NCBI RefSeq assembly: GCF_011044495.1
Contig: NZ_CP049143.1
Location: 1,550,001 to 1,614,000 of the forward strand
DNA: 64,000 bases
Direction: 5' to 3'
Source: Roseimicrobium sp. ORNL1
GTDB taxonomy: Bacteria > Verrucomicrobiota > Verrucomicrobiia > Verrucomicrobiales > Verrucomicrobiaceae
Shown here: in pieces, positions 1 to 64,000 of the stretch
Numbering within the stretch: position 1 is the first letter of the stretch
Layout of the letters: the number at the start of each line of letters is the position of its first letter
Made by a program: the position numbers and the translations under genes
The notes under the pieces: model-generated
The model's database searches: none
What the model saw: only the letters and a program-made list of their open reading frames with translations
What the model was told of the DNA's origin: nothing

Positions 1-97
1 CATGGGCTGCGCGTCAAGAGGGAGCCCTCTGCTGAGCAGGAGCTGCAGCGCGAGCGCGAGTGGAGGTGGATGAGCGGGCTGCCTTGTCCAGTCGGTC

Positions 98-2320
98 CTA
101 CTTCTTGCGGACTTCGAGCTTTGTCAGGCGGATGCGTGTTTTCCCCGTGGTGGAAGCCGCCGCCAGACCGAGTTGGGCGAATCTTTCATTCACCGCACCA
201 TCGACCTGTACAAGGTCACTCCAGACTGGCTTGCCGTTCACCGTGAGGTCCAGGAACCCAGGTCTCATGGTGAGGGTGAAGGTGTGCTTCGCAGCGGCGT
301 CCAGCAGGGTGGAGTGCACAGGAGCGCCCAAGCCCGTGGAGAGCACGGCGTGGGCGCCGCCTTTGTCAGTGAACACGAAACGCACGGCACCCCAGCGTCC
401 CTTCCTCGAGGGAGGTGGATATCCGAATGTCACTGCCACCTCCGTCATTTCACCCGGGTCCTGCACTTCGAACTCGCCTGTCACTTCCACATTGGCGCCT
501 ACGCGCGCCAGGCTTGTCAAAATGCTGTGGCCAACCACGCCGCCGTGTTCCAAGGCTTTTTCAGGAGTGACCTGCCAGCCTTCGCGGCCCACCTTGATCC
601 AGCCCAACATCTCCGCATTGGGGATGAAGTTGAGAGTTTTCCCTGCACTCAAATCCATTTCACTGGCGGTCACGGCGATGCGGTGTTCTAGGAACAACTT
701 CCCGTTGGCAGAGAGTGCCGGTCCATCCTGGAGTGCCTTGCGGTAGAGTTCATGCGCGCGGGAGGCCTGGAAACCCTCCTCGGCCTTTTCCGCGTCACGC
801 AGCACGGAGCCCTTGGCGGACGCATAGGCGGCGACCCGGCCGACGAACTCTTCCTTCTCCACGCCCCACTTCTCCATCAGCTTGGAGTTGGGTTTGAAGT
901 CGAGCTTCTGCAGCCACGATTGCGCATCGGCATACTCCCCGCATTTGGCGCTGAACACAGCGGCGATTGTGCGATCCTGGGAGCGCCAGGCGGCGCGTGA
1001 GGGTTCACTCTCATAGCCCTCGAACAGCTTCCGCATCGAGGCGAAATCCTTGAACTCACGGAAGTAGTAGTCAGGCAGGTCCCATTCAGAAGCGCAATCG
1101 GCGTGCGCTATCAGGTAGAACCACGGGGCATCCGTATCAAAGCGGGCCGTGCCCAGGCAATCCCTGCCGAAGGCCTGCATCTTCTGGTGACTGCCGTACC
1201 AGCGTGGGCGGAGACCCCAGAGGACGTTGCGGTAGGTCTCTTCATGATCCGCATGCACGCTGACGGCTTCTTCGAACCAGCGACGCATGACGCCGGGTGC
1301 AGCGTCCCGGTTTTGTCCCAGTCCGGCGTACACCATGGAAGCGGCAGGACCGGCGTGCTGGGGCTTGAGCCTCCAGGCTGCGATGAGGTGATCCTGGGCC
1401 TTCTCGAGCTCGGCGCGGAAGACTTTCCTGTTGCGGTCTGTCACGGTATCCGAATAGCCGCCGCCCCGTGCCTCCCAGGCGAGATGGATGCGGTGCAGTC
1501 CGCGTGCCCACAGCTTGAGCCAGCGCTTCATGTCATTGGAGGCCTCCATGATGGGCAGCAGATCCTCGTGAAGTTCCGAGTACACATCCCTGCGATGGCC
1601 CTCGAGCAGGATCCACGCGGCGATCTGATCGTGGTGCTTGCTCAGGCCGGCGTCTTTTTCCAAAAGGGCACTCAGCGACTCCTTCACGTGCTTGACCGTG
1701 GATTCGATCGAGCTGCCCTCGGGATGCTCGGTGAGCGCGAGATCGCATGCCACCATCCAGGCGAGATGCTCCGAGCCGGGCTGCTTCGACAGTGACTCCC
1801 AGGCCTTCTGCAGCAGCGTGTACTTGCCTTCGTGATCTGTCAGGACATGACCAACCACCGCTGCGGCGACGGGATGTTTATCCGCCACCGGGACCAGATC
1901 CACGGCGAGGCTTTCCAGCTCTCGGGAGGAGGGGGCGTCCGGTGCATTGAGTTCCGCAGCGACGGCTGCCTTGGCGAAGGTCTTCCATTCTTTGCTTGGA
2001 ATTACGTCAGGGACCGGTGCTGAAAGGCCCTGCACCTGCCAGGTCTGCTCCAGCCACGGCGTGAGGATGGCGCGCACGGAGTCATTGGTGAAGGCCTCCT
2101 TGCCGATTTTAATCCCCTTGCCGCCAGGTTGTGTAGAAGTGGCTGGGGAGGTGGAGTTGTCGAAGGCCGGGTACTGACTCTTCGTCCACCAGTACACGGC
2201 AGCGCCTCCGGCACAGGCGACGAGTATGGCGCAGGCCACGATGGCAAGGACACCTCCCGTGGACATGCCACGGCCCTGCCGGAGGTATTGCAGACGAGTG
2301 GGGGGAATGGGAAGCTGCAT
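98..2320 (-). CDS. DUF4034-like membrane-anchored protein
   Basis: The predicted protein has about 740 residues. A single hydrophobic segment near residues 20-42 follows a short basic N-terminus, so the rest probably lies outside the cytoplasmic membrane. The middle is helical and repeat-like, with aromatic motifs such as LRPRWYGS and AFGRDCLG that resemble DUF4034 proteins. The C-terminal 150 residues look like a concanavalin/LamG-type beta sandwich (FTLTMRPGFLDLTVNGKP). I placed the start at the ATG at 2320 because it sits just before the basic segment. In-frame upstream starts exist at 2332 and, as TTG, at 2368; none has a clear ribosome binding site. Function is unknown; the DUF4034 match is from memory of the family and is tentative. 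Confidence 0.6.
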   Translation of the reverse strand: MQLPIPPTRLQYLRQGRGMSTGGVLAIVACAILVACAGGAAVYWWTKSQYPAFDNSTSPATSTQPGGKGIKIGKEAFTNDSVRAILTPWLEQTWQVQGLSAPVPDVIPSKEWKTFAKAAVAAELNAPDAPSSRELESLAVDLVPVADKHPVAAAVVGHVLTDHEGKYTLLQKAWESLSKQPGSEHLAWMVACDLALTEHPEGSSIESTVKHVKESLSALLEKDAGLSKHHDQIAAWILLEGHRRDVYSELHEDLLPIMEASNDMKRWLKLWARGLHRIHLAWEARGGGYSDTVTDRNRKVFRAELEKAQDHLIAAWRLKPQHAGPAASMVYAGLGQNRDAAPGVMRRWFEEAVSVHADHEETYRNVLWGLRPRWYGSHQKMQAFGRDCLGTARFDTDAPWFYLIAHADCASEWDLPDYYFREFKDFASMRKLFEGYESEPSRAAWRSQDRTIAAVFSAKCGEYADAQSWLQKLDFKPNSKLMEKWGVEKEEFVGRVAAYASAKGSVLRDAEKAEEGFQASRAHELYRKALQDGPALSANGKLFLEHRIAVTASEMDLSAGKTLNFIPNAEMLGWIKVGREGWQVTPEKALEHGGVVGHSILTSLARVGANVEVTGEFEVQDPGEMTEVAVTFGYPPPSRKGRWGAVRFVFTDKGGAHAVLSTGLGAPVHSTLLDAAAKHTFTLTMRPGFLDLTVNGKPVWSDLVQVDGAVNERFAQLGLAAASTTGKTRIRLTKLEVRKK

Positions 2321-2483
2321 AAGGGCAAACATAAAGAGAGCGTGCGTGCAGCGTCCAGTGAAGAACAATTCGCTACGCCGCCGCGGCCCACCGTCCGACC
2401 TGCAGCATCTGGCACTCCGCTTGCGCGATGCCCCGGTCCAAGGTAGACACTCACTCGTATCTTTCCTGCTTCTTCATCCCGCC

Positions 2484-3650
2484 GTGCCCTCGTCCTCCCA
2501 TCTCACTCCCGCTGAACTTCGCCGCTATGCCCGCCACCTTTCCATGCCCGAGTTTGGGGTGGAGGCGCAGGAAAAGCTGAAGGCAGCCCGGGTGTTGTGC
2601 ATTGGCGCGGGTGGATTGGGATCTCCAGTCACCATGTACCTTGCCGCGGCGGGCGTGGGTACCATCGGCATCATCGATGCGGATGTGGTGGAGGAGTCGA
2701 ATCTGCAGCGCCAGCTCCTGCATGGCACGTCTGATGTGGGGCGCACGAAGCTGGAGTCGGCGCAGAAGCGGCTCCATGACATCAATCCCAATGTGCAGGT
2801 GGAGTTGCACCCGCTGCGCTTCACCAGTGAGAATGCCATGGACCTCGTGGCGAAGTATGACGTGGTGATCGATGGCACGGATAACTTCCCCACGCGTTAC
2901 CTGAGCAATGACGTGTGTGTGTTCCTGAAGAAGCCGAATATCTACGGCAGCATCCTGCGCTTTGAGGGGCAGTGCTCTGTGTTCGCGTCGCATCTCGAAG
3001 GGCCATGCTATCGCTGCATGGCGCCGCAACCGCCGCCTCCGGGGCTGGTGCCATCGTGTGCAGAAGGCGGTGTGCTCGGTGTGCTGCCCGGACTTATCGG
3101 CACCATGCAGGCGACGGAAGCCATCAAGCTCATCACGGGCATCGGCCAGCCACTGGTGGGCCGCCTTTTGCATGTGGATACGCTGAGCATGAAGTTCCGC
3201 ACCTTCAACCTGCGCCGCGATCCCGAGTGCCCCGTGTGCGGCGATCATCCCAGCATCATCGAGCCCATCGACTACGAGGGCTTCTGCGGACTGCCTTCCC
3301 CCAAATCCATGAGCACCGAAACGAAAGACGCCATCCCCGCCATGACCGTGCAGGAACTCCAGGAACTCCGCGAGAGCGGCGCACCCTTCACCCTGCTGGA
3401 TGTGCGCGAGGCGTTTGAGCGCGACATCGCCATCATCGAAGGCGCGGAGCACATTCCTCTGGGTCAGCTTGGTGAGCGACTCGAAGAGATTCCCCGGGAC
3501 AAAAAGCTGGTGGTGCACTGCAAGTCCGGAGGCCGCAGCGCGAAGGCCGTGGGCCTGCTGCGTGAGGCTGGCTTCGACGATGTGTGGAACGTGACTGGCG
3601 GGATCAACGCGTGGTCGAAGGAGATTGATCCGAGCGTGGCGTTGTATTGA
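2484..3650 (+). CDS. moeB: ThiF/MoeB-type adenylyltransferase fused to rhodanese domain
   Basis: This E1-like enzyme adenylates the C-terminus of a small sulfur-carrier protein (MoaD or ThiS type) and, through its rhodanese domain, can pass sulfur to it. The nucleotide-binding loop GAGGLG is near residues 40-46, the zinc cysteines are CYRC (about 175-178) and CPVC near residue 250. A rhodanese domain starts near residue 287 and has the active-site loop HCKSGGRS. Length, about 388 residues, fits MoeBR-type fusions. I chose GTG at 2484, which gives the usual short lead before LTPAELRRYARH; the frame is open further upstream but would overlap the divergent gene. Whether it serves molybdopterin, thiamine or another thiolated product cannot be decided here, because no moa or thi gene is adjacent. 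The 3' end overlaps the end of the convergent gene by 47 bases. Confidence 0.9.
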   Translation: MPSSSHLTPAELRRYARHLSMPEFGVEAQEKLKAARVLCIGAGGLGSPVTMYLAAAGVGTIGIIDADVVEESNLQRQLLHGTSDVGRTKLESAQKRLHDINPNVQVELHPLRFTSENAMDLVAKYDVVIDGTDNFPTRYLSNDVCVFLKKPNIYGSILRFEGQCSVFASHLEGPCYRCMAPQPPPPGLVPSCAEGGVLGVLPGLIGTMQATEAIKLITGIGQPLVGRLLHVDTLSMKFRTFNLRRDPECPVCGDHPSIIEPIDYEGFCGLPSPKSMSTETKDAIPAMTVQELQELRESGAPFTLLDVREAFERDIAIIEGAEHIPLGQLGERLEEIPRDKKLVVHCKSGGRSAKAVGLLREAGFDDVWNVTGGINAWSKEIDPSVALY

Positions 3651-4116
3651 GAGGCCGCCCCAGAAACCCTTCTTGCCACCCACGCTCTGTCCAGAGAGCG
3701 ATGATCTTTCGCTGACCGTCCGGAGCTTCTTCAACAAGGTGCATGCCCATGGCCTTGGCGTAGGGACAGAGAAGGTATTTGTGGCCAGCCACCGCATTGA
3801 ATGGGAGGGGGGCGTACGGTTTCGGCCTGTCCTCAAGTTCAGGCTGTATCACCGTGGCACCTGGTGGAATGCGGAAGAAGTTGCACACCGAAGCGTGGGC
3901 AACGGGTTGGCCGTTGATGGAACGTACCAGCGTCTCCCAGTCGGACCACATTCCTTCCTTGCCGTACTCTTGTGCAATCAAAAGCGCATGCGGTTGACTG
4001 CGCGGGACGTTGCGAAACGCACCGGGGGAGGTGCAACTGGAGAGCAAGGTACAGATAATGGACGCCAGTACGAAGGCGACGCCGAAATGCCCTGGGCACT
4101 GTAAGTGGCCATGCAT
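3604..4116 (-). CDS. Putative lipoprotein, unknown function
   Basis: The product has about 170 residues, with a type II signal peptide ending in LLSSC, so a lipoprotein is expected. The start at 4116 places the signal peptide at the N-terminus; upstream in-frame ATGs at 4137 and 4182 would put 7 to 22 extra residues in front. The mature part has no motif I recognise (HALLIAQEYGKEGMW, HKYLLCPYAKAMGMHLV). Its 3' end overlaps the convergent moeB gene by 47 bases. It lies downstream of another lipoprotein gene on the same strand and may be cotranscribed. Confidence 0.6.
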   Translation of the reverse strand: MHGHLQCPGHFGVAFVLASIICTLLSSCTSPGAFRNVPRSQPHALLIAQEYGKEGMWSDWETLVRSINGQPVAHASVCNFFRIPPGATVIQPELEDRPKPYAPLPFNAVAGHKYLLCPYAKAMGMHLVEEAPDGQRKIIALWTERGWQEGFLGRPLNTTPRSDQSPSTTR

Positions 4117-4156
4117 TGTCGATGATGCGGGCGCCATATAGTCTGAATCATGCTGC

Positions 4157-5014
4157 CTACTTGGACGCAGGGGAACGCTCATCCGGGCCCCGAAAATGAG
4201 CGGATTTCTCTGTCAGCTCCTTCTTGATATTGTCGACACCCTTTCTACCAGCCTTGACGATCTCATTCCAGATCTTGCCTGCATCGTCCTTGTTGCTCCC
4301 CAAGGAACGCAAGATGGCGTCAGACAGTTCCACTCCTTCCTTGGTATGGAGGTCATAAGCGTGAAATCCGCGAGGAATTGCGCTCGCCGCGAGCATTGCT
4401 ACAGCGTCTTGTAAGTGCGAATCATTGATGGGGACATGAGAGCGAACGATGTAGAAGGTTGCCCAAAAAAGTACCCCCTCCACATCATCTCGATTTACCT
4501 CAACGGACTGGAAGTACCCCAGCATCTTTTCCCCAAACTCCTTGCTGCTTTGTCTCAAGCCGGGAGTGTCGATGTATGCTTTTACCGCTTGGATGGCGGC
4601 GTCACTGCCTTTTTCAGACTCCACCTTGAGGAATTCGATGGACTTGCTGACTAAATCAGAGGCCAGTAGTTCATCCAATTTCTTGGCGTAGAATTCGGCC
4701 TGTGCGTAGTCTTTTTTGCTGAGTGCCAGCGCGAGCTCGTCGTAGCGAGTTTTTGCCGCGGCGAGGTCGACACCCTCGAGTGCCTTCTTCGCGTTGGAGA
4801 GGTCTACTTCAGTGAGCTTGTTCTTGAACCCATCCCAGTCGAGCTTTTCCACGCTGGCCAGTGCTCCCCGGGTGAGTTCCCTGGCCTTTGCAACGAGTGA
4901 CGTTTCACCGGAAGAAGTCGAAGAGTCTCCTGAAGCCGACGGTGCCTTGCTTTCACCACAGGACGAAAGCATGAGTGCTGCAAGAAGCCACAGAGAGAAG
5001 GTTTTACTTTTCAT
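4157..5014 (-). CDS. Putative lipoprotein with helical body
   Basis: The start at 5014 gives a clean type II signal peptide ending in LMLSSC. The roughly 285-residue protein is then low-complexity serine/threonine rich for about 20 residues and strongly helical afterwards (AAAKTRYDELALALSKKDYAQAEFYAKKL), resembling TPR or hypothetical periplasmic helical proteins. No catalytic motif is visible. It sits 40 bases upstream of the next lipoprotein gene on the same strand, so the two probably form a small transcription unit. Function unknown. Confidence 0.65.
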   Translation of the reverse strand: MKSKTFSLWLLAALMLSSCGESKAPSASGDSSTSSGETSLVAKARELTRGALASVEKLDWDGFKNKLTEVDLSNAKKALEGVDLAAAKTRYDELALALSKKDYAQAEFYAKKLDELLASDLVSKSIEFLKVESEKGSDAAIQAVKAYIDTPGLRQSSKEFGEKMLGYFQSVEVNRDDVEGVLFWATFYIVRSHVPINDSHLQDAVAMLAASAIPRGFHAYDLHTKEGVELSDAILRSLGSNKDDAGKIWNEIVKAGRKGVDNIKKELTEKSAHFRGPDERSPASK

Positions 5015-5166
5015 CAAGTAATGGAGTAACGACGCATCAGACACGGTCTGAAAGGAGTATGTTCAACTCCGCGATAAACAATGCTGTCCTTTGGTGACAA
5101 GAACCAGTGGCCGGAGACATCAATGATTGATCCGAGGAGACCATTGCCATGCCCATGTGTCGCATC

Positions 5167-5652
5167 TCAAAAATCCGCCTTCGGCTTCCCAATGATCAGC
5201 ACATATGCTTTCACCGCACGGTCCTGCACAAGGGCTGCCCTGCCCGAAGGTGGCTGGGGGAGACCTGCGTAAGCGCGGGAGGAGATGAAGCAGGCGTAGT
5301 CATCCATGCGGTAGCCAATGCCCAGACCCTTGCTGATGGCATGAAAAATCTCGCGGAAGGTCATGTCCTCGCCCTGGAGCGTGATTTTCGAAGTCAGCTG
5401 GGCAGGAGTCAGGCGTGAGGTGTCCAGCACCACGTTGATGGGGGTGTCGTCATACCACAGTTTTCGCGACGCATTGCGGAGGTAGTCCAGCGCCTCTCGC
5501 AATGTCAGATCTTGTATGTCCACCTTTCTGAGGACAAACTGCACTTCTTGATGTGCGGACGCGGTGAAGAACCCGCAACTGCAAGCCAGCAGCAAGATGA
5601 CGGCAATGCCAAGCCGCAGCAGGCGGGAAGGCATCTTCAATGCGGGAGTCAT
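5167..5652 (-). CDS. Small exported protein with secretin/TonB short N-terminal (STN) domain
   Basis: The protein has about 161 residues with an N-terminal hydrophobic export signal (LLRLGIAVILLLACSCGFFTA) and then a region with the pattern of STN domains: LRKVDIQDLTLREALDYLRNA, followed by KITLQGEDMTFREIFHAISKGLGI. Such domains normally precede secretin or FecA-like receptor parts, but here nothing follows. It may be a stand-alone periplasmic partner protein, a form that is common in PVC bacteria. The start could also be the ATG at 5634; both keep the signal peptide. Confidence 0.65.
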   Translation of the reverse strand: MTPALKMPSRLLRLGIAVILLLACSCGFFTASAHQEVQFVLRKVDIQDLTLREALDYLRNASRKLWYDDTPINVVLDTSRLTPAQLTSKITLQGEDMTFREIFHAISKGLGIGYRMDDYACFISSRAYAGLPQPPSGRAALVQDRAVKAYVLIIGKPKADF

Positions 5653-5742
5653 GGCGTTGGGATCACAGAGTCTGCTCCACTCGCTCATGTGGCGCTGTAC
5701 TGAGCTTCAGCCGAGCCCAGTACAGCGCCGCAGTGGTAAGGG

Positions 5743-7554
5743 CTACTTGCCGGTGCGTATTCCGCGGCCCTGGTTTTCGGACTTGTCCTTGGAATGCACG
5801 AGCTCCGGGTGTTCCTTTCTCAATGAGTGGTCGTCCGAGTCCTCGACCTTCGAGGTTCTCTTGGCGCCCATTTGAAGTTCTCCACGCTCGGTGCCTCGGG
5901 GGCGGACACCTAACATGTCCCGCACATGGACGTGTTGCTGGTCGCCGGGTCCCTGGACCTGAGGCGCCTGCTGGCCGACGATCTGTCCCGGCACTTGGGG
6001 AAGCTGGGGCAGCATCGACTCGGTCTTCATTCTCTCGTTGAAGTTCCCCAAGTCGACCTTGTCCTGTGCCGCAATCTTTTGGGCACGCAGATCCCGGAGT
6101 TCGTCGAGGAGCTTCACCCGCTCATTGTTTACCTTGGCCAGCGGGTCGTTGCCCCTCGTGCTGAAGAAGGACTTCAGACGGTCTCCTCTGCTGGGATTGT
6201 TCCGAAGATGGTCAATTTTGTTCTCCAATTCCCTCACGCGCTCCGATTTCTCCTGAATCTTCTCAGTGAGAGCGGTGACTTCCTTGGAGGCGTTTTTGAG
6301 GGACTGGTTTCTGGCATCCATGCACTGGGCCATGTTCTGCCTGAGCTGACCGGCATTCAGCTTGTTCAGCTCCGTGCTCATCTCGGTCATCTCCTGCTGG
6401 GTGTAGAAATGCTCCACGACCTGGCCGTTCTGATCCACCTCATGGGTGCTGGTCACCGCCTGTTGCAGGGCCTGCTGGTTCTGCTGCATGTACTCGAGGC
6501 CATCAATGGCTCCCATGAGAAGGTTTGCCGCAAACTGCTTCCTCTCTTCCGGACCCAGTTGTGCCAGGGCATCCTTCTCCTGCTTGGACATGAACGAGTC
6601 AAATCCTGGCTCGACCACCGTGTTCATGGTCGCCTTGAAGGGGCACTCTTTGATCAGTTTGGCCTTGTCCTTTTGGCTGGTGTTGATCATGTCCTCAAGC
6701 GCCTTGTCGAACGCTTCGGGGCTCTTCGTGACCTCCTCCAGGTAGGTCCTCATTTTCTCCAGGCTGCGGGCAGCATTGGCCTCGCCAACTCGCGGGATGG
6801 GGTTGTCAGGCGTGGGATCCGTAACGTCGCTGCTGTAGTCGATGACCGACAGCTTGCCTGACTCAGGCGAGTACATGAGGTTGGAGACATTCGCCTTGTA
6901 TCCCACGGACTCTTGCACGCCCAAGTGGTCTGAGAGACCCAAAGCGATGGAAGGAGCCATGGCGCGCCCGAGTGTCTGGGGGAACTCCTCACTCCTGAGG
7001 AGCGCCAGCTTGTCCTTGGTCGGCAGACGGTTGGCCTGCTGGCCTTCCGCGAACTCCATGACCATGATCCCGCTGTCACTGCCTCCGCTGGCGATGCTGT
7101 TGAAGGCCTTTTGCGTATCCTCGAAGCCTGTGCGCTGACCTTCAGGCGTCTGGGAGAGGTTGCCCAGCGTGGTGTTGATCTGGCCTACCAGATTTGGATC
7201 TCCCTGGAGGGAGCCGGAGTCGTACACCGTCACGCGTGGCGCCACGAAGGGCTGCGGTCCCTGGGCGTTCTTGAAGAACTCGTCCATGACCTGGCCGCAC
7301 TTCTCGGCGACTTTCACCGTGGCGTTGTTCTCGATCTTGATCGCCCCACCCACGGGGAGATTGTCTCCCGGAAGCACCAGGATGGCGCCCACAGCACCGG
7401 ATTCGGAGTGTTTGATTTGGGATCCCGCGCCAAGAAGGGTGTCGAGCGAGTTCTGGGGGCCTGTGGGAGGGATGATGGCTGGCGCGAACTTGCGATTCTT
7501 GTTCAGTTCAATGGCTCTGTTCCTCGACTCAGTGGTTTCTGGGGTTTCAGGCAT
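5743..7554 (-). CDS. 603-residue protein with cryptic PI3K/actin-fragmin-kinase-like core and coiled coil
   Basis: No annotation is obvious, but residues 50-260 follow the order of a kinase fold. A candidate ATP-anchoring lysine lies in GAIKIEN (Lys73), an acidic helix follows (about 84-95), and a hinge-like MVMEFAEG is at 164-171. The segment GLSDH (Asp209) has Asn225 downstream, and LSVIDYSS carries a metal-binding-type Asp239. The spacing resembles the GxxDRH-N...IDF pattern of PI3/PI4-kinases and bacterial actin-fragmin-kinase-like proteins. Residues about 400-500 form a strong coiled coil, and the last 100 are polar and disordered. There is no signal peptide or membrane segment, which would suit a cytosolic enzyme or a type III-like effector. 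The kinase assignment is inference from pattern, not a database match. Confidence 0.7.
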   Translation of the reverse strand: MPETPETTESRNRAIELNKNRKFAPAIIPPTGPQNSLDTLLGAGSQIKHSESGAVGAILVLPGDNLPVGGAIKIENNATVKVAEKCGQVMDEFFKNAQGPQPFVAPRVTVYDSGSLQGDPNLVGQINTTLGNLSQTPEGQRTGFEDTQKAFNSIASGGSDSGIMVMEFAEGQQANRLPTKDKLALLRSEEFPQTLGRAMAPSIALGLSDHLGVQESVGYKANVSNLMYSPESGKLSVIDYSSDVTDPTPDNPIPRVGEANAARSLEKMRTYLEEVTKSPEAFDKALEDMINTSQKDKAKLIKECPFKATMNTVVEPGFDSFMSKQEKDALAQLGPEERKQFAANLLMGAIDGLEYMQQNQQALQQAVTSTHEVDQNGQVVEHFYTQQEMTEMSTELNKLNAGQLRQNMAQCMDARNQSLKNASKEVTALTEKIQEKSERVRELENKIDHLRNNPSRGDRLKSFFSTRGNDPLAKVNNERVKLLDELRDLRAQKIAAQDKVDLGNFNERMKTESMLPQLPQVPGQIVGQQAPQVQGPGDQQHVHVRDMLGVRPRGTERGELQMGAKRTSKVEDSDDHSLRKEHPELVHSKDKSENQGRGIRTGK

Positions 7555-7748
7555 GGGTCGTAAGGGGGGGATTGGACTTGATTCCGTTTTTGGGCTCGAA
7601 GAGGAAACTGAGGCGAACCTAAGTTTGTATTCGGGTATAGCCGAAGAACGTTACGATTTCGCCTGCATTGTTTGGTGAAATTCAATGCCTCTCCCTTTTG
7701 GAGATGGTCCAAGTGAAGTGCGAGCCGCTGCTCCTGCGTGCCGGGGTC

Positions 7749-8237
7749 TTAGCAAGAAAGTTTGTTCAACGCCGCAATGAATGACGCCATGGCTCCCGAC
7801 GAAGCCACCGTGCGCACGTGATTCCAGAAGGTCCAGGTGACGAGGTAATCCGCCCAAAGCTTCGCCCCCTCCGCGCTCGCAGCGTCGACGGCATCGAGTG
7901 CATTGTTGCGCGGGACATTGAAGATCATGGTGAAGACAAAGCTGCCCACGAAATACAACACACTGCCCGCGAGCAGCCAGGTCATGGCCGAGGGCGGGCG
8001 TTGCACGAACGCGAGCACCGTCATGAAAACACACAGCAATGCCGTGCCGATGAAGAGCGGGATGAACCACGGATTGATGATCACCACATTGATGGACTGC
8101 ATCGCCGCAATGCCCTTCTCCGGCGGCAGCTTCCCCAGCGCCTTCATGATAAACGTGGAAAACGCAAAGAAGATGCCTGCGACAAGCCCGCTGCCCAATG
8201 CCGCAATGAAAGTGGTGGTGTAGAGGAGACTGCTCAT
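7749..8237 (-). CDS. DUF1772 (anthrone-oxygenase-like) membrane protein
   Basis: This 162-residue protein has four hydrophobic segments (about 8-30, 55-78, 85-108 and 135-155). It carries the family pattern of DUF1772: GLVAGIFFAFSTFIMKAL near the N-terminus, a FNVPRNNAL loop around residue 110, and a W-DYLVTWTFWNHVRT stretch near the end. Members are integral membrane proteins distantly related to fungal anthrone oxygenases; their bacterial role is not settled. The gene stands alone, with a repeat element downstream of its promoter side. Confidence 0.85.
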   Translation of the reverse strand: MSSLLYTTTFIAALGSGLVAGIFFAFSTFIMKALGKLPPEKGIAAMQSINVVIINPWFIPLFIGTALLCVFMTVLAFVQRPPSAMTWLLAGSVLYFVGSFVFTMIFNVPRNNALDAVDAASAEGAKLWADYLVTWTFWNHVRTVASSGAMASFIAALNKLSC

Positions 8238-8375
8238 GGCGATGTGTGGCCATGATAGTGGCGGGGCAGGGGAGTGTCTCGTGCGAAGCGACTCACTTTA
8301 ATGTGAGCGGTGGAATGGGATTGGGTGCTGCAAATCCAGAGCTTGATCTGGGCAGATGCATACCCGGGAAGCCCT

Positions 8376-8626
8376 ACGCCGCAGGCGTTGTACATTGTCT
8401 AGCCCAAGGTCAGCTCGCGAAGCGAGCGCCACCTTGGGTGGAGCATCAAGCATTTGGAACGCTGAAAGCGTTCAACAAAAATGCCGCATCGACTTCGTCA
8501 CGAATCCTCGGCGAAGGGCTGGTTTGTTGAACGCTTTCAGCGTTCCCTGCTATCGTACATCACCCAGGGTGGCGCCTGCTTCGCAGGCTGACCGCTGGGC
8601 TGGGCATGTACAACACCTTCGGTGTA
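8376..8626. repeat. Nested long inverted-repeat element (type A)
   Basis: This fills most of the 447-base gap between 8237 and 8685. It reads as nested palindromes. An outer arm containing GTTGTACA (8387-8394) pairs with TGTACAAC (8607-8614). Inside it, CCCAAGGT...ACCTTGGG-type stems appear on both sides. The inner arm GAACGCTGAAAGCGTTC (from 8457) is repeated inverted at 8526-8545. Small hairpins cap both ends. The organisation is that of a MITE- or REP-like interspersed palindrome with no coding capacity. Confidence 0.75.
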
Positions 8627-8684
8627 GAACTGCGAAAATGCGCTCGGAGTACGTGGTGCAGCGGTCTCCGGAGCTCTCTTGTAG

Positions 8685-10106
8685 TCAGCCTTCTTTTCCC
8701 TTCAATGGCGGCTTGCCCACCCGAATCGCCAGAATGCGCGACTCCCCGCCACCCGTCAGCTCCAGCGTGTGCTTCTCATTCGCCAGTCCTTGCAATAGGA
8801 GGACACGCGTCTCCACAGACGGCTCCACCACCATCGGCGCCTGAAACGTATCCATGAACCATGGGACGACGCTCCACTTCACGGTGAACTTCTCCGGCAC
8901 GGGCTTCAGGCCCGCCATTCCCATAGGAAAGGCCACACCCCAATCCTCCGGCTCGATCACGATGCGGCCTGACTTTGAAACAAACTTCTGATCGCTGCGG
9001 CCTTCACCATCCGCTCCCGTCTTCGAACCGGAAAGCGTGAAGGAGAAGAGCTTGTCATCCGCGCCTTCCTTCTTCACTTCCATGGTCCAGTCCTCGATGA
9101 GAGGCAACTTCTCCGCGTGCAGCGGCATGATGACCGGCCAGTGACCACCGGGCTTGGCCACGGCCCGGGTGAAGCCGTAGAGCTGCTTCAGCTCGGAAGG
9201 TTTCTTCCCATCAATGCTCACCTGTACCGGCGTTGCATTGGCGCCTGCTGCCACGATGAGCTCCACCACGCTGCCTTCGAAATCGAGCCCGAGCTTGCCG
9301 TCCTTCCAGGACACATCCTTGCCCACGACGTAATCCTTCGTCCACGCCTCCGCGGGTGAGGGGCCAAGCTTCGGATCATGGCGCAGATAGGAAATCACAG
9401 CGGCGGCCATCACGGCTTCACCCTTTTCATTGAGATGCACTGCGTCCGTCAGCAGTGCCTGAGGCTCCAGCTTGTGCTGCGTGAGGTGGTTCTTCCAGAT
9501 GGTGCGCTGGTCACAGAACTCCGTTTGGTAGTTACGCGAGATCTGCGGCAGCCAGTTGAAGTTCATGAACCCATTCCAGTTCCCTCCATTGATCCGGTTC
9601 TTGTCGGGATCCATCTCCTCGATAAGCTTGTCCTTCGCGCCGAGATGATCGTTCTGCTGCAGGATCTCCGCCGTGGTGCGCTCGCGGACATGGCGGATGA
9701 TGTCCTCATATTTGTCATGTGCTCCGAACACGTGGAAGATCACCAGGTCAGGCTGGAAGGGATAGAGGTCTGTCTCCGCGGTGCGTGAGAGTAGTTGTGA
9801 GGCGTACCCGCTGAGCGCGCGGTTCTCCGAGATGATGTTCGCATTCGGGAAACGCTTCTTCAGGTCCTCGACCACCAGCTTCGTCCACTTCTGCGCCGTG
9901 ATGCTCTGGCCATAGAAGAGGATGCGAACCGTGTTCTTCTTCTGCGGCGTGCTCTCCGCGAGGAGTCGCATGGTGCGCTGGATGTTCTTGCCACGCTGGG
10001 AGGCATCGCCGGTGTCGATAGTTTCAGCGGCTGGAGCAGTGTTGCCAGCCAGGAGCGAGAATGCAAAACTGGCAACGCAGATTAAGGCGAAGCGTGATGT
10101 AGGCAT
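8685..10106 (-). CDS. Secreted SGNH/GDSL-family hydrolase
   Basis: The product has about 473 residues with a signal peptide (SRFALICVASFAFSLLAG). SGNH blocks are visible: FYGQSITAQKW with the nucleophile serine (block I), ENRALSGYASQLL (block II), VIFHVFGAHD where the usual GxND is GAHD (block III variant), and DAVHLNEKG with the catalytic Asp-x-x-His (block V). A beta-rich C-terminal domain of about 200 residues follows. Family members remove acyl groups from carbohydrates or lipids. The start at 10106 is chosen because the signal peptide begins there; an ATG at 10157 would add 17 residues. The asparagine-to-histidine change in block III is a deviation to note. Confidence 0.8.
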   Translation of the reverse strand: MPTSRFALICVASFAFSLLAGNTAPAAETIDTGDASQRGKNIQRTMRLLAESTPQKKNTVRILFYGQSITAQKWTKLVVEDLKKRFPNANIISENRALSGYASQLLSRTAETDLYPFQPDLVIFHVFGAHDKYEDIIRHVRERTTAEILQQNDHLGAKDKLIEEMDPDKNRINGGNWNGFMNFNWLPQISRNYQTEFCDQRTIWKNHLTQHKLEPQALLTDAVHLNEKGEAVMAAAVISYLRHDPKLGPSPAEAWTKDYVVGKDVSWKDGKLGLDFEGSVVELIVAAGANATPVQVSIDGKKPSELKQLYGFTRAVAKPGGHWPVIMPLHAEKLPLIEDWTMEVKKEGADDKLFSFTLSGSKTGADGEGRSDQKFVSKSGRIVIEPEDWGVAFPMGMAGLKPVPEKFTVKWSVVPWFMDTFQAPMVVEPSVETRVLLLQGLANEKHTLELTGGGESRILAIRVGKPPLKGKEG

Positions 10107-10166
10107 CGCCCCTTCTACCAGAACTCCCGGGATTTCGTGAACTGGTTTCTCCTTCAATTTGGAGAA

Positions 10167-10796
10167 TCACTTCAATAGGTTCTTGAGGAGATGCTTCTCG
10201 ATAGGACCATCTCCCTGCAACCAGATGTGAGTGTCCGATAGTGAGGTGACACGAGGAGCTTGCAAGTACCCGCCATGAGCATCTTTCGGACGGTATCTTG
10301 GCGCATCCAGGGAGCCCCATTTCCAGTTTCCGTCGTGTTCCTTATAGAAGAGGAGAAATACTTCATCGGGATAAGCTGTGGTGCCATCTTCAATGACCAA
10401 GACGGTGTGATGCGTGGTGCTCACATGGATGGCCAGACTGTCGTTCGCCCGGTGGTACGTTGCGAATTCTGATTCATCGGTGGAGGGGTCGATCAGCGAT
10501 GAAGGAAATGTGCCGACGAGCGTTCCTGTATTGTCGCGGAGTTCATAGATGGACTCTGTCCGCTCGCCATTGACTTCAGGGCGGAAGGTGGATTCTGGAG
10601 CGCATTCTTTTCCTGCGATGTGTCTCAGTTCCCAACCTTGTTCCAATGGCACGACTGTTACCGGATAGGTGAACTTTCCGTTGTAAACGGGCTTCCTGAC
10701 GGTTGGCCGTGTCTGACATCCTGATAGGCTCACAGCAATCAGGGCGAAGGTGAGGGCTTGGAAGATTCTCAGGCGACTGAGGAGTGTTGGAGACAT
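10167..10796 (-). CDS. Putative lipoprotein, unknown function
   Basis: The product has about 209 residues. The start at 10796 opens directly into a signal sequence with lipobox VSLSGC. The mature domain is beta-rich (YELRDNTGTLVGTFPSS; HTVLVIEDGTTAYPDEVFLLF) without a recognised family. It is 60 bases upstream of the SGNH hydrolase gene on the same strand, so cotranscription is likely. The nit cluster begins divergently on the other side. Confidence 0.65.
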   Translation of the reverse strand: MSPTLLSRLRIFQALTFALIAVSLSGCQTRPTVRKPVYNGKFTYPVTVVPLEQGWELRHIAGKECAPESTFRPEVNGERTESIYELRDNTGTLVGTFPSSLIDPSTDESEFATYHRANDSLAIHVSTTHHTVLVIEDGTTAYPDEVFLLFYKEHDGNWKWGSLDAPRYRPKDAHGGYLQAPRVTSLSDTHIWLQGDGPIEKHLLKNLLK

Positions 10797-11005
10797 TGCC
10801 CAGCTCTTTCGATGGTGCGTGATGGTAGTCAAACCAGAGACACTGGCTGCGGACGTATTTATGCAACGATGTGCACGAATCCCCCCTCCGCCAGCATGAC
10901 CTGGCACGGTGGGTGGCATTGCGACTGCTGAATGCAGAGGCGTGCGCCGCACTGCGAACATCAACCCGCAGGGCGGCATTTCTGGAACTCCAATACCCAC
11001 CGAAC

Positions 11006-11488
11006 ATGCCCGAAGTAAAACTGGAAGCTCACAAGGACGGCGACGTGCTCGTCGATTACGAACAGAAGGTCTTTGAAGACGTGAAGGCCAATCCCGGCGA
11101 GAAGGCACTCGTGACCTTCCACGGCGTGGCGTTCGAAGGCTCCATCGGCCTGGTGAATACCCTCAATGCCACCCGCCTGCTGCGGAAGGGCTACGAGACT
11201 TCCATCCTGCTGTATGGCCCTGGCGTCACGCTCGGATTCCAGCGCGGCTTCCCCACGCTGGGTGATGAGGCCTTCCCCGGCCACCTCTTGGTGAACAAGC
11301 GTCTCGCCACCTTCATGGCGGAGGGAGGCAAGATCTATGCCTGCCGCTTCTCCACCCAGGCCCTCTACGGCCAGACGGAGAAGGCCTTCATCCCCGGCAT
11401 CATCCCCATCAACCCGCTGGATGTGCTGGACTGCATCCTCCTGCATCAGCGCGCGAATGCGGTGATGATCCACTCCTGGAACCTCTAA
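11006..11488 (+). CDS. nitB: MSMEG_0572/Sll0783-family protein of Nit1C cluster
   Basis: This 160-residue soluble protein matches the conserved first protein of Nit1C clusters (MSMEG_0572/Sll0783 family, described as nitrogen-starvation responsive in cyanobacteria). Recognisable segments are [36 protein letters not shown] and the C-terminal [16 protein letters not shown]. Its fold resembles small DsrE-like proteins, but its chemistry is unknown. I start at 11006 (MPEVKLEAH) because the in-frame extension upstream is not conserved in style. It is 12 bases upstream of the nitrilase gene and begins a seven-gene operon. Confidence 0.9.
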
Positions 11489-11500
11489 CACGTCGAAGCC

Positions 11501-12541
11501 ATGTCAATCATCCGAGCCGCCGCGGTACAAATCGCCCCGGATCTGACAAGCTGCGAAGGCACGGTGGACCGCGTCTGCCGTGCCATCGCGGAGGCCGCCG
11601 GGAAGAAGGTCGCGCTGGCGGTCTTCCCGGAGACGTTCATCCCCTACTACCCGTACTTCTCCTTCGTGGAGCCTGCGGTGAGCATGGGGAAGGAGCACAT
11701 GCGGCTCTATGAGAATGCCGTGGAAATCCCCGGCTGGGTGCCGGAAATCCTCTCCCAGCAGGCGGCGAAGTACGGCATGGTGCTGGTGGTGGGGGTGAAT
11801 GAGCGTGAGCACGGTTCGCTCTACAACACCCAGCTCATCTTCGATGCGGATGGCAGCCTGCTGCTGAAGCGTCGCAAGATCACACCCACCTACCATGAGC
11901 GCATGGTCTGGGGTCAGGGCGATGGATCCGGGCTGAAGGTGGTGCAGAGCGAGGTGGGCCGCATCGGCGCGCTGGCCTGTTGGGAGCACTACAACCCGCT
12001 CGCCCGCTTCTCCCTCATGGCGCAACACGAGCAGATCCACTGCGCGCAGTTCCCCGGCTCCATGGTGGGGCCCATCTTCCGCGACCAGATCGAGGTGACC
12101 ATCCGGCACCATGCCCTGGAGAGCGGCTGCTTCGTGGTGAATGCCACGGGCTGGCTCACGGATGAGCAGGTGAACTCCATCTCGCCCGACCCGAAGATGC
12201 GCAAGGCCCTGCGCGGCGGCTGCTACACGGCCATCATCTCGCCTGAGGGCGTGCCCATAACTGAACCAATTACCGAAGGAGAAGGCATGGCGATTGCTGA
12301 CCTCGACTTCGATCTCATCACCAAGCGCAAGCGGATGATGGATTCCGTGGGCCACTACTCCAGGCCCGACCTGCTTTCCCTACGCGTTCATCGCGAGCCC
12401 TACACGCAGACCATTCCTCCTTTCCAGAGCCAACTCCAATCCCGTTCCGAAGATGTCACAACGTCTCAGCCTCAACTCACCGCAGGACGTGAGCTCCTTC
12501 CAGACCTCGGTGCAGACGCACAAGCAACTGCTGGCGTCTGA
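11501..12541 (+). CDS. nitC: Nit1-subfamily nitrilase
   Basis: The carbon-nitrogen hydrolase triad is present: Glu44 in [11 protein letters not shown], Lys126 in RRKITPT and Cys160 in [10 protein letters not shown]. Nitrilases hydrolyse a nitrile to an acid and ammonia. In Nit1C clusters this enzyme is required for growth on cyanide as nitrogen source in the Pseudomonas fluorescens strain studied; the true substrate is thought to be a derived nitrile rather than free cyanide. At 346 residues it has the normal length. Its last 89 bases overlap the start of the radical SAM gene in another frame, which implies translational coupling. Confidence 0.95.
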
Positions 12542-13649
12542 GCTGCAGTCGCAAGGCATCCGCATGGTGGATGAGGCTGCGTCCTCAGCCAGCCGCCGTG
12601 GAGGAGCCGGTCCCAGTGACCACAAGGCCATCACCCTGCTGGGCACCACCATCATGGTGCCCATCCACACACGCCCGGCACACCAGTCCATCTTCACCGC
12701 CGACCCGCCGGATACCTCAGGCAAGTCCATGCTCTACCGCAATGGCGTACCGGAAGCGCCGCTACAATTCCCGCCTCAGCCGAAGTTCTACGGGCTGAGC
12801 ACGGCGGATGGCATCCCTTATTGGAAGATCGGCCAGCTTCACTCGCACAACGTCCTGGCAACGACGGTCCTGCAGACCTGCATCCGCTATGGGAACAGCG
12901 ACACGAAGTGCCAGTTCTGCGCCCTCGGCGAATCGCTGCGTGCAGGCCGCACGATTTCGAAGAAGTCGCCCGCGCAACTCGCGGAAGTGGCGGAAGCAGC
13001 GATGAGACTGGATGGTGTCGAGCAGGTGGTGCTCACCACCGGCACACCGCCTACGGAAGATCGCGGTGCCGCCGTGCTGGTGGAGGTGGCGCAGGCCATC
13101 AAGGAGCGCACCGGTCTGGCCATCCAGGCGCAGTGCGAGCCGCCGGCGGACTTTGTGTGGTTTGAGCGGCTGAAGGTGGTTGGCGTGGATTCGCTGGGCA
13201 TGCACCTCGAAGCGTGGAGCGAGCATGTGCGGGCGCGCATCATGCCGGGGAAGGCGCAGGTGCCTGTGTCGTTTTATTTGAAGGCGTTTGAGGCTGCCGT
13301 GGCAGTCTTTGGCCGCGGCCAGGTCAGCACCTACTTGCTGGCTGGACTTGGTGATACGGTGGAGGAACTTTTGGAGGGCTCCTGGCAGCTCATCGCGCGT
13401 GGCGTGTATCCCTTCGTGGTGCCCTTCGTGCCCATCAGTGGCACACCGTTGCAGAATCAGACGCCGCCTACTGCGGAGTTCATGCGTGCCGTGCTGGAGC
13501 CGCTGGGGAATATGCTGCGCACTGCAGGCATGACCTCAGACACCGTGAAGGCAGGCTGCGCGAAGTGCGGCGCCTGCTCCTCCCTCTCCACTTTTGAGAA
13601 GGGGAACCGCGATGCCCTCGCCACCACCTCGCCCTGCGCCGTGGGCTGA
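12453..13649 (+). CDS. nitD: MSMEG_0568-family radical SAM protein of Nit1C cluster
   Basis: This 398-residue protein belongs to the radical SAM family found beside Nit1 nitrilases. The cluster-binding region reads [14 protein letters not shown], so the first cysteine is nine residues before the CxxC pair rather than the canonical three. Other conserved parts are [12 protein letters not shown] near the N-terminus and the C-terminal cysteine group [11 protein letters not shown]. The start at 12453 is preferred over the ATG at 12564 because [12 protein letters not shown] looks like part of the family's N-terminus. That start overlaps nitC by 89 bases. The reaction is unknown. Confidence 0.9.
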
Positions 13650-13694
13650 GTGCTCACGCCATCCCATCATCTTTTTCTTAAGTTTCTTATTTCC

Positions 13695-13970
13695 ATGCCG
13701 GAAGTCATTTTCACTGTTGAACTGCCCGACGGCTCGAAGCGCGAGTGCTACTCGCCCTCGACCGTGGTCTTCAATTATTTCCACAAGGGCGATGAGATGT
13801 CGCTCACGGAGTTCGTGAGCCGTAGCCGTCGCGCTCTCACGGAAGCGTCGGAGCGCGTGCGGGCCAGGTATGGCTTCGCCTGCTCTTCCGCGGCCGATCA
13901 ACTGGAACAAATCGAGCGCTTCGCGCGCACCCAGCCCGAGGAGGGCACCGTGCGCATCTTGAGTATTTAA
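13695..13970 (+). CDS. nitG: MSMEG_0570-family nitrogen starvation response protein
   Basis: This 91-residue soluble protein is the small conserved member of Nit1C clusters. The start MPEVIFTVELPDG at 13695 and the internal CYSPSTVV-F and RSRRALTEASERVRARYGF stretches fit the family. It has no known catalytic motif and may be a partner or scaffold. It sits between the radical SAM gene (45 bases upstream) and the flavoprotein gene (36 bases downstream), a different order from the B-to-H lettering used in Pseudomonas. Confidence 0.88.
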   Translation: MPEVIFTVELPDGSKRECYSPSTVVFNYFHKGDEMSLTEFVSRSRRALTEASERVRARYGFACSSAADQLEQIERFARTQPEEGTVRILSI

Positions 13971-14006
13971 AGAAGAACAAACGCGAACATCCCTTGGTCA
14001 CTTGTC

Positions 14007-15338
14007 ATGAGCCAGCCTCCTACTGAATCCATCACCGGCATCGTGCCGCCCCCTGCGCTGCCCACGCACTATCCCGTCATCATCATTGGTGGAGGCCAGG
14101 CCGGTCTTTCCATGAGCTACTGCCTGAAGGAACGCGGCATGCCGCACCTTGTCTTCGAGCGCGATCGCATCGGTGAATCCTGGCGCACGAAACGCTGGGA
14201 CTCCTTCTGCCTCGTCACGCCGAACTGGCAGTGCAAGCTGCCCGGCTTCAACTACTCCGGCTCGGATCCGCATGGTTTCATGAAGAAGGATGAGATCGTG
14301 ACCTACATCGAGGAATACGCGAAGTCCTTCCAGCCACCGCTGCATGAAGGCGTGACGGTGAACCGCCTGAAGAAGAATGATGCTGGTGTCTTCGAACTCA
14401 GCACCACCATTGGTGAATACACCGCGGACCAGGTGGTGATCGCCACTGGTGGCTATCAGGATGGCAAGACGCCCCGCATCGCGGAGCGTTTCTCGGAAGA
14501 TATCTTTCAGGTGCACTCCAGCGACTACAAGAACGGTAGCATGTTGCCACCTGGTGAAGTGCTCGTCGTGGGCTCAGGCCAGTCCGGCTGCCAGATTGCC
14601 GAGGACCTGCATCTCGAAGGAAGAAAAGTGCATCTTTGCGTGGGCAGCGCGCCTCGCACGGCGCGACGATATCGCGGACGCGATGTGGTCGACTGGCTCC
14701 ATGACATGGGCTACTACAACAAGCCAGTGCATGAGCATCCGCTGAAGGAACGCGTGCGGGCCAAGGCGAACCACTATGTCACCGGTCGCGATGGCGGCAG
14801 GGACATTGACCTGCGCAAGTTCGCCACGGAGGGCATGCAGCTCTACGGCCGGCTCCTGGAGATCAAGCAGGGCAAGCTCACCTTCGGTGATGACCTGAAG
14901 CAGAATCTCGACCGCGCCGATGAAGTGGCGAACAGCATCAAGGCCACCATCGACAAGTACATCCACTCCATGCACATCACCGCGCCCTCGGAGGAACCCT
15001 ACAAGCCGTTGTGGGTACCGGAGGAGCCGGTGAAGGAACTGGAAATCGCGAACTCCGGCATCACTTCCATCGTCTGGTGTGTGGGATTCACAGCGGACTA
15101 CAGTTGGATGGAGGTTCCCATCTTCGATGGCAAGGGCTATCCCAGCCACCAGCGGGGGGTGTCCACGGTGCCCGGCATCTACTTCCTTGGCCTGCCCTGG
15201 CAGTACACGTGGGGCTCAGGTCGCTTCTCCGGCGTGGCGCAGGATGCGCGCTATCTCGCAGGCTACATCGAGGCCCGCCACACGGCGCCACAGCCAGGTA
15301 CCACACGCGGACTGAATGAGCTTGCGCTGGGTTCCTGA
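14007..15338 (+). CDS. nitH: MSMEG_0569-family flavin-dependent oxidoreductase
   Basis: This is a 443-residue flavoprotein of the flavin monooxygenase type. The FAD-binding loop IIIGGGQAGLSMSY lies near residues 27-40, and a second NAD(P)H-binding loop VLVVGSGQSGCQIAE near 188-202. A C-terminal IVWCVGFTADYSW motif completes the pattern. In Nit1C clusters this enzyme is thought to oxidise a substrate together with the radical SAM and AIR-synthase-like proteins; the exact step is not established. It shares the operon with nitG upstream and the acetyltransferase 57 bases downstream. Confidence 0.92.
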   Translation: MSQPPTESITGIVPPPALPTHYPVIIIGGGQAGLSMSYCLKERGMPHLVFERDRIGESWRTKRWDSFCLVTPNWQCKLPGFNYSGSDPHGFMKKDEIVTYIEEYAKSFQPPLHEGVTVNRLKKNDAGVFELSTTIGEYTADQVVIATGGYQDGKTPRIAERFSEDIFQVHSSDYKNGSMLPPGEVLVVGSGQSGCQIAEDLHLEGRKVHLCVGSAPRTARRYRGRDVVDWLHDMGYYNKPVHEHPLKERVRAKANHYVTGRDGGRDIDLRKFATEGMQLYGRLLEIKQGKLTFGDDLKQNLDRADEVANSIKATIDKYIHSMHITAPSEEPYKPLWVPEEPVKELEIANSGITSIVWCVGFTADYSWMEVPIFDGKGYPSHQRGVSTVPGIYFLGLPWQYTWGSGRFSGVAQDARYLAGYIEARHTAPQPGTTRGLNELALGS

Positions 15339-15395
15339 GACGCCGCTTGGCACGCACTCTGCATTCATTTCATCCAGTCATCAGCCACCACCCTC

Positions 15396-15965
15396 ATGCT
15401 GTTCGATCCCTATCCCGAATACCGCCCGCGCGATTTCATCTTCAAGATCGCGGAGACTCCTGCGGAGTTGGATGGCTACTGGCGACTGAGACGTCAGGTC
15501 TTCTGTGAGGAGCAGCATGTGTTTCACGATGGTGATGATCGCGATGCCATTGATGACCACGCCATCCCCATCATCTGCGCCACCTTGGTGGCCGGCATGG
15601 TGGATGACGTGGTGGGCGTGGTGCGCATCGATGAACGCCAACCACGCCTGTGGTATGGCAGTCGTCTGTGTGTGGACACCGCCTTCCGTCGTCTCACGCA
15701 ACTCAGCCCCGGCGTGAGCGTGCGGAACCACCAGCCCGTGTACAAGGGCTTTGGCGCCCTCGGTGCCGGACTCATCTACAAGGCAGTTTCCACCGCAAAT
15801 GCCATCGGCTGTGAAACCTTCCTCGCGGATGTGCAGGAGCAGAATGAGAAGTTCTTCCAGCGCCTGCACTGGACGAAGCTGGGCGAGCGCACGCTTCATG
15901 GCCTGCGTCACATTCACATGACCGCGGAGCTCAGCCACTACCCGCCTGCGGAGATGGTGGCGTGA
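15396..15965 (+). CDS. nitE: MSMEG_0567/Sll0786-family GNAT N-acetyltransferase
   Basis: This 189-residue GNAT-fold protein is of the type conserved in Nit1C clusters. Motifs visible are the N-terminal YWRLRRQVFCEEQHVF, the central strand VVGVVRIDERQPRLWYGSRLCV and the late ANAIGCETFLADVQEQNEKFFQRL segment typical of acetyl-CoA-binding N-acyltransferases. The acceptor is unknown. After it comes a 412-base gap, interrupted by a repeat element, before the last gene of the cluster. Confidence 0.9.
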   Translation: MLFDPYPEYRPRDFIFKIAETPAELDGYWRLRRQVFCEEQHVFHDGDDRDAIDDHAIPIICATLVAGMVDDVVGVVRIDERQPRLWYGSRLCVDTAFRRLTQLSPGVSVRNHQPVYKGFGALGAGLIYKAVSTANAIGCETFLADVQEQNEKFFQRLHWTKLGERTLHGLRHIHMTAELSHYPPAEMVA

Positions 15966-16055
15966 GTTCAGCATGCTGAAGCAACGATTGGTTAGAGGCG
16001 CAACTCTTCCACTTGAACCATGCCGCTGGGCCAATTTGCATGTGGGATCGAAAGG

Positions 16056-16283
16056 GCGCTTTGCGTCTTGGAGTGCGGTGGCAAGCTTCCGGCGCGACAC
16101 CGCTTTGAACGGAGTGTCTGGGTGTGGCTTGACCATTTAGACATCCAGTGCCGAAGCACATCGCCTGGCGGATGGAAGGAACTTTGCGCCCGATTTGGCG
16201 CATGCTTACCAGATTCCTCCGGTCAAAGCGGTGTCGCGGCCTCAAGGGAGGCCTCTGCCACCGCACTCCACGACGCAAAGCGC
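16056..16283. repeat. Long inverted-repeat element (type B) inside the nit operon
   Basis: The gap between nitE and nitF (15966-16377) carries an imperfect palindrome. The left arm, 16056-16110, starts GCGCTTTGCG and includes GAGTGCGGTGGCA and CACCGCTTTGA. It pairs with the right arm, 16223-16283, which contains TCAAAGCGGTG, CCACCGCACTCC and CGCAAAGCGC. The spacer is about 110 bases. The same arm sequences recur in the element at 60673-60863, so this is an interspersed family. Confidence 0.8.
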
Positions 16284-16377
16284 GCTGGTGCACCATGGAA
16301 AACTTCTTCGCTTCATTGTGGCAGTAGTGTCATCTGGAGAAAATTCGTCCTGCATCCACTCCAGCGGAGTTAATCGC

Positions 16378-17352
16378 ATGGAGCCCCTGTCAGCCCTCAT
16401 CGATTCCCTGCGCTCGCATCCCAACGTCGCGGAGAAGCTGAACATCCTCCAGGCCTACGCTCCCAGTCTCCCCGTATCTGGTGGAATTGAAGTCGGAGAT
16501 GACGCCGCCGCCATTCCCGATGGAAACGGCTATCTCCTCTTCGCCGCGGAGGGCATGATGGAAGCCTTCATCGAAAAGGACCCATGGTTCGCCGGCTACA
16601 GCGCCGTGATGGTGAACCTCAGCGACATCGCCGCCATGGGTGGCATGCCCACCGCCGTGGTCGACGTAATGTGGACTCACTCGGGCTCACCTATTGCCGC
16701 CCAAATCTGGGAGGGCATGCGCGCTGCCTCCGCCGCCTATGGTGTGCCCATTGTCGGCGGACACACCACGCGCTTCCCCATCGAACGCACTCCACTCCTC
16801 GCCGCCGCGGTCGTAGGCCGCGCGCAGCATCTCATCTCCAGCTTCGATGCTCGCCCCAGAGACGCTTTGATGATGGCAGTGGATCTGCGCGGCGCCTATC
16901 GATGGGAGGGCTCTCTCTGCTGGAATGCGAGCGTGAACTCACCTCCGGAACGTTTGCAGACCGATCTGCGTCTTCTCGCCGAACTGGCAAATGAAGGACA
17001 GGTCACCGCGGGCAAGGACATCAGCAACGGTGGCGTCCCCGGCACCCTCGCCATGCTTCTCGCAACCTCCCAGTGCGGCGCCATACTGAATCTCGACGCC
17101 GTCCCCATGCCCCCCGGAGTGGACATGCTGCATTGGCTCGTCTCCTTCCCCAGCTACGGCTACCTCCTCAGCGTGCGCCCAGAAAAAGTCGCTGAAGTAC
17201 GCGCAAAATTCCAGTCCAGGGACATCGCGTGTGAAGTGATTGGCGATATCACACCCTCTGACGAAGGCGCATCCGCACACCCCATCATGATGCACTGGAA
17301 GGGCGAGAGCATGCTCTTCACAGAAGTGAACGCTGCACCCCGACCCGTGTAG
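16378..17352 (+). CDS. nitF: Sll0787-family AIR-synthase-like protein of Nit1C cluster
   Basis: The protein has about 324 residues and is related to PurM/ThiL/SelD-type ATP-dependent enzymes. It shows the family pattern: GIEVGDDAAAIPDG near residue 38, NLSDIAAMGGMPTAVVDV near 80, GGHTTRF near 126, and KDISNGGVPGT near 220. Family members activate a substrate oxygen by phosphoryl transfer. The start at 16378 excludes a repeat-derived upstream reading frame. It is the last gene of the cluster; the MSMEG_0565-type glycosyltransferase of mycobacterial clusters is absent. Confidence 0.88.
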   Translation: MEPLSALIDSLRSHPNVAEKLNILQAYAPSLPVSGGIEVGDDAAAIPDGNGYLLFAAEGMMEAFIEKDPWFAGYSAVMVNLSDIAAMGGMPTAVVDVMWTHSGSPIAAQIWEGMRAASAAYGVPIVGGHTTRFPIERTPLLAAAVVGRAQHLISSFDARPRDALMMAVDLRGAYRWEGSLCWNASVNSPPERLQTDLRLLAELANEGQVTAGKDISNGGVPGTLAMLLATSQCGAILNLDAVPMPPGVDMLHWLVSFPSYGYLLSVRPEKVAEVRAKFQSRDIACEVIGDITPSDEGASAHPIMMHWKGESMLFTEVNAAPRPV

Positions 17353-17446
17353 CAGGCTCTCCAGACGCAAACACACTCCATTCATTGAGCGCCCCTTCAA
17401 ACCCACCACCAAACCCTTTGCGTTTTTTTGCGTTCTTTTGCGGCTA

Positions 17447-17475
17447 ATAAAAAAACGAGAACCTCGCCTCTGATC
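17447..17475 (-). terminator. Possible terminator of the LacI gene
   Basis: On the minus strand, just after the LacI stop codon, a short GAGG/CTC-type stem is followed by seven T residues (17447-17453). The stem is weak, so the call is tentative. Confidence 0.35.
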
Positions 17476-17489
17476 CAAACTCCTCTCCG

Positions 17490-18521
17490 CTATTCCCTCC
17501 TCCTGATCGTCGGCCCATCCTTCCACGTGCCCTGAACCATCACATCCCTCGGATGCTCCGGGATGCCACGCTCATTCGTGTGCAGCTTCTGCACCAGCAG
17601 ATCCACCGCGGCCGCACCCACCTGGTTTAGATTGCCATCAATGCCAGCCATGTTCTTGCGTTCTTGCTCCGTGCCGAAGAGATGCGCCACGCCCACATCC
17701 TCCGGCACACGCACGCGCAGGCGGTCCAGCAACTCCACGACGCGTTCCTTGTACGCGATGATGGCATCGGGCCGATGCTTCTCGAACCAGTCACGGAATT
17801 TGCTCATGTTCACCATCGAACCTTCCACCATGAAGGGCGGGCATTGCTCCTCGGCAGGGCGTTGCCATTGCTCATCAAGTGCGGCAGCCGACCACTGGCC
17901 GCCCACCACCCGGTTGTTGCGCACGGGGGCCACCAGAGCAGGGCGTTGGTAGCCCGCCGCACGCAATTCACGAAACGCGAGCTTCACATTGTAGAAGCCA
18001 TTCAAGTGCACCCGGTCCACCGGCAGGGCATCAAAGTAGGTACTCAGGCCCACCACGGAAAACTCCGACATATCCTGACGTGTGAATTGCCCCTCATCCC
18101 GCGAGAACCCCAGAATCATGCCGGAGATCCCCTGCGCCCGGAGCACCTTGCAGAGACGGACCGGATTCTGTCTCACGGATTCTAGCGATGCCACTTCAAC
18201 CCGATAGCCAAGCTGTTCCGCACGATCCCGGATGCCGCGGAAGTACCACCGGCACACATCCTTCCCCTTCCAATCTGCCTCGGAGAGGTGCGTCACTAGC
18301 GCCAGCGTCTCTGCATGAGGTTGGATGCGTCGTCGCCGCTGCGTCATCAGCGCCTGCACCAGCGGATTCGGGACATAACCCAGACGCATTGCATGGCTCT
18401 TCACCCTCTGCTTCACATCCGGTGTGATGCGTGGGTCATCCCGCAGCGCACGCGAAACCGTCGCCGGGGAAACCCCCGACGCACGTGCGACATCGAGCAT
18501 GCAAACCCTGGCTTCCGGCAT
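17490..18521 (-). CDS. LacI-family transcriptional regulator
   Basis: The product has about 343 residues. The N-terminal helix-turn-helix reads LDVARASGVSPATVSRALRDD, and the hinge region follows with AMRLGYVPNPLVQAL. The effector-binding domain is of the periplasmic-binding-protein type, with the usual C-terminal DVGVAHLFG and VDLLVQKL stretches. The start at 18521 puts the helix-turn-helix right at the N-terminus. It converges on the nit cluster and is divergent from the toxin-antitoxin operon. Its target is not evident; sugar catabolic genes would be typical for the family. Confidence 0.9.
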   Translation of the reverse strand: MPEARVCMLDVARASGVSPATVSRALRDDPRITPDVKQRVKSHAMRLGYVPNPLVQALMTQRRRRIQPHAETLALVTHLSEADWKGKDVCRWYFRGIRDRAEQLGYRVEVASLESVRQNPVRLCKVLRAQGISGMILGFSRDEGQFTRQDMSEFSVVGLSTYFDALPVDRVHLNGFYNVKLAFRELRAAGYQRPALVAPVRNNRVVGGQWSAAALDEQWQRPAEEQCPPFMVEGSMVNMSKFRDWFEKHRPDAIIAYKERVVELLDRLRVRVPEDVGVAHLFGTEQERKNMAGIDGNLNQVGAAAVDLLVQKLHTNERGIPEHPRDVMVQGTWKDGPTIRRRE

Positions 18522-18629
18522 ACCTGGTGATCCGCACACACCGTGTGCGTTCAGCGCCTACCTCGCAGACTTCGTGCCAGAGACCCGGGAGTTGCGAATA
18601 CGCCAGTCAGGGAGTAGCTTGTCAGAAGT

Positions 18630-18869
18630 ATGAGTGCGACTGTCGATAGTGTCCTTCAGGAGGCTTTGCAGCTTCCCGAGGAGTCCAGATTGGAGCTTGT
18701 AGAGCAGCTCATTATTCGTTCAAGCTCCTACGCAGCCGTTGAGAGGGAACAGGTTGCAGTGGCGGAAGCCCGTTTGGAGGAAATGGAATCTGGCAAAGTG
18801 AAGGGTATCCCCCTCGAAGAAGCGTTCCGTGAAGTGCGCGAATCATTGGCAGCTCGGAAGTCCAAATGA
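18630..18869 (+). CDS. Addiction module antitoxin (PF09720-type)
   Basis: This 79-residue acidic protein has the family pattern of plasmid-stability antitoxins: LQEALQLPEESRLELVEQL near residues 9-28 and an acidic C-terminal half that would wrap the toxin. It overlaps the downstream toxin gene by four bases (ATGA), giving a coupled operon. The antitoxin normally neutralises the toxin and represses its own promoter. Confidence 0.85.
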   Translation: MSATVDSVLQEALQLPEESRLELVEQLIIRSSSYAAVEREQVAVAEARLEEMESGKVKGIPLEEAFREVRESLAARKSK

Positions 18870-19162
18870 CTGGTGAGTTGCACCCTTCGGCGAAGGAGGA
18901 GTTGAGCGAAGGGGCTTCGTGGTATGCAGAACGAAGTGCCTTGGCGGCGGCCAGGTTCCTGGCTGCCGTTGAGAGCGCCATGACATCCATCCTTGCCGAC
19001 CCACTGAGATGTCAGCCTGCCGGAGACAAGATTCGTGTCTTCAGGCTAAAAAGTTTCCCGTACAAAATCTATTTTCACTTCGACGCCGAAGAGCAGCACA
19101 TCAAATTCCTTTGTGTGATGCACAACAAGCGCAGACCTGACTACTGGCGATCGAGGAAATAA
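18866..19162 (+). CDS. RelE/ParE-family toxin
   Basis: This 98-residue basic protein has the ParE/RelE fold pattern: AKEELSEGASWYAERS at residues 9-24, the central RVFRLKSFPYKIYFHF strand pair and the late VMHNKRRPDYW segment. The partner antitoxin lies immediately upstream, and the pair looks intact. Whether it cleaves mRNA or inhibits gyrase cannot be told from sequence alone; PF09720-linked partners are usually classed as ParE-like. Confidence 0.85.
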   Translation: MTGELHPSAKEELSEGASWYAERSALAAARFLAAVESAMTSILADPLRCQPAGDKIRVFRLKSFPYKIYFHFDAEEQHIKFLCVMHNKRRPDYWRSRK

Positions 19163-19180
19163 AAGACAGGCTCCTGCGGC

Positions 19181-19567
19181 CTACACCAGCAATGCCAGCG
19201 ACACGATCTGCCACAGCAGCACGATCACCCAGTACACAAACTGGAACCAGCGTTTCGCCGTTTTGTGCCTCAGGTGCTGCTGAGCGATGTAGGCACCGGG
19301 CCAGCCGCCGAGCAGGGAGAAGGCGTGCAGCGTGGTCTCCGGGATACGCCAGCCGTTGGCCTGGGCGCGGCGCTTGTCATGCCAGTAGAGGCCATAGGCG
19401 GCCATGCTGAAGAGGGCCATGAAAACCATGAGGCCCAGCCAAACATCCGACCCGCGGCGTAGGGCGGCGAGTGAGGGGAGCACGAGCAGACATGCCATCA
19501 GCGCCGTCCGGGTGCGGACGAGGTGAAGGAGGGGTTTGGTGAATCTTCCTGACTTGCTGCCAGCCAT
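19181..19567 (-). CDS. DUF1294 membrane protein
   Basis: This 128-residue protein has three hydrophobic segments and the DUF1294 signature: AAYGLYWHDKRRAQANGWRIPE, followed by LLGGWPGAYIAQQ and LRHKTAK. Function is unknown. The start at 19567 is used because the longer upstream frame is rich in Ser/Arg and has no domain; DUF1294 proteins sometimes carry an N-terminal cold-shock domain, which is not seen here. Confidence 0.8.
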   Translation of the reverse strand: MAGSKSGRFTKPLLHLVRTRTALMACLLVLPSLAALRRGSDVWLGLMVFMALFSMAAYGLYWHDKRRAQANGWRIPETTLHAFSLLGGWPGAYIAQQHLRHKTAKRWFQFVYWVIVLLWQIVSLALLV

Positions 19568-19676
19568 GTGCGCCACAAGATACGGACTGCCCGGTGCATC
19601 CCCTGCCATCGATTCGCTTCCAACGCAATGGCGGGAGATGGTGGACGAGCGTCGAGGTTCTGTTCTATAAGCATCC

Positions 19677-21305
19677 ATGCTCGCTCGCTTCTCTTGCTCA
19701 CTGCTCTCCAGGGGACTCTTCACCGCCGCTGTCGCGCTTGTACTGGCTGGTTACGGCTGGACCGCGGAACAGCCGGACGGGGCAAGGCTCTACCAGCAGT
19801 ACTGCTCCATCTGCCACGGCGCGGAGGGGCAGGGAATTCCGAATGTCTTCCCCCCTCTGGCCAAGGCCGACTTCCTGGTGAAGCAGCGGACGAAAGCTCT
19901 GCGTGCCCCGCTGGAAGGGCTCTCGGGAAAGATCGAGGTCAACGGCCACACCTTTGAGGGCGCCATGCCTCCGGTGATGCTTGAGGATGCGGATCTGGCT
20001 GCCATCTTCGCGCATGTGTATTCCTCATGGGGCAATGCTGGCAATGCCCCCACGGCTGAGGAAATCGCAGACGTACGCAAAAAGACCAAGTTCCCCACAC
20101 TGGCCGCACTCAAGGAAGCGATGGGTGGTGGAGTGCTGCCTGCAGCGCCTGAGGGATGGGAGTTGAAAGTGGGAGTGGAGCTCAGCTTCTCACCCATCCG
20201 CCTGGCCTTGCATCCCGATGGTGAAACGGTGCTCGCGCTCGCGCAGCAGGGAGACATCTGGCAATGGAAGCCCGGTGAGACCACGGCCACGAAACTCTTT
20301 GATGGTTCCGAGTACATTGATCGCAATCTCGGTTCCGAGTCCACCTTGGGCATGACCGTGGACCGCGAAGGGCGGCTCTATGTGACCAGCAATCAGTGCA
20401 ACAAGAAGAAGGATCCCGTGGCCAATGAGGTCACCGTCTTCCGCACGGGAGCTTGGTTGAAGGACAAACCTTGGACCAAACCAGCGCCGTGGTACCAGAC
20501 CTCCTATCCCTTCGGAGCGGGTCCATACAATCATGGGCTCTCCCACATCGCCCAGGGACCGGACGGCTTGATGTATGTGAATAGCGGCGCGCGCACCGAT
20601 GGTGGCGAGGTGAAGGTGCCAAAGGGTTACTCAGCCGCAGGGGAAGAACCAAACACCGCGTGCATGTGGAGGCTGGATCCCAAGCTCGACAAGCCCACGG
20701 TGGAAGTCTTTGCCCACGGCCTGCGCAATACCTTTGGCTTCTGCTGGGATGACGAAGGCCGCTTCATCGGCACGGAGAATGGTCCTGATGCGCACGAGCC
20801 GGAAGAGCTGAATCTCATCGAACAAGGCAAGCACTATGGGTTCCCGTTCCAGTTCGCGGATCACAAGGGCAAGCCCTATCCCCACACGCCCGAGGCGCCT
20901 GCGGGCGTGGAGTTCACGCTGCCGTTCAAAAATGTGGGACCGGATGCAGGCGCGGCGAAGGAGGGGATGTCCACGTTCAATCCGCACTCATGCCCTTCCG
21001 GTATTGTGTGGCTAGGTGCGGACTGGCCTGCGCCATTGGGTGGCAGCTTCCTCACGGCGCGCTTTGGCAATCTGCTGGAACTCCCCGGCGGCGACGTCGG
21101 ATTCGATGTGCTGCAGACGAAGCCCGACTTCAGCAACCGCACGGTGGAGGTAAAGCGCGTGCTTCAGCCATGGAGCAGGCCGATTGATCTGCTGAAAATC
21201 TCCGGTCACCGGCTCATCATCGCCGAGTACTGTCGCGGCGCGAATCTCGCGGCGGGCATTGGCACGCCGGGAAGACTGCTGGTGTTGGGGCCGAAAGGAA
21301 AGTAG
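19677..21305 (+). CDS. Secreted cytochrome c fused to sugar-dehydrogenase-like beta propeller
   Basis: The 542-residue product opens with a signal peptide (about 1-29). A class I cytochrome c domain follows, with haem motif CSICH (Cys43-His47) and a likely axial methionine in GAMPPV near residue 97. From about 165 onward comes a six-bladed propeller of the PQQ-dependent glucose/sorbosone dehydrogenase type (YNHGLSHIAQGPDGLMYV, GLRNTFGFCWDDEGRFIG, NLIEQGKHYGFPFQF). It would oxidise a sugar or aldose in the periplasm and pass electrons to its own haem. The stop codon lies inside the left arm of a palindromic repeat. Confidence 0.88.
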   Translation: MLARFSCSLLSRGLFTAAVALVLAGYGWTAEQPDGARLYQQYCSICHGAEGQGIPNVFPPLAKADFLVKQRTKALRAPLEGLSGKIEVNGHTFEGAMPPVMLEDADLAAIFAHVYSSWGNAGNAPTAEEIADVRKKTKFPTLAALKEAMGGGVLPAAPEGWELKVGVELSFSPIRLALHPDGETVLALAQQGDIWQWKPGETTATKLFDGSEYIDRNLGSESTLGMTVDREGRLYVTSNQCNKKKDPVANEVTVFRTGAWLKDKPWTKPAPWYQTSYPFGAGPYNHGLSHIAQGPDGLMYVNSGARTDGGEVKVPKGYSAAGEEPNTACMWRLDPKLDKPTVEVFAHGLRNTFGFCWDDEGRFIGTENGPDAHEPEELNLIEQGKHYGFPFQFADHKGKPYPHTPEAPAGVEFTLPFKNVGPDAGAAKEGMSTFNPHSCPSGIVWLGADWPAPLGGSFLTARFGNLLELPGGDVGFDVLQTKPDFSNRTVEVKRVLQPWSRPIDLLKISGHRLIIAEYCRGANLAAGIGTPGRLLVLGPKGK

Positions 21306-21447
21306 TCCGCCGAGCCTCGGCGGTCAGTAGGCATGGCACTTCGTCTTCAGCTCAGCAATACCAAGGTCGGCTGCTCCTTTCTAATAGCAAAGCTTTGCCC
21401 GTACTCGGACGTATCACGGTGACCGCCGAGGCTCGGCGGACTACTTT
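21297..21447. repeat. Palindromic repeat (type C) between convergent genes
   Basis: A perfect inverted repeat of about 29 bases, beginning GAAAGTAGTCCGCC, spans 21298-21326. Its complement lies at 21420-21448, with a spacer of about 93 bases. Each arm also contains a short internal palindrome, CCGCCGAGCCTCGGCGG. A second copy with the same arms but an unrelated spacer occurs at 40210-40370. It could act as a two-sided terminator or be a non-autonomous mobile element. Confidence 0.8.
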
Positions 21448-21448
21448 C

Positions 21449-22942
21449 TCACTTCCCCTCCTTCGCCCACTGCTTCATGAGGGCGATGTTCTTCTCCACC
21501 TCCGGATTGCCTTTGCCAAGGTACTCCTGCATGTCGCTGTCGTACATGGCGTCGCTTTCAGGACCCTTATCGCCGGTGTCCACGATCCACTTGTCGAGGT
21601 CCGCGCTCAGCTTCTCCAGCGTGGCTTTGTGTGCAGGGTCATCGGCGAGGTTCTTCACCTGCCATGGGTCGGCCTTCCAGTCGTAGAGTTCTTCAGCGGG
21701 GCGCTCAGGGCTGAAGAGGAGTTTCTCGCTCGGCGGATCCAGCTTGCCGTCCGCATGCAGTGCTCGCAGTTGCTGTACGATGCTCTTGCCATCCTTGTAA
21801 GCGTTGGGCTGCAGATGCGGACGCTTCGGGTAGAAGTTGCGGATGTAGAGATACTGGTCCGTGCGCACACTGCGGATGCGCTCCACCGTTTCGTCACAGC
21901 GATCGCGTGCGGCGAAGACTTCATCGCGGGGCTTGTAGTCCTTCGCCAGGATGTCGCGTCCTTGCATGACAGGCGGAATGGGAATGCCCGCCGCAGCAAG
22001 TGAGAGAGGGGCAAGGTCGATCTGCATCACAAGGTCATCGCGAACCACGCCTTTTGCGATGCCGGGTCCACGCATCACCAGCGGGATGTGCGTGCCTTCG
22101 TTGTAGAGGAATTGCTTCCCGCGCGCGTGACTGATGCCGTGATCCGTCATGAAGATGATGAGCGTGTTCTCCAGCAGCCCTTCCTTCTCCAGGCGTGCGA
22201 GCACCTTGCCCACGTGCTGATCTGTAAAGCGCACTGCATCCAGATACGCCGCCCAATCCTCCAGCAGCACGGGGTCACGTGGGTAGTACGGCGGGAGGGT
22301 CACAGCTTCTGGCTTTGTGGCCCCGCCAAGCTCCTTCTCCGCACGCTGCGACAAGGCTGCGGCCTGCGCTGACTTGCCACCACGCAATTTCCCGCCGCCA
22401 AGTTGCACCTGCATGAAGAAGGGCTGGCCATCCTTCCTGCCATTCCAATCCGGACCATCGTAGATCTTCGGGTCGTATTCGAAGTTGTAATCCGTCTTCC
22501 CGAGACCACCACCGCCTTTCCCTTTGGCTTTCTTGCCTTTGGCAGGGTTGTCGTTGATCAGGCCACTGCCGATGCAGGTGTAGTACCCTGCCTTCTGAAA
22601 CAGCGCTGGCGCGGGAGTCACGCCTTCCGGAAGCTCAATCTTCATCGTGCCGCGTCCGCTGCGGTGATGATGCGCGCCGATGGTGGTCTGGTACATGCCT
22701 GTGATCAGCGCGGAGCGGCAAGGCGAACACACGGGTGCCGTGACGAATGCATGCGAGAACATCGTGCCCTCCTTCGCAAGCCGATCCACATTCGGCGTCT
22801 GGACGGCCTTCTCCCCGTAGCAGGAGAAATTGGTAGACATGTCATCCACCACAAACCAGAGGACGTTCGGACGCTCCGCGGCAAACATGAATGTGCTGCT
22901 GGTGAAGATGCTGAAAAGCAGGAGGGAAAGGAGATGCTTCAT
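21449..22942 (-). CDS. Cysteine-type sulfatase, secreted
   Basis: This is a 497-residue type I sulfatase. Residues 1-21 form a signal peptide, and the metal-binding DD follows in VVDDMS near 32. The modification motif C-x-P-x-R is Cys72-Ser-Pro-Cys-Arg76, whose cysteine must be converted to formylglycine. FMTDHG and HARGK (about 270-280) supply further active-site residues. The substrate is unknown but is likely a sulfated glycan. The start overlaps the stop of the upstream sulfatase gene by four bases, so the two are translated from one message. No formylglycine-generating enzyme is seen in the window. Confidence 0.9.
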   Translation of the reverse strand: MKHLLSLLLFSIFTSSTFMFAAERPNVLWFVVDDMSTNFSCYGEKAVQTPNVDRLAKEGTMFSHAFVTAPVCSPCRSALITGMYQTTIGAHHHRSGRGTMKIELPEGVTPAPALFQKAGYYTCIGSGLINDNPAKGKKAKGKGGGGLGKTDYNFEYDPKIYDGPDWNGRKDGQPFFMQVQLGGGKLRGGKSAQAAALSQRAEKELGGATKPEAVTLPPYYPRDPVLLEDWAAYLDAVRFTDQHVGKVLARLEKEGLLENTLIIFMTDHGISHARGKQFLYNEGTHIPLVMRGPGIAKGVVRDDLVMQIDLAPLSLAAAGIPIPPVMQGRDILAKDYKPRDEVFAARDRCDETVERIRSVRTDQYLYIRNFYPKRPHLQPNAYKDGKSIVQQLRALHADGKLDPPSEKLLFSPERPAEELYDWKADPWQVKNLADDPAHKATLEKLSADLDKWIVDTGDKGPESDAMYDSDMQEYLGKGNPEVEKNIALMKQWAKEGK

Positions 22943-24453
22943 GGATGCGGCGTGATGGGGAATTGTTTCAGGAGCGCGGCTGCGGCCGTTTCGCGTTGTT
23001 CCGCCAGCGAGGGGTCGTCGATCGCATTGCGCAGCTCCTGCGGATCCTTCGTGTGATCGTAGAGCTCGCGGGCAATCACTTCACCCGTCTTCCAGTCGCG
23101 CCACTCCGTGTAGCGCACCGTTGCCGTGCGCACGCTCACGCCCATGGACTTCGGCTGCTTGTCGGGTTCGCGGTCGTAGTACGCAGGACGAGGATGCTGG
23201 GTGAAGGCGTCGAGTTTTGAGGGAGGAGCGTCAAGCCACCCGTTCAGCGCAGGTACGAGACTTACGCCCTCCAGCCCCGGAGGTTTCGGTAGTTCACACA
23301 GATCCACCAGAGTGGGGAAGACATCCAGCAACTCCACGGGCGAGGTATATCGCTTCCCTGTCAGTTCCAGTTTCGGTCCGCTGATCATCAGTGGCACCTG
23401 CGCATCGTATTCGAAGTTGGAAGTCTTGCCCCACTGGGTGTGTTCTCCAATATGGTAGCCGTGGTCACCTGCAAAAGTGATGACGGTATTCTCTTCCAGT
23501 CCCTGCGCCTTCAGTGCCTCCAGTACCTTGCCGAGTTGCGCGTCCATGTAGCTGATGTTTGCAAAGTAACCGTGGCGCATTTCCAGCACCTGCTCGGGTG
23601 TCAGTGGCTTTTGTTCCTTCGGCGGACCGAGGATTTCGCGACTATCATGAAAGGCCACCTCAGGTGCGCCAGCCGGACGAGCGGGGTTCAGCGTCGGCAG
23701 CTTGCTCTTGTCATATAGATCCCAGTACTTCTTCGGGGCATTGAAGGGTGCATGTGGTTTCCAGAAGCCTACGGCTAGGAAGAAGGGCTTGTCTTCCTTC
23801 TTCAGTTCCGTGAGCACTCGTACCGCTTCCGCGGCCACACGTCCGTCATAGTAGGCTTCATCGGGTACATCGCGTTTCTCGCAGACGTTCACATTGCCGT
23901 AGTTGCGCGGCCCGGGCACTGCCGTATTGGGAGGCACTTCGCCGGTGACCTGGGGTGTATCATCGCCATGGTTCGCATAGTGCAAAAATTCCGGTGCACT
24001 CCACGAACTCGGATCCCCGTGCATCTCCGTATGCCAGTTGTGGAAGATTTTCCCCACGCATCGCGAGGTGTATCCATGCTCCATGAACCATTTCGGCAGC
24101 GTGGTGACTTCTGGATTCAATTCCCGGAAATGGGTGCCATTGTTCCAAATGCGCAGCGTATCCGGACGCAACCCGGTGAGCATGGAGGAGCGTGAGGGAT
24201 TGCACACCGCCTGCTGGCAATAGGCACGGTCAAACTGCACCGACCTTGCCGCCAGCTTGTCCAGATTCGGCGTAATGGCCGGCGAACCATACGTGGCCAG
24301 CTCCGGACGAAAGTCATCCGCCATGATGAAGAGCACGTTCTTTTTCGGTCCAGCCGCTGCTGCTGCGTGCAGTGAAGTGACGCATAGCAGCAAAAGAGAA
24401 AGCAGAAGCAAAGGCGTGCTCCTGCGCAGGAGTGTGTGAAATGGAAGAGTCAT
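22939..24453 (-). CDS. Iduronate-2-sulfatase-like secreted sulfatase
   Basis: This is a sulfatase of about 504 residues with a leucine-rich signal peptide. FIMADDFRPELATYG carries the metal-binding aspartates, and the motif Cys84-Asn-Pro-Ser-Arg88 is the formylglycine site. The segments LPKWFMEHGYTSRCVGKIFH, GFWKPHAPFNAPKKYW and GDHGYHIGEHTQWGK are typical of iduronate-2-sulfatase-like enzymes of polysaccharide degraders. The start at 24453 is the ATG directly before the signal peptide; 24471 is the alternative. It is the first gene of the two-sulfatase operon. Confidence 0.9.
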   Translation of the reverse strand: MTLPFHTLLRRSTPLLLLSLLLLCVTSLHAAAAAGPKKNVLFIMADDFRPELATYGSPAITPNLDKLAARSVQFDRAYCQQAVCNPSRSSMLTGLRPDTLRIWNNGTHFRELNPEVTTLPKWFMEHGYTSRCVGKIFHNWHTEMHGDPSSWSAPEFLHYANHGDDTPQVTGEVPPNTAVPGPRNYGNVNVCEKRDVPDEAYYDGRVAAEAVRVLTELKKEDKPFFLAVGFWKPHAPFNAPKKYWDLYDKSKLPTLNPARPAGAPEVAFHDSREILGPPKEQKPLTPEQVLEMRHGYFANISYMDAQLGKVLEALKAQGLEENTVITFAGDHGYHIGEHTQWGKTSNFEYDAQVPLMISGPKLELTGKRYTSPVELLDVFPTLVDLCELPKPPGLEGVSLVPALNGWLDAPPSKLDAFTQHPRPAYYDREPDKQPKSMGVSVRTATVRYTEWRDWKTGEVIARELYDHTKDPQELRNAIDDPSLAEQRETAAAALLKQFPITPHP

Positions 24454-24553
24454 GGCGGCGAAGCGAGGCACACGGCGTGAGTGTGTGCCGTTTCAACCTC
24501 GCCGATGAGAACGATCTTTCCGCAAATGTAGGGCGCAGTGGCGTCCCCTCTTG

Positions 24554-24943
24554 CTACGACCCCTTCTGCTTCTCGCTGCGGTATTTCTCCAGCGCCTTCG
24601 TGAGCCATGGTCCCACCTCGGTGGTGGTGCCATCCTTGTTCTTCATCAGGTACGGCTGGCCGCTCAGGTAGCTCTTGGTGCCGATGCCCTGGATGAAGTC
24701 CTCGGCGGTCTTCACGCGATTTCCCGCCTGGCCCAGCTTGGACTTCAGGTGGTCTGCGCCCTCCTGGCTGCTGTATTCTTTTCCGTTGCGGATGAAACGA
24801 GCATCCGCCTTCGCCACGGTATCAATCAAGTAATCCACCTCTTCCTTTGCAGGAGAATCTAGCGCCAGTGCTGAGCCCACTGCAAAACAGCAGAGCAGCA
24901 GTGCCAGAAGGGCAGGGAAGAGTGTGCGGCGGGGGCAGGTCAT
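24554..24943 (-). CDS. DUF5329 family exported protein
   Basis: This 129-residue protein has a signal peptide (LLALLLCCFAVGSALA). The mature part matches the DUF5329 pattern: VDYLIDTVAKADARFIRNGKEYS, DHLKSKL, then FIQGIGTKSYLSGQPYL. The role of this family is unknown. The gene follows the cNMP-binding gene on the same strand with a 62-base gap. Confidence 0.8.
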   Translation of the reverse strand: MTCPRRTLFPALLALLLCCFAVGSALALDSPAKEEVDYLIDTVAKADARFIRNGKEYSSQEGADHLKSKLGQAGNRVKTAEDFIQGIGTKSYLSGQPYLMKNKDGTTTEVGPWLTKALEKYRSEKQKGS

Positions 24944-25005
24944 CAGAACAAGATCGCGTGATGACCCATGATGGACGTATTGCAAAACAGTCCCCGCCCT
25001 GAACT

Positions 25006-25365
25006 TTACATCGTCGTCCTGTCCACCGTGCGTAGGCGTCGGCTCAGGCCCTTCATCACGTGCAGTGCAAAGAGGGGCACTTCATGCACCATGAATTCAA
25101 AACGCTTCTCGTTGATGGGGATCAGCACGGTGTCTGTCTTCGCCACGGCAGTGGCCGTACGGGGACCTTCCTCGATGAGGGCCATCTCGCCAAAGAAGCC
25201 ATCGACCTCCACCACTTCGACGGTGCGGCCTCCCACGCGGAGTTCCACGGCGCCCTCTTTCACCACGAACATGGCATCACCCGCATCTCCGGAGGAGAAA
25301 ATGATGTCGCCGGCGGCAAATTTCTGGGGCTCGGTCTGGGATTCGAAGATGTTTGGAAGTCTCAT
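25006..25365 (-). CDS. Single-domain cyclic-nucleotide-binding protein
   Basis: The product is 119 residues, essentially one cNMP-binding domain: FAAGDIIFSSGDAGDAMFVV, then the phosphate-binding-cassette region GFFGEMALIEEGPRTATAVA with the conserved Glu and Arg, and a C-terminal helix with SRRLR. There is no DNA-binding domain, so it is not a CRP-type regulator and probably controls another protein. The kinase-like gene lies 64 bases upstream on the same strand. The start at 25365 is chosen because the domain begins right after it. Confidence 0.88.
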   Translation of the reverse strand: MRLPNIFESQTEPQKFAAGDIIFSSGDAGDAMFVVKEGAVELRVGGRTVEVVEVDGFFGEMALIEEGPRTATAVAKTDTVLIPINEKRFEFMVHEVPLFALHVMKGLSRRLRTVDRTTM

Positions 25366-25429
25366 GGCGGCAGAGGTAGGAGCGAATTGGTAACTTTTTC
25401 GACACACTGCAAGGGGTGAAATGTGAAGT

Positions 25430-26506
25430 TTATCCCGGCGGTTGAGGAAGCGGCACATGGCGCGGATCTCCGAGCAACTTACCGAGCACAAATTCAATGT
25501 GTTTCTCCACCAGGTCTCCCATGCTGCGGCATTCTTCGAATACAGCCGTCTTGTGGTGCTCGCCCAGCTCATGCTTCAGTTGCGCCACCTTGTCCGCAGG
25601 TTCTGCGGGGTGATGCTTCATGGCACGGAAGAGAGCACGCAGGCGCGATTTCTCAGACAGGAAACGGCGCGCGATCAGGCTGCGCTCCTCCTGCTGGTAC
25701 TGCTGCGCGGTCGCGAGGTTGATGTACCGGGTGCAGAGGCTCACGACTGGAAGGTTCTCCTTGTAGAACTGGGGCAGGTACACCCGGCAGCGACCTTCAT
25801 AGCTCTGCTGGTCGAAGTCGATGGCGCGCACCCGGTATTGCACCTCTTCGAAGTCGGGCGTCATATCCACCACATAGTTGTAGCTGCGCATGTCTCCCAG
25901 CAGGCGGATGAAGCAGCGCTCGCTGAACTTCACGAACTCCTTCGCGATACGGACCGGGTTCACATCTGGCCGCTCGAAGTAGTCGCTGATGAAGACATCC
26001 CCAGGCACGCCGGCAATGTGCTCCTCGATGAGCGTGTCCTCATGCACGAGGTAGTTGATGCGGTTGGGCGAGAGCACGTGCTCCAGCTCCAGTCCATAGA
26101 TGCGGGAGGCATCCCCCACCTTCAGGTAGAAGTGATCGTAGTTGTCGTTGTACTGGTTGACGATGCGGATGCGGAAGGGCTTGCTGTTGCCGAAGCTGCA
26201 GTAGTCCACGCGTTCCACATAGAGGTGGGGCACCGCCTGGAGGTCGCCTGTTTTTAGGAGGGAATAGATGCTGGTGAGCTTGGGCCACAGCTCTTTCATG
26301 TAGGACCGTTCGTAGACGACGGTATCCCAGAGCGTCGACTTGCCCGACCGGTCCATGAGCGGGTAGCAGCCGCTGAAGTTCTCCAGATCCCTGTACAGGG
26401 CGGGCAGCTCGGAGAGGCGACCATAGTGTCGGAGGTACAGGCGGAGTTCCTCGCTGATGCTGATGAAGGCCTTCCGGCGGGAAATGGTAGTGAGTTCGTC
26501 CGACAT
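25430..26506 (-). CDS. Uncharacterised protein with kinase-like motif order
   Basis: I do not recognise this 358-residue protein as a named family. The order of residues suggests a protein-kinase-like fold. HFYLKVGDA gives a candidate ATP-contact Lys129, GLELEH a helix-C-type Glu, and TLIEEHIAG (158-166) a hinge. LLGDMRSYNYVV supplies Asp205 and Asn210 in the spacing of a catalytic loop, and RAIDFDQQ gives a metal-type Asp230. About 30 residues near 240-290 are aromatic, and the C-terminus is helical. There is no signal peptide or membrane segment. The cNMP-binding gene follows after 64 bases. The kinase reading is inference. Confidence 0.75.
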   Translation of the reverse strand: MSDELTTISRRKAFISISEELRLYLRHYGRLSELPALYRDLENFSGCYPLMDRSGKSTLWDTVVYERSYMKELWPKLTSIYSLLKTGDLQAVPHLYVERVDYCSFGNSKPFRIRIVNQYNDNYDHFYLKVGDASRIYGLELEHVLSPNRINYLVHEDTLIEEHIAGVPGDVFISDYFERPDVNPVRIAKEFVKFSERCFIRLLGDMRSYNYVVDMTPDFEEVQYRVRAIDFDQQSYEGRCRVYLPQFYKENLPVVSLCTRYINLATAQQYQQEERSLIARRFLSEKSRLRALFRAMKHHPAEPADKVAQLKHELGEHHKTAVFEECRSMGDLVEKHIEFVLGKLLGDPRHVPLPQPPG

Positions 26507-26660
26507 GGCGGCGGGGGGAGGGGGATGCTCCGGGTTCGGGTAAAGGAGCCTTCTTGGCTGGGGGCGGGGGGTCCGGGAACTGCCAGCAGGATGCCAACCC
26601 GTGCAGAATGTCGCAAAATTCCTTGTTCGCGACGCCGGATTTTGTCAAGATTCCGCGCCC

Positions 26661-27260
26661 GTGACAATTCGCGCCCTCATTTTCAGCACCTTTCTGGCTT
26701 TAAATTCCGTTTGCGCGGAGGATTTACCTCTGCCTTTACCTCTTCCAGCGGCAGGTCCTCTCCCGACGGTCCAGAGCGGTCCGAGAACTCTGGAGAAGCC
26801 GAGTCTGGTGATCAAGCCCCCGACAAAGAGTGTCATTGTCGTGCCCGAAGTGACGGAAATGGAAAAGCAGGATCGGATCGTCGCGGAGAAGGAGCGCCAG
26901 CTCATTGATGCCATGCTCCGCCGTCAGATCGCTCTCGCGCACGCCACTGGTAAAGCCGGAGAAATCAAGCGGGTGATTCTCGTGAGCGGAGCGGGCGATG
27001 CTGCCCTCAGCCAGGCCACTTCTGCTCCTGCGACAGCGGGCCGTCTTGAGCTCATCGGCATCGAGCCGAACGCTGGCGTGACCAAGCAGCTTGATTCTTT
27101 CTTTGGTTCACCGCTGACCCCGGAGAGCGAGCAGCGCCTCCTGCAGACGGTGAAAATGCAGCTCACCGCGGACAAGGGGAAGGACAATCTGAACGTGCGC
27201 CTCGCCGGCTGGTGGCCGGAAGAGGGTGTGGTGGCAGTGAGCGTGGTGCCCGAGCGTTGA
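26661..27260 (+). CDS. Exported protein with POTRA-like C-terminal domain
   Basis: The product has about 199 residues. I choose the GTG at 26661, which leads straight into an export signal (VTIRALIFSTFLALNSVCAE); the frame is open back to a GTG at 26601. A proline-rich linker follows, then a helix. The last 75 residues resemble the POTRA domain of ShlB/TpsB-type transporters (RLELIGIEPNAGVTKQLDSF, then PLTPESEQRLLQTVKMQL). No barrel follows, so this could be a periplasmic adaptor or a remnant of a two-partner-secretion protein. Confidence 0.6.
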   Translation: MTIRALIFSTFLALNSVCAEDLPLPLPLPAAGPLPTVQSGPRTLEKPSLVIKPPTKSVIVVPEVTEMEKQDRIVAEKERQLIDAMLRRQIALAHATGKAGEIKRVILVSGAGDAALSQATSAPATAGRLELIGIEPNAGVTKQLDSFFGSPLTPESEQRLLQTVKMQLTADKGKDNLNVRLAGWWPEEGVVAVSVVPER

Positions 27261-27292
27261 TTCTGCGGGTAAGATAAGTAAAGGTCGGCGGC

Positions 27293-28042
27293 ATGCGCTT
27301 CTGGACCGTTCTTGCAGTTTGGTGTCTTGCCGCCGTCGCGACGGCAAATCCGATCGTTCCGATTTATCCGGCGTACATTTCCTCAGAGCGCCTTGAAATA
27401 GAGATGGGCCAAACCGCCGCCAGGGTTTCGGGCCAGTTTCACTTTGCGACAGCAGGAAAAGTCGAAGCACCGCACGATGAAGGTGACGTGCACCTGAACG
27501 TTCCGATTTGGCTGCCCGAGAATCCGAAGGAGGGAGACCAAACGGTGGCGGACTTCTACGCGACCTTTCGTCCTAACTTGAACATATTGACTGCTCAGAC
27601 ACGTCCCATTTTCGACAGGGCATTTGATTTCCAGCTTCGCATCGACGGGCGTCCTCATGCGATTAATGGGTTTTCGCTTGCCGACGTTTCTACTCGTAAA
27701 AGCCGGCGGTTCTCCACCAAGGAATGGCTTTACCCGGGCTTCACCCACGTCCTGGTCTATGTGACGTTCGATCCGAAAGTCCTGAAACGAAATCCGCTGT
27801 TTCAGCTCAGCTACCGCCAGCCTCTGCGGCTGAGAGGAGCGCAAACCGAGACCTTCTACGTACCGACGTTTGAGCACCTGCCCGAGGGGCATTCGACAGG
27901 GAATCTGGACCGCTACAGCCTCAGCCTCAAAAATCCCGGACCAGGGGTTCTTTCCGCACTGGACTACTGCATCCCTGCGAGGTCCCTCATGACTCTTCCG
28001 CTGATACATGGCACGCCCATACACGTGATTTGCAAAAAGTAG
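27293..28042 (+). CDS. Secreted protein of unknown function
   Basis: This 249-residue protein has a clear signal peptide (VLAVWCLAAVATAN). The mature part is beta-rich and carries no motif I know; repeated Y-x-P and LSYRQPLRLRG stretches suggest an all-beta domain. It is more AT-rich than its neighbours. It lies 32 bases after the POTRA-like gene and 35 bases before the DUF971 gene and may belong to the same transcript. Confidence 0.6.
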   Translation: MRFWTVLAVWCLAAVATANPIVPIYPAYISSERLEIEMGQTAARVSGQFHFATAGKVEAPHDEGDVHLNVPIWLPENPKEGDQTVADFYATFRPNLNILTAQTRPIFDRAFDFQLRIDGRPHAINGFSLADVSTRKSRRFSTKEWLYPGFTHVLVYVTFDPKVLKRNPLFQLSYRQPLRLRGAQTETFYVPTFEHLPEGHSTGNLDRYSLSLKNPGPGVLSALDYCIPARSLMTLPLIHGTPIHVICKK

Positions 28043-28077
28043 TCCGCGAGTCCATCGGGAGAGACACACATAGAACG

Positions 28078-28386
28078 ATGACCCGCCCCAGCAACATCTC
28101 CGCCATTGGAAACGAAATCGCGATTGCGTGGGATGATGGCACCGAGAGCTACATCCTGATGGAAAACCTGCGTGCCGCATCTCCCAGCGCGGAGAATACC
28201 GGCGAGCATGACCTGCTGGGCAGGCGCTACGGCGGCACGGACCAGACCGAGTTTCCCGGAGTCACGGTCACCGGCTGGCGGATGATTGGCGGTTATGCCG
28301 TGCAGTTCGATTTCAGCGATGGCCACGCCACCGGCATCTACCCGTACGATTTCCTAAGGAAGCTGGGTGAGGCGGGCAATGCCTGA
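28078..28386 (+). CDS. DUF971 family protein
   Basis: This 102-residue protein fits the DUF971 / gamma-butyrobetaine-hydroxylase-like N-terminal domain: IAIAWDDGTESYILMENLRAA near the N-terminus, then VTGWRMIGGYAVQFDFSDGHATGIYPYDFLR. Members are often linked to iron-sulfur cluster assembly genes, but none is adjacent here. The start at 28078 removes an unconserved upstream extension. Confidence 0.85.
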   Translation: MTRPSNISAIGNEIAIAWDDGTESYILMENLRAASPSAENTGEHDLLGRRYGGTDQTEFPGVTVTGWRMIGGYAVQFDFSDGHATGIYPYDFLRKLGEAGNA

Positions 28387-28420
28387 AGCGTGTTAGTCAC
28401 TCTCTTCCACATCCACCAGC

Positions 28421-29125
28421 ATGAGTGAGTCCGTTGCCGACCCTGCCTCCCACGTCCCGCAGGTGTTGAAGCATCGGCTCACGCGAGAGACACCGTTTGC
28501 CTCGCAGCTTGGCTGCACGTTTCTCATCGCGCTGATCCTGGGTGCAGTTGCCGCGTTGGGCATCGCAGCCGGCGTCACCAGTGAAGATGACAAGGGTAAG
28601 AACAACTGGGTGCCCTATGTCGTGGGCGGCGGCTTTGGCTTCTTCGGCCTGCTCGTGCTGTGGTCCGGCATTCGCCAGCTCGCCACGCGGGGCATCAAGC
28701 AAACCATCGTGGAAGTATCCGCGTCGGCATTGCATTTGGGACAGTCGGCCAAGGTGGCGCTGGTGCAGCAGGGACCTGCCACGATCAGTTCCCTGCGGGC
28801 GAACATCATCTGTGTGGAGACCACCTCACGCATGGTCACGGCCACCGATAACAAGCAGCAGGGGTCCCGGTCGCGGCGTGAGGTGCGGGAGAAATACCTC
28901 GTGCAGGAGAATATCTTCGAGGCCTCCCACCTGCGCGTGGCTCATGGGGATGTGTGGCACGAGACACGCGAGTTCACCGTGCCGGAAGAAGGCAAGCCCA
29001 CCCAGGGCGAGGATACGGAGGACTACTATGTGCGCTGGCGTATTGAAGTGTGGGGCAGGGCAGGCCTTATCGGCAGCTTCATGCATCCCTTTCCGGTGAA
29101 GGTCATTGGGCCAAAGTCCGCGTAG
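28421..29125 (+). CDS. Two-pass membrane protein, unknown function
   Basis: This 234-residue protein has two hydrophobic segments (about 31-52 and 65-85) and a soluble C-terminal half with many charged residues. No family is recognised. The body includes VREKYLVQENIFEASHLRV and GDVWHETREFTVPEEG, consistent with a beta-rich domain on one side of the membrane. It follows DUF971 closely on the same strand. Confidence 0.6.
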   Translation: MSESVADPASHVPQVLKHRLTRETPFASQLGCTFLIALILGAVAALGIAAGVTSEDDKGKNNWVPYVVGGGFGFFGLLVLWSGIRQLATRGIKQTIVEVSASALHLGQSAKVALVQQGPATISSLRANIICVETTSRMVTATDNKQQGSRSRREVREKYLVQENIFEASHLRVAHGDVWHETREFTVPEEGKPTQGEDTEDYYVRWRIEVWGRAGLIGSFMHPFPVKVIGPKSA

Positions 29126-29234
29126 TGGCTCAGCGCCCGAACCACTGTTTGTTTTCCCGCGCCGGACATTTTTCTGACATCGGGAACTTGCTCTGTGATA
29201 GTAGATACAGAGGGCTCGCAGAGCCCCCTGTGCA

Positions 29235-31271
29235 ATGGCCAGCGATTCACCTGACTCCGCTTCCCAACGCGCCGACTCCACCCGCGCTGCTGAATCGACC
29301 AGAAGGCCCACCGCCGAGGAGACTTTGGAGCGCGTGGAGCGGCTCGCGCGTATTGGCAGCTGGTCGTGGGATATCGCCGCGAATCAGACCCAGTGGTCCG
29401 GCATGATGTACGAGATGTTCCAGTGGGACTCGTCCAAGCCCGCACCACGATTTGAGGAACTGGGTGCCACTCTCACTGCGGAGAGCCAGCTTGCTTTCGC
29501 CACGGCAGTCGAGCGTTGTACCCGAGAGGGGGAACCTTTCAGTCTGGATCTGGAGGCTCTGCGCGGAGACGGCTCACATTTCTCCATTCAGGTAAATGCG
29601 CAGTCTTCCCGGGATGGGGGAGATCGCGTCATCGGGGTGTTCGGCACGGTGCAGGACATCACGGAGCAGAAGCGCTCCGAGCGCGCTCTCAGGGAAAGCG
29701 AAGCCCGCTGGCAGTTCGCCCTGGATGGCGCGGGTGATGGCGTGTGGGACTGGAATGTTCCCGCCAAGTCCGTGTACTTCTCCCATCACTGGAAGGCCAT
29801 GCTGGGTTATGCGGATGATGAAGTCGGCAGCTCCCTGGAAGACTGGTCGGACAAGGTGCATCCGGATGACCTTGCCCGCTGCTGGACGGAGATTCAGCGG
29901 CACTTCAGTGGTGAGGTGCCCATGTATCTGTGCGAGCACCGCATGCGTGCCAAGGATGGTACGTGGCGGTGGATCCTCGACCGTGGGAAAATCGTCTCAC
30001 GCACGGATGACGGCAGTCCGCTCACGGTGATTGGCACCCATACTGACATCACCCGGTTGAAGGGGACAGAGCAGGCCTTGCGCGACAGCGAGGGAAAGAT
30101 CCGCCTGCTCCATGAGCGACTGCAGCTCGCCATCAAGGCCGGCCAGGTCGGCATCTGGGAAGTGGATCTCGTCACCAGCAAGTTTTTCTACAACGAGCAG
30201 ATGCATGAAATCTACGGAGTGGGCGAGGGGTGCTTCCGCGATGGCATTCCAGTCAATACCTTCGGTGGCCACAAGACCGACTGGTACGCCGCCGTGCATC
30301 CGGATGACCGTGCGCACGTGGCCGGTACCCTGGAACTGGCCAAGCGGACGGAAGGAGTCACGGAGTATGAGCACCGCATTGTCCGGCCTTCGGGTGAAGT
30401 AAGGCATGTGAAGTCCTCCGCGCTGTTCCTGCGGGACGAGGATGGCGTACCCGTGCAGGGAATCGGCACCACGCTGGACGTCACGGAGGAGCGCCTGCTC
30501 ACCGAGTCCATCGCCAGAGAGAGGGAGCGCATGCTGCTGGCCACCCAGGCAAGCAGTATCGGCGTCTGGGAGTACGACTTTCAGACTCGCCTGTTCATCT
30601 GGGATGAGAAGATGCACGCGCTGTACGATCCAGAGCCTGGCATTTTTGACTACACGCTGGAGGGATGGAGAAACATGATCCACCTGGAGGATGCTGAGCG
30701 CGTGATGCAGGAATGGCAGGCCAGTGTGGAAAAGGGCACCCAGTTTGAGTGTGAGTTCCGGGTGGAGCATCGCGCCGGCGAGATTCGGTCCATTCGTGCC
30801 CTGGCCCAGATTCTCTACAGCCCGGACGGCGCCCCAGTGCGTGCCGTGGGGACGAACTGGGATGTCACCGAGGAGAAGCAACCGGCTGCCAGTTCCAAGA
30901 AATCCCCTGCCTCCCCTGCCGCGCAACCCATCCCTGTGGGCAGCCTCACCGCCCGGAAGCTCGCCATGGTCCTCGCTTACATCGACCAGAATATCAGCGA
31001 GCCTCTGACACTGGAAATGATGGCCCAAGTGGCGAGCATCAGCGCTTCGCATTTTTCCGACCTCTTCCGGCAGTGCATGGGCCAGTCGCCGCACCAGTAC
31101 CTCATGGCGCGCCGCGTGGAAAAGGCCAAGGACCTGCTGGCCAGCACGGACCATTCCATTGCGGAAGTGGCTGCAAGTGTGGGGTTTGCGGACCAGAGCC
31201 ACCTCACCCGCCTCATGCGCCGCTTCACCGGTCTCACGCCCCGGATGCTGCGCGGAGCAGAGGTGCAATAG
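29235..31271 (+). CDS. Four-PAS AraC-family one-component regulator
   Basis: This 678-residue soluble protein has four PAS-type domains (roughly 35-145, 155-280, 290-420 and 430-550), each ending in the PAC pattern IGTTLDVTEE / VIGTHTDIT. An AraC-type DNA-binding domain spans 575-675: LTLEMMAQVASISASHFSDLF, then the second helix-turn-helix IAEVAASVGFADQSHLTRL. There is no histidine kinase core, so signal sensing and DNA binding are in one chain. The sensed ligands are unknown. It lies upstream of convergent genes, and no neighbouring target is evident. Confidence 0.88.
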   Translation: MASDSPDSASQRADSTRAAESTRRPTAEETLERVERLARIGSWSWDIAANQTQWSGMMYEMFQWDSSKPAPRFEELGATLTAESQLAFATAVERCTREGEPFSLDLEALRGDGSHFSIQVNAQSSRDGGDRVIGVFGTVQDITEQKRSERALRESEARWQFALDGAGDGVWDWNVPAKSVYFSHHWKAMLGYADDEVGSSLEDWSDKVHPDDLARCWTEIQRHFSGEVPMYLCEHRMRAKDGTWRWILDRGKIVSRTDDGSPLTVIGTHTDITRLKGTEQALRDSEGKIRLLHERLQLAIKAGQVGIWEVDLVTSKFFYNEQMHEIYGVGEGCFRDGIPVNTFGGHKTDWYAAVHPDDRAHVAGTLELAKRTEGVTEYEHRIVRPSGEVRHVKSSALFLRDEDGVPVQGIGTTLDVTEERLLTESIARERERMLLATQASSIGVWEYDFQTRLFIWDEKMHALYDPEPGIFDYTLEGWRNMIHLEDAERVMQEWQASVEKGTQFECEFRVEHRAGEIRSIRALAQILYSPDGAPVRAVGTNWDVTEEKQPAASSKKSPASPAAQPIPVGSLTARKLAMVLAYIDQNISEPLTLEMMAQVASISASHFSDLFRQCMGQSPHQYLMARRVEKAKDLLASTDHSIAEVAASVGFADQSHLTRLMRRFTGLTPRMLRGAEVQ

Positions 31272-31516
31272 ACGAAAGCGTCAGGGTTTTGTTCCAAAAC
31301 TCCGTAAGTCCGTTCAAGAAATCAACAGGGGTACCAGCTAAGGTTCTACTCAGCGCGCTGCAAGGCGTGCGAAAAACCCCCACTCCCCCAATCTCCTAGG
31401 TGGCTCCCCCCAACACCCAGGATGAAACGGTGCCAGAGTCACAAAAGTGACAACGGCACGCTAGTCGCCGGGGACGCCCCACCTGTTACCACAGGCCCGG
31501 GGCGAGGCGCGTCTAT

Positions 31517-32053
31517 CTATTGCGGGACGTCCACCTGACGCCTGTGGAATTCTGGTTGTGGCGAGCGCACATATTTGGAGAGCCACGGAGGGAAATGGCG
31601 CCGCAAGAAGCTGCACGAATCCGCAAACGTCTGTCCTCCGTGAGGATACGACACACATAGAATGTGAAACGAACTTTCCTTCAACCAACCCTTGAACATG
31701 GGAGCCCCCGATTGCGAAATCTTGAGTCGCTGCCCTGGCTTCACCAAGACACCAGATCTCACTGGCGGCTCAAAGACGATTTCATCAAGAGAGCCATATT
31801 CTCCGATCTTAGGTCCTTCGATGACTCCCCCCAAGAACAGCGCTGGATACGGGGATGTATTGATGACCTCCAACTCGAAGGTCGGACCTCCATGAGCTGC
31901 TGCGGAAAGCTTGTGAATGTCGATCTGGAAGGGGACTTTCTGACTCCATGCCAGGGTGAAATAGCCTGCAGGCAGGACTATGAGACAGATCAAGGAGGTC
32001 CACAGGAGGAGAGAGACTTTGGACGAGCGTGATGGTGGCGTCGTGTTGCTCAT
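31517..32053 (-). CDS. Single-pass membrane protein, unknown function
   Basis: This 178-residue protein has one N-terminal membrane segment (VSLLLWTSLICLIVLPAGYF). A beta-rich extracytoplasmic part follows (FELEVINTSPYPALFLGG; SGVLVKPGQRLKISQSG). It is less GC-rich than its neighbours and has no recognised family. It is divergent from purH. Confidence 0.55.
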   Translation of the reverse strand: MSNTTPPSRSSKVSLLLWTSLICLIVLPAGYFTLAWSQKVPFQIDIHKLSAAAHGGPTFELEVINTSPYPALFLGGVIEGPKIGEYGSLDEIVFEPPVRSGVLVKPGQRLKISQSGAPMFKGWLKESSFHILCVSYPHGGQTFADSCSFLRRHFPPWLSKYVRSPQPEFHRRQVDVPQ

Positions 32054-32267
32054 TCTGGTGATGGAATCTTCGAGGCAAAGCGACCCTGTTGTCGACGATC
32101 AAGATTCACCCTGCTCTTGTGCGGAATGTGACTGTTATCTGCTTGGATGAACAGCACAAGCGGGCCGTCGCCATCTCCCCGGACGAAGAAGGACGGCACA
32201 AACTGCTTTCCACCCGCCTTTTCCCTCCTAAGTTCGGGCGCTCGCCATCGAATCCGAAATCAACTGA

Positions 32268-33806
32268 ATGAGCATCCAACGAGCGCTTCTCTCCGTGTCC
32301 GACAAGTCGGGTCTTGAGGACTTTGCCAAGGGCCTGACCAGCATGGGGGTGGAACTCCTCTCCAGCGGCGGTACCCACAAGTTCCTTTCCTCCAAGGGAA
32401 TCCCTGTGAAGGAGGTGTCTGAGCACACCGGTTTCCCTGAACTGTTCGACGGCCGGGTGAAGACCCTGCACCCCAAGATTCACGGCGGTCTCCTGCAGCG
32501 TCGCGATCTGGAAGAGCACCAGCAGCAGGCCAAGAAGCACTCCATTCCACCCATCGACCTCGTGGTGGTGAACCTGTATCCCTTCGAGGAAACAGTCGCC
32601 AAGGACGGCGTCACGCTCGAGGAAGCCATTGAGAATATCGATATCGGCGGACCTTCCATGCTGCGCTCCGCGGCGAAGAACTACCAGGCCGTGACCGTGG
32701 TCACTGATCCTGCCGACTATCCCACCGTGCTGGCAGAAATGCAGGAGCGCAATGGCGACACCACCCTCTCCACCCGCGAGCGTCTTGCGCTGAAAGTTTT
32801 CCAGCGCACCGCTTCCTATGACTCGGCCATCGCGCGCTTCCTGAACAAGGAACAGGAAACCGCCAAGTCCTTCAGCGTTTCCCTGCCGCTCTACAGCGAA
32901 CTGCGCAACGGTGACAACCCGCATCAGGGCGCCTCGCTCTATGGCAACTTCGGCGACTACTTCGTGAAGCTGCATGGCAAGGAACTGAGCTACACGAACG
33001 TGCTGGACATCGAGAGCGCCGCTGCGATTGCGCTCGAGTTCCGCCGTCCCACCGTGGCCATTCTCAAGCACACCAATCCCTGCGGCGTGGGCTGTGCGGA
33101 TGAAGATCTGCGCGAAGCGTGGGAGAAGGCTTTTGAAACCGACAAGCAGGCTCCCTTCGGCGGCGTCATCGTCATCAATCGTCCCATGAACATGGCATTG
33201 GCCAAGGTCATCGGCGAAATCCACACGGACGTGATCATCGCTCCGGACTATGAGTCCGATGCACGCGCGCACCTTCAGAAGAAGAAGAATCTCCGCCTCA
33301 TGCAGATGCTTCCGGGCGTGGAAGAAGCGCTGAGGCAGCCAGTCATCAAGTCCGCCCCTGGCGGTCTCATGGTGATGGACAGCGACTCCAAGGCGCTGGG
33401 CCTCGACGCGATCGAGAGCAAGGTGAAGACCGAGCGTCCGCCCACGAAGGAAGAAATTGAAGCCATGCGCTTTGCGTGGCGCGTGGTAAAGCATGTGAAG
33501 TCGAACGCGATTGTGTTCGCCTCGCATGATCGCACACTCGGCATCGGCGCCGGCCAGATGAGCCGCGTGGATTCCTGCCGCATCGCCATTTGGAAGGCGA
33601 AGGAAGCTGGACTTTCTCTTGAAGGAAGTGCCGTGGGCAGTGATGCCTTCTTCCCCTTCCCAGACGGCCTGATCTCCTGCGCGGAAGCAGGAGCCACCTG
33701 CGCCATCCAGCCGGGAGGTTCCGTGAAGGATCCGGAAGTCATCGCCGCTGCCAATGCGCATAAGATGGCCATGGTCTTCACCGGGTATCGTCACTTCAAG
33801 CACTAG
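32268..33806 (+). CDS. purH: Bifunctional AICAR transformylase / IMP cyclohydrolase
   Basis: This 512-residue enzyme catalyses the last two steps of inosine monophosphate synthesis. The N-terminal cyclohydrolase domain has SVSDKSGLEDFAKGL and SSGGTHKFL. The transformylase half shows the signature KHTNPCGVG with the catalytic-region residues, and the end reads AGATCAIQPGGSVKD. Full length with an ordinary start. It heads a housekeeping block with pdxJ and acpS. Confidence 0.97.
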   Translation: MSIQRALLSVSDKSGLEDFAKGLTSMGVELLSSGGTHKFLSSKGIPVKEVSEHTGFPELFDGRVKTLHPKIHGGLLQRRDLEEHQQQAKKHSIPPIDLVVVNLYPFEETVAKDGVTLEEAIENIDIGGPSMLRSAAKNYQAVTVVTDPADYPTVLAEMQERNGDTTLSTRERLALKVFQRTASYDSAIARFLNKEQETAKSFSVSLPLYSELRNGDNPHQGASLYGNFGDYFVKLHGKELSYTNVLDIESAAAIALEFRRPTVAILKHTNPCGVGCADEDLREAWEKAFETDKQAPFGGVIVINRPMNMALAKVIGEIHTDVIIAPDYESDARAHLQKKKNLRLMQMLPGVEEALRQPVIKSAPGGLMVMDSDSKALGLDAIESKVKTERPPTKEEIEAMRFAWRVVKHVKSNAIVFASHDRTLGIGAGQMSRVDSCRIAIWKAKEAGLSLEGSAVGSDAFFPFPDGLISCAEAGATCAIQPGGSVKDPEVIAAANAHKMAMVFTGYRHFKH

Positions 33807-33839
33807 ACTAGGCTTCGCATCCACCCGCAGGGTCAGGAC

Positions 33840-34583
33840 ATGCTACATCTCGGAGTTAATATCGATCACGTGGCCACGCTGCGCCAGGCGCGGTATGCCA
33901 CCATGCTGGATTCACCGAACGCGGAACCCGTGCTGCTCGACGCGGCACGGGAGTCCGAGGCGGCCGGTGCGCATAGTATCACCGTGCACCTTCGCGCCGA
34001 CCGCCGGCACATCCAGGACGCGGATGTGTACCTGCTGAAGCGCGAGCTGAAGGTGAAGCTCAATCTGGAAATGGGGAACACACCGGAGATCCTGGACATC
34101 GCCCTGCAGGTGAAGCCGGACTTCGTGTGCCTCGTGCCGGAGAACCGCAAGGAGATCACCACCGAAGGTGGGCTTGATGTGCCATCGCATGCGGCCGCAC
34201 TGAAGGAAACCACGACGCGTCTGAAAGCTGCGGGCATCCGCGTGAGCTTCTTCGTCGATCCGGTGCGCGACCACATGTACGCCTCCGCGGATTGCGGCGC
34301 GGACATGGTGGAATTGCACACCGGCACTTTCGCCAATGCCGTTGGCGCGGAGCGTCAGGCAGAGGTGGCGCGCCTGGTGGAAGCTGCGGCGCAGGCACAT
34401 GACCTCGGTCTGCAGGTGAATGCCGGACACGGACTCACCACGAACAACGTACGCGACCTTTTCGCCGTGCCTCACCTTGCCGAACTCAACATCGGCCACT
34501 CCCTGGTATCACGAGCCATCACAGTCGGCTTGCGTGCCTCGATTGGCGAGATGCTCGCCGTGATGTCGGAGTACCCGGGCTGA
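33840..34583 (+). CDS. pdxJ: Pyridoxine 5'-phosphate synthase
   Basis: This 247-residue TIM-barrel enzyme joins 1-deoxyxylulose 5-phosphate and 3-amino-2-oxopropyl phosphate to make pyridoxine 5'-phosphate. The start LGVNIDHVATLRQAR is typical. HLRADRRHIQD and VNAGHGLTTNNV contain the histidine and glycine residues of the active site. The gene is 34 bases after purH and 15 before acpS, a common pairing (pdxJ-acpS). Confidence 0.97.
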   Translation: MLHLGVNIDHVATLRQARYATMLDSPNAEPVLLDAARESEAAGAHSITVHLRADRRHIQDADVYLLKRELKVKLNLEMGNTPEILDIALQVKPDFVCLVPENRKEITTEGGLDVPSHAAALKETTTRLKAAGIRVSFFVDPVRDHMYASADCGADMVELHTGTFANAVGAERQAEVARLVEAAAQAHDLGLQVNAGHGLTTNNVRDLFAVPHLAELNIGHSLVSRAITVGLRASIGEMLAVMSEYPG

Positions 34584-34597
34584 TTGGGCCTTCGGTC

Positions 34598-35035
34598 ATG
34601 GAACCTTCATCCACCCCTGATCTGGTTTCCAGCAACGTGCGCCGTCCCGCGCTCGCCGTGGGGGTAGGCATCGACCTGGTGGAAGTGGAGCGGATCCACT
34701 CCCTGCTGGAGAAAAGTGGCGACCGCTTCAAGCAGCGTGTCTTCACGGAGGGAGAGATTCAATACTGCGACAATTGTGTCGAGTCCGCCATGCACTACGC
34801 CGCCCGTTTCGCGGCGAAGGAGGCCGTGGCCAAGGCGCTCGGCACCGGCTTTGCGGAAGGCGTCGGCTGGGCGGACATCGAGGTGCTGCGCGGGGGAAAT
34901 GGGGCTCCCACGGTGGTGCTCCACGGCGGGGCTGCCCGGGTGGCGGCGCAGGCGGGTGTGACCCGCGTGCTGCTCAGTCTTACCCACACCCGTACCACGG
35001 CTGGCGCGAGCGCGTTGTTATTGAGCGACATCTAA
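34598..35035 (+). CDS. acpS: Holo-[acyl-carrier-protein] synthase
   Basis: This 145-residue 4'-phosphopantetheinyl transferase activates acyl-carrier protein for fatty acid synthesis. The metal-binding GIDLVEVERI motif, the AARFAAKEAVAKAL helix and the LSLTHTRTTAGA end are all present. An N-terminal extension of about 18 residues precedes the conserved core. It is directly downstream of pdxJ. Confidence 0.96.
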   Translation: MEPSSTPDLVSSNVRRPALAVGVGIDLVEVERIHSLLEKSGDRFKQRVFTEGEIQYCDNCVESAMHYAARFAAKEAVAKALGTGFAEGVGWADIEVLRGGNGAPTVVLHGGAARVAAQAGVTRVLLSLTHTRTTAGASALLLSDI

Positions 35036-35126
35036 GTCACCTGGGTGTTTCACTGGGTCGTATTTACTCGACCGGCTGCGGGTTTCCGCTAGGTTGGTGG
35101 GTAAATTTTCCGATCTTGATTTGCCC

Positions 35127-38100
35127 ATGAGTGAATACTCCTTCCAGCCCCCCAGTCTCGATGAACTGGCAGCACTTTTGCCGGCCTACGAGATGATGGA
35201 TTTCCTGGCGCAGGGCGGCATGGGGGCGGTGTACCTCGCCAAGCAGATCTCGCTGGATCGACTGGTGGCCATCAAGGTACTGCCCCCCTCTTGGGGCACG
35301 GAAAAGGGCTATGCCCAGCGTTTCCAGACGGAAGCCCGCGCCATGGCCAAGCTGCGGCACAACCACATCGTGGGTGTGTACGACTTCGGCATCACCACCG
35401 ACGAGCATCTTTATCTCGTGATGGAGTACGTGGAAGGCCAGACCCTGCATGACATGATCCGCCTGCGCCGCCTCCCCGTGGCCAAGGTGCAGGACGTTGC
35501 CGTCCAATTGTGTGACGCCATCCAGTACGCGCACGAGCATGGCATCCTCCACCGTGACATCAAACCCGGGAACGTGATGGTGGACAAGCACGGCCACGTG
35601 AAAGTCATGGACTTCGGCCTGGCGCGCCGCGCAGAGGCGGCAATCGAGGAGGAATCCCTTGGTACTCCAGAGTACACCGCCCCGGAAATCCTGGTCACCG
35701 GCGCGCTCATCGACCACCGCGCGGACATCTATGCGCTGGGCATTGTGTTCCAGCAGATGCTTACCGGAGTGGTTCCACGCCAGCCACGCGAGCCTCTCGC
35801 GGAGCATGGCGTTTTTGATCCGGCCTGGGAGCCCCTCATCTCCAAGGCAGCAGCGACCAATGCCGGCGCGCGCTTCCAGACCATGCGCGACCTGAAGGAA
35901 GCCGTGGCAAACGTCGGCAGGCCCTCAGCTGCCGCCCGATCCGTGCCCGGAGTGAAGCGCGTGACGGGCCCCGGTCATGGGCCACACAGTCCCGCCTACC
36001 ATCCCACGCCTGCGCCGAAAGCCAGCACGCCGATCATGCCCATGGTCGTCATTCTGGTGCTCATTGGCGTCGGGATCTTCTGGTGGCTGAAAAATCGCGA
36101 CGAGCTGGGAGCGGGGGATGGTACATCGAAGTCCGGACAAAGCACCGCGAGTGTGCCCTCGACGGGTGGTGGCAACAATGCCGGTGGCAGTGGTGCTTCT
36201 TCCTCAGACGCGACGCCTGCGGGTGGCACCACCGTCGCAGGTGGAGGCGCAACAACACCGGCAGGAACTCCCGCCGAGGCCTACCAATTGCCGAAGGACA
36301 TCCCTGCGGGGCATGTGTACAAATTCCAGGACGGTCACAAGGACATCGTGAATGACGTGGTCCTGTTCCCCGATCTGCATCGCGTGGCCACCGCGAGCAC
36401 CGATGGCACCATCGGCATCTGGGACCTCCACAAGGCCAAGCGCCTGCAGACGCTTGGGCCGGTGCCCGGAGCGGTGTTGAAGATCGCCGTTTCACCCAAT
36501 GGAAAGTATCTCGCCGCCGGTGGTGACAACTACAAGGTGCTCCTCTGGAAGCTCGAGGATCTCCAGAGCGAGCCCACAAAGTCGCTGGATCTGAAAGTCC
36601 GCACGGTCACCAATCTCGAATTCTCCAAAGATGGTTCGACCGTGTTGGTGGGCACGTCAGATGGTCAGCAGCCCCTTGTCGCCTGGGCTTGGGAAACAGG
36701 AGCTGAGGAACCTATTCCAGGATTCCGCGGGCAGGTGTTGGGGCTTCAGCTGTTTCCCGGTTCTGAAACCGGCTTTGTGGCCGGTGGCACCCGCAGGGAG
36801 AATGAACGCTGGGTGTATGATGTCTGGTTTGGTGATGCGGCGCGCCGGTCGCTGGTGAAGGAATTCCCCAAGCCGCCCCAAGGAGCCTACCGCCTGCGCA
36901 TTGCTCCGGACGGGAAGACCATTCTCAGCATGGGCGGAGGAAGATTCCAGGTGTGGGATCTGGACGCGGGCACGAGGATTTCACGCCAGCAGGGCGGACC
37001 GCTGAGCTTCTACCGGTGTGAGTTCCTCGATGGTGGACGGCTTGTGGTTGGCGGCGGACAGGACAGGGCGCTGCATATCTTTGAATCCGTCACCGGTACA
37101 GAGGTGTGGAAGAGCGATCCACATGACACACGCTGCGCGAATGCGTTTGTGGTCAGCCCGGATGGTTCGTTCCTTGTCTCCGCTGGCGGATTCGGCTTTG
37201 GCAATCCTGTGGAGAAAGACGGCGACTATGCCCTCCACGTTTGGAAATTGCCGGATCTCTCCACTCTGAAAACCGAAGGCGCTGCCGGTGCCCTCGCCAA
37301 GCGTGATGTGTTGGGGCTGGAGACGGTGGACCCCGAACTGTGGAATCTGCTCGGCACTCTGCACCAGGAGTGGCAGGAGGCCCTGGCCGCCAAGGGAGAC
37401 GATAGCAATCGAAAGGAGCTGGATGAAAAGTACCTCGGCGCACTCAGGCGCGAAGTCGCGGCTGCCACTCCGGCGGAGAAAGAGCATTTCCTGAGTGAGA
37501 TCTCCCGTGTGGCCAACAATGGCCCCGTGCCCTCGCAGCGCCCGGCCACCTGGCCGGTTTCGCTGACGCGCCTCCACGATATCTATGTGCAACAGCTCGC
37601 TCTGTTGCCTCAGCAAACACAGGAAACCAAGACCACGCTGATTTCCACGCAGAGGGGGAAGCTGGCTGCCCTTGAGCAACAGCGGACCGGCCAGAACAAC
37701 GTCACCGGCGCGGAGCGCGTTCGTATCGTCATGCAGACCCTGCAGACGCTTGGCGGGGAGCCGGACAGAAACAAGATTCTGCAGTCCCTGAGGAACAGTG
37801 CGTCTCAGACCAGTGGCAGCACTGCGTCAACCACACCAACCACCGGCGGGTCTGGCTCTGCCACATCGTCCCCGTCGACCATTCAGCCTGTCGGCATGAC
37901 TGCGCCTCCCATGACCGGTCCCTCGGTCCTGCGCCGGCCTGTCCGCGCCGGCCGAGTGGCAGTGTGGAAGCGCTCCTCACGCACGGATGAAAACGCCAAC
38001 ATGCAGTGGGCTGACACATCGCCGCAGATCGCGGATGCGGTGAGTGTCTCCGCAGGCATGAATCACGCGCTTGTCCTGCGTGCGGATGGAACCGTCGCCG

Positions 38101-38822
38101 CCCTGGGCAAGAAGAACTCCACCACACAGGCCACCGTGCCTTCCGGCCTGGATCGCGTGGTCGCGGTGGCCGCAGGAAATCGCTATGACATCGCCCTGCG
38201 CGAAGACGGCTCCACGGTCGTTTGGAGTACTGGAGGAGTGTATCCCTTGGAGGGGATTCGTCCTGCCGTGGCGGTGCATGCAGGTCCAGGGTGGGGATAT
38301 GCGCGGCATGCGGATGGCAGCCTTACCCGCCTGCCCACAGGAAACATTGGAAATGCCACAGCCTACAGCGAGCCGCCTCCCGGTCTCGGTGCCGTGGTGG
38401 ATATCGCCGTTGGTACCGATGCGTGCATCGCGCTGCTCCCGGACGGTTCCCTGGCCAGCTGGGGCAGTGCCAACCGGGCTGGGGGAATGGCGACCATTCC
38501 GGAGGGCAAAGGCTCGGGCATCGTTGCCATTACCTGCAACAATTGGGATGCCGCTGTCCTCCGTCGAGACGGTGAGATGGCGGTGTGGGGTGCGTATCCC
38601 AACTCTCCACCGAGCTACAGCCCCAAACGTTTCCCCGGCGCAGATCGCGTGGTGCGTGCGCTTCCCTCGGGTGCCTTTGCGGTGCATTTCCCAGGCGATC
38701 GCTGGATGATCTGCAACTCCGCCGGCGGGGAGATCATCGATGCCAGCACGGCAGAACCTCTTGCCAGCGGCTGCTTCGATCTTGGCGTCACCTCGCTCTA
38801 TTGCGTGGGCATCAAGCCCTGA
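35127..38822 (+). CDS. Ser/Thr protein kinase with WD40 and RCC1-like repeats
   Basis: The product has about 1231 residues. Residues 20-290 are an intact Hanks-type kinase: glycine loop LAQGGMGAVYLA, Lys50 in VAIK, catalytic loop HRDIKPGN (142-149), DFG at 162-164 and APE at about 181. A membrane segment lies near 300-322, so the C-terminal part is outside the cytoplasm. A Ser/Gly/Thr linker is followed by WD40-type repeats (about 397-710), a helical part with Gln-rich repeats, and RCC1-like repeats (about 942-1231; GMNHALVLRADGTVAALG). The start at 35127 is preferred because it precedes the conserved SEYSFQPPS lead. Targets are unknown. Confidence 0.93.
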   Translation: MSEYSFQPPSLDELAALLPAYEMMDFLAQGGMGAVYLAKQISLDRLVAIKVLPPSWGTEKGYAQRFQTEARAMAKLRHNHIVGVYDFGITTDEHLYLVMEYVEGQTLHDMIRLRRLPVAKVQDVAVQLCDAIQYAHEHGILHRDIKPGNVMVDKHGHVKVMDFGLARRAEAAIEEESLGTPEYTAPEILVTGALIDHRADIYALGIVFQQMLTGVVPRQPREPLAEHGVFDPAWEPLISKAAATNAGARFQTMRDLKEAVANVGRPSAAARSVPGVKRVTGPGHGPHSPAYHPTPAPKASTPIMPMVVILVLIGVGIFWWLKNRDELGAGDGTSKSGQSTASVPSTGGGNNAGGSGASSSDATPAGGTTVAGGGATTPAGTPAEAYQLPKDIPAGHVYKFQDGHKDIVNDVVLFPDLHRVATASTDGTIGIWDLHKAKRLQTLGPVPGAVLKIAVSPNGKYLAAGGDNYKVLLWKLEDLQSEPTKSLDLKVRTVTNLEFSKDGSTVLVGTSDGQQPLVAWAWETGAEEPIPGFRGQVLGLQLFPGSETGFVAGGTRRENERWVYDVWFGDAARRSLVKEFPKPPQGAYRLRIAPDGKTILSMGGGRFQVWDLDAGTRISRQQGGPLSFYRCEFLDGGRLVVGGGQDRALHIFESVTGTEVWKSDPHDTRCANAFVVSPDGSFLVSAGGFGFGNPVEKDGDYALHVWKLPDLSTLKTEGAAGALAKRDVLGLETVDPELWNLLGTLHQEWQEALAAKGDDSNRKELDEKYLGALRREVAAATPAEKEHFLSEISRVANNGPVPSQRPATWPVSLTRLHDIYVQQLALLPQQTQETKTTLISTQRGKLAALEQQRTGQNNVTGAERVRIVMQTLQTLGGEPDRNKILQSLRNSASQTSGSTASTTPTTGGSGSATSSPSTIQPVGMTAPPMTGPSVLRRPVRAGRVAVWKRSSRTDENANMQWADTSPQIADAVSVSAGMNHALVLRADGTVAALGKKNSTTQATVPSGLDRVVAVAAGNRYDIALREDGSTVVWSTGGVYPLEGIRPAVAVHAGPGWGYARHADGSLTRLPTGNIGNATAYSEPPPGLGAVVDIAVGTDACIALLPDGSLASWGSANRAGGMATIPEGKGSGIVAITCNNWDAAVLRRDGEMAVWGAYPNSPPSYSPKRFPGADRVVRALPSGAFAVHFPGDRWMICNSAGGEIIDASTAEPLASGCFDLGVTSLYCVGIKP

Positions 38823-38921
38823 CCCTGAATTGTAAGGACGAACCCCTTCGTGACGGAAGCGAGAGGGGAAAAGGATTAATTTCGCCGTTGCCGTGGGGCT
38901 CGCGTGCGTCAAGGTGCGGCC

Positions 38922-40124
38922 ATGACTCCCGAGGAACTTGATACACTGGCCACGGACGTGGTGCAGCGTGCGCCTTATGAAGCCGCCGAATTGCTGGAGG
39001 CGCAGAAGGATGAGGACGCCATCGCCATCCTGGAGATCATCAATCCACTCGTGGGCCAGCAGATTCTCCGTGAGCTGGACGATCGCCGTCGCAGCGAACT
39101 CATCGCCGCCGCACCGGTGGACAAGGCGCGTCAGTGGATGCGAAACCAGGAGTATCCTGAAGACAGCGTGGGCTGGCTCATGGAGCCGCCGGTCGCGGTG
39201 TTCCGCCCGCACATGACCGTGCGCGAGACCATCGAGGCCATGCGCAAGCTCACCAAGAAGGCCTTCATCACCTACGGCTATGTGGCGGATGAATCCAACA
39301 AGCTCGTGGGTGTGCTCGTCTTCCGCGATCTCATGCTCGCCTCGCCCGACAAGAAGCTCAGCGATGTGATGTACTCAAACATCTTCTGGCTCAAGCCGGA
39401 GATGGCGCTCACGGATGCGATGAAGAGCACGCTGAACCGGCACTTCCCCGTGTACCCGGTGTGTGATGAGGAAGGTCATCTACTGGGTCTCGTGCGCGGG
39501 CAGTCGCTCTTTGAAGCGCGCGCTATCGAACTCTCCGCGCAGCCCGGTACCATGGTGGGTGTGCATGAAGAGGAACGCCTCGCCACTCCGGTGAAGCGCA
39601 GTTTCTGGATGCGCCATCCCTGGCTGCAGTTCAACCTGCTGACGGCTTTCATCGCCGGCGCGGTGGTGGGTTTGTTTGAGGGCACGCTGGATCGCGTGGT
39701 CATTCTCGCGGCTTTCCTGCCCATCCTTGCCGGGCAGAGCGGCAATACCGGATGTCAGGCGCTCGCCGTCACCTTGCGTGGTCTCACTCTGGGTGACTTG
39801 AAAACTGGTGAGGAGCGCAAGCTGTTCTTCAAGGAGGCGATGCTGGGCCTTGCGAATGGTGCCATCGTGGGCCTCGTCGCGGCCATCGGTATGTTCGTGT
39901 ATGCGAAGATGCAAAACAACCCCGCCGCCTTGATGCTCGGTGTGGTGGTGTGGTTCTCCATGGTATCGAGCTGCGTGGTCAGTGGCCTCGCCGGTGCGAC
40001 CATCCCTCTCATCCTCCGCAAGTTCGGTTTCGACCCCGCTACTGCTTCCAGCATCTTCCTCACTACGGCTACCGACGTGGTGAGCATGGGGACTTTCCTC
40101 GGGCTGGCGACGATCTTAATCTAA
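38922..40124 (+). CDS. mgtE: MgtE-type magnesium transporter
   Basis: The product has about 400 residues. An N-terminal MgtE_N helical domain (LLEAQKDEDAIAILEIINPL) is followed by two CBS domains (about 80-205). A C-terminal set of about five membrane segments has the signature LAGQSGNTGCQALAVTLRG, which lines the ion pore. Family members import Mg2+ under control of the cytosolic CBS sensor. The start at 38922 places the acidic N-terminus correctly. A hairpin directly follows the stop codon. Confidence 0.93.
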   Translation: MTPEELDTLATDVVQRAPYEAAELLEAQKDEDAIAILEIINPLVGQQILRELDDRRRSELIAAAPVDKARQWMRNQEYPEDSVGWLMEPPVAVFRPHMTVRETIEAMRKLTKKAFITYGYVADESNKLVGVLVFRDLMLASPDKKLSDVMYSNIFWLKPEMALTDAMKSTLNRHFPVYPVCDEEGHLLGLVRGQSLFEARAIELSAQPGTMVGVHEEERLATPVKRSFWMRHPWLQFNLLTAFIAGAVVGLFEGTLDRVVILAAFLPILAGQSGNTGCQALAVTLRGLTLGDLKTGEERKLFFKEAMLGLANGAIVGLVAAIGMFVYAKMQNNPAALMLGVVVWFSMVSSCVVSGLAGATIPLILRKFGFDPATASSIFLTTATDVVSMGTFLGLATILI

Positions 40125-40197
40125 CGTAGCTCGCGAGTCCCTTCGCGAGTGTATTTCACGCTGCAGAAATCTCGCGAAGGGACTCGCAAGCTACGTT
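40123..40197. terminator. Long hairpin after mgtE (type D palindrome)
   Basis: A 27-base arm, beginning AACGTAGCTCGCGAGTCCC at 40123, pairs with 40171-40197 with one mismatch around a 21-base loop. It directly overlaps the end of mgtE and is followed by TT only, so it may be a stem that stops or stabilises transcripts rather than a classic T-run terminator. Confidence 0.6.
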
Positions 40198-40209
40198 GTT
40201 CCGCCTCCA

Positions 40210-40370
40210 GAAAGTAGTCCGCCGAGCCTCGGCGGTCAGGAGGGCAGACATCCCAGCTAGAACCATCTTTGCTGATACAGAGACGGTGTGCAGTGAAGCT
40301 CTCGTCTACGAGACGCTGGCGAATTCAGCGGACACGCCCACCCACCGCCGAAGCTCGGCGGACTACTTTC
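40210..40370. repeat. Palindromic repeat (type C), second copy
   Basis: The arm GAAAGTAGTCCGCC...CGGCGGTCA (40210-40238) is identical in sequence to the left arm at 21298-21326. It has an inverted partner at 40345-40370 with one mismatch. The spacer of about 105 bases is unrelated to that of the first copy. This copy also lies between convergent genes. Confidence 0.8.
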
Positions 40371-40884
40371 TCATCTCCCTCACCACCTTCAGCACATCCG
40401 CCGCCTGCTCAGCCGTGGACGCCTTCGCGTCATGCCAGATCACTTTCCCATCCTTGATCAAAAACGCCTGACGTGAAGCGAGGCCAATCAACGGAATCTT
40501 CTTCACCTTAAATGCTTCGAGCACCTTCCCATCCGGATCCGCCAGGATGGTGAACGGCAACTTCTTGTTCTCCACAAACTTCTTCTGCGCGGCCACATCA
40601 TCCGTGCTCACGCCGAAGACCTTGATGCCCTCCTTCGTGAGGTCTTCATACGCATCCCTCAGGCTGCAGGCCTGTGCCGTGCAACCCGGTGTGCCGGACT
40701 TCGGGTAGAAATACACCAGAGTCAGCCCCTTCGCATACGCCTCCTCCAGCTTCACCGCGTTTCCATCCTGGTCCTTCGCCTCCACCTTGGGTGCCTCATA
40801 CGGCTCCACGAGTTTTCCTTCGGAAGCAGAGGCGAAAAACGAACCAAACAAGCTCATGGCGGCGATCAGGATGAAGAGTTTCAT
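40363..40884 (-). CDS. Exported peroxiredoxin of the BCP type
   Basis: The product has about 173 residues. A short signal peptide (LFILIAAMSLFGSFFASA) suggests export. The peroxiredoxin motif YFYPKSGTPGCTAQAC supplies the peroxidatic cysteine, with a second cysteine five residues later as in atypical two-cysteine BCP enzymes. FGVSTDDVAAQKKFVE is typical of the family. It would reduce hydroperoxides. It is downstream of the DUF1501 gene on the same strand. The start at 40884 is chosen to keep the signal peptide N-terminal. Confidence 0.9.
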   Translation of the reverse strand: MKLFILIAAMSLFGSFFASASEGKLVEPYEAPKVEAKDQDGNAVKLEEAYAKGLTLVYFYPKSGTPGCTAQACSLRDAYEDLTKEGIKVFGVSTDDVAAQKKFVENKKLPFTILADPDGKVLEAFKVKKIPLIGLASRQAFLIKDGKVIWHDAKASTAEQAADVLKVVREMRK

Positions 40885-40964
40885 TGTTAGCAGCACGATC
40901 CAGTACGTCTGCGAACGCTTCGCTGGCGGTTGCATATGCTGGTGCTGAACACGGTCGTTCACCA

Positions 40965-42437
40965 TCACGCCAAAATCCCCTTCACCACATGCGCTTCCTC
41001 CACGCCTGTGAGGCGCTGATCCAGTCCCTGGAACTTGTAGGTGAAGCGTGAGTGCTCGATGCCCATGAGGTGCAGGATGGTGGCGTTCAGATCATTGATG
41101 TGCACCGGGTCCTTCGCGATGTTGTAACTGAAGTCATCCGTCTCGCCGTACACGGTACCGCCCTTCACGCCCGCACCTGCCATCCACATGCAGAAGTTCC
41201 GCGGATGGTGGTCGCGTCCGTAGTTGTCTTTGGTGAGCGTGCCTTGGGAGTACACGGTGCGTCCGAATTCACCCCCCCACACCACGAGGGTATCCTCCAA
41301 CAGACCACGCTGCTTAAGATCCTTCACCAGTGCGGCGCAGGCCTGTTCGGTGTCCATGCACTGGGCTTTGATATTCTTCGGCAGGCCGCTGTGCTGATCC
41401 CAGCCGCGATGCAGAATCTGCACTACACGCGTGCCGCGTTCTACGAGACGGCGGGCAAGCAGCGCGCTGGAAGCGAAGGAGCCCATGCGCTTCACATCGG
41501 GGCCGTACATATTGAGTGTGGCTTCGCTTTCATCGCTCAAGTCCGTGAGCCCCGGCACGCTGGTCTGCATGCGGAAAGCCATCTCATACTGCGCGATGCG
41601 CGTCTGGATTTCCGGATCCCCGAAGCGCTCAAAGTTACGCTGGTTCAGCTTGTTCAACGCATTCAGCATGGTGCGGCGATCACTGCCATCCACACCAGGA
41701 GGATTCTTGATGAAGAGCACCGGATCACCCTGGCCACGCAACGCCACTCCATTGAAGCTGGTGGGCAGGAAACCACTGCTCCACATGCGGGTGAAGAGCG
41801 CCTGCGCATTGCCTGTGGCCGGGAAAGTGGGGGTGAAGACCACGAATGCCGGCAGGTCATTACTCACACTGCCGAGGCCATAGCTGATCCACGAGCCGAT
41901 GCTCGGCTTGCCGGGCACTTCGCTGCCGGTCATCACGAACGTACACGCGGGGTCGTGATTGATGGCGCTGGTGTGCACCGTGCGCACCATAGCGATGTCA
42001 TCCGCGATGTGCTGGATGTTTGGCACCAGTTCGCTCATCCACATGCCGCTCTTCCCGCATTGCGAAAAGTTGAACATGCTGGGCGCGACCGGCAGCCTCG
42101 ACTGGCCACTGGTCATGGTGGTGATGCGCTGGCCGTTGCGCACGCTCTCCGGCAGATCCTTGTCGAAATACTTCTGCAACTGCGGCTTGTAGTCGAACAG
42201 ATCGAGCTGCGAAGGCGCACCGTTCATGTGCAGGTAGATGAGCCGCTTTGCTTTTGGCGCGAAATGCGGGAAGCCCGGCAACGGCTGATTCACCTGGGAA
42301 GATGCGGGCGTGGTCGCCGCGCCCAGCATGCGCTCACCCATCAGCGTGCTCAACGCGAGTCCACCCAGACGAAGTCCGGCGCCCTGGAAGAACTGGCGGC
42401 GGGTCTGGGAGAGGTGGAAGTCGAGGGCGGTATTCAT
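40965..42437 (-). CDS. DUF1501 Tat-exported protein
   Basis: The product has about 490 residues. A twin-arginine signal ([15 protein letters not shown]) points to folded export. Sulfatase-like fold segments include [18 protein letters not shown] near residue 68, [12 protein letters not shown] near 390 and [14 protein letters not shown] near the end. DUF1501 proteins are abundant in Planctomycetes and Verrucomicrobia and are nearly always paired with a DUF1549/DUF1553 gene, as here, where it follows after 18 bases. They are thought to take part in polymer or sulfated-glycan breakdown; the exact role is not known. Confidence 0.92.
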
Positions 42438-42455
42438 GAATGAAGTTTTCAATGT

Positions 42456-45400
42456 TCAGTTCTTCGTCACCGTCTCATCCAGATTCAGCAGCAGGTTCGC
42501 TACCATGGTGTAGGCCGCGAGTTCGCTGAAATTCAGCTTCTCATCCCGCTTGCTTTCGCCGTAGGTAACCGACTGCAGTGCAGCTTCAGGGTTGGTGTAA
42601 TACTTCGTGAGATGCTGAATCAGTGCATCCTGCACCAGCGATAGTTCTTCCGCAGAAGGCCTGCGTGAGGTGGTGATGCGCCACGCCCAGGTGATGCGCT
42701 CACTCGGGGTGCTGCCGCCTTCCTTCAGCATGCGCTGGGCGAACTGTCTCGCGGCTTCGAAGTGCTGCACGTCATTCATGAGCTGCAGCGCCTGCAGCGG
42801 CGTATTGCTGCGCTCGCGGCGCGTGCAGGATTGCTCGCGGTTGGGCGCATCGAACGTGGTCATGAAGGGCGGGGGAGCGGTGCGCTTCAGGAAGGTGTAG
42901 AGACTGCGGCGGTACAGCGCATTGCCACTGTCCTGCTTGTACTCACGCGTGTTGCTGCCGCCGAAGCCCACGGGCTCCCAGATGTTCGGCGGTTGATAGG
43001 GCTTCACGCCTTTGCCACCCATGGTGGGATCCATGAGGCCGCTGACGTAGAGGGCATTGTCCCGCAGAATTTCCGCATCAAGGCGGAAGCGAGGACCGCG
43101 TGCGTAGAGGCGGTTCTCCGGGTCCTTCGCCAGCAGGGCCGGCGTCACCTTCGTGCTCTGCTTGTAGGTGGAACTGCACACGAGTGTCTTCACCAGTGCC
43201 TTCACATCCCAGCCGCTCTCCATGAAGGTGACGGAGAGCCAATCGAGCAGTTCCGGGTGGCTTGGCGGCTCGCCCTGGGAGCCGAAATCCGCACTCGTCT
43301 TCACCAGTCCGATGCCGAAGAACTGCTGCCAGAAACGATTCACCGTGACGCGTGAGGTCAGCGGATGCTCACGGCTCACCAGCCAGTTGGCCAGGTCCAG
43401 GCGGTTGTAGTCGCCGGTTTCCTTCTTCGCCAGTGGCGGCAGCACCGCAGGCACGCCCCGGCTTACTTTGTCCCCAGGCTTGTCATATTGACCGCGCTGC
43501 ATCACGAAAGTCTCGCGAGGTGTCTCCATGTCGCGCATCACGAAGGTGATGGGCACCGTGGCCTCCACCTGCTTCTTCTCGGCTTCGATGGGAGCCTTCT
43601 CCGCCAGCATGGGAGCCATGAGATCCTGGGCGCCCAAGTAGAGATTCCCCAGCCAGAATTCTCGAATACGCTTAACTTCGGCTTCGCTCCACTCCGCGCG
43701 CTTCTTGCCACGCACGATGTTGCGCAGGTCCTCCGGCAGCGCTTCCACACGACGTCCCTGATTCTGATTCGACCACACTTCGAAGGACCAAGCTGGATCC
43801 TTCGCGGGCTCCACGCGCGACTTCACACCGAGTTTGTCCCAGTACACCGTGCCGTCGAACTGGGTGAAGGCATACCCATTGATCTTGGTCCCCGGTTTCA
43901 GGCCCAGACGGTCTGCCACGATCTCCAGCTTCACCCATTTTCCAACCTCAGGCAGCGCACCCATGGAAACCTTCTCCGTGGACTTCGGCTTGCCAAAGGG
44001 AATCAGATCCTCAGCGCCCCACACGGCACGGTGCAGCCACCCCGTCGTGTGGAACTGCATCATGATCGTCTTCGGAGGATTCTGCGGATCGAGGTAACAG
44101 TGCACAAAGATGCGACCGTTCTGTGGAATCACGAATTCCGCCCCACCGGTGAAAAAGTCCTGCTCCAGCCCCTTTGCGGCGCGCTTCAAGGCAGCTCCAC
44201 CACTGAAGACCTGGCCACCTTCATTGGTGCTCACGATGCAGAGGGGAGCCCCCTTGGTCTCCGGCTTGGCGGCCGGAGGGAAACCATCTTCAAACCACAC
44301 CACCTCGGATTCCTGCACGGGCGGCGGAGGCTGGATGCTCGCGGGATCCTGGTAGTCCATCTTCGTGATCGCCGTCTTGATGCGTTCCTGCACGCCGGCG
44401 AGTTTGCCGTCCAGTTCCTTCAGCTTCTTCTCCTGCGTCGCATTGGTAAGCTTCATGATGGGCGGTGTATCGATCTTGTTGCCGTCCATGGGAGGATCTG
44501 CCGCCGAGTTGAAGAAGGCGTACATCGAGTAGAACTCCTTCTGCGAAAGCGGGTCGAATTTGTGGTCGTGGCACACCGCGCATCCGGCAGTAAGGCCCAT
44601 CCACACTTCCACCGCCGTTGCCGTGCGATCCACCGCATAGCGGAAGACGAACTCCTCATTGATGCTGCCACCCTCGCTGGTGGTCACGTTGCAGCGGTTG
44701 AAGCCGGAGGCGATGTCCTGCTCACGTGTGGGATTCGGCAGCAGGTCACCAGCGAGCTGCCAGCGCGTGAAGTCGTCGAAGTGCAGATTGTCATTGAAGG
44801 CCTTCACCACCCAGTCGCGGTAGGGCCACATGGAGCGTTCGTTGTCCAGGTGCAGACCGTGCGTGTCCGCATAGCGGGCGAGGTCCAGCCAATGGCGCCC
44901 CATGTGCTCGCCGTAGCGGGAGGACTTCAGAAGGCGGTCTACCACGCGCTCGTAAGCCTGCGGGGATTTGTCCGCGAGGAAGGCGTCCACCTCAGCAGGC
45001 GTGGGCGAGAGACCCGTGAGGTCCAGAGTCACCCGGCGGATGAGTGTTTCCTTGTCCGCCTCGGGGTTCTGCTTCAGGCCCTCGTCCGCGAGACGTGCGT
45101 TGATGAAGGCATCAATCGGATTTGTGATTGATGATTTTTGATTTTTGATTTGGGGAACGGGAGGCTGCTGCGGCGTGATGAAGCTCCAGTGTTGCTGGTA
45201 CTCCGCGCCTTCTTCAATCCAGCGCTTCAAGATGTCGCGCTGTTGGGGCGTGAGTTTCTTGTGCGAATCCGGTGGCGGCATCAGGTCATCCGCATTGGTG
45301 GTGATGATGCGCTGCCACACGCTGCTGGCATCCGGGCTTCCTGGCTTGATGGGTTGCGCGCCGTCCTTGTCCGGCTTGTACGCGCCTTCGGAAACATCGA

Positions 45401-45581
45401 GCCGCAGATCGGCCTTTCGCTTCTTGGCATCGAAACCATGACACGCGAAGCAGTTGTCCGAGAGGATGGGCCTCACATCACGATTGAAGTTAATCTTCCC
45501 CGCGGCCCATGCGTGATGGGCCGGCACAAGGAGAGCAGTCAGCGCAAGGCATGACGTGAGCGGTGAGAGGAAGGTCTTCAT
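42456..45581 (-). CDS. Secreted cytochrome-domain DUF1549/DUF1553 protein
   Basis: The product has about 1041 residues. A signal peptide is followed by a cytochrome-c-like domain with one haem site (CFACH at about residues 44-48) and a DUF1549 part ([40 protein letters not shown]). The middle has a lectin/LamG-like domain ([17 protein letters not shown]). The C-terminal DUF1553 domain includes [12 protein letters not shown] upstream and [21 protein letters not shown]. Such proteins are a hallmark of PVC bacteria. The start at 45581 gives the signal peptide. Function is unknown but is linked with DUF1501. Confidence 0.92.
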   Translation of the reverse strand: [1041 protein letters not shown]

Positions 45582-45754
45582 GCGGTCAGCGTAGAAGGCG
45601 GATCGGAGCACCAGCGGTTACGAAGGAGACGCCCCCTCTCTTGCCTTTGGGTCGTGCGCAGAGGCGTCTGGAAAAGGATAGCACACCAGGCGAGGCAGCA
45701 TTCTCCATGGGAGGAGACTCTCTTCTCGCTAGCCCCGCCTTGGCATCAGGGCAC

Positions 45755-45834
45755 AAAAAAGCGAACCCGCTGGGTTGACTCTAGGAAAAAAACCCCCAAA
45801 ACCTAGAGGACAATGATCAGCGGGTTCGCTTTGT
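45755..45834 (-). ncRNA. Candidate small structured RNA ending in a T-run
   Basis: On the minus strand, a 15-base stem (45818-45832 pairing with 45758-45772; GCGAACCCGCTG core) encloses a 7-base inner stem (45802-45808 with 45779-45785) and a G/T-rich loop. It is followed directly by six T residues (45755-45760), the form of an intrinsic terminator. A CATAAT box at 45845-45840 would place a start near 45833, so the whole transcript could be about 80 bases. The 331-base gap 45582-45912 separates divergent genes, so no neighbouring gene needs this terminator. It might instead be only a terminator of an antisense transcript. Confidence 0.45.
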
Positions 45835-45912
45835 AGGAAATTATGCCGTCCAATTCCTTCTGCAAAGAAAAATCGTTGGGGACCCGCAGGATTTTCTAAC
45901 TTTTGCCCTAAA

Positions 45913-46677
45913 TTGACTGTGCATCGTGATTACAACGTAAAATTTGGCCCCCTTTGGGTGGTCTTCTGTCTGGCATTTTTCGGTTTAACAGACGTCCGCG
46001 GGCAGGTTCCGAGTCAGGCCCGACAGCTCGTTGTGGCCGTCGCGCCGGACTGGGATTCCATGCGCGCCTCCCTCCAGTGCTGGGAGCGGGAATCGGCCAC
46101 TTCTCCTTGGAAACCCGCCTTCAAATCGCCTTGGCCCGTGCTCCTGGGAAAGAAGGGAATGGCTTGGGGGCGAGGGGTTTCAACGCCCACAGATTCCTCG
46201 ATCCCCTGGAAAATGGAAAAGGATGGCAAGGCGCCAGCCGGGGTTTTTGAGTTGGGCCGACTCCATGGTTATGCAGCGGGCCCTCCTCAGGGATCGGACT
46301 GGCCCTACCTTCAGGTTGGCCCTTATGACGCATGGGTGGATGATCCTCGTCTGCCCCACTACAACCAGCATGTCCGCGTGGATCCGGAGAACATTCCCTC
46401 GTGGTTCGAGAGCCAGCGCATGAGGCTGGGCGATGCCGCCTACAAGTGGCTGCTGGAAATTCGCCACAATACAAATCCTCCACAGCCTGGTTACGGCAGC
46501 GCCATTTTCTTCCACGTGCGCCGCGGCCCCGACCGTCCCAGCGCCGGCTGCACCACCATGGCAGTGGAGAATCTGGAAAACATGATCCGCTGGATTCGGG
46601 AGGAAAAACGCCCGTACTACGTGCTGCTTCCCAAGGCGGAGTATGACAAGGTTCGGAAGTCGTGGGGGCTGCCGTGA
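45913..46677 (+). CDS. L,D-transpeptidase-like secreted protein
   Basis: The product has about 254 residues with an N-terminal export segment (LWVVFCLAFFGLTDVRGQ). The catalytic region SAIFFHVRRGPDRPSAGC has the histidine and the cysteine of YkuD-type L,D-transpeptidases (H-x-SxGC pattern), preceded by DGKAPAGVFELG. Such enzymes cross-link peptidoglycan or attach proteins to it. The start is unclear: TTG at 45913 or GTG at 45919 are possible. Confidence 0.85.
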   Translation: MTVHRDYNVKFGPLWVVFCLAFFGLTDVRGQVPSQARQLVVAVAPDWDSMRASLQCWERESATSPWKPAFKSPWPVLLGKKGMAWGRGVSTPTDSSIPWKMEKDGKAPAGVFELGRLHGYAAGPPQGSDWPYLQVGPYDAWVDDPRLPHYNQHVRVDPENIPSWFESQRMRLGDAAYKWLLEIRHNTNPPQPGYGSAIFFHVRRGPDRPSAGCTTMAVENLENMIRWIREEKRPYYVLLPKAEYDKVRKSWGLP

Positions 46678-46798
46678 CTTGAGTAGTCAGTAGTCGATGG
46701 TTGGCGAGAAACGTGTTTTCATTGTCAAAACACTCCCGACTCTTTCTGACGACTGACCCACTGCTTACTGCTTACTGCTTACTGCTTACTCACCCCCC

Positions 46799-46975
46799 AT
46801 GCCCACCGTCACCTGCCCCACCTGCTTCGAGGAATTTGATGTCCCGGCGCCTTACATTACCGAGGTGCCTTGCACGGTGGACTATGATTGCGAGGTGTGT
46901 TGTCGTCCCATGAGCATCGACTTCTGGGAGGAGGACGGCGAGGTGGTGGCGCAGGCGAGTGGGCTGGCTGAGTAA
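46799..46975 (+). CDS. CPXCG-motif cysteine-rich protein
   Basis: This 58-residue protein has two CxxC pairs (CPTC at residues 6-9; CEVCC at 31-35) and the FDVPAP segment of the small CPXCG family, so a zinc ribbon is likely. Function is unknown. The short reading frame is clear and its codons fit the surrounding genes. A tandem repeat of CTGCTTA (four units, 46761-46788) stands just upstream. Confidence 0.8.
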   Translation: MPTVTCPTCFEEFDVPAPYITEVPCTVDYDCEVCCRPMSIDFWEEDGEVVAQASGLAE

Positions 46976-47080
46976 TTGCCAACTCCCTGGAAAGAGCAGA
47001 TAATCCATCTTGTAGAGCCATCCGTACGGGCGGGTGGGCTTGCCACGTTTCGCCATCCTCTACTAGCATGCGCCCTCGCC

Positions 47081-47944
47081 ATGACCCGGTTTCTCCGCAG
47101 CTATTTCCACACCGAGAGGGATGCCCTTCGCGGGGCGCTCTATCATACGGTGCGCGCGGGGCATCTCGTGGCGGACAAGGCTCACCACGTGGATCGCGAA
47201 ACGCTTGCGGGGCATGAGCTGGTCTATTGCCTCCGTGGCGCCGGTTCCGTCCGCGTCGCTGGCAGGACCCATCGTGTGAAAGCTCGAGGGCTCTACTGGA
47301 TCTCCTGCTGGCATCCCCATTCCTACCGCGCGGATGCCACGGATCCGTGGGAGCTCTACTGGGTGCGCATTGATGGCCCCGGTCTCGATGCCCTGGCGAA
47401 AATCCTGCGCATTTCCGATCTGCCGGTTTTTCCTGCACTGGATGATGCCGCAGTGAAGTCCTGCTTTGGCGACATCTTTGAAATCTTCGATGCACCCTCG
47501 CCGGCCAGCCCCGCGCGCATGCATGCGAGTCTCGCCCGTCTGCTGGCCATGCTCTACGAGAGCCGCTTCCGCGATGTGGCAGACATGGACGCGCTGACGT
47601 CCGTGCCGAGTGCCCTGGAGCGTCCGCTGGTGCGCATGCGTCAGCACTATGCAGACCCGCTGCGCCTCGCCGATCTCTCCGGGCTGGCGGGCATGAGCGT
47701 GAGTCATTTCATCCGCACGTTCAAGCGCAGCATGGGCACCAGCCCCATCGACTGGCTGCGTCGTGAGCGCATCAGTCAGGCAAAACGGCGTCTCATCGAT
47801 ACGGACGAGCCCGTGAAGGAAATCGCCCGGCAGTGCGGCTACCGCGATCCCTACTTCTTCAGCAAGGACTTCAAGAAGCTCACCGGCCTGCCGCCTTCCA
47901 GCTACCGTGAGCGCGAGCGTGGCGCTCGTCCGCCGGTGAGCTAG
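47081..47944 (+). CDS. AraC-family transcriptional regulator
   Basis: This is a 287-residue regulator. The N-terminal cupin-type sensor (about 20-140; GHELVYCLRGAGSVRVAGR) precedes an AraC helix-turn-helix domain (about 190-285): LRLADLSGLAGMSVSHFIRTF, then VKEIARQCGYRDPYFFSKDF. The ATG at 47081 starts a good N-terminus (MTRFLRSYFHTERD). Ligand is likely a sugar or related compound. It is convergent with chrA. Confidence 0.88.
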   Translation: MTRFLRSYFHTERDALRGALYHTVRAGHLVADKAHHVDRETLAGHELVYCLRGAGSVRVAGRTHRVKARGLYWISCWHPHSYRADATDPWELYWVRIDGPGLDALAKILRISDLPVFPALDDAAVKSCFGDIFEIFDAPSPASPARMHASLARLLAMLYESRFRDVADMDALTSVPSALERPLVRMRQHYADPLRLADLSGLAGMSVSHFIRTFKRSMGTSPIDWLRRERISQAKRRLIDTDEPVKEIARQCGYRDPYFFSKDFKKLTGLPPSSYRERERGARPPVS

Positions 47945-47956
47945 CCGAGGGTTTCG

Positions 47957-49279
47957 TCACGGCACCATCACCAGCATCTTCCACACCAGTCCCAGCAAGG
48001 CGCACACGCCGATGGTCTGGACGACTCCCGCCTTGAAGCGCGTCAGCGCGATGAAGGCGGCGATGGAAACCACCAGCACATACCAGTCGAATCCTCCGGT
48101 CGGCGGACGCAGCGCGTGCCAGGCGAACCACACGGCGAGATTCACGATCACGCCCACCACCGCAGCCGTGATGGCCGTGAGCATGATCGAGAGTGTGGGA
48201 CGCGAGCGCAGGTGCTCCACATGCGGTCCGCCGAGGAAGACAAAAAGGAAGCAGGGCAGGAAGGTGGCCCACGTGGTGATGAGTGCGCCCAGGGTGCCTG
48301 CGACGAGCGGGCTCATTTCCCCAGGATGCTGCCAGGCACCGACAAAGCCCACGAATTGCAACACCATGATCAGCGGCCCTGGCGTGGTCTCCGCGAGGGC
48401 GAGGCCACTCATCATCTGCGGCTGCGTGAGCCAGCCATGATGCTCCACCGCCTGCTGCGCCACATATGGCAGCACCGCATAGGCACCGCCGAAGGTCATG
48501 AGCGCTGCCTTGCTGAAGAACACACCCTGCCGGAAAATCACACTCGCCCAGCCCTGCCACAGGCCCATGAGCAGAATGGGAATCCACCAGAGCGTGCAGG
48601 CGACCAGGGTGATCTTCAGCGTCCGCGCCCACGTGGCCTGCTTGCAGGGGGGGAGCTTGAGAAATCCCTTCTCGCTGTCGTCGTCTTCGTCGCCATGTGA
48701 CTTGGTGGCGGGGAATTGGGTGGGTGAGATCCGCGAGCCAATCCAGCCAATCGCCGCAGCGGCGAGGATGATTAGCACAAAGGAAATCTTGAAGTAGAAG
48801 ATGGCCACGAACGACGCGGCTGCCAGCAGCCACAGCGCAGGAGTCTTGAGCGCCTTTTTCCCGATGCGCAGCCCGGCACTGGCGATGATGGCAATCACAG
48901 CGGGCACGAGACCGTAGAAGATGGACTTCACCCAGCTCACATCCCCATGGCTCATGTACAGCCAGCTCAGCGCCCAGAGGATGAGGATGGAGGGCAGCAC
49001 AAACAAACCACCCGCCGCGATGCCCCCGCGCGCGCCATGCAACCGCCAGCCCAGGTAGGTGGCGAGCTGCTGCGCCTCCGGTCCAGGAAGCAGCATGCAG
49101 AAATTCAACGCATGTAGAAAATGTGGCTCACTGATCCAGCGGCGCTTTTCCACCAGCTCCTTGTGCATAATGGCAATCTGACCCGCAGGACCGCCGAAGC
49201 TGATGAACCCGAGCTTGATCCAGAATTGCAGCGCTTCCCGGAACGTTGGAAAGGCGGGTCCGGGGGCAATTTCAGGCAT
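47957..49279 (-). CDS. chrA: Chromate transporter ChrA, two-domain form
   Basis: The product has about 440 residues with about ten to twelve hydrophobic segments. The signature FGGPAGQIAIMHKELVEKRRW is in the N-terminal half, and the related FGGAYAVLPYVAQQAVEHHGWL in the C-terminal half shows the internal duplication of long-chain ChrA proteins. These exporters extrude chromate using the proton gradient and give resistance to it. The start is the ATG at 49279. Confidence 0.93.
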   Translation of the reverse strand: MPEIAPGPAFPTFREALQFWIKLGFISFGGPAGQIAIMHKELVEKRRWISEPHFLHALNFCMLLPGPEAQQLATYLGWRLHGARGGIAAGGLFVLPSILILWALSWLYMSHGDVSWVKSIFYGLVPAVIAIIASAGLRIGKKALKTPALWLLAAASFVAIFYFKISFVLIILAAAAIGWIGSRISPTQFPATKSHGDEDDDSEKGFLKLPPCKQATWARTLKITLVACTLWWIPILLMGLWQGWASVIFRQGVFFSKAALMTFGGAYAVLPYVAQQAVEHHGWLTQPQMMSGLALAETTPGPLIMVLQFVGFVGAWQHPGEMSPLVAGTLGALITTWATFLPCFLFVFLGGPHVEHLRSRPTLSIMLTAITAAVVGVIVNLAVWFAWHALRPPTGGFDWYVLVVSIAAFIALTRFKAGVVQTIGVCALLGLVWKMLVMVP

Positions 49280-49384
49280 GACTCATGCTGAAGAGTCGAT
49301 GTAATATTCCAAGTGACTTTTTTGGGGACGAACAACGTCTGTAGGGACGTTGTCATCAAAACAAACCATCTCGCTTCCACCGCC

Positions 49385-49933
49385 ATGAAGACTTTCGCAC
49401 TGCTCCCACTCGCATGCGCTCTCATCGCCGTCACCGCGCACGCTGCACCACCCAAGCAGGCTGCCATCGTCACCAAGGGCAAGAATGTGTCCTCAGGCAA
49501 TCTCAGCCTGAACATCGCCACCATTCCCACCCCACCGACTGGAACCACTCAGGTGGACCGGGGCAGCAGTGGGAGCATTGATCGACAGACCTACACCACA
49601 CCTACGGGCACGGTGATTACCCGTGATGGACGTGGTCGCATCATCGCCAGCTCCACCACGACCACGGCGGGAGAGACTTCCACCACGACGCATCGCGATG
49701 GTGATGGCCGCATCATTGGCAACACCTACAAATCGCCGACCGGCACCGAGTATACTCGCAATGCCCGCGGCGTAATTACTACCACGGCTACCACGACCAC
49801 GGCAGGCGAGACTTCCACCACGACCTACCGCGACGGCAGCGGTCGCATCATCGGCACCAAGTACGTGAGCCCTATCGGCAGCGTGACCTACCGCGATGGC
49901 GATGGCCGCATTACGGGACCGGATTTCAAGTGA
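49385..49933 (+). CDS. Exported Thr-rich repeat protein
   Basis: The product has about 182 residues. A signal peptide (FALLPLACALIAVTAHA) is followed by a Gly/Ser/Thr-rich region. Three to four near-identical repeats carry DGRGRIIASSTTTTAGETS-type segments (about 75 bases long at DNA level) with RDGDGRIIG units. No catalytic motif is seen. The repeats resemble RHS/YD-like or adhesin-style sequence. Confidence 0.65.
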   Translation: MKTFALLPLACALIAVTAHAAPPKQAAIVTKGKNVSSGNLSLNIATIPTPPTGTTQVDRGSSGSIDRQTYTTPTGTVITRDGRGRIIASSTTTTAGETSTTTHRDGDGRIIGNTYKSPTGTEYTRNARGVITTTATTTTAGETSTTTYRDGSGRIIGTKYVSPIGSVTYRDGDGRITGPDFK

Positions 49934-49940
49934 GCAAGAG

Positions 49941-49970
49941 CGGGCTCGCTGGTGCGAGCCCGAACCTTGG
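49941..49970. terminator. Hairpin between convergent genes
   Basis: A 9-base stem CGGGCTCGC/GCGAGCCCG with a 4-base loop (49941-49962) lies just after the stop of the repeat protein and before the end of the opposite lipoprotein gene. A weak T stretch (GGTTTT) follows on the plus strand. Confidence 0.55.
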
Positions 49971-49981
49971 TTTTACTTAAA

Positions 49982-50311
49982 TCATTTGAATCGGATGGCC
50001 ACGCCGCTGGCAAAGCGTGTAATCGCCCAGCCGTCGTTGATCAGGCCTTCATCGGTGATGATCACCGCATTTGCGCCCAGTGTGGCAGCTTTCGCCCGGA
50101 GACCATTATGCATTTTGGCTACTTCGGACGGGCCAAATCCCAATGCGTCAACGGCTCCCAGCTCTTCATAGCTGCGTTCCGGGCGGGTCTTGAGAATCTC
50201 CACGAGGTTGGGATTCGTCGAAGCATAGGTCCCCTTGGACGTCTTGGTGACTTGAACATTGGCGCAAGAAGCGAGCGTGAGGGCAACGAGGCAGCAAAGA
50301 ATGATTTTCAT
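49982..50311 (-). CDS. Small lipoprotein, first of two paralogues
   Basis: The product has about 109 residues with a lipobox ending in LASC. The mature part ends with AATLGANAVIITDEG and a final IRFK; the same pattern appears in the neighbouring gene at 50313. No family is named here, though the form resembles small outer-membrane lipoproteins of the DUF4156 type. Confidence 0.6.
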   Translation of the reverse strand: MKIILCCLVALTLASCANVQVTKTSKGTYASTNPNLVEILKTRPERSYEELGAVDALGFGPSEVAKMHNGLRAKAATLGANAVIITDEGLINDGWAITRFASGVAIRFK

Positions 50312-50312
50312 G

Positions 50313-50705
50313 TTACTTGAATTTGATTACTGAAGCAGTGGCGCGGGTGTACAGCCCATTGATGGGAGCTTCGGACGGACTGACAGCTCCCAGATATACG
50401 GGGCCACCCACGCGCTTGAAGATGATGGCATCGCCTCCCAGAGTCGCAGCCCGCTTCTTGAAGAACGATTCCGGAGCACCATTTGCCTGGATGTCCGCCA
50501 CCAGATCGTATTTACGGGCAGGTGGTTCGCTGAAGACCTCGATCGGCGCCTTCGGTCTTGCGGCAAGGGTCATGTAGACCTGCTCTGCGTGATCCTGATA
50601 CACGCAGGAACTGAAAGTGAGGCAGAGTATGACCGTCGCGGATAATCCCCCGATTTTGCAGACTACGGATAAGGCGTGATGAAATAGCGGTGAGCGGAGA
50701 GACAT
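50313..50705 (-). CDS. Small lipoprotein, second of two paralogues
   Basis: The product has about 130 residues with a signal peptide ending in FSSC. Its body (AATLGGDAIIFKRVGG, ending IKFK) mirrors the next gene. Only one base separates them, so they are one operon that likely arose by duplication. Function unknown. Confidence 0.6.
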   Translation of the reverse strand: MSLRSPLFHHALSVVCKIGGLSATVILCLTFSSCVYQDHAEQVYMTLAARPKAPIEVFSEPPARKYDLVADIQANGAPESFFKKRAATLGGDAIIFKRVGGPVYLGAVSPSEAPINGLYTRATASVIKFK

Positions 50706-50864
50706 GATTTTCTCGGTCTCTTCATGAAGACTTTTCCCGGAGAGTCAAGGAGTTTGGTGATGGTGTATCCAACTCTGAGACAGTTATGCATGGCTATGAC
50801 CAGGATAAAGGATTGGTGTTGCGGCAGGTTGGCCAAAAACCTGAGTCAAGAACACCAGTCACTC

Positions 50865-51374
50865 CTAGTCCATCTCCCAGTCGTTATGCGGCAGGAATGG
50901 CTGGATGCTGCCGACGTCTGCCATCTCTTTCGCAAAGGCCGTGCTCATGAATTCGGCCGAGGGAATGATGCTTACGCGTCCGAGATCGAGCCGGTCCGCA
51001 TCCCAGCATGTGCCGATGGTCGGGTCATCGTGATGGTGACCGTCCGTGTGCCACGTGCAGGCATAGTGGAGCAGCTCGAATTGATCGTCGGAAATGTTCG
51101 CGAGCCATTCCTTGCGTAGCTGCGTGGCGAACTCCGCGCCACGTCCTCCGTGGCCGTGATCCCAGCCGTCATTGGTGCGACGGCTGTCATGAAATACCGA
51201 GAAGAGCCGCACCACCACCGGGTCCGCGCCGGTCTTCGTGGCGAGCAGCAGGCCATTGCGTCGCACCCGCTTCCAATGGGCAGGTCCGTGGATGGAGGTC
51301 AGCTGCCCTTGGAACTTGGAAGTGATGTACTGCCAGAGCAGGGCTTCTTCGAAGGGCAGGGGAGTGACGGGCAT
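50865..51374 (-). CDS. HD-domain phosphohydrolase-like protein
   Basis: The product has about 169 residues. HD residues are visible: His in SIHGPAHWKRV, His-Asp in SVFHDSRRTND and a late Asp in CWDADRLDLGR, which together would bind metal. HD proteins hydrolyse phosphate esters, often of nucleotides. The start at 51374 lies only 8 bases from the target duplication of the adjacent insertion sequence, so its native ribosome binding region and promoter were probably displaced. Confidence 0.82.
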   Translation of the reverse strand: MPVTPLPFEEALLWQYITSKFQGQLTSIHGPAHWKRVRRNGLLLATKTGADPVVVRLFSVFHDSRRTNDGWDHGHGGRGAEFATQLRKEWLANISDDQFELLHYACTWHTDGHHHDDPTIGTCWDADRLDLGRVSIIPSAEFMSTAFAKEMADVGSIQPFLPHNDWEMD

Positions 51375-51386
51375 GGTAAAGCCTAG

Positions 51387-52266
51387 GGCGTGTTTTAGAA
51401 ATGGTATTTGATAGCATTGAGAACGCAAGCTAGCTGAACAAAGGCGAGGAAGGTGGCAGCAAGTTTGTCGAGGCGGCGGTCGATGCGAAGGAAGGTTTTG
51501 AGGCGTTGGAAGAAGTTTTCCACTTGGTGACGCTTGCGATACCAGCCTTTATGATGTGCGGCTGGCTGCTTGCGTCCCTCGCGTGCGGGCACGCAAACGC
51601 CCACACCGCGGTCCTCCCAATGGTCACGCAAGGCATCGACATCATAGGCTTTGTCTCCCACCAGCGTACAGCCTTTGGGCACGGCCTTGGTCAACTCGAG
51701 AGCCACTGTAGATTCATGAACCTGTCCGGCACTCAGCTTCACGCAACAGGCCATGCCTTTGGTATCTACCAAGGCGTGAACCTTGGTGTTGGCCCCGCCC
51801 TTGGTGCGCCCGATGGCATTGGCTTGGACTCCTCCATGTCCGCCATTGGCAAACTGATGCACCTTGCAGCACGTAGCATCCATGTGGCGCAGCTTGCCTG
51901 TGGTGTAGCGTGCCAGCCTGCCTAAAAGGCGCTGCCAAAGGCCACCCGCCAGCCAGCGACGAAAGCGACCGTACACTGTCTCCCAAGGGCCAAACCCCTC
52001 AGGCAGGTCCCGCCATGGGGCTCCTGTACGCAGCACCCAGACAATGCCCTCCAGCATCAACCGCACATCCTTGGAAGGACGGCCACGCCGGCGTCTCCTT
52101 TTGGATCGAATCGAAAAATCTTTCTCCGACCGCTTACGTTAATTTTTTTAGCGCCTCCCAGCGGGCGTCCGACAGCCACAAACGTTTGATTGGTTGCATC
52201 GCAATCACCTATCACTCAAGAACATTGCCCAGGCAATCTCGTCGTCCTACATTATCAAAACACGCC
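51387..52266 (-). mobile_element. IS5-family (IS427-group) insertion sequence
   Basis: The element is 880 bases long. The ends carry an inverted repeat GGCGTGTTTT (51387-51396, inverted at 52257-52266). The flanks show the same 4-base CTAG on both sides (51383-51386 and 52267-52270), a target-site duplication. The transposase is described separately. The insertion lies directly before the start of the HD gene. Confidence 0.85.
51395..52199 (-). pseudogene. IS427-group transposase split by a frameshift
   Basis: The main frame (from about 52138 to 51395) gives IS5-family DDE transposase sequence: GIVWVLRTGAPWRDLPE, then DATCCKVHQFANGG, LVGDKAYDVDALRDHW and the late KRHQVENFFQRLK. The usual N-terminus MQPIKRLWLSDARWEALKKL begins at 52199 in another frame and stops at 52134. 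The break lies next to a run of seven A residues. IS427 elements often use programmed frameshifting, so it could still be active; a simple frameshift mutation is the alternative. Confidence 0.75.
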
Positions 52267-52290
52267 CTAGCACATCGGATGGCAGCAGGA

Positions 52291-52410
52291 CAGGAGGTTA
52301 GGCGTCCTCGCCTGACGGTGGAAGTTGGGTCTCCGGCCTGACCAGCATCATCCTTTTCGGTCAGGCCAGAGGCCTAACCACCGCTGTCAGACCGGAGGTC
52401 TAACCTCCCT
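52291..52410. repeat. Long inverted-repeat element (type E)
   Basis: Arms GAGGTTAGGCGTCC...GACGGTGG (52293-52321) and CCACCGCTGTCAG...CTAACCTC (52378-52408) pair, with an inner palindrome of GGCCTGACC/GGTCAGGCC. It ends at the stop codon of the NagB-like gene. Confidence 0.75.
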
Positions 52411-53349
52411 CTAGTGCATCTCCACCGCAACGGAGCCGATGCCGCCGCGGAAGTAGTTGAACTGCACATTCGGATGGTCTGCCAGCAATGACATCGGAAC
52501 GGCGGAGTCAGCGATGCCTTTGGAAATCATGAACGCCGTCAGGCGCTGGCCAAGCGGATTGTCATGCGCGCCGGCGTGCCAGATGCTCACCTTGTCTGCC
52601 ATCCAGGTTTCCTTGGGGCCCACGGTGATGGCCATCTTCGGCACCATGGTCACGTTGCCACCGCCGCTGGTGCGCGCGTTCTGGGCGAGCGTGACGGGGT
52701 GCAGTTCCACCACGCGGGTGCCGAGCTTGCGGTACTCTTCAGGTGAGGGCGGCGCGCTCTTGTACTTGCCGGCGCGCTTGAGGGGATCGTTGAAGGCCCA
52801 GTGTTTGATGTCGCCCTGCCCGCCCTGCATCACCGCGCAGCGCACGCCGGCCTTCCAGGTCTTGGTAAAGGCGGCGATATCTGCTGTGGGGAAGTGCAGG
52901 TTCGCGTCCGGCATCACCAGCTTGCGGTCGATGCGGCGGAAGCAGAGTTCGCGGTCGGCCTTCTCAAAGGAAAGCGGGTGGGTGATGGGCACTTCCTTCT
53001 TGGTGGCGGCATCATACCACTCATCCATGCCCCAGAAGTGCGCCGTCTTCAGCGAGATGCCCAACTCATTCACGAGACGGGCCACGAGCGGAAGCTGCTC
53101 CGTGGGTCCAATGGGGCCGCAAATGCCCACGGGATTGTCCGCGGTGGACTGGCGCCAGGCGTTGATGTACTCCAGTGCCTCGGCCAGGTAGAAGTCCTCC
53201 AGCGTGTCATACATCACGACTTTGAACCCGGGCCGCGAAAGCTGCTGCAGGTCACGCACGGAAAGACGGGCGGCGTCGTTGATCAGGGAGTCATCGAGCG
53301 TGGTGTAGTCCCACCAATCGGGGGCGATGTGGCTTTGTTTGCGAGGCAT
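52411..53349 (-). CDS. NagB-like sugar-phosphate isomerase/deaminase
   Basis: The product has about 312 residues. It resembles glucosamine-6-phosphate deaminase-like proteins: [13 protein letters not shown] near residue 75, [10 protein letters not shown] near 105 with the acidic active-site region, [16 protein letters not shown] (about 165) and [15 protein letters not shown] near 245. True NagB has GxG-HIAFNEP here; HWAFND is a variation, so the substrate may differ. The start at 53349 avoids an unconserved upstream extension. Confidence 0.8.
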
Positions 53350-53549
53350 GGGAAGAGCTGGAAAGAGAGAGAAGTTGGTTCGGTGGCGGCCTTCGAAACG
53401 TGGTGTCAGACGGTTTCTAGCCGCGCGATGCGGCATTAACTCACGGGCATCACAATTTTTCCAGAACAGGTGACCGGATGGTCATTCCTCATTCTGACTT
53501 CGTCATTTTTCGAGGAGGTGAGGCGGGCGGAAGGGGGCGGGATGACCTG

Positions 53550-54242
53550 CTATTTGTTCTGGTCCTCGGAATTCGCTTCTACCGCAGGGACAACTCGGAC
53601 CGGAATGACGTTGCGATGCGCGTCCAGTTCAGCTTCGATGGTGAACCACTGGGTGTGGTCTTGATTGAAGGGATGCGCTGCGCCGTCCGGTGCGATAGGA
53701 ATGCATTCGAACTTCACACGGTCACCACTGAACCCAAGGGGGGCGATGATGTACTTTGTTCCCGCCCTGAATTGGCGATGTTTCTCAAGGGTCTTCAACA
53801 GCGCGTCAGGTTGGTAAGGGGTGACTTTGACATCACCTGTTTTTTCCTTGGTACGGGCGACTAAAAGCAGTACCCGCGTCCAATCCCACTTATAGCCATG
53901 GTGGTGCACAATGACGGCGTCCAGAGTAGTTGAAGACTGAACGCTTACATGATTTGCTGCACTCGAATTGTACCCAAAGGACTGACTCCACAGGACCTTT
54001 CCAGACTTGCCCTTGGCTTGGACGACAACGTCTTCTTCGTCTCCCGCGGATTCGATCTTTAGAGTCGGATACGGTTCGGAGGATGTAGCAGGCTCAACCT
54101 TTGCGGACTGAGACACTTTTACCTCGAACCGCAATCCGAGGCCCTCTAGCTGGACCAAAGGATGTTCCGTCGCATGAGAATGTCCGGCCGCTGCGATTGC
54201 GAACAAGAACAGGGCGGCAATTTTTGTGGAGGTAGATCCCAT
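53550..54242 (-). CDS. Secreted protein of unknown function
   Basis: The product has about 230 residues with a signal peptide (IAALFLFAIAAAGHSHA). The rest is polar and beta-rich, with YNSSAANHVSVQSSTTLD and GYKWDWTRVLLLVART stretches. No motif is recognised. It is downstream of the PIG-L gene on the same strand, 34 bases apart. Confidence 0.55.
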   Translation of the reverse strand: MGSTSTKIAALFLFAIAAAGHSHATEHPLVQLEGLGLRFEVKVSQSAKVEPATSSEPYPTLKIESAGDEEDVVVQAKGKSGKVLWSQSFGYNSSAANHVSVQSSTTLDAVIVHHHGYKWDWTRVLLLVARTKEKTGDVKVTPYQPDALLKTLEKHRQFRAGTKYIIAPLGFSGDRVKFECIPIAPDGAAHPFNQDHTQWFTIEAELDAHRNVIPVRVVPAVEANSEDQNK

Positions 54243-54276
54243 AGTGCGTGAGCAGCTCCCTTGATTTTAGAACGTC

Positions 54277-55068
54277 TTATTCCTCCAGCCACTTCTCGTA
54301 GTCCACACTGATGAGGCAGTCCGAGCCGAGGGCCTCCTTGAGCGGATCCGTCTCCGCACTGCTGAAGCCCAGGTGGAGGTGGCGGCGCCAGCCTTCCGAG
54401 TGGGTGAAGTGTTCCGAGAGCAGGCCGACCGCGCGGGACATTTCATCCATGGTGATGAGGTAGGAGTCCATGCCCTGGCTCACGTCCAGCCAGTGCTTCT
54501 GGCTCTCGTGCGCGGCGAGTGCCTTGCGCTTGTGGTCGTGCACCTTCGTGGTGTTCACGTACTGCCCGGCACGGATGCGTTTGCGCAGGGGATCGCGCAG
54601 GCCGTGCGGCATGGCGTGGTACACCGTCACATCATGGAAATAGGCGTCCCGGGGCGGGTCGCTGGCCAAATTGGGAATGCCGTGCATGAAGGCCGCGCTC
54701 ACCGCCAGGCGCGAGGCAAACATGTGGTCCTCCATGTAGTCCTGCGGCGAATGCGTCAGCACAATGCTCGCTTTCGACTCCCGCACTACCGCCGCTACCT
54801 TGCGCAGCAGTTCGGGCGTGTAATTCAGCTCAAGGTCATGGCAGATAGGCGGGTAGAAGGTGGCCCCGAGAATCTTCGCCGCTGCCTTACCCTCCTCCAG
54901 CCGCTTCGCTGCGGTTTCCTCCGAATTCATCTGCACCGAGCCACCATTGCCCGTGCACAGATTCATGTAGTGAATGTCCCAGCCCTCCTGCTTCAGAAGC
55001 AGTAGCGTGCCGGCGGCGACGAATTCGATGTCATCAGGATGGGCGAAAATGGCGAGGGCGGACGGCAT
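54277..55068 (-). CDS. PIG-L (LmbE-type) N-acetylglucosamine deacetylase
   Basis: This 263-residue enzyme has the zinc motif AHPDD in FAHPDDIEFVAAG near residue 9 and the second metal-binding HSPQDYMEDHM near 110. LmbE/PIG-L enzymes remove N-acetyl groups from glucosamine-containing compounds such as polysaccharides, mycothiol- or bacillithiol-like precursors. Full length, in a minus-strand run with two secreted proteins. Confidence 0.9.
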   Translation of the reverse strand: MPSALAIFAHPDDIEFVAAGTLLLLKQEGWDIHYMNLCTGNGGSVQMNSEETAAKRLEEGKAAAKILGATFYPPICHDLELNYTPELLRKVAAVVRESKASIVLTHSPQDYMEDHMFASRLAVSAAFMHGIPNLASDPPRDAYFHDVTVYHAMPHGLRDPLRKRIRAGQYVNTTKVHDHKRKALAAHESQKHWLDVSQGMDSYLITMDEMSRAVGLLSEHFTHSEGWRRHLHLGFSSAETDPLKEALGSDCLISVDYEKWLEE

Positions 55069-55109
55069 GGTGTGGATAAAATCAAAAGGGCTGATGGGCG
55101 TAAGCGATA

Positions 55110-55763
55110 TTAGCGGGTTTTTGCCGGTTCAACCGTCATCGGGAGATCAGGACCCTTTTCGGTCCTGCGTCCGAGAATAAAACCTTGCTGCTGAGTCGGG
55201 CTAATCGTGATTTCCATGGGTATTTGCTTTGAAAGCGGGGAGGTTAGGTGCACTCCTGATATGGACATGATAATGTCATCCGGATTTTCCTTGGATGGAA
55301 CTTCATCCTCCGCAAACTCAGTCAGTACAAAAGCCTCCGCCTTGAGTAGCGCATCGATGGTATCGGGGGTAAGAGCGAACGGTTTAGTGGCGGGAGGTTT
55401 GGTGGTACGCAGAGCCCATTCATTTCTTCTCCGATATTCACCGCCGTTCTTCAACTGGTAGCAGACTGTCAGGTGGCATTCTGGGTCCAGTTTGTGCGTT
55501 TCCTGGTGAGCCCAGTACATCGTGACACCTCCAATACCGCAAAAACTGGGCGGTTGTGCCTTTGGTTTCTCACACGGAGGCAGCACTGCATAAAGCTGCC
55601 GCCGGTACATCCCCGCTTTCACGGTCTTGAGCAACGCCTCGTATCCTTCCTTCCTTAGCTCTGCCCCTGATTTCTCTTTCTGGAAACTGGCGCAGGACGT
55701 GAATCCTGCGCCACACAAGACGGCAGCAACGGCGGCCCGCATCATGGAAACCATCAGCGTTCT
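55110..55763 (-). CDS. Lipoprotein, unknown function
   Basis: The product has about 217 residues. The signal peptide ends in FTSC, so lipidation is likely. The mature part has cysteine-rich CEKPKAQPPSFCGIGG and CHLTVCYQ and a helical end. Slightly AT-rich compared with neighbours. It precedes the PIG-L gene on the same strand. The start may be the ATG at 55763, 55751 or 55748. Confidence 0.55.
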   Translation of the reverse strand, partial: RTLMVSMMRAAVAAVLCGAGFTSCASFQKEKSGAELRKEGYEALLKTVKAGMYRRQLYAVLPPCEKPKAQPPSFCGIGGVTMYWAHQETHKLDPECHLTVCYQLKNGGEYRRRNEWALRTTKPPATKPFALTPDTIDALLKAEAFVLTEFAEDEVPSKENPDDIIMSISGVHLTSPLSKQIPMEITISPTQQQGFILGRRTEKGPDLPMTVEPAKTR

Positions 55764-55794
55764 GGTAGTGCCCATGAGCGGTCCGACAAGTCGC

Positions 55795-56829
55795 TTACTT
55801 CAACTCGCTCAGCTTCACCGGACGACCGCCTTCCTCCGCGCTCTTGTCCGCGGCGAAGAGGACTTCGAAGCTCCGCAGCGACTCACGGAAGCTGGTGAGC
55901 GGCATGTCTTCGCCCTTTTCCAGGGAGTCGAAGAACGTCTGGAACTGGGTCTGGTAGGGGTGGTCGCTTACGTCACCGCTGTCGAGCATCTTGAGGTTCA
56001 GCTTGCTCCAGCCGCTCTTGTCCGCACCCAGCTTCATGGAGTGGAACTTGTCATCCAGCAGGCTGCCTTCACTGCCCACGAGATGCGTGTGGAAGTAGTA
56101 AGGCTGCAGGCAGTCCACCACGGCGGCGCACTTGCCCACGCGACCATCCTTGAAGTTCACCAGGGTGACGCTGGTGGTGTTGTACTGATAGGGCTCGAAG
56201 ATGTCGCTCTTCGACTTCGTGGAGAGGCTCGTGACGCTTTCCACGTCATTGCCCATGCACAGGAGCAGGGCGTCCAGTGCGTGGCAGCCGGCGGTGAGCA
56301 GAGCACTGCCGCCATTTTCCTTGCCCACATTCCAGCGGAACTGGCCGTACCAAGGTCCGATGCCGTGGTAGTAGTCCACTTCGGCGTAGTGCAGGTCGCC
56401 CAGCAGGCCCTGCTCCAGCACAGCCTTGGTGGCGAGGAACTGACCGGAGAAGCGGCACTCGAAACACACGCAGCCCTTCACGCCATTCTTCTCTGCGGCG
56501 TCCACAATGGCGCGGCAGTCGGCGATGTTCATGGCCATCGGCTTTTCCAGGATGATGTGCTTCCCGGCGTTCGCGGCAGCGATGGCCTGCTCGGCGTGCA
56601 GTGCGGGCATGGAGCAGATGTCCACCACGTCGATGCCGGAGTTCAGGAACTCGTCGAAATCCGTGTAGGTCTTGATAGAGCCGCCGTGGCGCGAGCTCAC
56701 TTCAGCGTCGTCGAGTTTGCGGGCGGAATAGACTGCCGTGACCTGTGCGTGGGAGGTGGCGTTGATGGCCGCGATGTGCGCGCCCGCCGCCCAGCCGTAA
56801 CCGATGATGCCGACTTTGTACTTCTTCAT
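55795..56829 (-). CDS. Gfo/Idh/MocA-family oxidoreductase
   Basis: This 344-residue NAD(P)-dependent sugar oxidoreductase has the Rossmann loop GIIGYGWAAGAH at residue 7, the conserved EKPMAMN near 94 and the second-domain GGSALLTAGCHALDALL near 180, with a conserved HALD histidine. The substrate is likely an inositol or sugar derivative. It ends the minus-strand run from 53550. Confidence 0.9.
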   Translation of the reverse strand: MKKYKVGIIGYGWAAGAHIAAINATSHAQVTAVYSARKLDDAEVSSRHGGSIKTYTDFDEFLNSGIDVVDICSMPALHAEQAIAAANAGKHIILEKPMAMNIADCRAIVDAAEKNGVKGCVCFECRFSGQFLATKAVLEQGLLGDLHYAEVDYYHGIGPWYGQFRWNVGKENGGSALLTAGCHALDALLLCMGNDVESVTSLSTKSKSDIFEPYQYNTTSVTLVNFKDGRVGKCAAVVDCLQPYYFHTHLVGSEGSLLDDKFHSMKLGADKSGWSKLNLKMLDSGDVSDHPYQTQFQTFFDSLEKGEDMPLTSFRESLRSFEVLFAADKSAEEGGRPVKLSELK

Positions 56830-57572
56830 GGAGTGCCTTGCGTTGAGTAGTGGTGAAAGTGATGAAGTGGGGACAGAAAAGGTCGTACGCTCTCACATGT
56901 CAATCCTTGCCTCTTGCAAGCGAACTCCCGCGCACGCGTTCACCAGAGCCTAATTCGCAAAAGTACCGAAACACGGCAGAAAAGGGGAGGCTTCCGGTGT
57001 GACGGTGAGATGTGGAGTGAGGACAGTGAGCGGGAGAAATTCAGAAATTGCCCAACGACCTTTTTTCTTGTGTGACCCATTCGGATGGGCCTCGAATTGA
57101 GTCTGGGATGTTGCAGGCGTTGAGGGTGACTGTGTGCCTGGAAGTGTACAACCCACAGGGACTAAAAATCATTGGGTTCTTTTGTCCGCTTCCGCGTTCT
57201 CTCGTACTCAGGCAGGGCCACGGGCGCGCAGAACGCACAGGTCCTGCTAGGCGGATGCACCTCCGCGGGTGGCGTCGTCCTTGCATTCGGGGAAAATTGC
57301 CGGCATTGGACCTCAACGAGGGATTCGATGAAAGCCTCAGGCCCCGGAGCGTCCCCATGGGTATGGATCTAAGGTGGCGATGCGGTAGTCGTTCAGGCTT
57401 GATTTGCTCCTTCGCTTCAGGCGTTCTCTACGGTTATTCGTTCATGCCCTTGCGCAATACTTTTCCGGTTCGGGCTATTAACTAGGTGCCATTCGTGAAA
57501 GATACCTCGTATTTTTGTGTTCTTTATTTACAGTTGACACAACGTTTTTTGTGCGACAGTTCTGGTAATCGA
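56830..57572. other. Gene-poor gap with no supported feature
   Basis: No convincing gene is seen in 743 bases. Longer open frames on both strands (for example around 57048-57485) lack a domain, ribosome binding site and normal codon pattern. The right half becomes AT-rich toward the next gene. It may be a degraded region or long promoter. Confidence 0.5.
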
Positions 57573-58274
57573 ATGAGTAAGTTTGAGGAGCATTTGAACC
57601 TGCTGGCCACCATTTCTGGCCTGATTGCTTTTCTTTGGATCGGCCTTCGAAGCGATTTGCCAAAATTTTGCGAATCTTGGTCGACGTGGAGAAATGGAAA
57701 CGAGCGGTCGCATCTATGGCAGGCACTCCTGCTGGTTGGACCGTACCTTCTTTTTGCCTGTGCTACTCTCGTTCTCGTCACGCAGGAGCCTGATATTGTG
57801 ATTACACATCACGTTGTGAAATCCATTCACTCCGAACAGGAATCGATTGTTGTAAACGAGGTGGGGCGTCCAACAATTCCACTCATCACCGATGCCGATC
57901 ATGTTCAAGTGACTGTCCATGGTGCTATTGTCGGACCAGAGCTTCGAGCTCTTCGAAATCGATACGGCTCAACTCAAATTTGTGTTTACGTGTTAGTTTC
58001 GCAGCCAGAATTGAAAGTTCAGTCGGATCTAATTTGGCTGCAAAGCGCTGAGCGCGGAGTTCTTGATTCCGCAGGAAAATACGAAGCCAAGGCTTATTTA
58101 GGGGGGAAGGGTATCGACTCCGCTCGGAACGACGATAGATTTGACCTCTATCTTTATATTCCGAAGGACCAGGGCTTGAATTTTGAAAGTGAAAACATCT
58201 TTTCAGGCATGCAGTCACTGCCTCCGTCGCTCTTTTTGTCTGATGTGTTGAAGGTGAAGATTGTCAGAGCTTGA
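57573..58274 (+). CDS. Two-pass membrane protein of atypical composition
   Basis: The product has about 233 residues. Membrane segments lie at about 8-25 and 48-70, followed by a beta-rich domain of about 160 residues. It is clearly more AT-rich than the rest of the window and uses rarer codons, which suggests recent transfer. Starting at 57573 (MSKFEEHLNLL) drops a weak upstream extension. No family recognised. Confidence 0.55.
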   Translation: MSKFEEHLNLLATISGLIAFLWIGLRSDLPKFCESWSTWRNGNERSHLWQALLLVGPYLLFACATLVLVTQEPDIVITHHVVKSIHSEQESIVVNEVGRPTIPLITDADHVQVTVHGAIVGPELRALRNRYGSTQICVYVLVSQPELKVQSDLIWLQSAERGVLDSAGKYEAKAYLGGKGIDSARNDDRFDLYLYIPKDQGLNFESENIFSGMQSLPPSLFLSDVLKVKIVRA

Positions 58275-58465
58275 TTTTGCCGGGGGGAATGCCCACGTGT
58301 GGCAATGTCGTGGGGCCACCTCAATGCGTGCTGCGATACGGTCATGGCACTCTCCAGAATGAGTGCAAATGAGATTGTGGAGATGCTTTGCATTTTTGAG
58401 ATCGCTCATTGTTGATCGCTTTCCTTGGAAAAAGATTCCGCCTTCTCCTCCGTATGGAGCAGTGC

Positions 58466-60655
58466 ATGAATTCACCCGCGCGCGTCCTCTCCCGCCTGTC
58501 ATCGCTCACTGTTGCCGCGAGCATCGCAGCACTGCTCACACCTGTTGTGTTTGCCGCCGATGCTCCCGCCACCGTGCCCGTGCGTAAGTTGCGCGACTTG
58601 AACAAGAGCTATTTCCCCTTCACCCCGGTGAAGTCGAAGGAGGAATGGGCGGTGCGCCGGGCGGACATCCTCCAGCGCACGCAGGTCGCCTGCGGCCTGG
58701 TGCCCATGCCCACGAAGACGCCGCTCAATCCCGTGATTCATGGTCGTGTGGAGCGCGACGACTACACGGTGGACAAGGTCTATTTCGAATCTGTGCCCGG
58801 GAACTTCGTCACCGGCAATCTCTACCTGCCGAAGAACCCTGGGGAGAAGATGCCCGTGGTGCTTTGCCCGCATGGGCACTGGCCGAACGGGCGCTTCATG
58901 AATCTCGACAATGCCGGGGTGAAGAAGGAACTCGCTTCCGGTGCCGAGCGATTTGAGAATGCCGCCCGCTCCCCGCTACAGGCCCGCTGTGTGCAGCTCG
59001 CGCGCATGGGTTGCGCGGTCTTCCACTACGACATGCTGGGCTATGCCGACTCCTTGCAGTTCGCCGATGCGAGCGGAAATATCGAGCATCGCCACGGCCC
59101 CAAGGCGAATGGCTTCATCAGTCCGGATGCCGAATCACAACTGGTCGGCTACTTCAACCTGCAGACGTGGAACAGCATCCGCGCGCTGGACTTTGTCCTC
59201 TCTCTGCCGGGCGTGGATCCCACGCGTGTTGGTTGCACCGGAGCGAGCGGTGGTGGCACACAGACGATGATTCTCAGCGGGCTGGATGAGCGCGTCACCG
59301 CGGCTTTCCCTTGCGTGATGGTCAGCACGGCGATGCAGGGCGGCTGCACCTGTGAGAACACCAACCACCTGCGCATCGACCAGGGGAACATCGACTTCGC
59401 CGCGCTCACTGCGCCGCGCCCGCTGGGCATGACCACGGCGAACGACTGGACCAAGGAGCTGGAAACGAAAGGTTTCCCGGATCTGAAGAACCTCTACACG
59501 ATGCTCGGTGTGCCGAACAATGTGACGGCCCTCTTCGCCCCGCACTTCCCGCACAACTACAATCACGTGTCGCGCACGGCGATGTACAACTTCTACAACA
59601 AGCACTTCAAGCTCGGCCTCGAGGAGCCGGTGCTGGAGCGTGACTTCCAGTCCCTGAGCGAGCAGGAGATGAGTGTGTGGGATGCAAAACACCCCAAGCC
59701 CACCGGTGACAAGATCGGCGAGGCTCACGAGAAGGCGCTGGTGAAGTGGTTCACGGAGGACACCGCCAAGCAAACAGCGCCTTTGCTGGCTCCCAAGACG
59801 GAAGCGGACGTCGCGAAGCAGCGTGATGTAGTCGGCGCCGGCTGGCAGGTGCTGATTGGCGGCAAGATGCCCGCGAAGGGGGAGTCCGTGCACAGCCTCG
59901 GTACGAAGGAGGACAAGGGCGGCTACCTGCTCATGCGCGGCACCATCACCAGCAAGCTGGGTGCGATTGAGACCGTCTACATCTATCCGAAGCAGTGGAA
60001 CAACAGCGTGGTGCTCTGGGTGTCGCTCAAGGGTGAGGCTTCGATTCTGGATGACAATGGCGATCTCACCCCCGCTGCTACCAAGCTCCTCGCAGAAGGC
60101 TTCTCCATCGCCTGCCCGAACCTCTACATGAAGGATGCGAAGAAGAATCCGAACGTGTACGACGACGGCAAGAAGAAGCTCGATTCCTTCTACGGCTACG
60201 CGGGCTACCAGTACGGCTACAATCCCTCCCTCTTCGCCGAGCGCGTGCGCGACGTGATGGCGAGCATCGCGATGATCCGCGACAACGACAAGTATCGCAC
60301 TGAGACGATCTGCGTCGCTGGAGTGGAAGGCGCGGGACCCATCGCTGCTGCTGCGGTAGGCATCGCGCAGTCGAAGGTGAACCAGCTCTTCGTGGATACC
60401 GAAGGCTTCCGTTTCGCGAAGCTCAATGACGTGTGGGACATGAACTTCGTGCCCGGTGCCGTGAAGTACGGGGACGTGCCTGCCTTGCTCAGCCTCTGTG
60501 CTCCGGTGAAGACCACGGTGGTGAATGAAACGAAGGAAAGTATCGCCCCGGCGGTGGCGACTTTCGGTGCAGGGAAGGCCTCACTGGAGGTGGTGGGCAA
60601 GGCAGAGGGTAGTGGCACGGATGCTGTGGTGAAGGCGCTGGTGGAGCGGCGGTGA
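58466..60655 (+). CDS. Secreted acetylxylan-esterase-like alpha/beta hydrolase
   Basis: The product has about 729 residues. A signal peptide leads to a domain with LCPHGHWPNGRFMN near residue 130 and the nucleophile elbow GCTGASGGG (about 270). FAPHFPHNYNH near 355 carries a late histidine, and the layout matches the acetyl xylan esterase / 'abhydrolase' group of PVC bacteria. The C-terminal half has a second hydrolase-like part. ATG at 58466 has a GGAG 7 bases upstream, which decides it over 58454. It would deacetylate plant or algal polymers. Confidence 0.85.
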   Translation: MNSPARVLSRLSSLTVAASIAALLTPVVFAADAPATVPVRKLRDLNKSYFPFTPVKSKEEWAVRRADILQRTQVACGLVPMPTKTPLNPVIHGRVERDDYTVDKVYFESVPGNFVTGNLYLPKNPGEKMPVVLCPHGHWPNGRFMNLDNAGVKKELASGAERFENAARSPLQARCVQLARMGCAVFHYDMLGYADSLQFADASGNIEHRHGPKANGFISPDAESQLVGYFNLQTWNSIRALDFVLSLPGVDPTRVGCTGASGGGTQTMILSGLDERVTAAFPCVMVSTAMQGGCTCENTNHLRIDQGNIDFAALTAPRPLGMTTANDWTKELETKGFPDLKNLYTMLGVPNNVTALFAPHFPHNYNHVSRTAMYNFYNKHFKLGLEEPVLERDFQSLSEQEMSVWDAKHPKPTGDKIGEAHEKALVKWFTEDTAKQTAPLLAPKTEADVAKQRDVVGAGWQVLIGGKMPAKGESVHSLGTKEDKGGYLLMRGTITSKLGAIETVYIYPKQWNNSVVLWVSLKGEASILDDNGDLTPAATKLLAEGFSIACPNLYMKDAKKNPNVYDDGKKKLDSFYGYAGYQYGYNPSLFAERVRDVMASIAMIRDNDKYRTETICVAGVEGAGPIAAAAVGIAQSKVNQLFVDTEGFRFAKLNDVWDMNFVPGAVKYGDVPALLSLCAPVKTTVVNETKESIAPAVATFGAGKASLEVVGKAEGSGTDAVVKALVERR

Positions 60656-60672
60656 GAAAGGTTTCAGAAGCT

Positions 60673-60863
60673 GTGCGAAGCACCTTGGACTGCGGATGCC
60701 TGCAGCCGCTTTCCTAAGGGCAGCTTGCTGCACGCTCCATCGCGCCGAAGTCGCCAAGCTTTCTGGACATATCACCCGACGAGCAAGTGGTGCCATCGCC
60801 ACAGCAGGCTGTGGACTCTGGAAAGCGGCAGCAGGGCTGCACGCAGTCCAAGGCCTTCGGCAC
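60673..60863. repeat. Long inverted-repeat element (type B), second copy
   Basis: The gap 60656-60971 holds an imperfect palindrome. The arm GTGCGAAGCACCTTGGACTG (60673-60692), followed by a GCAGCCGCTTTCC segment, matches the inverse of the right arm, which contains GGAAAGCGGCAGC (from 60820) and CAGTCCAAGGCCTTCGGCAC (60844-60863). The arm sequences resemble those inside the nit cluster (16056-16283). No other feature is seen in the gap. Confidence 0.75.
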
Positions 60864-60971
60864 GGCATCCAGATCTTGGGCTGACGCTCATGCGTGTCGG
60901 CGGTTCATTTTTGAAGTGGAGGCTACATTCGAGCGCTTGCGCGCTCGGGCAGTCGGGCGTTGGTTGTCTGC

Positions 60972-62411
60972 ATGAAGCATGGGGATATTCGGCGAGTCAT
61001 TGCAGGGGCCATCGGAACCGTGTTTGCAGCATCAGCACCAGTGCTCGTTGCCGAAACTCCCGCTCCGCTTCCCGCGCTCGCTCCACTGCTCCAGCACGTC
61101 ACCTCCCATCCAGACGGCAAGGCTCCGAACAGCATCGACTTTGCCGCACTGAAGGGAGATCGCTCTGAGCTTCCCATTGGTGTTTTCGATTCCGGCATCG
61201 GCGGACTTACGGTGTTGGAGGCGATCCTCAAGCTCGATAGCTTCAGCAACAAGACCCTCCAGCCTGGGGCGGATGGCATTCCAGATTTTGCCGGGGAGAA
61301 ATTCATCTACCTCGGGGACCAGGCGAACATGCCGTATGGCAATTACCCTTCCCAAGGTCGCGAGGACTACCTGCGTGAGCTGATTGTGAAGGACATGGTC
61401 TTCTTGCTTGGGAAGCGCTACCACGGCGCGGAGGGTCCTCGTTTGGACAAGCCGGCGGTGAAGGCGGTCGTCATCGCGTGCAACACGGCCACGGCCTACG
61501 GCATCGATGACATGCGCGCCGCGTTGAAGGCATGGAATCTCGACGTGCCCGTCATCGGCGTCGTGGAGGCCGGAGCGCGGGCCGTGGTGGAGCAGCTTCC
61601 TTCCGAAGGAACGCCACCCATCGTGGGTGTGTTGGCGACCGTGGGGACCTGCGCCAGCAATGCGTATCCCAAGGCCATTGCCCGTGCCGCTGGTCTGGCG
61701 GGCAAGCCAGTGCCTCGGGTCATCCAGCAGGGCAGCGTGGGCCTCGCAGGGGCCATTGAGGGGAATCCTGCCTTTGTGTGGAGTGGGGCAGGGGAGCGAC
61801 CGATGGCCTATGCGGGCCCGAAGGAGGCGGAGCTGAATTCCGTGGCGGCTTATGCCTCATTCGATGTGAAGCAGATGGTGCTGAACCCGAAGGTGAGTGA
61901 AACCGTGGCAGGCAGGAAGTCGGACGACAAGGCCCAAGGCTTGGGCATGCTGGTGCTGGGATGCACGCATTTCCCACTCATCGAAAAGGAATTGGACTCT
62001 GCGCTTGAGGAGCGAAGGACTGCGCAACGCACCGATGACCTTGGTTCATCTGCGGTACTTGTGTCTGACAAAGTCGCCTTCATCAATCCTGCGGAACTGA
62101 CGGCCAAGGAACTCTTCCGGGAACTGGCCAAAGCCAAGTTGCGCGCGAAAGCTGCTACCGAGGCTACAGCAAGTGCTCCCGCGCCCCAGGGCACCTTTTA
62201 CCTCAGCGTGCCCAATCCTGCTGTGGCCGGAGTGAAGCTGGCTGCGGACGGCTCCTTGGATACTGCCTACAAGGTGGGGCGTAAGACGGGCGAGTCGGAG
62301 AAAGAAGACACCAAGGTGATTCCCATGACCATGAAGACTCTGCCTGAGTCTTCCCGGTTGTTGTTGGAGAAGCTGCCTGCCGTGGCCGAGCGACTGAAGG
62401 TTACGCCTTGA
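60972..62411 (+). CDS. Secreted glutamate-racemase-like protein
   Basis: The product has about 479 residues and is homologous to glutamate racemase: FDSGIGGLTV (Asp73), LGDQANMPYG (about 115), VIACNTATA with the first catalytic cysteine (Cys170), VGTCASNAYPKA, and LGCTHFPLIEKEL with the second (Cys331). It is about 200 residues longer than MurI and starts with a hydrophobic export signal (about 7-28). An insertion of about 60 residues precedes the second cysteine and a C-terminal domain follows. An exported racemase is unusual because D-glutamate for peptidoglycan is made in the cytosol. The start at 60972 is supported by the signal peptide. Confidence 0.85.
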   Translation: MKHGDIRRVIAGAIGTVFAASAPVLVAETPAPLPALAPLLQHVTSHPDGKAPNSIDFAALKGDRSELPIGVFDSGIGGLTVLEAILKLDSFSNKTLQPGADGIPDFAGEKFIYLGDQANMPYGNYPSQGREDYLRELIVKDMVFLLGKRYHGAEGPRLDKPAVKAVVIACNTATAYGIDDMRAALKAWNLDVPVIGVVEAGARAVVEQLPSEGTPPIVGVLATVGTCASNAYPKAIARAAGLAGKPVPRVIQQGSVGLAGAIEGNPAFVWSGAGERPMAYAGPKEAELNSVAAYASFDVKQMVLNPKVSETVAGRKSDDKAQGLGMLVLGCTHFPLIEKELDSALEERRTAQRTDDLGSSAVLVSDKVAFINPAELTAKELFRELAKAKLRAKAATEATASAPAPQGTFYLSVPNPAVAGVKLAADGSLDTAYKVGRKTGESEKEDTKVIPMTMKTLPESSRLLLEKLPAVAERLKVTP

Positions 62412-62613
62412 TCCGGGTGTGTCTTTGGGTGGCTGATAGCGAGATCGGAGAATAGAAAAATCAGCTCGGCCTCGTGGCATGCAATTGCCTCAGGACCATC
62501 GCGCCTTGAGCATCGCCACGGGAAAAGCTGGAGTGGGGTTTTCTCATGGGATGTCACAGGAGATCCGGTGCTCACATGCATTCAGGACAGCCTGTAGTTT
62601 CAGGCCTACCTCC

Positions 62614-63285
62614 ATGAAAATACAACGTGCCAGTATCCTTAGAAACATCCTCCACCCCATCCTTGCTCTGGGCCTGACCATGAGCGCGTTCGCCCTCGAC
62701 GACCGTTTTGATGAACCCCACCCTCAGGACGACCCCAAGCCCAAACCGGAAGTCGACCGTCCTGACCTGGTGCCCCTGGGGATCAGCTTCACCTTCGACC
62801 ACGCGGATGACGGAAAAGATGCGTGGCGCTACTGGGCTGCCAAAGTGACGCTGGCGAACTTCGGCCCGGCGGATGCTGGTTCGTTCAACGCCCACATCGG
62901 CTTCAAAGTGCTCAGCACCACGGACCCTGTGAAATGGCCTGTAGGCTCGTGTCATTATGGGAACCAGGGCCCGATTTATCTGCAGAGCCTGAAGATGTTC
63001 GAGATCGTCGATGTGCCGTCCTACCAGTGGGGCAGCCCTGATTTTGCCATGCCGAAAGCCGTGACCTCCGCGGAAATTTTCCTCGTGGTGGACCGCTGGC
63101 GCTACCTCAATCCTGACTACGATTGGGAGAATGACTACGGCGCGGATTACACCGGCGCCGTCATGGAGGGCAACGAAGACAACAACGTGATCAGTTGCGC
63201 TGTGATGCATTTCGCAGAACTCCTGGATCCTACGACGACTGAACCCGTGGTGGTCAAGCCGACCCTGAAGCTGCGCGGCAAGTAA
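62614..63285 (+). CDS. Secreted CARDB-like protein, tandem copy 1
   Basis: The product has about 223 residues. Signal peptide (ILALGLTMSAFALDD), then a beta-sandwich-like part with RPDLVPLGISF and AKVTLANFGPADAG, which resembles the CARDB/APHP fold. The next gene (63496) is a clear paralogue, including the same first residues (MKI-RASIL-NI-HP) and about 40 bases of similar upstream sequence. Function unknown; possibly a surface or matrix adhesin. Confidence 0.65.
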   Translation: MKIQRASILRNILHPILALGLTMSAFALDDRFDEPHPQDDPKPKPEVDRPDLVPLGISFTFDHADDGKDAWRYWAAKVTLANFGPADAGSFNAHIGFKVLSTTDPVKWPVGSCHYGNQGPIYLQSLKMFEIVDVPSYQWGSPDFAMPKAVTSAEIFLVVDRWRYLNPDYDWENDYGADYTGAVMEGNEDNNVISCAVMHFAELLDPTTTEPVVVKPTLKLRGK

Positions 63286-63307
63286 TTGTCCCGACAATGG
63301 TATTTTG

Positions 63308-63342
63308 AAAACGCGGGATGCGGCCGGCATCCCGCGTTTTTT
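63308..63342 (+). terminator. Rho-independent terminator
   Basis: A 13-base perfect stem AAAACGCGGGATG/CATCCCGCGTTTT (63308-63320 and 63328-63340) around a 7-base loop ends in six T residues (63337-63342). It lies 23 bases after the stop of the first tandem gene, so the two paralogues have separate transcripts or a leaky stop. Confidence 0.9.
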
Positions 63343-63495
63343 GTCGCATGGTGGGCATCGCGAGATGGGTCGTCATGGCAGGAATGGGATGCCGGGTGTC
63401 TGGACGCGCTGCACTTGGTTTGGACCACGGAATGTCACAATCGAGGTGGCATTCACATGCACCCTGTACAGCCCTGTAGTTTCAGGCTCACATCC

Positions 63496-64000
63496 ATGAA
63501 AATCGACCGTGCCAGTATTCTGAAAAACATCATCCACCCCGCCATGGCTCTCGGCCTGACCATGAGCGCTTTCGCTGGAGGTAATGGACCCGTCATCACG
63601 ACCGGTCCCATCGAACGCTCTCCAGATATCAAACTCCTCCCGAGGCCTGACCTGGTGCCCCTGGGTTTCACCTCCACCCGCAAGGAGCAGTATGACACCC
63701 AGTGGCACCGCGCCTATTCCGCGACGGTGACTGTGGCGAACTTTGGCACGGCGAAGTCAGAGCACTTCGCCTGCATCTTCGGCTTCAAGGTGCTCGCGAC
63801 CAATGACCCTGTGAAGTATCCAGTCGGCTCCAAGGGGCTCTGCGGATTTGTCACCTTCACCGAGGGACTCGACGTCACGGAGATAAGAGATGAAAGCTCC
63901 ACCGTCTCCTTCAGCATTCCCAAGAGTGTCTCGAAGATTGAGATCTACCTGCTTGTGGACCGCTACCTGTGGGGCACTGACGACGACTGGGAAAATGACA
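63496..64000 (+). CDS. Secreted CARDB-like protein, tandem copy 2, partial
   Basis: The first 168 residues are in the window and the gene continues beyond it. The signal peptide (MALGLTMSAFAGG) and RPDLVPLGFTS, SATVTVANFGTA and VDRYLWGTDDDWEND parallel the preceding gene. Its own terminator-separated leader shares a conserved CTGTAGTTTCAGGC segment with copy 1. The C-terminus is not visible. Confidence 0.7.
   Translation, partial: MKIDRASILKNIIHPAMALGLTMSAFAGGNGPVITTGPIERSPDIKLLPRPDLVPLGFTSTRKEQYDTQWHRAYSATVTVANFGTAKSEHFACIFGFKVLATNDPVKYPVGSKGLCGFVTFTEGLDVTEIRDESSTVSFSIPKSVSKIEIYLLVDRYLWGTDDDWEND

What the first reader, a model, noticed from the sequence alone, without database searches (positions are those of the whole stretch)
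45755..45845. Compact hairpin RNA with its own -10 box and T-run terminator between divergent genes
On the minus strand, 15- and 7-base nested stems end in six T, and CATAAT lies just before the stem. As both flanking genes point away from it, no gene needs a terminator here. An RNA of about 80 bases beginning and ending at this hairpin fits. No known RNA family matches by eye.
Basis: partly seen in the sequence, partly recalled or inferred. Interest (0 to 1): 0.55.

Follow-up and report, generated by a model that had tools for sequence, protein, structure and literature searches.

The report
New conserved small RNA in Verrucomicrobia
The hairpin is most likely the gene of a roughly 78-base non-coding RNA, not found in the RNA family library, that recurs with matching base-pair changes in many related Verrucomicrobia; it looks like a real RNA family whose job is still unknown.

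Summary
On the minus strand, window 45832..45755 folds into a 15-bp stem, a bulged middle, a 7-bp stem and a 16-base G/U loop, ending in T6 (z -5.1, 0 of 200 shuffles). The own genome holds one copy. Model R1 matches 57 of 68 genomes of the same family at E 2e-16 or better. Wider models find it elsewhere in the order and in two other families of the class, with up to 11 copies per genome. In 69 distinct sequences both stems covary: 19 of 21 pairs have double changes, 0 of 500 shuffles match, and sliding the partners destroys it. Upstream lies a conserved sigma-70-like box in the window's family, and often a sigma-54 box in three other families. Neighbouring genes vary. No Rfam family fits; five paper searches listed no description. 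So: a stand-alone, self-terminating small RNA of a new family. I infer that the G-run of its apical loop is the active part, pairing with C-rich RNA or holding a protein. No target was found; Hfq and ProQ were not detected. Expression is untested.

The parts
45755..45832 (-). Predicted small RNA (about 78 nt); start and end are inferred
   Evidence: R1, R2 and R3 place it at 45754-45836; fold z -5.07
45818..45832 (-). Outer stem, 5' arm (AAAGCGAACCCGCTG)
   Evidence: covariation of this stem among relatives
45758..45772 (-). Outer stem, 3' arm (CAGCGGGTTCGCTTT)
45802..45808 (-). Inner stem, 5' arm (CTCTAGG)
   Evidence: inner stem covaries
45779..45785 (-). Inner stem, 3' arm (CCTAGAG)
45786..45801 (-). 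Apical loop UUUUGGGGGUUUUUUU, nearly unchanged among the family members aligned
   Evidence: loop with GGG in 70 of 70 rows of A5 and 86 of 88 rows of A6
45755..45760 (-). T6 of the intrinsic terminator
   Evidence: tail counts
45838..45843 (-).
   Evidence: place of the -10-like box in relatives; choice of TAATTT over CATAAT by eye
45861..45866 (-). Probable -35 box TTTGCA, after a T-tract
   Evidence: T-tract and TTGCA in the f1 upstream alignment; kept in the same-genus genome

Best explanation
The feature is the gene of a small non-coding RNA of about 78 nt. A promoter sits directly upstream, and the whole transcript is one long hairpin that also acts as its terminator. It belongs to an RNA family not listed in Rfam, found in the order of the window's genome and in two further families of its class. 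Supported by comparison: the hairpin, its covariation, its strand, the promoter conservation and the independence from neighbouring genes. Inferred: the apical G-run, exposed on a stack of U-U mismatches, is the active part and works in trans, most likely by pairing with short C-rich stretches of target RNAs (about 0.4), alternatively by holding a protein (about 0.3). In relatives separate copies carry sigma-54 or sigma-70-like boxes, so copies would respond to different signals. The confidence given is for the RNA gene and its family, not for the mechanism.
For: Fold z -5.07. 57 of 68 same-family genomes match R1 at E 2e-16 or better. 19 of 21 pairs with double changes, 92.7% of cells paired, 0 of 500 shuffles, slid versions 28-49% paired. 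RNAalifold on A5 recovers both stems, 14 of 15 pairs with compensatory changes. f1 upstream: T-tract, TTGCA and a TATAA-like box in the alignment; the best-scoring box pair of a simple scan falls there in 30 of 42 loci. Sigma-54 boxes upstream: f3 7 of 10, f33 3 of 3, f31 7 of 8, f2 12 of 58, against shuffle expectations of 0.3, 0.22, 0.22 and 2.2. The sigma-54 DNA-binding domain is in 74 of 75 genomes of the order searched. Tandem and dispersed copies. In the window the sense strand scores 74.8 bits, the antisense 34.7.
Against: No expression data. A5 was fitted to the R1 structure, so its counts lean towards it; on the unfitted MAFFT alignment A3, RNAalifold gives the outer stem (7 of its first 10 pairs with double changes) but NOT the inner stem, which that alignment shifts by a column in some rows. 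No target found: the loop complement AAAACCCCCAAAA with up to one mismatch occurs 5 times in the own genome, one of them the locus itself (my estimate for random sequence is about 9; the tool's own control is void because the pattern reads the same backwards). No excess of C-runs at the divergent gene. Hfq and ProQ were not found. The sigma-70-like box was not tested against shuffles, 12 of 42 loci score better elsewhere, and the generic scan finds no promoter in the window. f5 (0 of 3), f4 and f6 (0 of 1 each) and most f2 copies (46 of 58) have no sigma-54 box. In 8 of 42 f1 loci and one f3 locus a gene of the window's downstream cluster c2 follows in the same direction.
Confidence: 0.8

Rival explanations
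1. Attenuator or leader hairpin of the downstream PSCyt/DUF1553 gene, whose ORF starts 143 nt further on in the same direction.
For: Same orientation and a terminator-like hairpin before the gene; an ORF of the same cluster (c2) follows in the same direction in 8 of 42 f1 loci (window, L015, L016, L018, L072, L052, L058, L075) and in one f3 locus (L114).
Against: In the other f1 loci the downstream ORF is of another cluster, and in L024, L064, L067 and L074 a long ORF faces the RNA. In the other families the clusters differ (domains of ten f31/f33 neighbours). ORFs were called mechanically.
Confidence: 0.07
2. Plain transcription terminator (of an antisense or unannotated transcript), not an RNA gene.
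For: It is a good intrinsic terminator; plain terminators with similar stem bases give weak model hits (L126, L127, L288, L291, L292).
Against: A terminator needs no conserved apical loop and no promoter just before the stem; those plain-terminator hits lack the loop. In f1 an ORF of the YkuD cluster is divergent upstream in 34 of 42 loci.
Confidence: 0.06
3. Rival for the mechanism only: a protein-binding decoy, in which the apical U-tract/G-run holds an RNA-binding protein rather than pairing with mRNAs.
For: Highly conserved loop in f1; no target found by the two tests made; the U-U stack capped by G looks structured (read by eye).
Against: No candidate protein; Hfq and ProQ not found in the own genome; outside the order mostly only the G-run is kept.
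Confidence: 0.3
4. DNA element (recombination, replication or protein site) that folds as a single strand, not an RNA.
For: Single strong copy in the own genome; covariation alone cannot tell RNA from folded single-stranded DNA.
Against: Strand-specific T-run and promoter-like boxes; several dispersed copies in Akkermansiaceae-type genomes.
Confidence: 0.03

Closest known systems
sigma-54-dependent bacterial small RNAs such as Qrr, GlmY/GlmZ and CrcZ (recalled, not from a call)
   Same: Short stand-alone RNA with intrinsic terminator, in some relatives several copies, sigma-54 box in f3, f31, f33 and part of f2
   Different: Another phylum; no Rfam match; one single hairpin; the window's own family shows no sigma-54 box beyond chance (1 of 42, shuffle expectation 1.8)
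Small RNAs with G-rich or G/U-rich seed regions such as GcvB region R1 (recalled)
   Same: An exposed stretch of only G and U in 47 of 70 sequences of A5
   Different: GcvB uses an unpaired linear region and Hfq (recalled); here the stretch is a hairpin loop and no Hfq was found
Intrinsic (Rho-independent) terminators
   Same: G+C-rich stem plus T-run
   Different: Conserved apical motif, promoter-like boxes upstream, homology across families; the plain terminators hit by the models lack the loop

Membership tests
Any Rfam 15 family | Score at or above the gathering cut-off | tested here: not met
   0 matches in the window; best of the region 23.3 bits against a cut-off of 100; one sub-threshold match in seven relatives, away from the RNA
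Stand-alone bacterial small RNA | Conserved structure with compensatory changes | tested here: met
   for both stems; (unfitted alignment) for the outer stem only
Stand-alone bacterial small RNA | Own promoter and terminator, independent of neighbours | tested here: met
   by sequence only; promoter of f1 not tested against shuffles
Stand-alone bacterial small RNA | Detected transcript | not testable with these tools
   no expression data available
sigma-54-dependent small RNA | GG-N10-GC promoter at start-site distance | tested here: not met
   for the window's own family f1: 1 of 42 (expected 1.8); found in f3 7 of 10, f31 7 of 8, f33 3 of 3, f2 12 of 58
Hfq- or ProQ-dependent small RNA | Chaperone encoded in the genome | tested here: not met
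   own genome: 0 matches for PF17209 (found in 5 of 14 control genomes) and PF04352 (found in 1 of 14)
Riboswitch/attenuator | Constant downstream gene family in the same direction | tested here: not met
   window's downstream cluster in 8 of 42 f1 loci; facing ORFs in others

The most novel reading that the evidence does not exclude
A regulatory RNA system of Verrucomicrobia that works without Hfq: paralogous one-hairpin RNAs whose common recognition module is a U-U mismatch stack capped by a G-run, with copies wired to sigma-54 or to sigma-70, so that several signals converge on one set of C-rich target RNAs or on one unknown RNA-binding protein.
Probability: 0.3. Interest if true: 0.78.

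Novelty: new variant of a known kind. Interest (0 to 1): 0.6.

Why it matters
A table in a review, of which I saw that passage, counts 8 distinct annotated small RNAs for the whole group of Planctomycetes, Verrucomicrobia and Chlamydiae (PMC9029176). This would be a conserved small RNA family across a verrucomicrobial order and beyond, in a genome without detectable Hfq or ProQ, with a recognition element that no Rfam model matches. Named strains hold it by record title: Brevifollis gellanilyticus, Luteolibacter pohnpeiensis and Haloferula sp. BvORR071 with the full structure, and several Prosthecobacter assemblies by the loop pattern. It is therefore directly testable.

Tried and rejected
Attenuator of the downstream gene: held unlikely because downstream neighbours vary and sometimes face the RNA. 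Regulation of the divergent YkuD-cluster gene through C-runs: 22 of 42 regions with CCCC against 24.5 expected, 11 with CCCCC against 10.5. Extended pairing of the loop with targets: pattern AAAACCCCCAAAA with up to one mismatch, 5 places in the own genome including the locus itself; the tool's reversed-pattern control is the same pattern and says nothing. Coding capacity: one of three sense frames is open through the 83 nt but has no ATG, GTG or TTG, and lengths of loop and bulges change among relatives. Phage carriage: three viral contigs match the loop pattern, none gives more than 19.5 bits with R3. The 24 not tested have verrucomicrobial or Prosthecobacter titles. Rfam near-matches (MIR9486, SNORD22 and others) are far below cut-off. 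Plain terminators in Akkermansia-type genomes (L126, L127), elsewhere in the class (L288) and in the own genome (L291, L292) were judged false positives of the models; the genome tallies still contain such hits and are upper limits.

Papers: only listings (20, 20, 12, 15 and 15 papers listed of 1,970, 595, 190, 671 and 211); passages in PMC9029176 and PMC2864571; word searches for verrucomicrobial names without any occurrence in PMC11109978 and PMC8632094. None of what I saw describes this RNA. The library holds open-licence papers only; supplements were not searched.

Rows dropped: A5 was made from 26 of the 42 f1 loci; the window and other f1 loci, most of them because their antisense strand would pass the threshold, and L126, L127, L145, L146 and L147, were left out. 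A6 was again a chosen set. In one search one f5 copy (L109) was dropped for lack of upstream sequence. L147 and L289 were not used in the counts.

Full report
WHAT IS THERE. On the minus strand the sequence from 45832 to 45755 folds into one long hairpin: a 15-bp outer stem, an asymmetric middle, a 7-bp inner stem and a 16-base loop made only of U and G, with T6 at the 3' end. The fold is far more stable than shuffles (z -5.07, 0 of 200). The + strand also folds, but the models score the minus strand much higher (74.8 against 34.7 bits).

RELATIVES. In the own genome model R2 gives one strong match; the two weak ones are plain terminators. A search with the bare DNA matched 59 of 68 genomes of the same family at E 0.1 or better, many of them only over 22 bases of loop. 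Reading the fetched places showed the hairpin with the loop GGTTTTGGGGGTTTTTTTCC nearly unchanged while both stems differ. A model built from 37 of them (R1) finds 60 of the 68 family genomes at E 0.1 or better, 57 of them at E 2e-16 or better. In the order, 161 of 386 genomes have some match (26 of 50 genera), an upper limit because short plain terminators, as in Akkermansia-type genomes, are included. R2 finds 55 of 384 genomes of the class at E 0.01 and R3 32 of 387 of the phylum at E 0.001. Outside the order the full-length matches that I read are in two families of the class, f31 (8 loci of 7 genomes) and f33 (3 loci of 3 genomes); matches outside the class are 36-47 nt long, the length of plain terminators, and I did not read them. 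Record titles place the families: Prosthecobacter, Brevifollis and other Verrucomicrobiaceae; Luteolibacter and Haloferula. f2 genomes carry several copies, up to 11 in one genome (G141), some in tandem a few hundred bases apart; tandem copies are seen in L121, L124, L125, L129, L130, L302, L304 and L311 of f2, L119 of f3 and L110 of f5.

COVARIATION. On the MAFFT alignment A3, not fitted to a structure, RNAalifold gives the outer stem, with double changes at 7 of its first 10 pairs; it does not give the inner stem, because A3 shifts some rows by a column there. On A5 (70 sequences, 69 distinct, four families of the order) 92.7% of cells pair, 19 of 21 pairs have double changes and 285 cells carry one; no shuffle of 500 reaches any of the five measures, and sliding the partners by 1 to 3 columns drops pairing to 28-49%. 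A5 was aligned to the model, which favours the structure; RNAalifold's own fold of it gives both stems, with double changes at 14 of 15 pairs. One outer pair occurs as six standard types, so this is not one inherited change.

THE LOOP. Within f1 the loop is AGG-UUUU-GGGGG-UUUUUUU-CCU; in f2 mostly AGG-UUUUU-GGG-UUUUU-CCU; in f3 often AGG-UUUUAC-GGGG-GUUUUU-CCU; in f5 AGG-UUUAA-GGGGG-UUUUUU-CCU. My reading is that the two U-tracts oppose each other as U-U mismatches, with A-U and C-G pairs appearing in f3 and f5, so that a run of G caps the hairpin. In f31 and f33 the U-tracts are mostly gone but a run of G remains. The loop holds GGG in 70 of 70 rows of A5 and 86 of 88 of A6; the exceptions are L276 and the copy L311:1162. 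For sequences used to build the models this is partly by construction. A cruder count, any GGG in the middle of the hit, gives 124 of 124 but includes stem bases.

PROMOTERS. Upstream of the f1 copies the alignment shows a T-tract, TTGCA and a TATAA-like box; the best-scoring box pair of a simple scan falls at that place in 30 of 42 loci and elsewhere in 12; no shuffles were run for this. In the window it is TTTGCA (45866..45861), 17 nt, TAATTT (45843..45838). TTTGCA lies 28 nt before AAAGCG here and in L072 (counted by eye). Transcription would start at about 45832. In other families a sigma-54 box (GG-N10-GC with good flanks) is frequent: f3 7 of 10, f33 3 of 3, f31 7 of 8, f2 12 of 58; f1 1 of 42, f5 0 of 3, f4 and f6 0 of 1 each; expected from shuffles 0.3, 0.22, 0.22, 2.2, 1.8, 0.1, 0.04 and 0.06. 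Distances to the model start are nearly constant within families (16 nt in f31, 17-18 in f33, 17-21 for 11 of the 12 in f2, 51-57 in f3). Score and threshold were my own, set from the recalled consensus. The sigma-54 DNA-binding domain is in 74 of 75 genomes of the order that were searched, including the own genome. In f2 37 of 58 copies have GTCGC just before the stem, against 2.7% of shuffles; with a sigma-54 start this would be near the 5' end of the RNA.

CONTEXT. In f1 34 of 42 loci have a divergent ORF of one cluster upstream, which in the window has a YkuD L,D-transpeptidase domain. The downstream ORF varies: the window's cluster follows in the same direction in 8 of 42, other clusters in the rest, and a long facing ORF in L024, L064, L067 and L074. 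In f2, f3 and f5 neither is kept as a rule. ORFs were called mechanically and a few are surely wrong frames. Near f31 and f33 copies lie DNA ligase, a phosphoesterase, a DUF7453 and glyoxalase-domain proteins. No context names a function.

FUNCTION. Supported: conserved RNA-like hairpin, terminator, promoter-like boxes, independence from neighbours. Not shown: transcription. Inferred: a trans-acting RNA with the G-run as the active site. Two tests for a target found none: the extended loop complement is not in excess in the own genome (5 places with up to one mismatch, including the locus; about 9 expected in random sequence by my estimate), and C-runs are not enriched at the divergent gene. 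Hfq and ProQ were not found in the own genome. A protein-binding role is almost as likely as pairing. Noted but not tested: in the window CCUCU can pair with GGGGG in front of the U7, a second, inner terminator-like hairpin, which would give a shorter RNA.

KNOWN OR NEW. No Rfam family at gathering level in the window and nothing credible below it. Five paper searches listed no description, in an open-licence library and by listing only. It works like a stand-alone bacterial small RNA; the sigma-54 copies recall Qrr, GlmY/Z and CrcZ (from memory), but membership in any of these is not supported.

LIMITS. Genome tallies depend on rough E-values and on models built from chosen loci. Confidence 0.8 refers to the RNA gene and its family; the pairing mechanism alone I put at 0.4.

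Noticed in passing
45913-46677 (+) and f1 loci: An ORF of the YkuD (L,D-transpeptidase) cluster stays divergent to the RNA in 34 of 42 loci of the family; whether the two share regulation is unknown.
   Followed up: partly
window 45809..45793 (-): Inside the RNA, CCTCT can pair with GGGGG directly before seven T: a possible inner terminator that would give a shorter transcript.
   Followed up: no
L302, L304, L298, L301, L311, L141 (upstream of the RNA copies): Copies within single Akkermansiaceae-type genomes differ in promoter: some have a sigma-54 box, others do not.
   Followed up: partly
f2 loci, within about 20 nt before the stem: Conserved GTCGCGACA or GTCGCAAGACA, in part a perfect palindrome, probably near the 5' end of the RNA (37 of 58 contain GTCGC).
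   Followed up: partly
L113, L114, L116, L119, L138, L144: In f3 the sigma-54 box lies 51-57 nt upstream, so the RNA would carry an extra 5' domain of about 40 nt; 7 of 10 have GGGTTGAA just before the stem.
   Followed up: no
L183 (CAMAZK010000340.1): A record titled Akkermansia muciniphila matches the G053 contig in number and position, which the genome search places in family f1, apart from g12; possibly a mislabelled assembly.
   Followed up: no
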